A DNA stretch of 37,978 nucleotides, taken from assembly GCA_020341775.1 (NCBI GenBank), contig CP070835.1:1311963-1349940 (forward strand), in the 5' to 3' direction. Positions 1 through 37,978 of the stretch are shown in pieces. Source of the stretch: Candidatus Bathyarchaeota archaeon (GTDB lineage: Archaea; Thermoproteota; Bathyarchaeia; Bathyarchaeales; SOJC01). The translations under genes were made by a program, and so were the position numbers. The notes below the pieces were generated by a model. It was not told the origin of the DNA. It saw only the letters and a list, made by a program, of their open reading frames with translations, and made no database searches. Each line of letters starts with the position of its first letter. Positions within the stretch are counted from its first letter, which is position 1.

Positions 1-57
1 AACCCACGACCACAGGCTTAGGGGGCCTGCGCCCTATCCGTACTAGGCTACCCGCCC
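1..57 (-). tRNA. tRNA-Arg (anticodon CCT), 3' end missing at window edge
   Basis: Read on the minus strand from 57 downwards, the sequence gives a 7-nt acceptor strand GGGCGGG, TA at positions 8-9, a D arm (GCCT/GGGC), a perfect anticodon stem CAGGC/GCCTG around the loop CCCCTAA, a 5-nt variable region and the start of the T arm (GTGGGTT). The rest of the T arm and acceptor 3' strand lie outside the window. The anticodon in positions 34-36 is CCT, which reads the Arg codon AGG. The odd point is C at position 33, where nearly all tRNAs have U. Confidence 0.75.
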
Positions 58-505
58 AACCTCTATTCTCGAATTAAACGCTCGATTCTTTAATATTTTG
101 GTTATGTTGGCTGTCGCGACATGTTAGACTTAGGATCATATGAGTTGCAGATTTTTTCCAACGCAGTTCTAACCTTGTCTTTCAATGCAAGCATTCTTTG
201 CGTTAAGAAGTGTAGGTGCAAAAGAGAGTTACATTCCTACTGGACATCTATGTATTAATTATAAGAACATAATCTGTTTTGGGACACGTTTGAAAGCTTG
301 TATGCTTTCTGAGTGATAGTAAGAAATATACGCGACTGGCTATGAAGAGATGTGTGTCTTGGTTGGGATGGTTTCTCAATCCCCTTGAGTCATAAGGAGA
401 AGGGAGAAAGGAGAACTCATGAAACCCCCAACCAATCACAGACCTAATTCTTAGAAAATAGTTCTTAGTATTCCTTCTCTAGAGCGTGGGGATGTAGTCA
501 TATCG
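58..505. other. intergenic stretch, no gene recognised
   Basis: About 450 bases between the tRNA-Arg 5' end and the DUF5752-like gene. A minus-strand open frame of 63 codons (248-439) has a composition unlike its neighbours, no ribosome binding site and no recognisable family, so I do not call it. The stretch is AT-rich at 60-110 and could hold the tRNA promoter (TTAATATTTTGG near 91-102, about 35-45 bp upstream of the tRNA 5' end). Nothing else stands out. Confidence 0.5.
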
Positions 506-1048
506 ATGAGAGCCAAAAGAATTGGAGATCCTTTGAGTTGTCACAAGAATTCTTTGAGCCAAGTTTTAAATCTTGAAAGCCACTTAGTAATAGCGTCGAC
601 GAATTTGGTGGAGAATTGTATATTGAGTGAATCCAAATCATCTCGGATATTAAGGAGTCTTCCCCGAGACAAGGCCTTCTACTTCTTCACTTCCATTGGG
701 AATTATACAGGGGAAAGCGCTGCCTCTTTGGAGGAGTTTGTCAAGAAGATTCTGAATGTGCATGTGAAGTCTCTGGAGTTTCATATTTATAGGGGTGACT
801 TTGTGAAATGGATTGCTGGAACGCTGGAGGATAAAGCGTTAGCCGACAAAATTGAGCGTCTCAGAAAATTAAAGCCTATTGGCATGGACCTTCGGGATCG
901 TCTTTACCTAGTCGTTTCAAAGCATTATGAGAGTTTGAAGAAGTCGCGTCCAACTTCTGTGTCTACTTTTACAAAGCCGAAATCCACTACAATAGCTTAT
1001 AGCAGACCGCAGTCAAAAGAAGCTGTTTGGACTCAACTCGAAGAATAG
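506..1048 (+). CDS. DUF5752-like conserved archaeal protein
   Basis: 180 residues. The middle of the protein (about residues 50-120) carries the pattern I associate with the DUF5752 family: ...RDKAFYFFTSIGNYTGE..., then SLEEFVKKI, then KSLEFHIYRGDFVKWIAGTL and a following helix ADKIERL. The family is common in TACK and methanogenic archaea and has no known function; it is predicted to be cytosolic. The first 45 residues and the Ser/Thr/Lys-rich last 30 residues are not conserved in my memory of the family, so the ATG start at 506 is provisional; a GGGGAT about 12 bases upstream is only a weak ribosome binding site. The gene converges on the membrane protein gene and the two 3' ends overlap by 16 bases. 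Confidence 0.65.
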   Translation: MRAKRIGDPLSCHKNSLSQVLNLESHLVIASTNLVENCILSESKSSRILRSLPRDKAFYFFTSIGNYTGESAASLEEFVKKILNVHVKSLEFHIYRGDFVKWIAGTLEDKALADKIERLRKLKPIGMDLRDRLYLVVSKHYESLKKSRPTSVSTFTKPKSTTIAYSRPQSKEAVWTQLEE

Positions 1049-1992
1049 GCCATCTTGCGTGGGCGTATTAAGCAATTGCCTTGGCTCAGGGCAATTTTGG
1101 GGTTGAAGATCAGGGATGCAGCGTGACCGAGCTGGCCTGAAATATGTGTTGTCGGGGCAGTCTCTCTCTTTGGCAGTGTGAAATGTTTAGTTTTCTCATC
1201 TTTCGGATAATAATCGAGCTTCACGTTTGTTCTATGGGGTTGCTCATTGATTTCATCGACTGCCCCATAGATAGGATAGGGATTTTCATCAAGTAGATAT
1301 TGCAGAAGCTGCTCAGTGGAGTTGTCGGTGTCTCTTATCTCTACCCAGCCAATCCAGCCTATGACAACCTTGGCTCCTCTTCTGATCAACGCTTCTGCCA
1401 AAGTTGTTTCATTCAAGCTGTTACAGCCCATCAAAATAATAACGCAATCGCTGTCAAACCTTCCTTTCATGCTCAGATCCACAAAAGTCGGTCCGACTGC
1501 AAAGTATTTGCTATCGGTCCTTAAGAAATTTGCAATGCTAATTTGCGTTCCATAGCTTGAATATTCTTCTTCTTTTTGTGGGTCGTAGCTTTCTGATGTA
1601 AAAAGATCGATGAAATCGGTATCGCTTCTTACTGCTGAGTGGGCTCTTAGGACTATTATTTTGCCACCTCTTGATGGCAGGTCTTTGTAGAAGTTTATGT
1701 CGACCTCCTCACCCGGGTAGTATTTGATGTCAAAACCTGAAGCACCAAACAGAGAAGTAATCGTAGTGTTGAATTCTACGTTAATGTATGGCTCTCCTTC
1801 TATGGCTAACTGATCTACTATAGCAGCTGTCCAATTTCCGATATCGGTCATGAAATAAGTTGAATATACGACCACAGTGACCAGAAGAACCATCGTAACT
1901 AGGAAAACGCTGTAAAGCAGTTTACGGTTCAATCCTTTCTTAGACCTGCTACGCTTTTGCCCTCTCGTCATCGATGCCACATGACACCACAT
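1033..1992 (-). CDS. membrane-anchored caspase/CHAT-fold-like protein
   Basis: 319 residues. A short basic N-terminus (RGQKRSRSKKGLNRK) is followed by one hydrophobic helix at about 25-48, so most of the protein should lie outside the membrane. The soluble part has two motifs spaced as in caspase-fold peptidases: a beta-strand ending in His (KIIVLRAHS, His118) and 72 residues later a beta-strand ending in Cys (VIILMGCNS, Cys190), followed by the helix and strand TTLAEALIRRGAKVVIGWIG that is typical of CHAT and gingipain-like domains ('AEAF..AGA..VIG'). This suggests a His-Cys dyad. The C-terminal 70 residues are not recognised. Start is ATG at 1992 or ATG at 1971 (MTRGQK); neither has a clear ribosome binding site. 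It lies 55 bases downstream of the ligase gene in the same direction. Family assignment is by motif and predicted fold only. Confidence 0.6.
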   Translation of the reverse strand: MWCHVASMTRGQKRSRSKKGLNRKLLYSVFLVTMVLLVTVVVYSTYFMTDIGNWTAAIVDQLAIEGEPYINVEFNTTITSLFGASGFDIKYYPGEEVDINFYKDLPSRGGKIIVLRAHSAVRSDTDFIDLFTSESYDPQKEEEYSSYGTQISIANFLRTDSKYFAVGPTFVDLSMKGRFDSDCVIILMGCNSLNETTLAEALIRRGAKVVIGWIGWVEIRDTDNSTEQLLQYLLDENPYPIYGAVDEINEQPHRTNVKLDYYPKDEKTKHFTLPKRETAPTTHISGQLGHAASLIFNPKIALSQGNCLIRPRKMAYSSS

Positions 1993-2047
1993 CTCAATGC
2001 GATTTGGCGGTTCTTTAACTTCTCGCTCGCGTAGGTGTACGCGGCCA

Positions 2048-3814
2048 TCATGTTGAGCCCACCTTTCTCATTTGATTCCGGTACATTTTTACTATTTCTT
2101 CATTTGTTGTTGCGCCCGTGGGTGCCCTGTCAAATCTGTAATTGCCTGTGAATCGGGGAAATCTTATCGCTAAGCCGCTTCCTTTGCGAATGACGCCCAT
2201 GGCACAGGTGTGAATGGGGCTGAGGGTTATTTCAGAGCCGAGAACCTCTAAAACAACTACGGGTTTTAACCACACGTCTGCTTCAACCATCGAGTTCACT
2301 TTTGGGTGTCTGTGAATAAGCTTGTGTTTTTTCATTATTTCCGGTAATCTTTCCAAGTCTTCATCGGTGAAACCTGTTCCGCACCTTGTTAATGTTTCGA
2401 AAACGTCTTTTTCAGGATTGTACGTAGCCAAAAGTAAGGCTCCATATGTTCCTGCTCGTTTTCCTCTGCCATAGAAGGCCCCTACAGCCACCAGGTCTAC
2501 AGTGTCGGTCATTTCGCTCTTGTATTCCCGCTTGTATTTTATCCAATTCCACCCTCTTGCACCTGCTTGATAAATCGAGTTTTTATCGACTGACTTACAC
2601 ATTATTCCTTCGCAGCCAGCTTCTACAGCCCTTTCAAAAAACTGTTCCAAGCCTTCCACGGTTTTGATAAACTCAGACGTTGAAGCTCTCACTCTCCTGT
2701 CTTCAACAACTGTCTGCTCCAGTTTTTTCCGTCTTGTCAAAAAGGGCTTCAACGTGAGGTCTTGTCCATTGAAATATAAAATGTCAAACATGAAAAGTGA
2801 AACTGGATGTTCTTCCATTGCTTCTCTGACGCCATATTTCCGTCTTCGGTGCATTAATTCTTGAAAAGGCTTCATTTCGCCAGTGTCAGCATTTATGGCT
2901 ACACATTCAGCCTCCATAATGACGCTCTTGGCTCTAACATTTTTTTTGATGAGTTCAGAAGCGTCTGGATATTGGTCTGTGATGTTCTCCAGGCGTCGGG
3001 AAAACAAGGTCACACGATCGCCTTGTTTATGAGCTTGAACCCGCTCCCCATCGTATTTATACTCGACCACGCATTTGCCTGAGAGTTTTTCTAAGATTTC
3101 TTCAGGTGAACCTAGCCTTTCTGCAAGCATCGGTCGTATAGGCTTTCCAAGGGACACTGCAAACTTTTCGATGCCTTTCAACCCTCTGCGGACAACTGTC
3201 TCAGCTACTTTTCCGAGGTCTGAAGATATGTTGTATGCTCTCTCTAGCTGGGCTCTTGCCTCTTTTCCTCCTCCATGGGCAATGGCTAAAGCATCTAAAA
3301 CAGTCATGTCTGCAATTCCAAGTCTCAGTGTTCCCGTCACGATTCTCAAGATGTATCTCGCTTCTTTTGGCGTGGCAGCCATTAAGAGTCCGGATAGAAG
3401 ACTCAGCTTCTTGTCCATCGAGCCCGCGCCTGAGGCTCTGGCCATTCTGTCAAGGGTGTCATAGACTTCTTCAACCGTTAATTGCTCGCCTTTGAACAGT
3501 GTTGCTTGCGCTTTTTTAGCCCGAAATTCTTGAGCGGTTTCTCCTATGTCTCCTGTTCTGGCGAGGTCTTCTCGAATTTCGTTCTCGCGTTTCCCTGTAG
3601 CCTTAGCGACCGCTTGGATAGCCAATTTCTCTGCAATGCCTATTTGGATGTCAACAAAGTCAGGATACAGTTTCCCTTGTGTAAGATAAACAACCTTGTC
3701 TATGAGGTCGTTTGAGGTGATTTTGAGAAGCTCCGCCAAGTAGTCAGTCATTTCAAGTCTTTTGGCTGTAGACTCAATTTTCTCATAACAATCAGCTACT
3801 TGGGAGAACTTCAA
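2048..3814 (-). CDS. lig: ATP-dependent DNA ligase
   Basis: 588 residues, the normal length of archaeal replicative ligases. It seals nicks in DNA (Okazaki fragments, repair) using ATP. An all-helical N-terminal DNA-binding domain (about 1-230) is followed by the adenylation domain with motif I KYDGERVQ (nucleophile Lys253), the Arg/Glu motifs (LFSRRLENIT, VIMEAECVAI), motif IV (EGIMCKS) and motif V (WIKYKREY), then an OB-fold domain ending in PRFTGNYRFDRAPTGATT. The start is TTG at 3814, with GAGGG six bases upstream (3821-3825). All catalytic motifs are intact. The membrane protein gene follows in the same direction. Confidence 0.95.
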   Translation of the reverse strand: MKFSQVADCYEKIESTAKRLEMTDYLAELLKITSNDLIDKVVYLTQGKLYPDFVDIQIGIAEKLAIQAVAKATGKRENEIREDLARTGDIGETAQEFRAKKAQATLFKGEQLTVEEVYDTLDRMARASGAGSMDKKLSLLSGLLMAATPKEARYILRIVTGTLRLGIADMTVLDALAIAHGGGKEARAQLERAYNISSDLGKVAETVVRRGLKGIEKFAVSLGKPIRPMLAERLGSPEEILEKLSGKCVVEYKYDGERVQAHKQGDRVTLFSRRLENITDQYPDASELIKKNVRAKSVIMEAECVAINADTGEMKPFQELMHRRRKYGVREAMEEHPVSLFMFDILYFNGQDLTLKPFLTRRKKLEQTVVEDRRVRASTSEFIKTVEGLEQFFERAVEAGCEGIMCKSVDKNSIYQAGARGWNWIKYKREYKSEMTDTVDLVAVGAFYGRGKRAGTYGALLLATYNPEKDVFETLTRCGTGFTDEDLERLPEIMKKHKLIHRHPKVNSMVEADVWLKPVVVLEVLGSEITLSPIHTCAMGVIRKGSGLAIRFPRFTGNYRFDRAPTGATTNEEIVKMYRNQMRKVGST

Positions 3815-3820
3815 GTAGAA

Positions 3821-3857
3821 CCCTCGCGTTTACTTAGCAAGGTGAACTATTAAAATC
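3821..3857 (-). promoter_or_regulatory. ligase promoter and ribosome binding site
   Basis: On the minus strand, ATTTTAATA (TATA box, 3848-3856) is followed about 25 bases later by the likely transcript start near 3826 and by GAGGG at 3821-3825, six bases before the TTG start. The leader would be only about a dozen bases long. Confidence 0.45.
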
Positions 3858-3894
3858 AACCCTTTAGACATGCAGGTGTAGCTACATTGACGCT

Positions 3895-4416
3895 CTAGTA
3901 CGTTTCTTGATGAGTAATCTCGGCTATAGGCCTCCTCCTTCGCTGTTTAGGCTTTCTGGAGGAGAATCCGACTGGAATCATCGCTACTGGTCTCACATGA
4001 GACGGGGTTTTTAGACTCTCTCTCACCAGCTTTTCGCGGAAAGCTCCGATCCAACAGGTGCTCAGACCCAGGGAATAAGCCGCCAACAACAGGTTTTGTG
4101 TGGCTGCTGCGGTGTCTTGTATACAATAAAGCGTCACTCCCCGTCTTCCATAGCGTCTGCCAGAACGGGTTTCATTAGCGCAAACCACTATCACTATTGG
4201 AGCTTCTTCAATGAAATGTTGATTCAAAGCAGCGACTGATAATTGACGTTTTCTCTTTGGTTCTTTCACTATGATGAATTCCCAGGGTTGAAGGTTGCCG
4301 GCTGAAGGTGCAAACCTCGCAGCGTCTATAAGCTTCTCTATCTCCTCATCAGATACTGCTTTATCATTAAAAGAGCGGATGCTTCTTCTACTTTTTATTG
4401 CTTGGAATGTGTCCAT
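3895..4416 (-). CDS. nitroreductase-family flavoprotein
   Basis: 173 residues, standard for the short nitroreductase family that binds FMN and reduces nitro groups, quinones or similar acceptors with NAD(P)H. The N-terminal signature FQAIKSRRSIRSF supplies the FMN-phosphate-binding Arg residues, SAGNLQPWEFIIV (about 38-50) is the second FMN motif, and DTAAATQNLLLAAYSLGLSTCWIG (about 101-124) is the family core ending in the typical GLSTCWIGAF. The C-terminus is unusually basic (KPKQRRRRPI). The physiological substrate cannot be read from the sequence. ATG at 4416 has GAGGAAGAG a few bases upstream. Confidence 0.9.
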   Translation of the reverse strand: MDTFQAIKSRRSIRSFNDKAVSDEEIEKLIDAARFAPSAGNLQPWEFIIVKEPKRKRQLSVAALNQHFIEEAPIVIVVCANETRSGRRYGRRGVTLYCIQDTAAATQNLLLAAYSLGLSTCWIGAFREKLVRESLKTPSHVRPVAMIPVGFSSRKPKQRRRRPIAEITHQETY

Positions 4417-4477
4417 AGTCTCTTCCTCTTGGTGACGACTGCGCTGATGCTTGTCTTTGATAAGAGGGGGAATATTC

Positions 4478-4490
4478 CCTTTTTAAATAT
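4478..4490 (-). promoter_or_regulatory. TATA box of nitroreductase gene
   Basis: Minus-strand ATATTTAAAAAGG lies about 65 bases upstream of the ATG, predicting a leader of about 40 bases. The flanking GGGAATATTCCC is itself a perfect 12-base palindrome (4468-4479 region), which could be an operator. Confidence 0.4.
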
Positions 4491-4706
4491 CGTGCACACA
4501 CTTGGAGGATGTCTTGTAACGAAGATTCCTGCAACAGGCTTTCTAGCAAAAGATGCACGCGCCCGCAAACGCAAAACCAATAAGCTTGAAGGGGCCTTCT
4601 TTGCGTGGATGATGAAAACGAGAGAAAATGAGCACTGCGGTGATAGCTCTCGACGGGCGATCTGACAAATAATCTCTATCCATCCCTAGTGTGCTTCGAA
4701 AAACTG

Positions 4707-4774
4707 TTTATAAGGATGGCTTGAATATTTCTATGACTCGCGCACATCGAATCACATAACAAAGACTAAGGAGG
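4707..4774 (+). promoter_or_regulatory. promoter and Shine-Dalgarno site of the eL22-like gene
   Basis: A BRE-like GAAAAACT and TATA box TTTATAAGG (4707-4715) predict a transcript start near 4737. A full-strength AAGGAGG lies at 4768-4774. This site decides the start of the gene: the first TTG (4812) is 37 bases away, far too distant, whereas an in-frame ATA at 4782 is seven bases downstream. Confidence 0.6.
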
Positions 4775-4781
4775 AATACCG

Positions 4782-5069
4782 ATATCAAAAACGCCTATTG
4801 AAATTTCAGAGTTGCGGAAAACTGCAGACGGGGATACTGTGAAAGAGCTAGCTGACTTTCTCGAAGAAAAGTTGAAAGGTGTTGATATCGACATGACTGG
4901 CAGTGAAATAGTCTTAAACCACAAGCCAGAGAAACCTTTCTCTCGATCTTATCTACGAACTCTTCTACGCAAGTTCTTGCACAAAATGGAACTGAAAGAT
5001 TTTCGAGTGATTGCGGGGCGAGAAAACGCATTTATCATCAAAGAAAAGAAACTTCTTGGCGAGGAATAG
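4782..5069 (+). CDS. eL22-like ribosomal protein
   Basis: 95 residues when read from the ATA codon at 4782. It resembles eukaryotic large-subunit protein eL22: PFSRSYLRTLLRKFLHKMELKD followed by FRVIAG matches the eukaryotic [28 protein letters not shown] region at most positions, and DGDTVKELADFLEEKLK matches the upstream helix (human DGIMDAANFEQFLQERIK). The residues IEISELRKT before the first TTG (4812) also align with the first beta-strand of eL22 (LKFTLDCTH), so a TTG start would cut the fold. The SD site AAGGAGG sits seven bases before ATA. The acidic tail of eukaryotic eL22 is absent. It converges on the rad50 operon. Identity from remembered eL22 sequence, not a search. Confidence 0.75.
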   Translation: MSKTPIEISELRKTADGDTVKELADFLEEKLKGVDIDMTGSEIVLNHKPEKPFSRSYLRTLLRKFLHKMELKDFRVIAGRENAFIIKEKKLLGEE

Positions 5070-5080
5070 CTTGGATTCAC

Positions 5081-5086
5081 TTTTTT
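5081..5086 (+). terminator. T-run terminator after eL22-like gene
   Basis: Six T residues 11 bases after the stop codon fit the archaeal U-tract type of terminator. A GC tract (5092-5101) follows directly. Confidence 0.4.
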
Positions 5087-5089
5087 AAA

Positions 5090-5210
5090 CTACGCGCGCG
5101 TCAACAAGAGAATGAATATAGCAGCAGTACCAAAAAGCGTGCCCGCTGCAACGCCTTCAATCAGTGCGCGGTGTCTACTTTTTTTGCACCATGGGAGATC
5201 GCATTCTCAC
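5090..5210 (-). pseudogene. small one-helix membrane protein with a frame break, after rad50
   Basis: Immediately after the rad50 stop, a GTG (5210-5208, overlapping the TGA) and ATG (5204-5202) open a reading frame MRSPMVQKK that stops within a run of seven A residues (rc of 5178-5185). In the next frame the sequence continues SRHRALIEGVAAG then TLFGTAAIFILLLTRA and a stop at 5090-5092. Joined, this is a basic N-terminus plus one glycine-rich membrane helix of normal appearance. One A fewer in the run would restore the frame. It could be a sequencing indel, a real frameshift, or slippage. Without the join neither half is a credible gene. Confidence 0.35.
5092..5101. repeat. palindromic GC tract ACGCGCGCGT
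   Basis: Perfect palindrome 23 bases after the eL22 stop codon, between convergent genes and right after a T6 run. Confidence 0.55.
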
Positions 5211-7294
5211 TTTTCAGTCAGGATTCTGCTTGCGGCAGCTTCTTTTTCGAGCCATATTACATGTTCTGCTTTTTCTGCAAAGGCTTCGTTGTGGGTAACT
5301 GCGATTATCTGTTCTATGGCTTTCAGTCGTGCAATGGCTTCAGCTAGGCGGTCTACTGATCGGTCTTCTCTGCCAAGACTTTCAGTTGGTTCATCAAGCA
5401 AGAGTATTTGGAGACCATGTCCTGTTCGAGCTTGCATGATGAGTTGGCCTAGGGCAAACCTATAAGCGAAGGCAAGGAGAGTGCGTTCTCCGCCTGAAAG
5501 GAATGCGACCTCTCGTTCGTAGCCTTCTTGGCTTTTAATTGAAGGGGTGTAGGTTTCGTTGATGCGTGCAAAAAGGATGGGGCCTTCTTCCCCTACTAAT
5601 TTGTCTAAGACTTGTTGAACTACTCGTTCTAAGACTCGGACAAACTCTGTTCGTAATTTGGGCTGGATGCTTCGATAGGCGTCACGAATGCTGCCTACGA
5701 TTTCCAAGAGTTTCTTTATTCTCTTTACCCTTTCCATCTTTTGTTGAGTTCGTTCAAGGCGTTCTCGATAATCTTCAATTTTCAATGATGCATCTCTTCG
5801 GCGGCTTTCGGTAGATTCCATTTTGGCCTTGGTGGCATGATATTGACTTATGGCTCTTTCGTGAAGTTTCCACGTGGTTTCCAATTCTACTCTGTCGAAT
5901 TTGGCAATGTCCGCACGAATTTCTTCAAGTTGAGCTCGAAAGGTCTTTTCTTGAGTTTGGTATTCTTCAAACTCTTTCTCAAGTTTCTCCTTGGATTTCG
6001 TCTCTTCAGCGATCCTCACTTGCGCGTTTTCTATTCTTGGAGTCCGCATCTGAAAGTCGGAAACAGCTTCATTTGCAGTATTTCTCAGTTTCTCTAGTTC
6101 ATACAGGCTTTTCTGTAGTTCTTTGAGTCTTGTTTCCCTCTCTTTGTTTTGTGCCTCGATATGCTGCAAGATGTGGCTCTTGTATTCTGTGGATAAAGAC
6201 TGTAAGCAAAGGGGGCATTTGCTTTCTGCGGCGAGGTTGGATACTCGCTGTTTTGAAGTAGTGGTTTCTTTTCTGGCTGACTCTTGTTCCGCCTTGATGT
6301 TTGTCATCTGACCGTCAAAGGCAGCTAGTTGGTGTTTCAATTCTTGTATAGTCAATTCCGGAGGCAAGCCAACTTCTTTCAAGCGGCGTCTCTGCGACTC
6401 CAATTGTGTTTCCAAGTTGCCTAGGCGCTGTTCGAATTCGTTGATGGTGACAATTTTACTTTGAATCTCATCTACAAGTCTAGCGCACATGTCTTGTGTG
6501 TTTGCGAGTTTTGTTTTGAGTTCGGACTCCTTTTTTAGTAACTCCTCGGTTTGCTTCCTCATTTGCTCTAGGCTCTCTAGTTTAGCCGATGCGGTGTGCA
6601 ATGCTTGTTCTGCTTCTTGAAGCTTCTTATTCCAGTTTGAGGTTTCGTTTTCGAGGACCATGAATTCTTGGACAGCGTTGTGGTAATCAGCTTCAAGCTT
6701 TTCTATTCCCACAACATCGAAATCTTTCTCGTAAGCCTTCCTTTCGCCGTCAAATTCTTTTTGAAGTCCGCGAATGTTGTTCCATGCGACTTCATAGTCA
6801 CTCAGTCCGAACAGCTGGTCCAACCGTTTTTGCCGCTCTCTTGGAGCCATATCTAGCAACTCCTTAAGATGCTCTTGCCTAACCCAAACAACCTCGCGGA
6901 AGATTTCTTTGTCAAATCCTGTTATGGCCTTCAACTGCTCCTCCACTGCTTCATTTTTCATGCTAGCGATCAGTTCATCTTCTTCATAGAAGCTCAGGTT
7001 TTCCACGTCTTGGCTAATTCGCTTTCCTTGTCGCTTCAATCCTCTTTCAATGCGGTAGGCTTTTCCATTCAATAAGAACTCAATCGCTACCTTTGCGGAA
7101 TTCTCTCCCTCGCGTAGGAGATAGTGGTAGCTTCTAGTCAGAGGGTCCCCGAAGAGAGCAAAATCGATGGCGTAGAGTATGCTGGACTTGCCCGTGCCTA
7201 AGCCTCCAACGAGGCAATTGAATCCCCGCTTGAAGTCTATACTAGACTTCACGTGAGACCGAATGTTTTCCAGAGTTATTGTTTTTATTCGCAT
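5207..7294 (-). CDS. rad50: DNA double-strand-break repair ATPase Rad50
   Basis: 695 residues. Rad50 is the ABC-type ATPase that with Mre11 tethers and processes DNA ends. Walker A GGLGTGKSS is at 30-38, the Q-loop VRQEHL near 138, a long coiled coil runs from about 170 to 560 with the zinc hook CPLC at Cys360-Cys363 in its centre, and the C-terminal lobe has signature LSGGERTLLAFAY, Walker B LQILLLDEPTES and the switch region VTHNEAF. It is shorter than typical archaeal Rad50 (about 850-900 residues), so the coiled-coil arms are shorter, but all motifs are intact. The ATG at 7294 lies inside mre11; the two genes overlap by 53 bases, which implies coupled translation. Confidence 0.95.
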   Translation of the reverse strand: MRIKTITLENIRSHVKSSIDFKRGFNCLVGGLGTGKSSILYAIDFALFGDPLTRSYHYLLREGENSAKVAIEFLLNGKAYRIERGLKRQGKRISQDVENLSFYEEDELIASMKNEAVEEQLKAITGFDKEIFREVVWVRQEHLKELLDMAPRERQKRLDQLFGLSDYEVAWNNIRGLQKEFDGERKAYEKDFDVVGIEKLEADYHNAVQEFMVLENETSNWNKKLQEAEQALHTASAKLESLEQMRKQTEELLKKESELKTKLANTQDMCARLVDEIQSKIVTINEFEQRLGNLETQLESQRRRLKEVGLPPELTIQELKHQLAAFDGQMTNIKAEQESARKETTTSKQRVSNLAAESKCPLCLQSLSTEYKSHILQHIEAQNKERETRLKELQKSLYELEKLRNTANEAVSDFQMRTPRIENAQVRIAEETKSKEKLEKEFEEYQTQEKTFRAQLEEIRADIAKFDRVELETTWKLHERAISQYHATKAKMESTESRRRDASLKIEDYRERLERTQQKMERVKRIKKLLEIVGSIRDAYRSIQPKLRTEFVRVLERVVQQVLDKLVGEEGPILFARINETYTPSIKSQEGYEREVAFLSGGERTLLAFAYRFALGQLIMQARTGHGLQILLLDEPTESLGREDRSVDRLAEAIARLKAIEQIIAVTHNEAFAEKAEHVIWLEKEAAASRILTEK

Positions 7295-8498
7295 TTAGAT
7301 GCGCCTCTAACCTTTCTTTCGCTTTGTCTTCACCTTTCTGCGTTAAGGGTTCTATGAGATTTAACGCCAGCCGCGCAATTCTCTCGGATTCATCCCTTGA
7401 ATAACGCTCGGAGAAAATTTGAAGAAAATACTCGAAAGCCTTGGTTTTCAAGTCTTTTAGTTCTCCTTCGAATATCGAGCGAACAACCTCTTCTGGAACT
7501 TCTGTCTCCTTGAGCCGAACGACGGGGTGAACCAAGAGAGCCTTTTCCGCTGCATTTCTAATCTTGGCGATGTCGATCTCGCTTCGATTGGCTTCGGCTG
7601 GCAAAATTCCTCGTAAAACAGGAACAAGAATCACGCCTGCTTCATCGTTTTCTTTGACCTGGCGAACTGCAGACTCGCTGATCTTTGGCGGGGTCATACC
7701 TGTATAATCTTTCTCTAGAATGGCAAATCGGCGAGGATTCTCCAGTTTAATGTGCTCGAATTCAGCCTTCCCCTTTTCGTCCACTTTCACGTAGTAGACA
7801 CCTTTTCCCAGCCCAGCATCCGCATAGTACACAGTCTCTGTCGAGCCACTATAAGCCAAGATGCCTTTTTTAAAACTGAATTTTGAAGGTTTGTGAACAT
7901 GTCCACCAGCGTAGTAGTTGAAACCTTCTGGCAAAAGTTCAGGCGGAGCTTCAGCTTCCATCTGAGGGGGTTTGACTCGCGGCAAATCTAGGGCCATGTG
8001 GAAGACAAATATGTTGAATAGATCTTTGTCAGGTGATGGCTGGTTTTTTTCGTAGAAAATCGGAAGTTGTTCCTCCGTTTTTCGCCGAGTCCTATAATTT
8101 GGAACGCCGTAGACGTAGCATTTTTCGTTTTTCCAGCTAGCCCCTTTATGACGAGGCAAATAATAGAGCAGCCCTGCTGCGTCTAGAGGATTAAGAATAG
8201 TGCTTGTTATGATGTTTGGCGCAGCGTCATGGGATCCATCGACTACTAGGACAGGAATACTTGCATCTCGAAGCTTGCTGAAGTTTCTAACTGCTGCCTC
8301 CAAGGTGACATTGCTAGGCCTTGCATGATGGAAAAGATCACCCGCGATTATCATGAAGTCTGGTTTCAACTCAATGGTCTTGTCGACGACTTCTTTGAAG
8401 GCTCTAATGAAGTCTTTACGTCGCTCCTCCAAGTTATATTGGGCGTAGCCCAAATGGATGTCTGCTACATGAATGAAGCTCAAAGCCTTCAGCTGCAA
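7242..8498 (-). CDS. mre11: DNA double-strand-break repair nuclease Mre11
   Basis: 418 residues, normal for archaeal Mre11, a Mn-dependent 3'-5' exo/endonuclease working with Rad50. Phosphoesterase motifs: VADIHLG (Asp13, His15), IAGDLFHH (Asp54), then DGSHD (88-91), VFHMALD (His167), GGHVHK (His200, His202). The third motif is normally GNHD, where the Asn binds metal; here it is Ser89 (codon 8232-8234). The other ligands and His90 are kept. The capping domain and a helical Rad50-binding C-terminus (about 330-400) follow. Start TTG at 8498 directly follows AAGGAGGAGG; a later in-frame TTG at 8483 is possible. First gene of the mre11-rad50 operon. Confidence 0.93.
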   Translation of the reverse strand: MQLKALSFIHVADIHLGYAQYNLEERRKDFIRAFKEVVDKTIELKPDFMIIAGDLFHHARPSNVTLEAAVRNFSKLRDASIPVLVVDGSHDAAPNIITSTILNPLDAAGLLYYLPRHKGASWKNEKCYVYGVPNYRTRRKTEEQLPIFYEKNQPSPDKDLFNIFVFHMALDLPRVKPPQMEAEAPPELLPEGFNYYAGGHVHKPSKFSFKKGILAYSGSTETVYYADAGLGKGVYYVKVDEKGKAEFEHIKLENPRRFAILEKDYTGMTPPKISESAVRQVKENDEAGVILVPVLRGILPAEANRSEIDIAKIRNAAEKALLVHPVVRLKETEVPEEVVRSIFEGELKDLKTKAFEYFLQIFSERYSRDESERIARLALNLIEPLTQKGEDKAKERLEAHLNANKNNNSGKHSVSREV

Positions 8499-8666
8499 CC
8501 TCCTCCTTCCATTGCTCTTAGCCAGAGGTTTCTTTTAAATGTAAGAGAGGAGTGAAAATATTTTTTTGCAGGACGATTTGCAGTCTAGCTGCCTTACCAA
8601 ATATTTAAATCCCTTTTAAGCAACTTTAGGATTCGAGCTTAGTGTAGCCAAAAGAGGGAGAAATTA
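8499..8666. promoter_or_regulatory. divergent promoter region, mre11 and unknown gene
   Basis: Minus-strand TATA box ATTTAAAA (8533-8540) serves mre11 and predicts a transcript start near 8510. Plus-strand TATA box TATTTAAAT (8602-8610) serves the 8667 gene, with a start near 8635 and the strong ribosome site GAGGGAG at 8654-8660. A T7 run at about 8560-8567 lies between them. Confidence 0.5.
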
Positions 8667-9074
8667 ATGGTGCGACGTTTATTCAAGAGGAAGAAAGAAG
8701 AAGAAAAATTAGTGAGTAGCCAGAGAGTGGAAAGAAGCCAGCTGGATCAGGTTTGCGGCAACGACAAAGACCTTTCCGAGGCTTTGTGGCACACAATGTT
8801 TTATGACCCGACAAAAATCAATATGACATTAGATGAAGCTGCCAAGAAGGCAGCAGCCTTCGAGAAAAATGGAGAGAGTAGAAGGGCGCGAGTGTGGTAT
8901 CATATTGCTGGGGGGCTAGCTTTGTGGAAAGGCAACACCTCGAAAGTGAAACAATACTTCGGCAAATGTGAAAAATTAGCTCCTGATATGTATTACGGAA
9001 TGATTGTTAAAATCCCTGAAAAGGCAGTTGGGAAAGCTCAGGAATTCTATAAAAAATTCATAAGTCAGAGTTAA
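8667..9074 (+). CDS. hypothetical helical protein
   Basis: 135 residues, not recognised. A very basic N-terminus (RRLFKRKKEEEK) is followed by predicted helices; residues about 60-135 (LDEAAKKAAAFEKNGESRRARVWY then IAGGLALWKGNTSKVKQYFGKCEKLAP) look like a TPR-type helical repeat: paired helices with Ala/Gly/Tyr packing positions. No membrane segment or signal peptide. ATG at 8667 with GAGGGAG six bases upstream and a good TATA box make it a real gene. It is followed by tRNA-Cys and by two more unknown genes on the same strand. Confidence 0.75.
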   Translation: MVRRLFKRKKEEEKLVSSQRVERSQLDQVCGNDKDLSEALWHTMFYDPTKINMTLDEAAKKAAAFEKNGESRRARVWYHIAGGLALWKGNTSKVKQYFGKCEKLAPDMYYGMIVKIPEKAVGKAQEFYKKFISQS

Positions 9075-9122
9075 CTTCTTCAGTGACTAGCTTTATTAGC
9101 TCTAGTTTGGATTCTTTTTATT

Positions 9123-9195
9123 GCCGGGGTGGCCGAACGGTTCAGGCGGCAGCCTGCAGAGCTGCTCTATATGGGTTCAATTCCCATCCCCGGCT
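9123..9195 (+). tRNA. tRNA-Cys (anticodon GCA)
   Basis: Complete cloverleaf without intron: acceptor GCCGGGG/CCCCGGC, D arm GCC/GGC, anticodon stem GCAGC/GCTGC with loop CTGCAGA, variable TCTAT, T arm ATGGG-TTCAATT-CCCAT. The discriminator is T, which is the main identity base for cysteinyl-tRNA synthetase. CCA is not encoded directly after it. Confidence 0.92.
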
Positions 9196-9316
9196 TCCAG
9201 ACACCAACCAAGGTCTACAGCTGAATACCAGGTCTGTGAATGAACTCCAGATCTCCACGGGGGACATACACAAAAACTTTTACGAAAGGAAACGCCCTTA
9301 TTGAATAGTGTAGAAA

Positions 9317-9493
9317 ATGGAAAAGACCACATCCGATTTTGGTGAGATTCTTATTAAGCTCATTGACAAGCTCGCTGGAAAAAAGTCTGATATCAAACTA
9401 AGCTTTCAGGATTTAACACTCGATACAGGCATGGTGAAGGTCAAACTCAACGGGTCAATTGTCCTAGATGTGCAGTACGTCGCTGACAAATAA
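9317..9493 (+). CDS. small hypothetical protein (58 aa)
   Basis: 58 residues beginning MEKTTSDFGEILIKLIDKL and ending GSIVLDVQYVADK. It is predicted as one amphipathic helix followed by beta-strands (IKLSFQDLTLD, MVKVKLNGSIVLDVQY), a small alpha/beta domain. Not recognised. ATG at 9317; no clear ribosome binding site. The next gene starts 26 bases downstream on the same strand and is likely co-transcribed; both have a beta-strand region rich in alternating hydrophobic residues, suggesting related or partner proteins. Confidence 0.55.
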   Translation: MEKTTSDFGEILIKLIDKLAGKKSDIKLSFQDLTLDTGMVKVKLNGSIVLDVQYVADK

Positions 9494-9519
9494 GATTTTA
9501 CCTCTCCAATGGTGGAGCC

Positions 9520-9891
9520 TTGACGGCACTGACATGGCTGATCAGCTTACTGGAGTCAGGGGTAGCTAGTTTGCTTTCTAATGACGTGGAGACTCTTCGA
9601 TTGAAGGTGGATAAAAAAAGGATCGATTTCAATGTAATGAATAAAGACTTGTTGATGGATCTGCTGAATAGCACTCAAGTTGATAAGGGCTCGTTGTTAG
9701 AGAAAATTTCATTATTGAGAAGCGTTGCTCGGGAATTAAAAGATGAAGGACTAACATTAACTATTGCCTACCAAGGCGCTCTGCTACTAACACTGGGGTC
9801 CGAAGCAAAACCCACTTTTTCACAGATTGTTACTGGAACTGACGCCGTGGAAATAAATGATCTGAAACAGCTGATGAGAATTATAATTTAA
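9520..9891 (+). CDS. hypothetical protein
   Basis: 123 residues from a TTG at 9520 with GGTGGAG (9511-9517) just upstream. An N-terminal amphipathic/hydrophobic segment (LTWLISLLESGVASLL) is followed by beta-strand VETLRLKVDKKRIDFNVM, helices (SLLEKISLLRSVARELKDEG) and a beta segment LTLTIAYQGALLLTLG. No family recognised. The beta pattern resembles proteins carrying short lipid- or ligand-binding sheets, but this is only an impression. Probably an operon with the 58-residue gene before it. Confidence 0.6.
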   Translation: MTALTWLISLLESGVASLLSNDVETLRLKVDKKRIDFNVMNKDLLMDLLNSTQVDKGSLLEKISLLRSVARELKDEGLTLTIAYQGALLLTLGSEAKPTFSQIVTGTDAVEINDLKQLMRIII

Positions 9892-9908
9892 AAAAACGGG
9901 CATCTGAA

Positions 9909-9921
9909 GCGCGTGCGTGCG
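9909..9921. repeat. alternating GC tract
   Basis: GCGCGTGCGTGCG between two convergent genes, 18 bases after the stop of the 123-residue gene. One of the recurring intergenic GC tracts in this window. Confidence 0.5.
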
Positions 9922-9964
9922 AAAGCAAGCGAGAACTGAAAAAGGAACGTAATTAAAGACTTGG

Positions 9965-9970
9965 AAAAAA
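9965..9970 (-). terminator. T-run terminator of the ABC-2 operon
   Basis: On the minus strand a run of six T lies about 30 bases after the stop codon of the last permease gene, as expected for an archaeal terminator. Confidence 0.4.
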
Positions 9971-9997
9971 TAGGCGTCGACTTATTTTCCGAGGAAT

Positions 9998-10774
9998 CTA
10001 GATTTTTCCTTCTGACTGAATTTTACGGAGTGCACCCAAGTAGGCCAAGGATCCTACAATGGCGAAGGGAACACTAGTGATAAGAATCCGCGTTAGCAGT
10101 CCGATCTCGATCGGTAGGCCCAAGAAAGTGTACTGGCGAAGAGCTTCAGCTGCTAAGCTTAAGGGGTTCGCACTAACTAGTGGAATTATTATGGAAGGCA
10201 AGTAGTTCTGGACTTTGTCGAGGGGGTAGTATACTGTGCTTAGCGTAAGGAGCACTATTTGCACGACATTCTGGAACGCAAAGAAGAATTCGCCATGTGT
10301 CGAGGCTATCGCGGAGAGGGTTGCAGCAATGCCAGCGAGTCCCATAGCCAAGACGAAAAGAAACGGCAGCAACATTATTGCACTCACGATCGCGCCCGCT
10401 TGAAGGACCAACATTGCAATAAGCAGTAGTGAACTTGCATACACTAGAGCAGCTGCGCCTCCTGCAAGCAGATATGCCATGACCAGGCCTTTGGTACTCA
10501 CTGGAAGGGACAGCTCATATTGTATTACGCCTTCTCGAAGAGCGAGCCAGATTCGTCTGCCAGTGTCCATCGACGCAGCGAAGAGTCCCATGACAACCAC
10601 AGCGGGAACAAAATAGTTGAAGTACTCAAAGGTCATCATATTCCCATAAACGAGGGCCACCACAAGCATGTCTGAAAGGTTGAGGCTTAGAAGTATAGCC
10701 ATGAGCCATTTTGTGCGGAAAAAATAGGAGAAGTCGTTGCGAGCAATAGCGAGAATGACGCGAATTTCGCTCAT
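9998..10774 (-). CDS. ABC-2 type transporter permease, second subunit
   Basis: 258 residues with about six membrane helices (for example LVVALVYGNM region, AALVYASSLLLIAMLVLQAG, AIMLLPFLFVLAMGLAGIAATLSAI, LLTLSTVYYPL, and FAIVGSLAYLGAL at the end). The motif ...VYYPLDKVQNYLPSIIIPLVSANPLSLAAEALRQ (split over about 180-215) is the conserved C-terminal region of ABC-2 permeases. It is the third gene of an operon and overlaps the previous permease by four bases (ATGA). Forms the membrane channel with the neighbour permease; cargo is unknown. Confidence 0.88.
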   Translation of the reverse strand: MSEIRVILAIARNDFSYFFRTKWLMAILLSLNLSDMLVVALVYGNMMTFEYFNYFVPAVVVMGLFAASMDTGRRIWLALREGVIQYELSLPVSTKGLVMAYLLAGGAAALVYASSLLLIAMLVLQAGAIVSAIMLLPFLFVLAMGLAGIAATLSAIASTHGEFFFAFQNVVQIVLLTLSTVYYPLDKVQNYLPSIIIPLVSANPLSLAAEALRQYTFLGLPIEIGLLTRILITSVPFAIVGSLAYLGALRKIQSEGKI

Positions 10775-11538
10775 GCACTCTTGACTCCCTCAACAAGTCT
10801 TTGTGCAAGAAATACGCCCAAGCCCAAAGTGCTAGCGGCCAACCCCGCCAACACTGCGACTGCGTAGAAAGGATCCAAGAGGATGGCTGGATCAAACCCT
10901 AAGATGAAGCGAACGAGGTCAGAGCCATATGTGAGGGGACTAAAGGCGGCTGCTGAGGCGTATTGGGACGGTAGCACAATAAAGGGGTATAACACTGTGC
11001 TGAATCGGATGATGATGGCACTCAAACCGGTAACCATGGCGGTGTAGAGATCGGAGGATTTGAAGGCTATAAAGGATAAACCCAACATCAAACCTGCTAC
11101 CCCAAATCCAAGAAAGAACAATGTCAATATGCATGCCACTACGGAGATCCACGTCAAATTGCCGATAATTAATAGGGTGACCGTCAATGGAACTGCAAGC
11201 ATTAAGGCAAGCTCTGTCGCACCCTGCAGGGCAATGGTCAAAAACAACTTTGCCCTCGAAATTGGCAGACTAAGCAAGTAGGGCAATCGCCCCTCATGAG
11301 CATGTTCAACAAAGTGGCGACCTGTATGGGATGCCATGTCAAAAGTTATCATAATCACTAAACCTACAGAATAGAATTGGCGGTAGTCTCCGATCGAGGG
11401 GTTTGTGACCAACTGTGAGATTATTGCGCCATATACTCCGGCCTGAACTAGGAAGACTGCCCACTCCATAACTATCCACACAGGTGGACTGAGCTCTGGC
11501 TTCAAGTCGAACCAAATAAGACGAACTACGTTTCTCAT
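10771..11538 (-). CDS. ABC-2 type transporter permease, first subunit
   Basis: 255 residues with about six membrane helices and the ABC-2 pattern (internal ...RLPYLLSLPISRAKLFLTIA coupling region near 85-105, C-terminal STVLYPFIVLPSQYASAAAFSPLTY near 175-200). It is weakly similar to the next permease, suggesting an ancient duplication and a heterodimeric channel. Its gene overlaps the ATPase gene by four bases upstream and the second permease by four bases downstream, so all three are translated together. Confidence 0.88.
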   Translation of the reverse strand: MRNVVRLIWFDLKPELSPPVWIVMEWAVFLVQAGVYGAIISQLVTNPSIGDYRQFYSVGLVIMITFDMASHTGRHFVEHAHEGRLPYLLSLPISRAKLFLTIALQGATELALMLAVPLTVTLLIIGNLTWISVVACILTLFFLGFGVAGLMLGLSFIAFKSSDLYTAMVTGLSAIIIRFSTVLYPFIVLPSQYASAAAFSPLTYGSDLVRFILGFDPAILLDPFYAVAVLAGLAASTLGLGVFLAQRLVEGVKSA

Positions 11539-12485
11539 TTGTCGTCCTCTCTTAAGGTTCGCCCTGTGAAGTGAAGAAAAACATCGTCCAGAGATGGTTC
11601 AGTGATCCTGATTGAATGAATGCGGGCTTTGTTTTGATAGCAAATCTCGGTCATCTTAGGTACCCATGACTCTGCCATGGACACGTAAGCTTTGAATCTG
11701 TTTTCTTCCGCATTCGTAATTTTTACAGTTCCTTCTATTAGGTTGAGAGCCTTCTCTAAGGACTTGGGTTCGGAGGTGTCTATTTCAAGTTCAACGATAT
11801 CGCCGCCCGCGATGCTATCTTTCAGTCTTCTAACAGAATCACTCACAACGAATTTTCCTCGATCTAGCACAGTCACCCTGTCAGCCAGGTACTCTGCTTC
11901 GCGAACCTCATTTGTGGCAACTAGGATAGTTGACCCTTCTTCCTGTAATTCACGGATTTTTTCCCAGATTTGTCGTTTTCCACGCAGATCTACTTGGCTA
12001 GTAGGTTCATCCAAAATGGCAAACTTTGGACGTTGGACGAGTACTTTGGAAACTTCCAAACGTTTCGCTTGTCCACCTGACAGATGCATGAAAAGCTTGT
12101 TTCGAGCGTCCCAAAGTTCTAAGTCCTTGAAAAGATCCTCAATTGTGGATTTGGCCTTTGTTTTTGGAACACCACAAACACTCGCGTGAAAGCGAAGTAT
12201 GTCCGCGGGTTTGTGACGCCAGAAACCTCTTGCCTCTTGAAACGCTACTCCGAGTAGCTTCCGAACTTGTGTGGGTTGAGCGGCCACATCTAACCCCATA
12301 ACTTCCGCCTTTCCTGAGGTTGGTTTCAACACTGTGGCTAGAATGAGAAGGAGCGTTGTCTTTCCTGAACCGTTGGGACCGAGAAGCACCATAATTTCGT
12401 TTTGGTCAATGGTGAAGTCTAACTTTTTGAGGGCGTAGACCTTGCCATACTGCTTTGTTAATTTCTGGGTCTCAACGGCGAACAT
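11535..12485 (-). CDS. ABC-2 exporter ATP-binding protein
   Basis: 316 residues. Energises the two permeases encoded after it. Walker A GPNGSGKTT (about 36-44), Q-loop VAFQEARGFW, signature LSGGQAKRLEVSKVL, Walker B KFAILDEPTSQVDL and D-loop are present. The switch His of the H-loop, normally in TTHxxxEAE, is replaced by Asn: ILVATNEVREAE (codon 11910-11912). About 90 C-terminal residues after the ATPase core form an accessory domain, as in drug, antibiotic and Nod-factor type exporters. ATG at 12485; no clear ribosome site. Two A/T-rich boxes (near 12543-12553 and 12586-12595) could be the promoter. Confidence 0.92.
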   Translation of the reverse strand: MFAVETQKLTKQYGKVYALKKLDFTIDQNEIMVLLGPNGSGKTTLLLILATVLKPTSGKAEVMGLDVAAQPTQVRKLLGVAFQEARGFWRHKPADILRFHASVCGVPKTKAKSTIEDLFKDLELWDARNKLFMHLSGGQAKRLEVSKVLVQRPKFAILDEPTSQVDLRGKRQIWEKIRELQEEGSTILVATNEVREAEYLADRVTVLDRGKFVVSDSVRRLKDSIAGGDIVELEIDTSEPKSLEKALNLIEGTVKITNAEENRFKAYVSMAESWVPKMTEICYQNKARIHSIRITEPSLDDVFLHFTGRTLREDDK

Positions 12486-12655
12486 TTTTGTATTCCAGCA
12501 TCACTGCTGTTTTGAAAGGCTACACCCGTAGTGCAGATCTGGCAGATAAATGTAGTGGTTTGTCTGCTCAGTCTCATTAATATGCCTTATTTAACTTGTA
12601 GGCCGATGCGGGTACAAGCCTTTTTTGAGATCTCGGCATTTCCGCATATGCACAC

Positions 12656-13141
12656 CTATTTTGCGTGATGCAGTTGAGTTTTTCGTGGGAAAGTCGAATC
12701 GAGATGCTGGAGCATTTGGCGGTTCTTTCTGAAGAAGTCTCTGAAGGGGCCTGTCAATGCGAATGCTTCCACTTCGTTGAAAGGAACCCATTGTGCTTCC
12801 AAGACGTCGCTTCCAGCTTGTGGAGTGCCTCTCCGCGGGCTTGCGAAAAAGTCAAGAATAATGAAGTGATAGCGCAATCTCCCTTCATTATCCGGCACTA
12901 AATTGTCTACAACATCGACTAATCCGTGAATTGCTACATCGAGATTTGTCTCTTCTTTTACCTCTCGAATTATCGTGTCGTGTACTTTTTCGCCAAGCTT
13001 CACAAGACCTCCTGGGATGCTCCATCTGTTTTTTCCCGGTTCTGAGCCCCTTTTAACCAAGAGAATCTTATCCTTATGGATGATGACTGCCCCGACCCCT
13101 ACCAGAGGCTGTGTGGGGTATTTGCGTTTCAAACAATTCAT
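12656..13141 (-). CDS. Nudix hydrolase
   Basis: 161 residues. Hydrolyses a nucleoside diphosphate linked to another group. The Nudix box spans residues 45-67: G-x5-E-x7-REVKEETNL, with all metal-binding Glu residues present (the usual Gly near the end is Asn66). The preceding VGVGAVIIHKDKILLVKRG strand pair and RWSIPGG are typical for the ADP-ribose/MutT-like branch. Substrate not deducible. Start ATG at 13141 matches the family's N-terminus; the TATA box lies so close that the mRNA would be nearly leaderless. Monocistronic. Confidence 0.93.
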   Translation of the reverse strand: MNCLKRKYPTQPLVGVGAVIIHKDKILLVKRGSEPGKNRWSIPGGLVKLGEKVHDTIIREVKEETNLDVAIHGLVDVVDNLVPDNEGRLRYHFIILDFFASPRRGTPQAGSDVLEAQWVPFNEVEAFALTGPFRDFFRKNRQMLQHLDSTFPRKTQLHHAK

Positions 13142-13164
13142 TTCCTTGTCTGTTGGGTGCGCGG

Positions 13165-13174
13165 TATTTATAGG
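13165..13174 (-). promoter_or_regulatory. TATA box of Nudix gene
   Basis: Minus-strand CCTATAAATA. Counting about 26 bases downstream puts the transcript start near 13144, three bases before the ATG, so translation is probably leaderless. Confidence 0.5.
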
Positions 13175-13192
13175 TGTGGAGATTCGAGTGGA

Positions 13193-13283
13193 TGGGCCCG
13201 GGGCGATTTGAACGCCCGACCAACAGGTTTCTCTTCCTGTCGATTATGAGCCTGTCGCTCTGACCGTGCTGAGCTACGGGCCC
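13193..13283 (-). tRNA. tRNA-Met (CAT) with 16-nt intron
   Basis: On the minus strand: acceptor GGGCCCG/CGGGCCC, discriminator A, D arm GCTC/GAGC, anticodon stem ACAGG/CCTGT, variable TGGTC, T arm GGGCG-TTCAAAT-CGCCC. Between the anticodon stem strands are 23 bases; removing 16 (13229-13244, canonical position 37/38) leaves the 7-base loop CTCATAA with anticodon CAT. The pairing CTC/GAG supports a bulge-helix-bulge splice site, though the fourth central pair is A-A. The intron repeats GACAGG of the 5' exon. Acceptor G1-C72 excludes the archaeal initiator; elongator Met is favoured, but tRNA-Ile2 (modified CAT) cannot be fully excluded. Confidence 0.85.
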
Positions 13284-13504
13284 CGCTTCTATGTGTATGG
13301 CGCAACAAAATTAAAGTTATGCATGCAATTGATCCTAGTCATCGAATCGATGCAGGCTTAAAGTCTATTTCTTAGACCATTTTGCCATACGTCTTGGGCG
13401 CGTCCAATGACATGGCGGATCTGACTCTGTCATTCACTTTTGCATGTTGTTCATATGGCAACCTATAAGTGTCTGCAGTATATTTAATGGCTTGAGGATT
13501 TTTT

Positions 13505-13723
13505 GTGACCTGTTATTTCAGGCATCTAAAACAAGTTTTCACGAGATTAGGAATTGAGGTTGCGAGTGATAATAAGCGCGAAATTGATAAGATTATTCAT
13601 GGTGTAGTAGGGATCGATTATAAGAACTGCCAAGCTGCTTGGAAAGAAGTGAAAAAAAGGCTTGCGGAGAATGAAGCTGTTTTCATTTCCAATCTCAGAG
13701 AAGCTTGGATCAGAAAAGCTTAG
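13505..13723 (+). CDS. small conserved archaeal protein
   Basis: 72 residues starting MTCYFRHLKQVF. I recognise the pattern (YFRHLKxxFxxxGIEVxxxNKREIDKIIHxxVGxxYKNCxxxWxEVKKR) as a short, conserved, uncharacterised protein found in methanogens and TACK archaea. It is predicted all-helical and cytosolic, with conserved Cys3, His7 and Cys42 (the last in YKNC), possibly metal-related. GTG at 13505 has GAGG (13494-13497) seven bases upstream. Stands alone on its strand, converging on the DUF35/thiolase genes. Confidence 0.8.
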   Translation: MTCYFRHLKQVFTRLGIEVASDNKREIDKIIHGVVGIDYKNCQAAWKEVKKRLAENEAVFISNLREAWIRKA

Positions 13724-13901
13724 GGGAGCTGCTATCGCATTTCTGCCTGAGCCATCAGCTTTTGAAAGCAGCAAATATCAAATGTTTCAAGTTGAGATCT
13801 TAGAGAGAAAGAAGCTTGTCGAAGTTGAGCAGAACATGTCTGGTATTACGATAAAGGGAATATTGCAGTTTGTTGAAAGTAAAGGCATAGAGCTAAAGGC
13901 G

Positions 13902-14312
13902 CTACTCCGGGTGTGTAGGTTTGAAATAGTATCGAGGCCAATGTGGCCACTCATGTGTCGTTTGCTCTGCATCGAAATCCACAGTCAGCTGCATACCCAC
14001 TTGGACCTTATCCAATGTGACGTTCCTTATCATTCCTGGCAGTTGTGCACCATCTTCTAATTCAACTATTCCAACCGCATAAGGTGTGAATGCTTGGAAC
14101 TGCTTAGGAGCAACGTGGATGACGGTGTAGGTTCGCAGTTTTCCATTCTTTGGAATTTCCTTCCACGTAAGATCGCTGGAGAAGCATTCGGGGCACAGGG
14201 GTTTCGGTGGAACTAATAACTTGCCACAGCTGCGGCATTTGCCGCCCATGAGTTTTTTCTCTTTCACGAAATTGTAGAAGCTTTCAATGGTAAACGGTTT
14301 ATCGTCCGCCAT
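13902..14312 (-). CDS. DUF35 Zn-ribbon/OB-fold protein, thiolase partner
   Basis: 136 residues. Zn-ribbon GKCRSCGKLLVPPKPLCPECF (four Cys, split about 25-45) then an OB-fold that in known cases docks on a thiolase-fold enzyme and helps bind or channel acyl-CoA. The gene starts four bases after the thiolase stop codon on the same strand, so the two proteins very likely form a complex, as seen for archaeal acetoacetyl-CoA thiolase complexes. No HMG-CoA synthase gene is adjacent, unlike the mevalonate-pathway arrangement, which favours an acyl-CoA degradation role. Confidence 0.9.
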   Translation of the reverse strand: MADDKPFTIESFYNFVKEKKLMGGKCRSCGKLLVPPKPLCPECFSSDLTWKEIPKNGKLRTYTVIHVAPKQFQAFTPYAVGIVELEDGAQLPGMIRNVTLDKVQVGMQLTVDFDAEQTTHEWPHWPRYYFKPTHPE

Positions 14313-14316
14313 ACTT

Positions 14317-15504
14317 TCACTCTCTGCTATAGATGTTGACTACGCCTGTTGCACCTAACCCTCCAACGTTGTGGGTTAAGCCTATTTCTGCCCCTCCAAC
14401 CTGTCTTTTTCCTGCTTCTTCTGTTAGTTGCAGATAAACCTCATACGCTTGAGCTGTGCCCGTTGCGCCAACTGGGTGACCTTTCGATTTCAATCCTCCG
14501 CTAGTGCATGTGGCAATTTTGCCGCCAATCTGGCTCTGGCCGTCCTCTATAAACCGTCCACCTTTGCCTGGTCTGCAGAAGCCAAGGTCTTCGTAAGCCA
14601 CAATTTCTGCGATAGTGAAGCAGTCGTGCACCTCCGCCACATTGATGTCAGAAGGGTTAACGCCAGCCATATTGTATGCTTCCCTCCCAGCAAGTTTGCC
14701 AGCTTTGAGGGATGTGAAGTCTTTTCTCTCATATAATCCAATTGTGTCGCTTGCCTGTCCCGAACCAATGATGTGAACCGGTGTGTCAGTGAATTTCTTG
14801 GCAAGTTCCGGCTTGGTCAAGATCAAGCAGCTAGCCCCGTCGCTGATTAATGAGCAGTCATAAAGCTTTAAGGGCCATGCGATGACTCGTGAAGACAATG
14901 CTTTCTCTAGTGGAACTTCCTTTTGCATGTGAGCTTTAGGGTTCATTGAACCATGGTGATGATTTTTCACCGCCACAAGAGCCATCTGCTCTTCTGTGGT
15001 TCCATATTTGTGCATGTGGGCTGTTGCAACCATAGCGAATAAACCTGGAAAAGTTAGACCATTCCACTGTTCAAAAGGAAAGTCACATGCCATTGCAAGG
15101 TATTCTGTGACCTCGGCAGTGGCTCTATGAGTCATTTTTTCCACGCCACCAACCAAGGCAATGTCTGCCAGACCTGACAGAATAGCAAAAAGTCCACACC
15201 TGATGGCAGTAGCAGAAGACCCACAGGCTCCTTCAGTTCTAAAGGCCTGAGTTGGCAACAAACCTATCCAGTTTAGGGCTGTTGGCCCTGTGTGTCCTTG
15301 ATGTTCAAAAGATTCGCCCATCATGCCTATGAAGGCTGCTTTTATGTCCTCTCGAGGATTGAGGTTAGGGCACCTTTTGAAGGCTTCGCTGGCTGCTTCT
15401 ACGAAAAGTTCTCTACCGTACAGCTCTTCTCGCTTCCCAAATCTTGACATGCCTGCCGATACTATGGAAACCAGAGGTTTTCCTTTCAACTTTTCTGTCT
15501 CCAA
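14317..15504 (-). CDS. thiolase (acetyl-CoA C-acyltransferase-like), canonical active site
   Basis: 395 residues from a TTG at 15504. Thiolase of the SCP2/archaeal branch: nucleophile Cys94 in EGACGSSATA, HDCF motif (VAEVHDCFTIAE), GHPVGATGTAQ (catalytic His) near 345 and the C-terminal LTHNVGGLGATG. It should cleave or form beta-ketoacyl-CoA with CoA. An ATG at 15570 extends the frame by 22 residues, but that ATG lies upstream of the TATA box (15549-15559) and codes for non-conserved sequence, so the TTG is preferred. Translated with the DUF35 gene four bases downstream. Confidence 0.9.
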   Translation of the reverse strand: METEKLKGKPLVSIVSAGMSRFGKREELYGRELFVEAASEAFKRCPNLNPREDIKAAFIGMMGESFEHQGHTGPTALNWIGLLPTQAFRTEGACGSSATAIRCGLFAILSGLADIALVGGVEKMTHRATAEVTEYLAMACDFPFEQWNGLTFPGLFAMVATAHMHKYGTTEEQMALVAVKNHHHGSMNPKAHMQKEVPLEKALSSRVIAWPLKLYDCSLISDGASCLILTKPELAKKFTDTPVHIIGSGQASDTIGLYERKDFTSLKAGKLAGREAYNMAGVNPSDINVAEVHDCFTIAEIVAYEDLGFCRPGKGGRFIEDGQSQIGGKIATCTSGGLKSKGHPVGATGTAQAYEVYLQLTEEAGKRQVGGAEIGLTHNVGGLGATGVVNIYSRE

Positions 15505-15548
15505 TGAGTTACCATTTGACTTTGAGAGCAAATAATATGGTTCACACA

Positions 15549-15559
15549 AATATATAAAC
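15549..15559 (-). promoter_or_regulatory. TATA box of thiolase gene
   Basis: Minus-strand TTTATATATTT predicts a transcript start near 15526, between the ATG at 15570 and the TTG at 15504. This supports the TTG as the real start. Confidence 0.5.
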
Positions 15560-15713
15560 AGCTTTTGCATCGGTGTGATGAATTGTTGGCCCCATGAATT
15601 TCGTGGTTGATGTTCAAGCCTTCATGAGCAAACTTTAATGGATACATGCAAACTCGATCTGCGTGATGGTCTGCTTTCATAAGTTTCTGAACCTTTAATG
15701 GAAGTGCAAAAGA

Positions 15714-15736
15714 CTTATAGTTGTTGGATACAACTA
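15714..15736 (+). promoter_or_regulatory. TATA-like box overlapped by inverted repeat (possible operator)
   Basis: TTATAG at 15714-15719 is a candidate TATA box for the plus-strand thiolase-like cassette. Overlapping and just downstream is an inverted repeat TAGTTG-7-CAACTA (15718-15736). Its place between TATA box and transcript start suits a repressor site, for example one sensing acyl-CoA. No regulator gene is nearby. Confidence 0.4.
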
Positions 15737-15769
15737 AACTACTTCTTCCTTTAAAATGAGGTAAAAAAG

Positions 15770-16924
15770 TTGAGAGAAGTCGCTATTGTTGGCGTTGGAT
15801 CCACAGGATTCAGAGCAGTAACACCAGATGTTTCCTATAAAGAAATGATGTTTGAAGCGGCCACACGAGCCTATCAAGACGCTGGAAACATTAGTCCGCG
15901 GAAAGATATAGATGCTTTCATTTCAGTCGCAGAAGACTATTGGGAAGGCTTCAGCATATTTGATGAATTTGTGCCCGACCAATTAGGTGCTGTTTTACGC
16001 CATTTATTCACTGTTTGCGGGGATAGCATTATTGGATTGTCAACTGCTTATATGCTCATTAAAACAGGACACTTTGATGTTGTGGCTCTAGAGTCGCATG
16101 GCAAGCCATCCGACATACTCACGTTATATGATGTTGTTCAATTTGCTATGGATCCAATGCTTAACAGACCCTTGGGAGGACACCCGTTCTTCGTTGCTGG
16201 CTTGGAAATGACACGATTCCTCTACGAGACTGGCAACACCAAAGAGCAGTGTGCAATGGTCGTGTCTAAGAACAGAGGAAACGCGCTGGCCAATCCGTAT
16301 GCAGCTTACGGCGCAGATATTGATGTCGATGATGTACTCTGTTCTAACCACCAGTTCTATCCCTTGAACCAACTTGATGTCAGCCAGCCCTCTGATGGTG
16401 GCATAGTAATGATATTAGCGTCCAATGAAGTCGCTGCAGAACTCAGCGACAACCCCGTCTGGGTGAAAGGCGTTGGGTGGGCAGTTGAAACACCTTCGCT
16501 GGAAACGAGATGTTGGAGCGACGCAGTCTATGCACGAATTGCAGCGGACATGGCTTACAAAAAGGCAGGAATAGGCAATCCAAGCAGAGAGGTGGATTTC
16601 GCTGAAGTAGATGACTTGTTTTCGTATAAGGAACTTCAACATATTGAAGCCCTTAGGTTATGTAGACCTGGTGAAGCGGGATTATTGGTTGAGGAAGGCG
16701 AAACTTGGATTGGCGGCAGTATGCCTGTAAATACTTCAGGTGGAAACCTTGGAATGGGGTGGGCCCTTGAAGCGTCTGGTATGCAGCGGCTACTGGAAAC
16801 TGTACTGCAGCTGAGAGGCGAAGCAGGAAGCAGGCAGCTGTCAGATGTGGACGTGGGCGTAGCGCAATCATGGCGGGGAGTTCCAACAACCACGGGCGCA
16901 GTTGCAGTTTTGACTAATTATTAG
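15770..16924 (+). CDS. thiolase-fold protein with altered active site (keeps Cys)
   Basis: 384 residues, SCP2-thiolase branch. Alignment by eye with the canonical thiolase at 14317 keeps the nucleophile position (Cys83 in FTVCGDSIIG), but the catalytic GHP motif is SGGNLGMGWALEASG (His to Asn), HDCF is DDLF (VAEVDDLFSYKE) and the C-terminal CxG/HNVGG motif is AQSWRGV. So it cannot run the normal thiolase cycle unchanged. Start TTG at 15770 with GAGGT seven bases upstream. First gene of a four-gene cassette; the next gene begins 13 bases after its stop. Likely subunit of a hetero-oligomer with the next protein and the DUF35 proteins. Substrate unknown. Confidence 0.85.
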   Translation: MREVAIVGVGSTGFRAVTPDVSYKEMMFEAATRAYQDAGNISPRKDIDAFISVAEDYWEGFSIFDEFVPDQLGAVLRHLFTVCGDSIIGLSTAYMLIKTGHFDVVALESHGKPSDILTLYDVVQFAMDPMLNRPLGGHPFFVAGLEMTRFLYETGNTKEQCAMVVSKNRGNALANPYAAYGADIDVDDVLCSNHQFYPLNQLDVSQPSDGGIVMILASNEVAAELSDNPVWVKGVGWAVETPSLETRCWSDAVYARIAADMAYKKAGIGNPSREVDFAEVDDLFSYKELQHIEALRLCRPGEAGLLVEEGETWIGGSMPVNTSGGNLGMGWALEASGMQRLLETVLQLRGEAGSRQLSDVDVGVAQSWRGVPTTTGAVAVLTNY

Positions 16925-16936
16925 AGGTGACAAGAA

Positions 16937-18103
16937 ATGGTAGGCAAAAAAAGAGTTGCAGTTATCGGTGCAGGTATGACCTTGTTCCGGCGAAACTTGA
17001 AAGAAACAGGCAAAGAACTAGCATGGCATGCTTCTAAGATGGCTCTAGATCAAGCTGGACTTGAATTGAATGACATGCAAAGCGTGGTCATGGGAACAGC
17101 GCCAGACGCGTTTGACGGCGTCCACATGAAAGGAGAATACTTGGCCGATGGGGCAGGCGCATGGCGCAAGCCTTATTCAAGAGTGTTTGTGGGCGGCGGA
17201 ACGGGAGTCTTTGCAATTGATGCTGGCTGGTGGCATGTAGCCTCAGGTCAATTCGACACCTGCCTAGTGGTGGCAGAAGAGAAAATGTCTTCCTGCTACC
17301 CTCATCCAGCATATGCCTTCACGACGATCTTTGATCCTATTTATAGCCGACCTTTGGGTGTGACCTTAATTTGGATATTCGCCCTAGAAATGCACCGATA
17401 CATGCACAGACATGGAATAAAGAAAGAAGAGATTGCGTTAGTTTCGGTGAAGAATAAACGCAATGCTTTAGATCACCCTTGTGCACAGCTAGGGGCAAAC
17501 ATCACTGTAGAAGACGTGCTTAACTCTGAAATCATGTGTTGGCCCGTACAGAGACTCGACATTAGCCCCACCAGCGATGGTGCAGCAGCACTTGTGCTTG
17601 CCTCAGAAGATGTGGCCAAGAAACTCACAGATAATCCTGTTTGGATAGATGGAACCGGCTGGTGTATTGATACGACTTTTTGGACAAACCGAGACCTCTA
17701 CTACCCTAGATACGTGCAATGTGCGGCACAGATGGCTTATAAAATGGCGGGCATCAAAAATCCGCCTAAAGAAATTGACGTGGCCGAAGTTTATGACCCG
17801 TTTGACTACAAAGAATTGCATCATATGGAAGGATTGATGCTTGCCCGAAAAGGACAGGCACCTAAACTGACAGCGGATGGAGTCACACAAAGAGACGGGG
17901 ATCTACCAATAAACCCATCAGGCGGTTTGCTAGGCGTTGGCAATCCCATCGCAGCAGCCGGTTTGATGAAGTGCTGTGAAATCTTTTGGCAACTTAGAGG
18001 CGAAGCTGGCAAAAGACAAGTCAAAGGCGACCCAAGAACCGGCTTAGCACAGGCTTGGGGTGACCTGATGCAGTATGGATCCGTCGTAATCATGAGGAGT
18101 TGA
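16937..18103 (+). CDS. thiolase-fold protein lacking the nucleophile Cys (aldolase-like?)
   Basis: 388 residues, paralogous to the preceding gene. At the nucleophile position it has Gly (RVFVGGGTGVFAID, near Gly87); the GHP motif is SGGLLGVGNPIAAAG (His to Leu); HDCF is YDPF (VAEVYDPFDYKE), placing a Tyr where thiolases have His; the C-terminal motif is AQAWGDL. In family knowledge, thiolase-fold proteins without Cys that pair with DUF35 include the steroid side-chain retro-aldolases (Ltp2 type), which use Tyr residues, and subunits such as those of benzoylsuccinyl-CoA thiolase. Either an aldolase or a non-catalytic partner is possible. ATG at 16937 with GAGGTGA upstream. The DUF35 gene starts six bases after the stop. 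Confidence 0.85.
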   Translation: MVGKKRVAVIGAGMTLFRRNLKETGKELAWHASKMALDQAGLELNDMQSVVMGTAPDAFDGVHMKGEYLADGAGAWRKPYSRVFVGGGTGVFAIDAGWWHVASGQFDTCLVVAEEKMSSCYPHPAYAFTTIFDPIYSRPLGVTLIWIFALEMHRYMHRHGIKKEEIALVSVKNKRNALDHPCAQLGANITVEDVLNSEIMCWPVQRLDISPTSDGAAALVLASEDVAKKLTDNPVWIDGTGWCIDTTFWTNRDLYYPRYVQCAAQMAYKMAGIKNPPKEIDVAEVYDPFDYKELHHMEGLMLARKGQAPKLTADGVTQRDGDLPINPSGGLLGVGNPIAAAGLMKCCEIFWQLRGEAGKRQVKGDPRTGLAQAWGDLMQYGSVVIMRS

Positions 18104-18108
18104 GCAAC

Positions 18109-18627
18109 ATGAGTGAGAAAATTAAGCGTTTTCCTGGTGAGGAGTTGAAGGGTGCCGACATCAGAGTGGGCAAAGTCCCAACTATAAGGTTTCGCCCTAG
18201 AGTTAGGTATCTGTGGAGTGCAGGCGTTGCGATGAGTCGATTCATCGAAGGATTGAAGGAGGGCAAAATCGTCGCATCTACATGTGAAAAATGCGGCAGA
18301 ATTATGGTTCCACCGAGAGCCTTTTGCGAAGAATGCTTCAAACCTGTCGATGGATACACTCCAGTGAAAGACACCGGCACAATCAATACATGGTCCGTTT
18401 CCTACGTGGCTGGCGACGCAAGTCGAATTAAAGAGCCCATACTTGTCGCTGTCATTGACATGGATGGAGCCTCTACAGGAATGGGCTTGCTGCACTTATT
18501 AGGCGAAATCGACGACTGGAAGCAAATAAAATTTGGCATGCGTGTCAAAGCTGTCTGGAAGCCCCCTGAAGAACGCACAGGCAATATCACAGACATCAGA
18601 TATTTCAAACCAGTCAAGGAGGTTTAA
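18109..18627 (+). CDS. DUF35 Zn-ribbon/OB-fold protein (long form)
   Basis: 172 residues. A 60-residue N-terminal extension not found in the 13902 protein precedes the Zn-ribbon (STCEKCGRIMVPPRAFCEECF, four Cys) and the OB-fold ending DIRYFKPV. The extension (VPTIRFRPRVRYLWSAGVAMSRF, in part) may contact the thiolase-fold partner. ATG at 18109 has GAGGAGT nine bases upstream; a TTG at 18100 is less likely. Part of the 15770-19104 cassette; three bases separate it from the next DUF35 gene. Confidence 0.9.
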   Translation: MSEKIKRFPGEELKGADIRVGKVPTIRFRPRVRYLWSAGVAMSRFIEGLKEGKIVASTCEKCGRIMVPPRAFCEECFKPVDGYTPVKDTGTINTWSVSYVAGDASRIKEPILVAVIDMDGASTGMGLLHLLGEIDDWKQIKFGMRVKAVWKPPEERTGNITDIRYFKPVKEV

Positions 18628-18630
18628 GGC

Positions 18631-19104
18631 GTGGCAACAGAAAAAATAACTGACATTAGACACATGCTTCATTGGCCTGGGCACATGGAAACAGACTACA
18701 TATACACTCAGGGAATTGCGGGCGAGAAATTTTTCAGCGAGATCAAAGAAAATGAAAAAATTTATGGAGGACGATGCAACCATTGCGGACAAGTCTTTGT
18801 TCCTCCAAGACTTTATTGCGAGCGATGCTTTAGGAAAATCGCTGAATGGCGCAATCTGGGCTCAAAGGGCGTGGTCTACACTTTCACTGTGGTTTATATT
18901 GACATTGATGGAGCTAAGTTAGATGAACCCATCATGTACGCTTTAATAACATTTGATGGCGCAGAGGGCGGACTAATCCACAGACTTGGCGAGATAAAGC
19001 CACACGAGGTCCAGATTGGCATGCCCGTGGAAGCTGTGTTCCGGCCACAAGCTGAAAGAACCGGAAGCATAAACGACATCAGATATTTCAAACCACAGTC
19101 CTAA
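18631..19104 (+). CDS. DUF35 Zn-ribbon/OB-fold protein (second copy)
   Basis: 157 residues, paralogue of the preceding protein (both end in an INDIRYFKP / ITDIRYFKP motif and share ERTG). Zn-ribbon GRCNHCGQVFVPPRLYCERCF keeps all four Cys. N-terminal 45 residues again form an extension (IRHMLHWPGHMETDYIYTQG). GTG start at 18631 with AAGGAGG at 18616-18622. Two different thiolase-fold proteins followed by two different DUF35 proteins suggests two matched pairs in one complex. Last gene of the cassette. Confidence 0.9.
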   Translation: MATEKITDIRHMLHWPGHMETDYIYTQGIAGEKFFSEIKENEKIYGGRCNHCGQVFVPPRLYCERCFRKIAEWRNLGSKGVVYTFTVVYIDIDGAKLDEPIMYALITFDGAEGGLIHRLGEIKPHEVQIGMPVEAVFRPQAERTGSINDIRYFKPQS

Positions 19105-19473
19105 ACACCTGCAACTCGCTCCTTCATTCTTCAAACTACAATACTGAGCGCAACATTCAAATGCGCGTGCTCCACCACGCGGGCACTTCAAATTAAATAG
19201 CGTAGCCTCGTCTCCAACTCTGCTCAGAGTCCTTCAATGGATAGAGAAAGCTACCAGCATGTGCCCGTGACTCTCAACTCATTCAACAAATCAGCTCGGA
19301 TAATCCGCGTTATTTGAAGATCATGAACTCTTTTTGTCATCTTCGAGTCGCTGTTCTGTTCGTTGAGCGCCATGTGCGAGGATGCTGACTTCACCGTCGA
19401 AAAACCCTCTAGGAGGTCAGGTATAGAGAGCTTTTATAGGAAAAAAGGTATGACCTATAAAAAGGTGAGAGTT
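19105..19473. other. intergenic region with GC hairpin and DUF47 promoter
   Basis: About 370 bases. CGCGTG-CTCCAC-CACGCG (19164-19181) forms a 6-bp GC stem with 6-base loop 60 bases after the cassette stop and may serve as a terminator or belong to the recurring GC tracts. CTTTTATAGG at 19431-19440 is a TATA box that predicts a transcript start near 19461, only about 12 bases before the ATG at 19474. An open frame extends the DUF47 gene upstream to 19363, but that part lies before the promoter and is not family-like. Confidence 0.45.
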
Positions 19474-20133
19474 ATGGAAAGATGGTTTGCTAGGCGACGG
19501 AAATCAAAGGTTCTAGAGCTTGCAGACAGGCAAATGATCCTGGCTACAGATACTGTAGCTGATCTACAGAAAGCTGTAGCGGCTGCTGTAGAAGGAAAGA
19601 AGAAAGAGGCAGCGAATCATATTGGGCACTTGTCTAAGATTGAACATGAAATAGATGAATTGCGAAGGAGCATTTTTGAAGAGCTAACTAAAGATACGAT
19701 GCCGCCTCAAGACAGAGAAGACATTATGCATCTTGTCAAAAGGCTAGATGAGATGGCGGACCACGTCAAAGATGCAGCGAGAGCTCTCGACCTAATGCTC
19801 AAAACGCAGATTATAAATGTTTTTTGGGACCCGCTTTCCTTTGTGGCAACCAAATTGGTGGAAATCACGAAGATTCTAAGGAAAGCCATCGAGGCGCTAG
19901 GCACGAATCCTTTAAAGGCAAAAAAACTTGCGATTACAATTGACAAAATAGAAGGGGAAATCGACGAGAAATACCAGCATGTAAAGGAGCTCCTTCTGAA
20001 GTATTCAGATGACATGAGTATGGCAACAGTTCTTTTCCTTCGTGACTTTGCAGAAGAAATGGAACATGTAGCGGATGCATGTGACGACACTGCAGATTAT
20101 GTGAGAATTTTGGCAGCTACGAGAGAGTTCTAA
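19474..20133 (+). CDS. PhoU-like protein, DUF47 family
   Basis: 219 residues from ATG 19474 (MERWFARRRKSK), with GGTGA five bases upstream. All-helical DUF47/TIGR00153 protein of the PhoU superfamily, with two three-helix bundles and the metal-binding-type motifs E-x2-ID-x2-R (HEIDELRRSIFEEL) and DxxD (RLDEMADHVKDAAR; AEEMEHVADACDDTADYVR). DUF47 proteins usually accompany phosphate transporters and are thought to regulate them. Here it precedes an ABC importer by 35 bases, which links the importer to phosphate or a similar oxyanion. Length is normal for the family. Confidence 0.88.
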   Translation: MERWFARRRKSKVLELADRQMILATDTVADLQKAVAAAVEGKKKEAANHIGHLSKIEHEIDELRRSIFEELTKDTMPPQDREDIMHLVKRLDEMADHVKDAARALDLMLKTQIINVFWDPLSFVATKLVEITKILRKAIEALGTNPLKAKKLAITIDKIEGEIDEKYQHVKELLLKYSDDMSMATVLFLRDFAEEMEHVADACDDTADYVRILAATREF

Positions 20134-20168
20134 GAACGGAGAAAAAACGTTTTCACAAGGGCGGTGTA

Positions 20169-21305
20169 GTGTTGAAAGGACAAAGAAAGGGAAAGAGACG
20201 AATAAGACTGTTTCCAAAACGGGGGTACATTCTATTCTTGGTCGGCATCTTGGTCGGCTTCCTTATATTTGCTCTTATCTCAGCAATCTTTGAAGGAGTA
20301 GGTGTAAGAGCAATCGAGTTTCTTTACACCAGTGAAAAACAGAGCTGGCTAGAAGAAGTCACGCCGATATTCGAGCATTGGTACTTCACTGAATATGGTG
20401 AAAGGATTTCTATAAAACTTACAGTAACTGGAACACATGACAGTGTCGTTCAGATTCTTTGGGGCAACGTCAAGCCAGTTGCATGGAGTCCGGCCTCAAG
20501 CATTTGGATACCTTACTTGAACCTGATGTGGGAAAAATTGGGCAACCAGGAAAAAATCGCCCCAGATATCTGGAATAGGACCGTCTTATCACCTCTGGTA
20601 ATTGCGGGATGGCGGTCTCTTATCGAAGACCACAGCATAGCTAGCTTTAACGATCTATTCGATTTGGCAAGAATTCATGACTTTAAATATGGACATCCAG
20701 ATCCCCGCGACAGCAATGGAGGCACAATGGCGGTTGCGCTTGAATTTGCCGAAGCAGCCCAAAAGCTACCAGAAAACCTTACTATTGACGATTTCAAAGA
20801 CGAATCGATTTTAGAACTTGTCAGTCTTCTAGAATCAAAAGCCGTGTATTATGGAAGAAGCACAGGGTTTTTTGGGAGATGGGCTGCTGAAAATGGTCCC
20901 TCTTCTATCAGTTTTTTTAGCGTCTATGAAAATGTAGTTTTAGACAATTCTCTAAAGGCTGAAAAGAAGTGGGGACAAGCTTTGGTTGCCATATATCCAG
21001 AGAATGGCACCCTTTTCACGGATCACCCGTTTGTCATCCTTGATGCACCTTGGGTAGAATCTTGGCAGAAAGAGGTTGCCCAGCAGTATCTTTCATTCTT
21101 GTTGAGTAATGACAACCAGTTGAAAGCGCAGCAATATGGTTTCAGACCAGCAAATCCAAATGTGTTTCTCAATACAACCATTTTTAATGAATCCAATGGA
21201 GTTCGTGCAAACATCACCGATGTCCAGAGACTGAACCCGCTCGAGGGGGAAGCTTTGGAAGCTCTTTTCACCGTTTGGATTAAAGTCAAGAATCAAGGGA
21301 TCTGA
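20169..21305 (+). CDS. ABC importer substrate-binding protein, membrane-anchored
   Basis: 378 residues. A basic N-terminus and one uncleaved-looking membrane helix (about 19-42, LFLVGILVGFLIFALIS) anchor the protein outside the membrane. The rest is a periplasmic-binding-protein fold of the SBP_bac_11 kind: FLYTSEKQSWLEEVTPIFE near the start and VAWSPASSIWIPYLN at 104-118, a motif found in a group of uncharacterised solute-binding proteins. Three NxT/NxS sites near the C-terminus could be glycosylated. The ligand is unknown; the DUF47 neighbour suggests phosphate or another oxyanion. GTG start at 20169; overlaps the permease gene by one base (TGATG). Confidence 0.85.
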   Translation: MLKGQRKGKRRIRLFPKRGYILFLVGILVGFLIFALISAIFEGVGVRAIEFLYTSEKQSWLEEVTPIFEHWYFTEYGERISIKLTVTGTHDSVVQILWGNVKPVAWSPASSIWIPYLNLMWEKLGNQEKIAPDIWNRTVLSPLVIAGWRSLIEDHSIASFNDLFDLARIHDFKYGHPDPRDSNGGTMAVALEFAEAAQKLPENLTIDDFKDESILELVSLLESKAVYYGRSTGFFGRWAAENGPSSISFFSVYENVVLDNSLKAEKKWGQALVAIYPENGTLFTDHPFVILDAPWVESWQKEVAQQYLSFLLSNDNQLKAQQYGFRPANPNVFLNTTIFNESNGVRANITDVQRLNPLEGEALEALFTVWIKVKNQGI

Positions 21306-23026
21306 TGGCGCATGGAGCGTATTTACACGATTTGAGATTTTGGAAAAATCGAAGATTTATTACTTCAACTTTTATATTTGCAGTCGTAGCGAGCCTCTGT
21401 GTTTTTGTTCTTTTGCCGACTTTTTACCTGATCTCCTTTACACTCACTAGGTGGACCGAAGTTTACGCAGATGTTTTTGCCAATCCCCTTATTGGAGACG
21501 AAAATTGGATGCAAATTTTGAGATATTTAAGCTTCTCTTTAAGACTCTCGATTGTGGCAGTAGCTTTGGACTTCCTTTTTGGCATCCCACTTGCATATTT
21601 TTTGGCTCGTAAGCAGTTTCTGGGGAAGTCTTTATTGGAGGATATTATCACATTGTCGCTTGTGATTCCAACTTCTGGTTTTGGCGTGGCTACTTTGCTA
21701 ACCTGGACCGGAGTTTCGGGTTTGGGAGTTCTTCTAGGAAGAGGGGTCGTTGAAGCATCATATGTGGTACCAATTGTCAATGTTCCTTTCTTGATGTTGC
21801 TAGTTCATGTCGCATTGACCTTTCCCTATGTAGTCCGTACACTTCAAGGGAAGCTTGAAAATCTCGAACCAATATTTGCGCAGGCCTCACGAACTTTGGG
21901 TGCATCAGCGTTTACAACGTTCAGAAAGATCATTTTTCCACTTTCTATCCCAGCGCTTTTTTCTGGTGGAGTGCTGGCCTTTGCAAGATCATTAGGTGAA
22001 ACAGGCGCCACCATGGTTGTGGCTAGCATTCACACCACTGCTCCCATGGCAATTGTCCGATGGGTGTCTGAGTTTAAACTAGCAACGGCATCTTTTCTAG
22101 GATTTCTTCTGATTATTTTTGCCACTATTGCTATTCTCCTTGTTGACGTTTTTGTTCAAAGAATAGGTGCCTTTAAAACGCCAAAATCCAATACATTAGC
22201 TAGGATTGGGCATCAAGTATTAAGAACAGAGAAGGTGCTTTCGGGAAAGCTGAGATGGTTAAAGGACATTGCTAGCTTGGCTGCAGTTTTGACAATCGTG
22301 ATTTTGCCTATCATTGTAGTGCTGACATCTGTAGGAGCTTATTGGTCTCTGGATCCTGATACAGGCAAGTATCAGGGAAGTGTGCTCTACCAACTTTTTG
22401 GTCCGCCCAACTACTTCAGCTCTCTAATGAGTGCTACTCTCACGTCTGTCTTGGTCGCAGTCATCTCTACTTACATAGCAGCTTGTATTGCAATACCTTC
22501 AGTGTACTTGATTAAGCGTTATCGGGCTGGCGGAACTCTTCGTCACTTGTTGAGAATTCCCTTGATCGTTCCATCATCAGCTTTGGGATTGTCAGTGCTG
22601 CTCCTATGGGGGCCGAGTGGTTTGAATTTAGCTACACCTGGCATTTGGCTGATAGTCCTAACACATATCGTATTCTCTGTTCCAGTAGTCATGGAGCCTA
22701 CAATCGCAGTCTACGAAGGTTCAGGTATTTCTATGTATGAAGGCGTAGCTCGCACTTTAGGCGCGACGCCCTACGATGCAGTTGAAACAATCTCGATTCC
22801 TATGCTAAAGCGAGGGATCCTTGCGGGAGTAATTCTATCATTTACGCGGTCCTTAGGCGAAACGGGGGCGACCTTTTTAGTTATGGGAAGTGATGTTACT
22901 GTTCCTCCACTAGTTGTCAACATGGTAGAGTCGTTGGCTATACCTGCCGCGCTCTTCGCATCCGCTTATCTTATTGCATTATCATTAATACTCCTCCTAC
23001 TTTTCAGGATTGTTGTGAGAAAATGA
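21305..23026 (+). CDS. ABC importer permease, two fused transport domains
   Basis: 573 residues with about 12 membrane helices in two halves. Each half has a binding-protein-dependent transport domain with an EAA coupling loop: ASRTLGASAFTTFRKIIFPL then ARSLGETGATMVV (about 194-236), and VARTLGATPYDAVETISIPM then TRSLGETGATFLV (about 480-525). The two EAA loops match each other closely, indicating fusion or duplication of one ancestral subunit. Double permeases are known in iron(III), thiamine and some anion systems; the RSLGETGAT sequence is closest to molybdate/sulfate/phosphate-type permeases. Forms the channel for the binding protein upstream and the ATPase 39 bases downstream. Confidence 0.92.
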   Translation: MAHGAYLHDLRFWKNRRFITSTFIFAVVASLCVFVLLPTFYLISFTLTRWTEVYADVFANPLIGDENWMQILRYLSFSLRLSIVAVALDFLFGIPLAYFLARKQFLGKSLLEDIITLSLVIPTSGFGVATLLTWTGVSGLGVLLGRGVVEASYVVPIVNVPFLMLLVHVALTFPYVVRTLQGKLENLEPIFAQASRTLGASAFTTFRKIIFPLSIPALFSGGVLAFARSLGETGATMVVASIHTTAPMAIVRWVSEFKLATASFLGFLLIIFATIAILLVDVFVQRIGAFKTPKSNTLARIGHQVLRTEKVLSGKLRWLKDIASLAAVLTIVILPIIVVLTSVGAYWSLDPDTGKYQGSVLYQLFGPPNYFSSLMSATLTSVLVAVISTYIAACIAIPSVYLIKRYRAGGTLRHLLRIPLIVPSSALGLSVLLLWGPSGLNLATPGIWLIVLTHIVFSVPVVMEPTIAVYEGSGISMYEGVARTLGATPYDAVETISIPMLKRGILAGVILSFTRSLGETGATFLVMGSDVTVPPLVVNMVESLAIPAALFASAYLIALSLILLLLFRIVVRK

Positions 23027-23065
23027 GATTAATACGAAATACTAGTCTAGATCCTAACGACCTGG

Positions 23066-24190
23066 GTGCGCTTAGAAATGCCAGATGTCAAGCTCGTTAA
23101 GGCAAGAAAAACCTTCGATAAAGGGCGCATTGTAGCAGTAGACCAAGTAAGCCTTCACGTTCGTGACAAAGAATACTTTTCATTAGTTGGACCCAGCGGC
23201 TGCGGGAAAACAACGACTCTCCGAATGATAGCAGGGCTGGTTGAACCCGATGAAGGTGAAATATTCATTGGAGATAAATTGGTAACGAGTCTACCACCTG
23301 AAGATCGAGACATCGGATATGTTTTTCAGCAATATGCTCTGTTTCCCAATATGGATGTCTGGGACAATGTAACCTATGGTCCCACAGTGAAGGCGTGGAC
23401 TGAAAAGAAGCGTGAAAGGATCGGTAGAGAAATGCTTGAAATGGTTAAACTCTACGACAGAGCTGATGCCATTCCCGATGAGCTGAGCGGAGGCATGATG
23501 CAACGAGTGGCATTGTCTCGAGCACTAGCTGCAGGTTCCAAGCTTCTCTTATTAGACGAACCCTTAGGCGCTCTTGACGCGAAAATCCGCAACGAACTTA
23601 GATATGAAATAAGAAAGCTAGTCAACGACCTAGAATTGACTGCCATCCACGTGACCCACGACCAAGCTGAAGCCATGGCTGTTTCAGACAGAATAGCAAT
23701 CATGAAGAAAGGGCGCATACTTCAGGTAGGAACGCCTTATGAATTATACATGAAGCCGCAAGAAATTTTTGTAGCTAACTTCATTGGAGAATCTAATTTT
23801 CTTGAAGGACGTGTAGTTAGATTGACAGATGACATTGCTACTATTAGGCTTCGCGGAGACTTGAAAGTTAGAGCCAGGAGAAATGAAGCATCCAAAAGGA
23901 ATGAACGAGTCGTTTTAGCTATAAGGCCTGAAGCATTCGAGATCTCAAAAAGACAAAGGAAATCAGTTAATGAGCTCAAAGGTGTTGTTGAAAAAGTTCG
24001 ATTCGAAGGAACAGATATTCGTTACGAGCTTCGTCTAGCTAATGATGACTCCGTCATTGTTGTGAGACCGAGTCTCGGTGGAGAATGGTTTAAACATAAC
24101 GATAAGATCACTATCAGTTTCTCACCGGACAAAACCCACACATTTCTATATCCCCCACAGGGATTGCTAACTGAGCTCGAATTGGAGTAA
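23066..24190 (+). CDS. ABC importer ATP-binding protein with TOBE domain
   Basis: 374 residues, CysA/PotA/FbpC-like. Walker A GPSGCGKTT (42-50), Q-loop VFQQYALFP, signature LSGGMMQRVALSRAL, Walker B LLLLDEPLGALDA, switch His in IHVTHDQAEAMA are all intact. The C-terminal 120 residues hold a TOBE-type regulatory domain (LAIRPEAFEI, then VRFEGTDIRYELRL). Energises the double permease. Start GTG 23066 or ATG 23078 (MPDVKLV); both have poor ribosome sites. Last gene of the DUF47-ABC importer operon. Confidence 0.93.
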   Translation: MRLEMPDVKLVKARKTFDKGRIVAVDQVSLHVRDKEYFSLVGPSGCGKTTTLRMIAGLVEPDEGEIFIGDKLVTSLPPEDRDIGYVFQQYALFPNMDVWDNVTYGPTVKAWTEKKRERIGREMLEMVKLYDRADAIPDELSGGMMQRVALSRALAAGSKLLLLDEPLGALDAKIRNELRYEIRKLVNDLELTAIHVTHDQAEAMAVSDRIAIMKKGRILQVGTPYELYMKPQEIFVANFIGESNFLEGRVVRLTDDIATIRLRGDLKVRARRNEASKRNERVVLAIRPEAFEISKRQRKSVNELKGVVEKVRFEGTDIRYELRLANDDSVIVVRPSLGGEWFKHNDKITISFSPDKTHTFLYPPQGLLTELELE

Positions 24191-24197
24191 TTCTTTC

Positions 24198-24210
24198 CGC
24201 GCGCGCATTT
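24198..24210. repeat. GC tract CGCGCGCGCATTT
   Basis: Starts nine bases after the ATPase stop codon. Same GC-then-T design as the tract at 27745. Confidence 0.55.
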
Positions 24211-24425
24211 TGTTGCGAGGGGGGAAGGAGAAAGGAGTTACCAGGGGAGTTGTTAACTCTAATTTTTCCTTTGTTTCCCTCGCCTGTAAAACCATTGGCA
24301 GGTTTTCCTATATTCTTTGGCGTAAAAAACACCAACATCAACCTAGGTATGGCTTTACAACCACAAGGCTGCTACTTACAAGGTGACCCTTTTCTGACGT
24401 TGAAACCACAAGAACCTGCATGAAC

Positions 24426-24434
24426 ATTTATATC
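24426..24434 (+). promoter_or_regulatory. TATA box of tRNA-Asn gene
   Basis: ATTTATATC about 35 bases upstream of the tRNA 5' end, a normal spacing for archaeal tRNA promoters. Confidence 0.5.
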
Positions 24435-24463
24435 CTGAGCACCGCCACAATTACCCCATCCAG

Positions 24464-24570
24464 GCCGCCGTAGCTCAGTTCGGTAGAGCAGCTGACTCTG
24501 GTAACTAGTTTGTCAGAGGCTGAAGCTGTTAACCAGTCGGTCGTAGGTTCGAGTCCTACCGGCGGCGCCA
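24464..24570 (+). tRNA. tRNA-Asn (GTT) with 30-nt intron in the anticodon stem, CCA encoded
   Basis: Acceptor GCCGCCG/CGGCGGC, discriminator G, encoded CCA (24568-24570), D arm GCTC/GAGC, variable CGGTC, T arm GTAGG-TTCGAGT-CCTAC. The gene is 30 bases too long. Removing 24495-24524 joins GCTG to G and gives a good anticodon stem GCTGG/CCAGT and loop CTGTTAA, anticodon GTT. The splice site is strongly supported: central 4-bp helix CAGC (24489-24492)/GCTG (24519-24522), 3-base bulges TG^A and AA^G, and an intron helix CTCTG (24496-24500)/CAGAG (24514-24518). The intron thus lies at position 30/31. The canonical 37/38 position would instead give a Gln anticodon but no splice motif. Confidence 0.85.
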
Positions 24571-24756
24571 CAGACAAACCTGCGGCTCTACTTCCTCTTA
24601 CGGAAAAATTTAAGGCAGTTTTGCTCAGTGACATATTCAGATCCTGCATCGATCAACTCGCAGCTTGCAGCTGCGCGCACGTTCGAATCCCAATCCTACA
24701 CCTTACTCAAGTACGTGCACCGCGCTCATTGCCAACCACTGATATTTCTACAACCT

Positions 24757-25188
24757 CTATTTAGAAATCTTGTCGTTTGGTTTTGACATATGTTGTTGAC
24801 ATATCTTCCAGCTTCCACAGCGTTTCTCCAGAACCCCCGTCCATCGTATGTCTTTCGCACCCCAAGGCTTTCCATCAAATTCTCCTTCATCGTCAACTAT
24901 TGCTGAAAACCAGGCCACATCCCCCATTTTTGAAATCACAATTCTTAGATTTCTGATAGTAAATCCTTTGGCTCTATTTCGTGGATCCATCCAACCTTCC
25001 AAGATTTTTTTAAATTGCTTCCATCCTACGACTGTGCTTTTCGAATCTGGATAATATGTAAAGAAGTCATCATCTTTTGCGAAGGTGCTTTCGAAGAGTT
25101 CTCGATCTTTGGTTAGAGCCCACCCGAAAGAATCGTGGATTATTTTAGTAATTTGGGATTCATCGTTCGCCTTATCTGAACTGGGCAA
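24757..25188 (-). CDS. SnoaL/NTF2-like protein
   Basis: 143 residues. Cone-like alpha+beta fold of the SnoaL-like family: N-terminal helices (ESQITKIIHDSFGWALTKDRELFESTFA), then DDDFFTYYPDSKSTVVGWKQFKKIL, then strands IRNLRIVISKMGDVAWFSAIVDD and the C-terminal WTGVLEKRCGSWKICQQHMSKP, whose final W-K-I-x-Q-x-H-x-S motif is diagnostic. Such proteins bind small hydrophobic ligands or act as isomerases and dehydratases; no specific role can be given. TTG start at 25188, no clear ribosome site. It lies downstream of the acyl-CoA dehydrogenase gene on the same strand (about 135 bases apart). Confidence 0.82.
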   Translation of the reverse strand: MPSSDKANDESQITKIIHDSFGWALTKDRELFESTFAKDDDFFTYYPDSKSTVVGWKQFKKILEGWMDPRNRAKGFTIRNLRIVISKMGDVAWFSAIVDDEGEFDGKPWGAKDIRWTGVLEKRCGSWKICQQHMSKPNDKISK

Positions 25189-25303
25189 GTATACTCAACT
25201 TGGCAATATTTCTTCGCACTAATAATATTTTTCCAGGAAGTAGCTGCAGCGTGCAAAAAATTGTGGGAGTATATTGGTGATATCTCCACTAGTCGCTTGT
25301 TAG

Positions 25304-25317
25304 ATGCGCGCGTGCAT
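25304..25317. repeat. GC tract ATGCGCGCGTGCAT
   Basis: Near-palindromic, eight bases after the acyl-CoA dehydrogenase stop codon (minus strand). Member of the recurring intergenic GC tracts. Confidence 0.55.
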
Positions 25318-25324
25318 TGCTTTG

Positions 25325-27043
25325 CTACTTTCTCATCTCGTACAAGTCATTAAGAGAGTAGACCTCTTTCCACACAGTTCCAAACCGCTCTTTGTCGAAG
25401 TGTGGCTTTCTGATCGTTCGAAGCAGGATATCCAACTGTTGCTCTGCACTGTTCTGTATCGAGTATAATTGGAGAGCATACTCGGAGAAGTCGCGAACGA
25501 TGAAGTCAAATATTTGGTCGAGCATTGTGTCACTTACGTCGTAGATTCTTGCATTTTCGATGATTAATTGCCCGTAGACTACTATTGTGAATAGTTCACC
25601 CAATTTCAACAGGACGGCAAGATCATTTACTTGTTCATCATTTGGGGTTGCTTGAGCAATGAACTTGATGAAGGTTTCCAATTGTTCCTTGAAGATATTC
25701 ACATTTGGAAGATCGACACTGTCATATGCTGTTCTGTAGTCATGGAATCGGATTAGTTTCAGTCCCTTTGTGATGCCCTGATTGAAGAGAAAATCATCGT
25801 CTTTGGCATCATCAACCTTTGGAATCTCGGGGAATTCTTCAGCCATGAAGAAATAAGCGGGCATGAATTTAATGATTTGAGCCATGTTCACGTGAACCGT
25901 TCCTTCCAGTTTTGGTAACGCTCTGATATCTCTTGTTGCTTGGGAGAAGTATGTTTCTGCTTCAAATCCACGGGCGGCAATTATGTCCCACAGCAGGTTG
26001 ATTACGTCCTCTCCTTGACTGGTTACTTTCATTTTGACTATGCTATTGTACAGAATGTATCGCCTGTCTTCACGAGAGGCTGTCCGAATGTAATCCCCTG
26101 CGCGCAGGGCGAACAATTTCATTGCTATTAGACGAGTGTATGCATCTACGAACAGCTGTTTGATGTGTGGGAAGTCTGTGACATACATGTTGTAGAGGTT
26201 TCGGTTGGCAGCATGAGTGATGGCCTCGTAAAACGCGTGTGTACAAATCCCAATCGAAGCCCAGCCAAGATTATACTTCCCTACGTTTACCGTGTTCAGC
26301 GTACAATCCCATGCGTCTCGTCCTTTTGAGAGAATATCTGCTTCAGTTATTGGATAGTCGTTGAGCCTGAATTCAGCAACATATGACTGAACATTCACAA
26401 GGTTTCTCACACACTCATATTTTTCATGTTGAGAGTCTGCCACAAAGAACACATATTTCCCATACTTCTCGTCTTCTGGGTTACTGGGTTTGTCTGTCTT
26501 CGCGAAGATGGAGATAAGGCTGGCCTTGTTTCCATTGCCGATGTAATACTTGCTGCCCTTAGCCTCGTATTTACCATCGTCAAGTACTTTGAGCAAGGTT
26601 TCTGTTGAATAGAGATCCGCGCCGTGTTCTTTCTCACTCAGGCCAAAACCAAATACCCCGCCCTCCTTAAGCAACTTAGCGGTTTTTTTCTTCACGTCCT
26701 CGTTCTTGCTCATCCATATCGGACCCAGGCCCAGAATGGAAACCTGCCAAGCATACCAGTAGTGCAACCCATAGAAGGCAAGTATCTCGTTGAATTCCAT
26801 TATTCGCCATGTGTCCCAACGGAAGCCAGCATCGCCGTATCTCTCTGGCGTCAGTAACTTAGCGAAGATCTTCTCTTTTTTCACAAAATCAAGAAAGTCC
26901 TGATACCAAACTCTCTCGTGGTCATCATTCTTCAGCCTGATCTTTCCTTTATTCTCAAAGAATTCTATCGTCTTCAGCATGATATCCCGGGATTCCTTAT
27001 CCGGATACTGACGGTTGTGCTTGTTGGGGTTCAACAAGAGCAT
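25325..27043 (-). CDS. acyl-CoA dehydrogenase family protein
   Basis: 572 residues from ATG 27043 (MLLLNPNKHNRQYPD), preceded by GAGGTGAG. An ATG at 27112 would add 23 non-conserved residues and lies upstream of the likely promoter. Middle domain: FGFGLSEKEHGADLYSTET and KGSKYYIGNGNKASLISIFAKTD are the FAD/substrate-binding strands of acyl-CoA dehydrogenases; the C-terminal four-helix part includes GIEAETYFSQATRDIRALPKLEGTVHVN-like sequence (here GFEAETYF...). The C-terminus is about 150 residues longer than short-chain enzymes. Should oxidise an acyl-CoA to the 2-enoyl form, passing electrons to ETF or a similar carrier. Fits with the thiolase/DUF35 genes at 14-19 kb. Confidence 0.9.
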   Translation of the reverse strand: MLLLNPNKHNRQYPDKESRDIMLKTIEFFENKGKIRLKNDDHERVWYQDFLDFVKKEKIFAKLLTPERYGDAGFRWDTWRIMEFNEILAFYGLHYWYAWQVSILGLGPIWMSKNEDVKKKTAKLLKEGGVFGFGLSEKEHGADLYSTETLLKVLDDGKYEAKGSKYYIGNGNKASLISIFAKTDKPSNPEDEKYGKYVFFVADSQHEKYECVRNLVNVQSYVAEFRLNDYPITEADILSKGRDAWDCTLNTVNVGKYNLGWASIGICTHAFYEAITHAANRNLYNMYVTDFPHIKQLFVDAYTRLIAMKLFALRAGDYIRTASREDRRYILYNSIVKMKVTSQGEDVINLLWDIIAARGFEAETYFSQATRDIRALPKLEGTVHVNMAQIIKFMPAYFFMAEEFPEIPKVDDAKDDDFLFNQGITKGLKLIRFHDYRTAYDSVDLPNVNIFKEQLETFIKFIAQATPNDEQVNDLAVLLKLGELFTIVVYGQLIIENARIYDVSDTMLDQIFDFIVRDFSEYALQLYSIQNSAEQQLDILLRTIRKPHFDKERFGTVWKEVYSLNDLYEMRK

Positions 27044-27082
27044 ATTCTCACCTCTTGCTGAGGAGTCCGATGTTAACTCTAA

Positions 27083-27096
27083 ATAATATGTATTAT
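27083..27096 (-). promoter_or_regulatory. perfect palindrome upstream of acyl-CoA dehydrogenase
   Basis: ATAATA-TG-TATTAT, a 14-base inverted repeat 40-53 bases upstream of the ATG. Its A/T content makes it a candidate TATA element, operator, or both. Confidence 0.35.
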
Positions 27097-27118
27097 GGGC
27101 TTCACTAAGCATTTTGAT

Positions 27119-27131
27119 GTGCGCGCGCGAC
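27119..27131. repeat. GC tract TGTGCGCGCGCGA
   Basis: Upstream of the acyl-CoA dehydrogenase promoter; another of the recurring alternating GC tracts. Confidence 0.5.
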
Positions 27132-27296
27132 CTTGTTATTCTCTCAATATTTTCAGTGGTTTAGGCGCAGCGATCAAGATCCATAAAAGAACTATACCGA
27201 AAAGGCTCTAGAATTGGACAGATGGCGGAGGAGAGGGACGAGATCAGTATGCATACATAAAAGAAGGTTATCTGCATGAAATAATTGGCTTGTATT

Positions 27297-27476
27297 TTAA
27301 GCTTCTGCACTCAAATAATATTTTGCTACAATTTGGTTGGCCTTATTCACTGCTTGATCGGGTGAGTAAAGTTTACTCAGCCCTTCAGCCAACAGGTTGA
27401 CAACCTCTTCAACTTGGCCAACAAACAACTCATCTGGAAAATAGTATTTAGCGATAATTACATCGAGATCTTTCAT
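27297..27476 (-). CDS. small hypothetical protein (59 aa)
   Basis: 59 residues from ATG 27476 (MKDLDVIIAKYYFPDEL), preceded by a purine-rich GAGAAAGAG. An ATG at 27563 would add 29 residues (MQSKTRIYHFKKDD...) of unclear status. Two helices are predicted. Curiously the motif IIAKYYFPDE near the start is echoed by QIVAKYYLSAE at the C-terminus, so the protein may be an internal repeat. No family recognised. Confidence 0.5.
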   Translation of the reverse strand: MKDLDVIIAKYYFPDELFVGQVEEVVNLLAEGLSKLYSPDQAVNKANQIVAKYYLSAEA

Positions 27477-27912
27477 CTCTCTTTCTCTCTTACAGAGGAT
27501 ACTGATGTTTTTTCTATAAATGTCGTCTTTCTTGAAATGATATATTCTGGTTTTGGATTGCATACAGGCACACGCAGCGCAGCATCCACTTCGTCCAACC
27601 CTTGCTTATCTGCGCACATTTTTTCATAATTTTCCTTCCCTACACTATCTAATCACTGGGATACATCCACAATTTTCGTTGCTCAGATTTCCTTGGGCCT
27701 TGCCCCCGCCTGACCCGATTTTCATACTCAGAAATTTCCGTGCTCACGCGCGCGCATTTTTGGTGTTCAGATATTGGTCTATTTTGACTTTCCCGAAATA
27801 ATTGGGAACCGGAAAATTCCAAGCAGTTTTTATGGTTGATTTTTTAAGTATGTCTGTGTATTGAATCTCGAGATGCGCGTGTACTCTGAGATACCGCAGG
27901 AGGATATATTCA
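27477..27912. other. divergent intergenic region with GC tracts and grpE promoter
   Basis: About 430 bases. Contains CACGCGCGCGCATTTTT (27745-27761) and ATGCGCGTGTAC (27873-27884). TTTTTTAAGTA (27840-27850) is a likely TATA box for grpE with a transcript start near 27872, so the second GC tract would be in the 5' leader. AGGAGG at 27898-27903 lies nine bases before the GTG start of grpE. No other gene seen. Confidence 0.45.
27745..27761. repeat. GC tract followed by T run
   Basis: CACGCGCGCGCATTTTT, about 80 bases upstream of the grpE TATA box. The longest uninterrupted CG alternation seen here. Confidence 0.55.
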
Positions 27913-28509
27913 GTGTGCAAAGAAGCCGAGAATGAACGAGCCACTAACCAGAGTGAAGAGCGAGGGGAGATTAGCGTCCGATCAGAGCAGAATCGCGAAG
28001 AGAGTGTGACAATCAAAGAATTAACCAACGCCTTGGAGGAAGAAAAGAACCGTTCCGAGGACTACCTAACTCGGCTCAAGTACATGCAAGCCGACTTCGA
28101 GAACTTGAAGAAAAGATTGGATCGTCAACTGGACGAAGTCAGAAAATACTGCAACAAACGTTTGGTGCTCGAGTTGCTCATAGTTGTCGATGAACTTGAA
28201 GCCGCAGTCCAAGAAAGCAAACTAACTGAGTCAGTGGCAGTTTTACTTAGGGGTGTTGAAATGACTCTGAAAAAGTTGAAGAGAGTTTTAGAATTAGAGC
28301 AGGTTTCTCCAATCGAGTGTGTTGGTCAAACATTTGACCCCGCAAAACACGAGGTTGCAGCAAAAATCGAGAGTGAAGAAGAAGGGAAAATCATCGAGGA
28401 AGTGAGGAAAGGATACATTATGAAAGGAAAAGTTATTAGACCCAGCGTTGTGAAAGTCACAGCAAAATCATCTTCGAAGACCAGTAAGGAGGTTGAATCA
28501 AGTGAGTGA
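27913..28509 (+). CDS. grpE: GrpE nucleotide exchange factor
   Basis: 198 residues. Releases ADP from DnaK. An acidic, disordered N-terminus (1-50) is followed by a long coiled-coil helix ([23 protein letters not shown]), a helical bundle ([16 protein letters not shown]) and the C-terminal beta-wing with [47 protein letters not shown] in part, the GrpE signature. GTG start with AGGAGG nine bases upstream. First gene of grpE-dnaK-dnaJ; its 3' end overlaps dnaK. Confidence 0.93.
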
Positions 28510-30376
28510 TAAGAAAGCAAGGGAAAAAATACTTGGGATCGATCTTGGAACCACCAACTCTGCAGCTGCGATCTTTGAAGGTGGCCGCACTACGATTATC
28601 CCAAGTGCGGAAGGGCCAACCGTAGCTGGCAAGATGTTTCCATCGGTTGTGGCCTTCACCAAGGATGGCCAACTTCTAATTGGAGAACCCGCAAAAAGGC
28701 AAGCTGCCGCTAATCCCGAAAACACAATTTTTGAAATTAAACGGGAGATGGGAACAGACTACACAGTGAAAATTCAAGGAAAAGAATACACACCTCAACA
28801 AATTTCAGCATTTATACTCCAAAAGATCAAGAAGGATGCTGAGAATTTCCTAGGCACTTCCATAGGCAAAGCTGTGATAACAATACCTGCTCACTTCAAC
28901 GATAACCAACGACAAGCCACCAAAGACGCTGGTGAAATTGCCGGCTTCACAGTTGAACGGATTCTGAATGAACCAACTGCAGCTTGTTTGGCCTATGGAA
29001 TTGACAAAATTGAGAAGGAGATGAAGATCTTAGTTTTCAGCTTTGGTGGTGGCACTCACGACGTCACCTTAATGGACTTCGGCAAAGGCGTATTTCAAGT
29101 TCTCTCAACCAGCGGTGATACACAGATTGGAGGGACTGACGTGGACAAAGCTATCATGAATCACATAATCGAGGAATTCAAACGGCAGACTGGAGTAGAT
29201 CTCAGCAGTGATAAATCAGCATTGGGCAGACTTAAAGAAGCGGCTGAAAAGGCTAAGATTGAATTGTCAACATTGATGACAACGGACATTGATCTGCCTT
29301 TCATATACTCTGAGAAATCGGGACCAAAGCATCTGCACCTTACGCTTACTCGAACCAAGCTGGAGGTGTTGGCAAATGCCATCGTTAAGAAGACGAGAAA
29401 GACAATCCTGAAATCCCTGGAAGACGCCAAACTTACCCCGACGGATATAGACAAAATAATCCTCATTGGAGGCATGACCCGAATGCCGCTAGTTCAGAAA
29501 TTTGTTGAAGAAATGCTCAATAAGCCACCAGAGAGGGGAGTAGACCCAATGGAGTGTGTGGCCACTGGCGCAGCCATCCAAGCTGGTGTCCTGACTGGTG
29601 AAGTGAAGGATCTGCTTTTGCTTGATGTTACACCCTTGTCCCTTGGAGTTGAAACCTTAGGCCAAGTTCATACCAAAGTCATTGAACGCAACACAACGAT
29701 TCCCACTAAAAGAACCCAGATATTTTCCACAGCAGCAGACTTCCAGACGGCAGTAACGATCAACGTATTACAGGGAGAACGGTCTATGGCTACAGACAAC
29801 GTGTCACTCGGGACATTCAACTTAACGGGGATTCCACCGGCGCCGAGAGGCATACCGCAGATCGAAGTTACGTTTGACATCGACGCAAATGGCATTTTGA
29901 ACGTATCAGCAAAAGATCTGGGGACTAACAAAGAAGCCAAGATCACCATCACTGCCTCCACTAAGCTCTCTGAAGAAGAAAAGGAGCGAATGATCAAAGA
30001 GGCTGAGCAATTTGCAGAGCAAGACAAGAAAAAAAGGGAAGAAGCAGAGCTAAGAAACAATGCTGACACACTGATTTACACTGCAGAGAAAACAAAGAAA
30101 GACTTGGACGAAAAACTCTCCAAGAGCCAGCAGGAGAGCATTGATGAAGTTGTCTCTGAGCTGAAAGACGCGTTAGCAGGTACTGACAATGAAACAATTA
30201 AAGCAAAGTCAGAGGACCTCACAAAAATTCTTCAAGAAGTCGGCACTGCAGTCTATCAACAAGCCGCAGCAGAGCAGGCGAAACAAACCGCTGACAGACA
30301 AGACCAGAAGACAGAAAAAGAAGAAAAGGTTGTAGATTCCGAAGATTTTGAAGTGGAAGACTCTCAAGAAGACTAA
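28502..30376 (+). CDS. dnaK: Hsp70 chaperone DnaK
   Basis: 624 residues from GTG 28502, chosen because AAGGAGG (28486-28492) is nine bases upstream; the TTG at 28493 is directly adjacent to it and unlikely. ATP-driven protein folding chaperone. IDLGTTNS (13-20), Lys80 in EIKREMG, Glu157 in [15 protein letters not shown] and the substrate domain with [13 protein letters not shown] are normal. The phosphate-2 loop, normally DLGGGTFD, is SFGGGTHD (180-187): the first Asp is Ser180 and Phe is His186, while Thr185 and Asp187 remain. A charged C-terminal tail ends in [11 protein letters not shown]. Overlaps grpE by eight bases. Confidence 0.95.
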
Positions 30377-30413
30377 CTAACTCTCCCTCACTACTAAGGA
30401 GCTCGCCCACTCG

Positions 30414-31535
30414 ATGTCAAACAAAGGAGATTACTACGAAATCTTGGGTTTATCTAGGTCAGCTTCTGATGCAGAGATTAAAGATGCCTACCGGAAGTTG
30501 GCATTGAAGTATCACCCTGATCGCAACAAAGCGCCCGGAGCTGAAGACAAATTCAAAAAAGTATCTGAAGCCTACGCCGTCTTATCAGATCCCAACAAGC
30601 GTAGACAATATGATATGCTTGGCCACGCAGGATTTGATCGGAGATATTCTCCCGAAGACATATTCCAAGGTGTAGACTTTGAGTCCATCTTTAGAGATTT
30701 CGGCTTTGGATTTGGCTTCAACTTTGAAGATTTCTTCAGCCCCTTTTTCGGACGAAGAAGGTTCAGGAGAAGAATCGTCAAAGGTCGCGACATAGTTCAT
30801 GATGTCAAAATCTCCCTTGAAGAAGCAGCTAGAGGCATAGAAAAAAGGATACAAGTTAGGAGGATGGAAAAATGTGGGACGTGCAAGGGAACTGGAGCTA
30901 GTCCAGGAACTTCTCCAAAAAGCTGCACGAAGTGTAAGGGTGTAGGACAAATTCGAAACGTTCAAAGAAACAGGTTCTCCATGTTCGTACAGGTTGTTCC
31001 ATGTGATAAATGCAGAGGAAAAGGTGAAGTCATTGAATCACCATGCAAAAAATGTCGAGGGATCGGGCTTGAGGAACGAAAGAGGAGAATTGCTGTAAAA
31101 ATCCCTTCAGGGATTGCCACAGGATATCAACTTAGACTAAAAGGTCAGGGTGAGGTTCCTCCCAACGAAGGGGTGCCCGGTGATCTCTACATCAATATGT
31201 ATGTATCTCCTCACAAATATTTCGAAAGAGTTGGAGACAATCTCTTATACAATTTGGAGATTGGCTTTCCGCAAGCTGCCTTAGGAGCGCGAATCCCTGT
31301 TCCAACGCTGGAGGGTAACACTGAAGTGAAGATTCATCGTGGAACACGCTCGGGCGATGTAATTAGGCTGAAGGGAAAAGGTATGCCAAGTCTGCATAGA
31401 CATGGTCGAGGAGATCTCTTAGTACGCGTAGACGTATCAGTCCCAAAGAAATTATCAAAGAGGCAAAAAATGCTGGTCGAAGAGTTAGCTAAAGAGTTCA
31501 AACAAGAAGTAGATAGTGGAGGGCGATTTTTCTAG
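30414..31535 (+). CDS. dnaJ: DnaJ co-chaperone (Hsp40)
   Basis: 373 residues, normal for type I DnaJ. Stimulates the DnaK ATPase and delivers clients. J domain (1-70) with HPD in KYHPDRN; Gly/Phe-rich linker ([13 protein letters not shown]); zinc domain with four CxxCxGxG repeats ([32 protein letters not shown]); C-terminal substrate domains. ATG at 30414 with AAGGAG ten bases upstream; 37 bases after dnaK. All key residues intact. Last gene of the chaperone operon. Confidence 0.95.
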
Positions 31536-31866
31536 GATCCAAGTATGCGCGCGCATGCGCTTTCGCTTATGAAATAGACATAATCTTCCATCCTGAGGTT
31601 ATAGATTGACCGCGCTCACCACTTCCTGACCTCAAGCCAAACTTGAGAGGGCTATTCGAGAAAAAGCTAAAGTGACCTCTTCACGCTCAAGACAGCCTTT
31701 GTGAGGCATAAAAACAACTCCAGACTTGCCCTGAAGCTTTAAAACCTTGAAGGGCAGAAAATCTTGCTCGTAGAATAGTTTTTCCCGTTAGGCAATCCCT
31801 TAAACTATATATTTGACCTGTCACAGTCTTTATGCTCTCAAACTGATGATTGCGATTGGTGAGAAC
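31536..31866. other. intergenic region with GC tract and hydrogenase promoter
   Basis: About 330 bases. ATGCGCGCGCATGCGC (31545-31560) starts ten bases after the dnaJ stop and can form a small hairpin. TAAACTATATATTT (31801-31814) is a strong TATA box giving a transcript start near 31835-31840, and GGTGAG (31858-31863) is the ribosome site for mvhG. A minus-strand open frame of 47 codons at about 31630-31775 looks protein-like but has no start beyond an internal ATG. Confidence 0.5.
31545..31560. repeat. GC tract ATGCGCGCGCATGCGC
   Basis: Contains the perfect palindrome ATGCGCGCGCAT, ten bases after the dnaJ stop codon. Confidence 0.55.
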
Positions 31867-32814
31867 ATGTCAAGCGAAAAACTGAAAATTGCATTCTACT
31901 GGGCAGCTAGTTGCGGCGGATGCGAAATTGCAGTCTTGGACGTTAACGAGAAAATCCTAGATGTTGTGGCTAAAGCAGACATTGTTTTCTGGCCTGTGGC
32001 AATTGACATCAAATACAAAGACGTTGAAGCCATGCCAGACAAAAGCATAGATGCTTGTTTCTTCAACGGCGCGATACGCACATCTGAGAATGAGCACATG
32101 GCCAAACTCCTTAGACAAAAATCAAAAATTCTCATTGCCTTCGGTTCCTGCGCCTGTGATGGATGTGTAAAAGGGCTTGCTAACCTCTGGGATAAGAACA
32201 CAGTCTTTGAACGAGCCTACAGAGAGACTCCTTCAACTCAAAATCCAGACTATGTGACACCTCAGACATCGTTTAAAGTCCAAGAAGGCGAACTGGAACT
32301 ACCAGAATTCTACGACACTGTAAAAACTTTACCCCAAACTGTAGATGTAGACTACACCATTTCCGGATGCCCGCCCCCGATTCCATACATCCTCAAAATG
32401 TTTGAAGGGCTACTCACTGGTAACCTACCCCCAAAAGGATCAAGTTTCCTACCCAACAAATCCATATGTGACGAATGCCCACGCGAGAAAAAAGATCGAA
32501 AACTCTCAGCAATAAAAAGAATATATGAAATTGACGATGACTTCAAAACCTGCTTCTGGGACCTAGGTGTCATATGCATGGGACCTGCCACTCGTGCGGG
32601 CTGTGGTGCACAATGTCCCAACGTAAACATACCGTGCACTGGATGCGATGGGCCAGGTCCACGAGTAGTGGACCAAGGCGCTGCTGCTATAAGCGCTCTT
32701 GCTTCTATTGCCACTGACCCAGAAGTGGTCAACCAGGCTGTAGATCCAATAGGAACGTTCTACAAATATTCCTTAGCTAACTCCATTCTGCGAAGGAAGG
32801 TGAGAAAGAAATGA
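31867..32814 (+). CDS. mvhG: F420-non-reducing [NiFe]-hydrogenase small subunit, MvhG-like
   Basis: 315 residues from ATG 31867 (MSSEKLKIAFYW), set by GGTGAG three bases upstream and by the TATA box at 31801-31814; an earlier frame start at 31813 lies in the TATA box. The iron-sulfur subunit passes electrons from the NiFe site to HdrA/MvhD. CGGC (C16-C19), FGSCACDGC, SGCPPP and the C-terminal cluster region (CDECPREKKDRK, GCGAQCPNVNIPCTGCDGP) supply the ligands of three clusters; no Tat signal, so cytosolic. First gene of mvhG-mvhA-hdrA-hdrC-hdrB; overlaps mvhA by four bases (ATGA). Confidence 0.93.
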   Translation: MSSEKLKIAFYWAASCGGCEIAVLDVNEKILDVVAKADIVFWPVAIDIKYKDVEAMPDKSIDACFFNGAIRTSENEHMAKLLRQKSKILIAFGSCACDGCVKGLANLWDKNTVFERAYRETPSTQNPDYVTPQTSFKVQEGELELPEFYDTVKTLPQTVDVDYTISGCPPPIPYILKMFEGLLTGNLPPKGSSFLPNKSICDECPREKKDRKLSAIKRIYEIDDDFKTCFWDLGVICMGPATRAGCGAQCPNVNIPCTGCDGPGPRVVDQGAAAISALASIATDPEVVNQAVDPIGTFYKYSLANSILRRKVRKK

Positions 32815-34268
32815 AAGAGATAGTCATAGATCCAGTGACAAGGCTAGAAGGCCACGGAAAAATCACCATATACCTCAATGATGCGGGAAATGTTGAAAAC
32901 GCCTACTTCCAAGTTCCTGAACTGCGAGGATTTGAACGCTTCTGTGAAGGAAGAAGAGCTGAAGACCTGCCCATAATAACCACGCGAATCTGTGGTGTTT
33001 GTCCTGTCGCCCATCACATGGCTGGCGCAAAGGCCCTCGACGCAGCATTCAATGTCGCGCCTACAGAAACAGCTAAAAAACTCAGAGAACTCGAGTATGT
33101 ATGCTACTATATATATGACCACATTCTACATTTCTACTTCCTAGGCGGACCAGACTTTGTAGTAGGACCTGATGCCCCACCAGCAAAAAGAAACATTCTC
33201 GGAGTGATCGAAAAAGTCGGCCTAGACATCGCTAAAGAAGTCATTAAACATCGCGCCTATGGACAAAAAATAACAGGCATTATCGGCGGAAGACCAACTC
33301 ATCCCGTAAGCGCATGCATACCGGGTGGAATTGCGAAGGCGCTGTCTGAGGAAGAAAGGCAAGAAATCGAGAAAATGGTCAGGAGCTGCGTTGAATTTGG
33401 CAAATTCTCTTTGAAGCTTTTCCATGATGTCGTTCTCAAAAACGTAGACTATGTCAACCTAATAAAAAGCGATCCTTACAACCTGCAAACATACTACATG
33501 GGGACAGTTGATCAAAACAACAAAGTAAATTTCTACGATGGCGACATCCGTGTGGTTGATCCAACAGGAACAGAGTTTGTGAAATTCGCTCCCCACGAAT
33601 ACCTGGACGTCATCAGGGAACACGTCGAACCATGGACCTATGTCAAACTGCCCTATCTGAAAAAGATAGGATGGAAAGGCCTTACAACCGGCCCTGATAG
33701 CGGAATATATAGAGTTGGACCTCTTGGAAGATTGAACGCTGCTGAAGGCATGGCCACACCTTTGGCTCAAGAAGAATATGAATTCATGTACAAAACTTTA
33801 GGAGGAAAACCTGTCCACGCTACACTCGCTTTTCACTGGGCTCGCCTAATAGAACTCATGTATGCCACTGAACGAGCCCTAGAACTGATAACAGACAAAG
33901 CCATCACAAGCAAAGACATCAAGAACAAACCTGGCAATCCAGGCGAAGGAGTAGGCATAGTTGAAGCCGCTCGAGGTACGCTAATCCACCACTATCAGTT
34001 GGATGCCAACGCGCTAGCAAAAAAGGTTAACCTAGTGGTAGCTACAACTCACAACGCACCAGGCATATGCATGTCTATAAAAAACGCTGCAAAAGGCCTC
34101 ATACACAATGGCGAAGTCAATCAAGGACTGTTGAATATGGTAGAGATGGCATTCAGAGCCTACGATCCATGCTTCGCCTGTGCTACTCACTTTGCTATTG
34201 GCGAAATGCCGCTAGAAGCCAAGATTTTTGATAACGAGAAACGATTGGTGAAAACGATAAGGAGATGA
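32811..34268 (+). CDS. mvhA: [NiFe]-hydrogenase large subunit, MvhA-like (group 3c)
   Basis: 485 residues. Holds the NiFe(CN)2CO site that splits H2. N-terminal ligand pair RICGVC (Cys61, Cys64) and C-terminal DPCFAC (Cys454, Cys457) followed by ATH and 25 residues (FAIGEMPLEAKIFD...); this tail is normally cut after the His by a maturation protease. Both pairs are intact, so an active enzyme is expected. No hyp maturation genes are within the window. Coupled to mvhG upstream and hdrA downstream by ATGA-type overlaps. Confidence 0.95.
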   Translation: MKEIVIDPVTRLEGHGKITIYLNDAGNVENAYFQVPELRGFERFCEGRRAEDLPIITTRICGVCPVAHHMAGAKALDAAFNVAPTETAKKLRELEYVCYYIYDHILHFYFLGGPDFVVGPDAPPAKRNILGVIEKVGLDIAKEVIKHRAYGQKITGIIGGRPTHPVSACIPGGIAKALSEEERQEIEKMVRSCVEFGKFSLKLFHDVVLKNVDYVNLIKSDPYNLQTYYMGTVDQNNKVNFYDGDIRVVDPTGTEFVKFAPHEYLDVIREHVEPWTYVKLPYLKKIGWKGLTTGPDSGIYRVGPLGRLNAAEGMATPLAQEEYEFMYKTLGGKPVHATLAFHWARLIELMYATERALELITDKAITSKDIKNKPGNPGEGVGIVEAARGTLIHHYQLDANALAKKVNLVVATTHNAPGICMSIKNAAKGLIHNGEVNQGLLNMVEMAFRAYDPCFACATHFAIGEMPLEAKIFDNEKRLVKTIRR

Positions 34269-34270
34269 GA

Positions 34271-36697
34271 ATGAAAATGGATCAACCCAAAGTGGGGGTA
34301 TTCCTGTCTGACGGAGGAAACGAAGTCTCCAGAATCTTGGACTTTGACACCTTAACAAGCTACGTAAAGGACGTTTCAGATGTAACTTTTGTGGCCAAAG
34401 GCACTAAGTTTTGGGAGGGAAATGGACTCCAAACGATTGCCAATGCAATTAAAGAGAAAAAGATCAACAGAGTCGTCGTTGCAGAGACCCTTCCAAAGCT
34501 GAGTGAAGTCAAGATTGCCCAAGCCGTAGAAAACGCTGGTTTAAACCCCTATTTAATGGAATTCCTTGACCTCAAAGACCATTGCGCATGGCCTCACCAA
34601 GACACACCGACTGAGGCGACAGAGAAAGCGAAGGCTATGCTAAGAGGTGCAATAGAACGTGCTAAACTTCTGGAGCCCTTAGAAAAACTTGAATTCTCTA
34701 CTCTCAAATCCGTCCTTATTATCGGAGGGGGATTAGCTGGCATGCAGGCTGCATTGAATCTAGCAGACATGGGCATCGAAGCGCATCTTGTTGAAAAAGA
34801 GCCTTTTCTAGGAGGCCTAGCTGCTCGAGCAGGTCGGTTCTTCCCCACCGATGATTGCGCCATTTGCATACAGGCTCCTGCTTCGGACGTTAAAACGATC
34901 ACCCACACATCTCGAAAATGTGTCTACCGATCAGGCTTCTCAGAGATCCCCAATCTGAACATCTTGAATAACTCAAAAGTCATTTCTGTTGAAGGTGAGC
35001 CCGGCAATTACAAGGTCACAGTGGAGAAGAAGCCTAGATACGTCAACGATCGCAAATGCACTGGCTGTGACCAGTGCACAACCATATGTCCGGTTGAAGT
35101 CCCTGACGACTACCAAGCCAAACTCCAGACGCGTAAGGCCATCTACATGAACACGCCAAGCGTTCATCCTCCTATTTACGCTATCGATGACAGCGTCTGC
35201 AAATTCTACGACTGTAAGAAGTGTGTCGAAATTTGTCCAACGAACGCCATTGAATTGGACCAAAAACCAGAGCAAATAACCCTCAATGTAGGTGGTATCG
35301 TCGTTGCCACAGGCTTCCAAGAGCTGGACCCCAGCATCATTAAGGAGTATCATTATAATGACTATCCAGATGTCCTGACAAATCTGGAACTTGCCAGGAT
35401 GATCGACGGCTTCGGACCAACAGGCGGTGTAATCATTCGGCCTTCAAATGGCAATCCTGCTAAGAAAATCGTCTTTATTCAATGTGTAGGTTCGAGGGAT
35501 AGACGCTACAAACCATACTGTTCTAGCATCTGCTGCATGGTTTCCTTGAAACATGCCACAGCAATCAAGACGGCATATCCCGATGCAGACATTTCTATAT
35601 GTTACATTGATATCAGAACTACAGGAAGAGAACACGAATACTACTACGAGAAAGCTAGAGAGATGGGAATCAAATTCGTCAAAGGAAGACCAACCGAAAT
35701 CTCTAGAAACCCTGAGACAGGAAAATTAGTTGTAGACGTGGAAGACGCTCTCTTGAGCCGATTCTTAGAACTTGATGCTGACTTGGTCGTGCTAGCTCCT
35801 GCCATGGTTCCTGCTGAAGGAACTCAAGAGCTTTCGGAACTCCTCGGATTGGAGCTGGAGAAAGATGGCTTCTTCAAAGAATATAACGCAAAACTCAGAC
35901 CCACCGAAACTAAGCTCAAGGGAATATACATAGCTGGAGGAGCAACCTTTCCGAAGGACGCACCGACGACCTCCCTCCATTCACACTCAGCCTCGCTGAA
36001 AGCTGCAAAATACTTGAATGCTGGCAAGATAATCAAGGATCAGAGAACAGCGGTGATCGATGAAGATTATTGCGGTGACTGTGAATTCTGCCCTGTCACT
36101 TGTCCCTACGGCGCTATAAATCTACTGCCAACGACAGAAGACCACGTGGTTGCTCGAATCTCCGAACTTCAATGCGAAGGATGCGGTGTCTGCGTTGGAA
36201 CGTGTCCTCTTAACGCCATTGAACTGCGGCATTCCAGACCAAATCAAATGTCAGCTCAGATGAAGGGGCTTCTGTCAGTGAATGGATCATCGAAACCATT
36301 AGTTCTAGCCATCTGCTGCGCGGAGTGCGGGCACACGGCTGTGGACTCTTCGGGAATGGCCAGAATGAAATACCCCGCAAATGTGCGGATCATGAAAGTC
36401 CCTTGCACAGGTATACTGCAAGTCCATCAGTTGCTGGAAGCGTTCAAAGCTGGTGCTCAAGGCTTGATGGTTGTAGGATGCAAGAGTGATGGTTGCCACT
36501 ATGAGGTAGGCAGCCAAATAACCGCCAAGAAAGTAGAATTGGCAAGAACATTGCTCAAGGAGTACGGCATAGCGCCAGACAGGTTGGAGATGCACAATAT
36601 GGTATACATAGAAGGAGACAAATTCGCCGAAGCAGCACAGATGATGACCAAAAAAATGGAGAAACTAGGTCCACTAGAATTAAAGGGAGGCTCTTAG
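34271..36697 (+). CDS. hdrA: HdrA-MvhD fusion, electron-bifurcating flavoprotein
   Basis: 808 residues from ATG 34271 (AAGGAG six bases upstream; ATG 34265 and 34277 are alternatives). Domains: an N-terminal domain (1-130) without the usual Cys motifs; FAD Rossmann motif IIGGGLAGMQAA (about 150); ferredoxin motifs CTGCDQCTTICP and CKFYDCKKCVEICP; QCVGSR...YCSSICC cluster motif; two more ferredoxin motifs CGDCEFCPVTCP and CEGCGVCVGTCP; and from about 690 an MvhD domain (ICCAECGHTA, KVPCTG, GCKSDGCHYEVG) with the [2Fe-2S] ligands. The FAD splits electrons from H2 between ferredoxin and the HdrBC side. MvhD is fused rather than separate. Confidence 0.93.
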   Translation: MKMDQPKVGVFLSDGGNEVSRILDFDTLTSYVKDVSDVTFVAKGTKFWEGNGLQTIANAIKEKKINRVVVAETLPKLSEVKIAQAVENAGLNPYLMEFLDLKDHCAWPHQDTPTEATEKAKAMLRGAIERAKLLEPLEKLEFSTLKSVLIIGGGLAGMQAALNLADMGIEAHLVEKEPFLGGLAARAGRFFPTDDCAICIQAPASDVKTITHTSRKCVYRSGFSEIPNLNILNNSKVISVEGEPGNYKVTVEKKPRYVNDRKCTGCDQCTTICPVEVPDDYQAKLQTRKAIYMNTPSVHPPIYAIDDSVCKFYDCKKCVEICPTNAIELDQKPEQITLNVGGIVVATGFQELDPSIIKEYHYNDYPDVLTNLELARMIDGFGPTGGVIIRPSNGNPAKKIVFIQCVGSRDRRYKPYCSSICCMVSLKHATAIKTAYPDADISICYIDIRTTGREHEYYYEKAREMGIKFVKGRPTEISRNPETGKLVVDVEDALLSRFLELDADLVVLAPAMVPAEGTQELSELLGLELEKDGFFKEYNAKLRPTETKLKGIYIAGGATFPKDAPTTSLHSHSASLKAAKYLNAGKIIKDQRTAVIDEDYCGDCEFCPVTCPYGAINLLPTTEDHVVARISELQCEGCGVCVGTCPLNAIELRHSRPNQMSAQMKGLLSVNGSSKPLVLAICCAECGHTAVDSSGMARMKYPANVRIMKVPCTGILQVHQLLEAFKAGAQGLMVVGCKSDGCHYEVGSQITAKKVELARTLLKEYGIAPDRLEMHNMVYIEGDKFAEAAQMMTKKMEKLGPLELKGGS

Positions 36698-36704
36698 AGG
36701 TAGG

Positions 36705-37199
36705 GTGAAGACTATAATGGGGTTCTCCGATACCGTTACACGCCAACTCGGCGGCGAAACCTTGACCCTATGCTATCAATGTGGCACTTGTGCCAGTAGT
36801 TGCCCAGTGGCCAAAATCACTCCACGTTTCAACCCCCGAGAAGTCATCAAACTATCCCTTCTAGGCGCGCAAGACGAAATCCTTTCAGGCGACGCAATAT
36901 GGCTGTGCTGCTCCTGCTACAACTGTCAAGAGCGATGCCCCCAAAAAGTTGAAATCGCCGACGTCATTTATGCGCTAAGAAACATGGCCTTCGAGAAAGG
37001 TGATTTTCCCAACATTTACTCAGAATTCATGTCCGCACTAATGAACGACGGACGGATCGTAAACATTTCCCAATTTGTCCAAAACAAAAGAGAAGGCCTA
37101 GGATTGCCACACCTTCAACCCGCAGGAGTCGAAGGATTGCGGAAAATCCTTTCAGCAACGAAATTTAACAAACTTCAAAAACAGGAGAAATCACAATGA
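36705..37199 (+). CDS. hdrC: heterodisulfide reductase subunit C
   Basis: 164 residues. Small ferredoxin-like subunit that carries electrons from HdrA to HdrB. Two [4Fe-4S] motifs: CYQCGTCASSCPV (Cys23, 26, 29, 33) and CCSCYNCQERCP (near 68-80). The rest is helical (VIYALRNMAFEKGDF), typical of HdrC; no membrane helix, so it is the soluble HdrABC type. GTG at 36705 or ATG at 36717 (MGFSDTV) are both possible; GAGGT lies just upstream. Four-base overlap with hdrB. Confidence 0.93.
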   Translation: MKTIMGFSDTVTRQLGGETLTLCYQCGTCASSCPVAKITPRFNPREVIKLSLLGAQDEILSGDAIWLCCSCYNCQERCPQKVEIADVIYALRNMAFEKGDFPNIYSEFMSALMNDGRIVNISQFVQNKREGLGLPHLQPAGVEGLRKILSATKFNKLQKQEKSQ

Positions 37200-37978
37200 C
37201 AAAATATGCCCTATTCTTAGGCTGCACGATACCTGCTCGCCAACCAAACTATGAATTGTCTGCAAGGAAATCGTTGGAAAAACTGGGAGTCGAACTGGTA
37301 GACTTGGCCAACATGACATGTTGCTGCCCACCGCCGATACAATCTATCGACTTAGAAACCAGCTTAGCTGTTGCAGCTTACAACATCTCTCTAGCCGAAG
37401 AAGCTGGCTTGGACATCATTACATTATGCAGTGGCTGCTTTGAATCCCTTGCCATGGCAAACGAGATGTTAAAAAATGACAAAAAGCTGAAATCAAAGAT
37501 AAACACGATCCTATCCAATGCTGAGAAAGAATTTCAGGGAAACATAGAAGTCAAGCACTTACTCCAAGTTCTAACAAAGGACGTGGGAATCGCCCAACTT
37601 AAGCAACAAGTGTCTAAGCCTTTGACCAACTTGAAAGTCGCTGCTTTCTATGGGTGCCACGCGCTTCGCCCCAGTGAGTTGCTGAAACTGGATGATCCAG
37701 AGCGTCCACGAATTCTTGAAAACTTAATCGAAGCAATAGGTGCAAAGAACGTTGAATACCGAAACAAGTTGAAATGTTGCGGTGGACTCTTGAGAGGTTT
37801 TTCGGACGACCTTGCCCTCAACCTTGCAAGGGAGAAAGTTGTAAACACCTCAAAGGCAGGAGCAGATTGCATCGCTACACTATGCCCCTTCTGCTTCGTT
37901 GCTCTTGACATTGGGCAGATTCAAATGCGGGCGAAACTGAAAGAAAGCCATGAAATGCCAGTGCTTCACTATTCCGAA
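37196..37978 (+). CDS. hdrB: heterodisulfide reductase subunit B, cut by window end
   Basis: First 261 residues of a protein normally about 290-300 long. ATG at 37196 within the ATGA shared with hdrC. Two CCG domains hold non-cubane [4Fe-4S] clusters that reduce a disulfide: first FLGC (Cys10), TCCCPPP (Cys42-44), LCSGC (Cys78, Cys81); second FYGCHALRP, LKCCGG and TLCPFC near the end. All visible ligands are present, so a functional disulfide (CoM-S-S-CoB or another) reductase subunit is expected. The 3' end and any following genes lie outside. Confidence 0.95.
   Translation, partial: MTKYALFLGCTIPARQPNYELSARKSLEKLGVELVDLANMTCCCPPPIQSIDLETSLAVAAYNISLAEEAGLDIITLCSGCFESLAMANEMLKNDKKLKSKINTILSNAEKEFQGNIEVKHLLQVLTKDVGIAQLKQQVSKPLTNLKVAAFYGCHALRPSELLKLDDPERPRILENLIEAIGAKNVEYRNKLKCCGGLLRGFSDDLALNLAREKVVNTSKAGADCIATLCPFCFVALDIGQIQMRAKLKESHEMPVLHYSE

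Follow-up and report, generated by a model that had tools for sequence, protein, structure and literature searches.

A putative caspase-fold, membrane-tethered protein-sorting protease linked to VGG-tailed exported proteins in Bathyarchaeota

Main finding

The DNA analysed here, referred to as the window, is a stretch of 37,978 nucleotides from a Candidatus Bathyarchaeota archaeon. The gene at positions 1033 to 1992 on its minus strand encodes a protein, labelled P0001, which is probably an extracytoplasmic, membrane-tethered protein-sorting protease of the caspase fold that serves exported proteins with a C-terminal VGG tail. Structure prediction and sequence comparison give this protein a caspase-like fold, a His-Cys dyad and a one-helix anchor, and they link its family to VGG-tailed proteins both by gene position and by co-occurrence in genomes. 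We infer that the enzyme cleaves the tail and transfers the protein to an acceptor.

To our knowledge, protein attachment to the surface in uncultured archaea such as Bathyarchaeota is largely unknown. The concept of a C-terminal tail with a cognate enzyme is already known, and sortase, exosortase/archaeosortase, rhombosortase and myxosortase are given as the enzymes for prokaryotic tripartite tails in the excerpted text of PMC11980579; the libraries searched contain no model for the VGG tail or for the present enzyme. In the open-licence PMC literature, preprints excluded, no paper was found for names of VGG-type tails, and no description of a caspase-fold archaeal sortase was apparent from the title or the start of the abstract among the matches listed. 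If the proposal is correct, the enzyme would add one more unrelated type to the known means of C-terminal sorting and would be a prokaryotic counterpart of the GPI transamidase. It would give a function to a family for which no Pfam or NCBIfam model matches, make surface proteins recognisable from sequence through the VGG tail, and connect the caspase-like proteases of prokaryotes with the building of the cell surface instead of with cell death or defence.

The gene product and its fold

The reading frame of P0001 begins with an ATG at position 1992 and comprises 319 codons. The real start may be Met8 (window position 1971), since many homologues begin at the equivalent of this residue. The frame had been reported in the first-pass annotation with its strand left unstated; it is real, and the open reading frame, the structure model and the homologues together characterise its 319 aa product as a predicted membrane-anchored caspase-fold cysteine protease. 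The protein consists of a K/R-rich stretch, one hydrophobic helix, a single domain and a C-terminal tail that is poorly predicted by AlphaFold. The AlphaFold model, obtained with 23 sequences, has a pLDDT of 85.2 and a pTM of 0.74.

In the model, the predicted catalytic histidine, His118 (1639–1641, minus strand), follows directly after the core strand 112–116, and the predicted nucleophile, Cys190 (1423–1425, minus strand), directly after the core strand 184–187. The two residues lie in the motifs VLRAHS and LMGCNS, respectively, and are spaced by 72 residues, which bears out the earlier reading of these motifs as a strand-His and strand-Cys pair. The stretch AEALIRRGAKVVIG corresponds to residues 199–212 of P0001. 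The best Foldseek matches of the model are the anti-sigma factor DdvA (8rw5/8rot, E 2.6e-6), SAVED-CHAT, Csx29, separase, MALT1 and gingipain R. VIA-align, whose table covers part of clan CD and lacks families such as C11, superposed the model on the SAVED-CHAT protease with a Z score of 16.6 (rmsd 3.2 Å, 186 aligned residues), on gingipain RgpB with 15.8 (2.8 Å, 183 residues), on DdvA with 15.4 (3.4 Å, 172 residues) and on separase with 15.0 (3.0 Å, 173 residues), followed by legumain with 12.3 and several caspases with about 12. For a comparison at the profile level, PF12770 domains from 5 of 101 genomes of the class were aligned. The hhalign comparison of the family profile with this CHAT alignment gave a probability of 91% and an E value of about 1e-6, and it placed His118 on the histidine of the CHAT GHG motif and Cys190 on the cysteine of the NAC motif. 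Thus, judged from the model, P0001 has the clan CD (caspase-like) fold, and both the caspase/CHAT-like fold and the dyad proposed in the first-pass annotation hold on the strength of the structure comparison and the CHAT profile alignment.

The family and its conservation

Matches to P0001 exist in 25 of the 61 close genomes, a count that includes the genome of the window, and the family profile has matches in 97 of the 256 genomes of the class. Across the phylum of the window, 64 of 398 sampled genomes contain a member. The 21 loci in named contigs belong to Candidatus Bathyarchaeota (17), Desulfobacterales (2), Ardenticatenales (1) and Desulfurococcales (1). An alignment of 99 distinct members was prepared, from which proteins shorter than 200 aa were left out and for which the protein of locus L078 was trimmed to its domain. 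His118 and Cys190 are both present in all 99 sequences. Nearly as conserved are Asp60 (98 of 99; 1813–1815), which ends the first core strand (residues 55–60 in the model), Asp223 (97; 1324–1326), Gly206 (97), Arg116 (96), Glu134 (96; 1591–1593), which lies in an insertion between the His and Cys strands, and Trp213 (93; 1354–1356) at the end of the strand 209–213, the codons again lying on the minus strand.

Searches of P0001 against Pfam, NCBIfam, PADLOC and PDB sequences gave no matches, with no Pfam family reported at E values up to 10. Together with the share of Candidatus Bathyarchaeota among the named loci, this agrees with the earlier description of a poorly described archaeal family. 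The gathering score of the CHAT model PF12770 (24 bits) is not reached, as P0001 gave no match and the L078 protein scored 18.4 bits; PF12770 matches 3 of 23 family members, with a best E value of 3.3e-4. The Pfam model of C25 (gingipain) has no match to P0001 and is absent from the families listed for the 23 members, and the Pfam and NCBIfam searches revealed no homology of P0001 to sortases of classes A–F or to the exosortase/archaeosortase family PF09721. A profile search against PDB sequences returned dehydrogenases around the GAKVVIG stretch; these were dismissed as chance-like.

Membrane topology

The N-terminal transmembrane anchor of P0001 spans residues 25–43 (1864–1920, minus strand; hydropathy 2.54), corresponds to a helix of residues 23–50 in the model and is preceded by a K/R-rich flank. 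The single membrane helix noted earlier is thereby confirmed. Such a helix is found in 94 of the 99 members, and the flank before it carries a net positive charge in 91 of these 94. In the region after the helix, N-x-S/T sequons number 340 compared with 151.5 ± 11 in shuffled sequences, a density of 1.38 per 100 residues, versus 0.34 and 0.43 per 100 residues in the ligase and the Rad50-like protein encoded in the same window. From the positive N-terminal flank and the excess of sequons, the catalytic domain is most likely located outside the cell membrane, as had also been predicted in the first-pass annotation.

VGG-tailed partners encoded beside the enzyme gene

According to the first-pass annotation, the neighbouring genes give no hint of the target. 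This does not apply to the relatives, in many of which the enzyme gene comes immediately after a gene for a VGG-tailed surface protein or faces one. The tail of these partners is tripartite: a [VI]GG motif and spacer lead into a membrane helix, which is followed by a basic tail. Adjacency was assessed in 104 non-redundant loci for ORFs of at least 100 aa. The motif, helix and basic tail are present in 43 of the 165 ORFs adjacent to the enzyme gene and in 6 of the 436 non-adjacent ones (p 2.7e-20 in Fisher's test, which ignores phylogeny). The 104 loci include fragments at contig edges (e.g. L012, L016 and L022), whose neighbours were counted if long and complete enough to pass the filter, and the partner in L283, which stands at rank 2 owing to a short ORF, was left out of the adjacent count. 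Where an adjacent ORF ends in a helix and basic tail, the tripeptide most often seen near the helix is VGG (42 of 59 such ORFs, versus 5 of 51 non-adjacent ones). Outside the ligase context, 42 of 92 non-redundant loci have an adjacent VGG-tailed gene.

The motif was first noticed in the loci L067–L081, and the loci fetched later served as a hold-out. In this set, which tests the motif with the thresholds excluded, the numeric tail criterion having been fixed after the later loci were inspected, the tail occurs within the class in 21 of 58 adjacent ORFs versus 2 of 123 others (p 3.4e-10; 20 of 34 loci) and outside the class in 6 of 34 versus 1 of 67 (p 0.006; 6 of 21 loci).

Most partner genes (31) lie upstream of the enzyme gene in the same direction, with a median gap of 48 bases; six lie upstream on the opposite strand, five downstream on the opposite strand and one downstream on the same strand. 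The VGG motif is located 38–52 residues from the C-terminus of the partner. BLAST grouped the bodies of the 43 partners into 19 clusters, the largest of which holds 21 homologous proteins, and an N-terminal hydrophobic segment resembling a signal is present in 31 of the 35 partners that are N-terminally complete. The cognate tripartite tail is therefore carried by otherwise unrelated, signal-bearing proteins. Those scanned for domains contain PKD, Ig-like, InlB-type or TSP3 repeats, or no known domain. In NCBIfam scans of 16 tailed proteins, no match above the cut-off of its model fell on the tail. The tail-bearing protein at L198 (G175) contains the NCBIfam 'choice-of-anchor U' domain (74.6 bits at a cut-off of 32), the name of which presumably implies a domain that occurs with varying anchors.

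Co-occurrence of enzyme and tail in genomes

The 256 genomes of the class were screened with two tail models built from the adjacent partners, A5 (19 rows) and A6 (8 rows). At an E value of 1e-5, the enzyme is present in 49 of 59 genomes with a tail and in 48 of 197 others (49/10/48/149, p 4.7e-16, phylogeny being ignored). The association is also found when the count is restricted to distant tails, at over 3.5 kb from any enzyme listed, where 31 of 41 genomes possess the enzyme (31/10/66/149, p 9.6e-8). The ten tail genomes with no detected enzyme are G069, G099, G111, G115, G146, G159, G169, G175, G222 and G232, and some of them are near complete. Conversely, a tail at 1e-5 is missing from 48 of the 97 genomes with the enzyme. 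Outside the class, a tail was found at 1e-3 in 11 genomes, four of which contain the enzyme, against a base rate of 33 in about 322 (the denominator being inferred).

Two modes of organisation are seen. In one, the enzyme and its target form a dedicated adjacent pair; in the other, a housekeeping enzyme is accompanied by many distant targets. The latter is exemplified by the genome G096, which has a single enzyme match, 26 tail matches at an E value of 0.01 and 21 distant ones at 1e-5. From 23 loci of this genome, six of which gave no tail, 19 distinct tails were collected with a selection pattern that included [VI]G[GA], and their consensus by eye is PVGGVVxPxNKLEILTPYLALAGL...KRRKD. The spacer contains a Lys in 17 of the 19. 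The VGG motif itself offers no basic residue for the P1 position, and a Lys in the nearby spacer is common, not invariant.

Genomic neighbourhood in the clade of the window

The gene downstream of the protease gene in the window encodes a DUF5752 protein (506–1048, plus strand; PF19027, 39.6 bits). It is convergent with the protease gene and overlaps its stop by 16 bases, and it also accompanies the protease gene in relatives, where the corresponding cluster C1 occurs at 10 of 24 loci. The upstream neighbour is an ATP-dependent DNA ligase gene (2048–3814, minus strand; PF01068/PF04675/PF04679), which probably does not belong to the system. Genes for a nitroreductase, a Rad50-like and a Mre11-like protein follow further along the window. 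None of the 12 loci with the ligase context, the one in the window included, has an adjacent VGG tail.

A VGG-tailed protein is nevertheless encoded in the same genome, about 0.5 Mb from the enzyme gene (G000:C1:796606-797460). This InlB-repeat protein ends with QVVVGGFTTSINSS...WIKRQED and was recovered with an E value of 2.8e-19 by the clade model A8, which contains it, and of 3.5e-6 by the model A7, which does not. It is the single target found in the genome with these two tail models; the first tail model, A4, gave zero matches there at an E value of 10. The phylum-wide A7 search missed this protein, probably since fewer candidates passed the first look (9 vs 22), and empty rows in the tail searches are therefore weak evidence. 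A run of 100 N at G000:C1:797513-797612, just upstream of the target, removes its N-terminal part, so that its signal peptide is invisible. The protein had been considered to be N-terminally deleted; this view was dropped because the assembly gap accounts for the missing part. The target in G003 is likewise interrupted by a run of 100 N.

At the locus L067, the genes are arranged in the order target, enzyme, DUF5752, Lrp/AsnC regulator, C10 and C11. The neighbours of the target in the genome of the window share 62, 47 and 45% identity with the Lrp, C10 and C11 products of L067, respectively. A VGG-tailed protein is encoded beside an Lrp-like gene in G003, G006 and G008–G012 as well (judged by eye, and by comparison for G003), and in G107, where such a gene faces those of DUF5752 and Lrp, the enzyme gene is absent from the interval. 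The gene order of L067, the position of the target in the window genome beside relatives of Lrp, C10 and C11, and the arrangement in G107 indicate that an ancestral cluster was probably split, the enzyme and DUF5752 genes being relocated beside the ligase gene and the target gene staying near Lrp/AsnC. The organism of the window would be a derived case, with the ancestral target still located by the Lrp/AsnC gene.

Comparison with known systems

The P0001 family shares with the CHAT proteases (PF12770; Csx29, SAVED-CHAT) the clan CD fold and the aligned His and Cys, and a CHAT protease is its top VIA-align match. It differs from them by the spacing of 72 residues between His and Cys, by a strand-helix insertion that contains Glu134, by the N-terminal membrane anchor and by its failure to reach the CHAT gathering score. 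The genomes G017 and G095 hold both kinds of protein, and their CHAT proteins are encoded by genes separate from that of the P0001 family. The GPI transamidase (family C13, PIG-K/GPI8) is likewise a clan CD cysteine enzyme, and its signals consist of a small residue, a spacer and a hydrophobic C-terminus. It is a eukaryotic multi-subunit complex and showed no sequence match to P0001 here; legumain is the related entry scored by VIA-align, as given above.

PorU is placed as C25-like in clan CD. This surface sortase cleaves a C-terminal signal and adds A-LPS, as stated in the excerpt of PMC8545088, and by analogy it may be taken as a precedent for a sortase of the general kind proposed here. Unlike gingipain R and other C25 proteins and unlike PorU, P0001 has no match to the C25 Pfam model and is anchored by a single helix. 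Furthermore, the PorU-type signal is a folded C-terminal domain, whereas the signal here is a motif followed by a helix and a basic tail. The S1 pocket of RgpB, which is Arg-specific, contains Asp163 in helix 1 and Trp284 in loop 5 (PMC4357240, in part). Asp60 and Trp213 of P0001 sit about where RgpB has these residues, judged by position rather than by coordinates, and they are candidates for the S1-pocket acid and the S1 lid, respectively. This rough match suggests a basic P1 residue, perhaps the spacer Lys rather than Gly-Gly.

The archaeosortase ArtA with its PGF-CTERM signal also acts on a tripartite C-terminal signal of exported archaeal proteins (PMC11980579). ArtA is described as a polytopic transpeptidase in the section of PMC9263693 used here, and P0001, with one helix and a caspase-like domain, is unrelated to it; the motifs, VGG here and PGF in the archaeosortase signal, differ as well. 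Archaeosortase provides a precedent for lipid anchoring in archaea (PMC7157517, in part). The GlyGly-CTERM signal of rhombosortase likewise combines a GlyGly motif, a helix and a basic tail. In genomes with a single target the rhombosortase and target genes tend to be adjacent, and the contrast of paired and scattered targets resembles that of the VGG system (excerpts of PMC3237569). Rhombosortase, however, is a rhomboid intramembrane serine protease, unlike the caspase-fold P0001 (PMC11980579, PMC3237569).

Proposed function and alternatives

We propose the following route. The substrate would be an exported protein with a C-terminal [P]-[VI]-G-G motif, followed after a short spacer by a membrane helix and a basic tail on the cytoplasmic side. 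After export via Sec, the tail helix would retain the precursor in the membrane and present the VGG and spacer to the active site. There Cys190, with His118 as its activator, would cut within or just past the VGG/spacer segment. An acceptor, such as an amine of a lipid or glycan, would resolve the acyl-enzyme and thereby re-anchor the protein, as happens with archaeosortase, sortase and PorU. Alternatively, the last step might be plain hydrolysis, by which the protein would be released.

That the enzyme is a transpeptidase, a 'caspasortase' which covalently re-anchors VGG-tailed surface proteins, is put forward tentatively, as a reading somewhat short of probable. It is a lesser but real possibility that VGG-tailed proteins are cut and only hydrolysed, so that a surface protein is shed or activated with no acceptor involved. 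Clan CD families are catalogued as peptidases with P1 specificities in the part of PMC4357240 consulted, the acceptor has no computed support, and the large partners with PKD, Ig or InlB domains could be shed adhesins. Against hydrolysis alone stands the occurrence of the motif, helix and basic tail on 19 body clusters, which is the pattern of a sorting signal of surface-retained proteins as outlined in PMC11980579 (in part), and the existence of a gingipain-like sortase, PorU (PMC8545088, in part, for the function). In an unlikely alternative, both partners act on a third protein, and the one with the VGG tail serves the protease as cofactor, inhibitor or scaffold instead of being its substrate. 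Dedicated adjacent pairs would appear identical in that case, but a tail common to so many unrelated bodies argues against it, as do the many tails that accompany one enzyme match in G096.

The covalent re-anchoring or release of tailed proteins by the caspase-like enzyme also has to be weighed against two explanations that separate enzyme and tail. The VGG tails might be archaeosortase/exosortase signals, with the caspase-like gene as an accessory or accidental neighbour. PF09721 is indeed widespread, being found in 161 of the 256 genomes at an E value of 0.001 (147 above the cut-off), in the window genome with six matches and in 7 of the 10 tail genomes without the enzyme. The tails, however, show no association with PF09721 in the 256 genomes (40/19/121/76, p 0.23), whereas the caspase-like gene is linked to the tails both in genomes with PF09721 (33/7/32/89, p 4e-10) and in those without it (16/3/16/60, p 5.6e-7), and we regard this explanation as distinctly unlikely. 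The first-pass annotation had pointed to defence or regulated proteolysis; in this reading the protein would be a CHAT-like protease that has nothing to do with the tails of surface proteins, and the nearest folds do include SAVED-CHAT and Csx29. This role is very unlikely and is not retained: the defence models of PADLOC-DB 2.0.0 gave 0 matches for P0001, for the L078 domain and for the L081 member, the neighbours in the window are housekeeping genes, the topology is predicted to be extracytoplasmic and membrane-anchored, and the family is linked to VGG tails. The locus L081 is a virus-like contig, and it carries a family member together with a VGG-tailed target.

Gene neighbourhood of the proposed target

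The VGG-tailed proteins, which are the proposed targets of the predicted membrane-anchored caspase-fold protease, are accompanied in many genomes by an Lrp/AsnC regulator gene and by genes of the neighbour clusters C10 and C11. In the genome of the window organism (G000), these companions are located at G000:C1:794612-796553. No Pfam match was obtained for C10 or C11. The VGG-tailed InlB-repeat target of this genome is separated from a family 4 glycosyltransferase gene by a run of 100 N (G000:C1:797513-797612), and the target of the genome G003 is likewise interrupted by a 100-N run. The assemblies may be broken by the repeats of the target gene.

At the locus L200 of the genome G107, the gene encoding the VGG-tailed protein (375-2878) directly faces the DUF5752 and Lrp genes, with no protease gene between them; two copies of the protease gene are located elsewhere in the genome. 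This arrangement appears to be an intermediate of the split cluster, in which the protease and DUF5752 genes have probably moved away from the target and Lrp genes.

Ten genomes (G069, G099, G111, G115, G146, G159, G169, G175, G222 and G232) encode VGG tails at an E-value of 1e-5, and the caspase-like protease was not detected in them. These tails may be served by another enzyme or be relics, or the protease may have been missed because of gaps.

Homologues in other genomes and on a virus-like contig

At L282, a locus outside the class of the window organism, the gene of a Fibro-slime domain protein (2435-3292) is convergent with a protease homologue. The protein terminates with IGGTYVPIDTTSLL, a helix and KKK, which is possibly a variant of the VGG tail. 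An Ardenticatenales MAG (L078, 6186-8720) encodes an 845-aa protein in which the protease domain occupies the C-terminal end and is joined by a Thr/Pro/Ser-rich linker to a long region on its N-terminal side; the CHAT model scores 18.4 bits against the protein. In two Desulfobacterales MAGs, L070 and L071, the protease homologue is followed by a gene of the cluster C27, the L071 copy of which encodes a multihaem cytochrome. A TSP3-repeat VGG-tailed protein is encoded upstream of the L071 homologue. The presence of these homologues reflects either transfer to bacteria or a binning error.

The pair of protease and VGG-tailed protein is also borne by L081 (1-14807), the virus-like IMG/VR contig IMGVR_UViG_3300032118_003140, with a minor tail protein match to phrog_290 (E 5.8e-18) and weak head and portal matches. 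Viruses may therefore move or use the proposed sorting system.

Other features

ARAGORN predicted a tRNA-like gene on the minus strand of the window (13193-13283) with a four-base anticodon (ataa) and no amino acid assigned, which may be an intron-containing or a false tRNA. G000 has six matches to the archaeosortase-like family PF09721, compared with one to three in each of the other genomes listed with a match.
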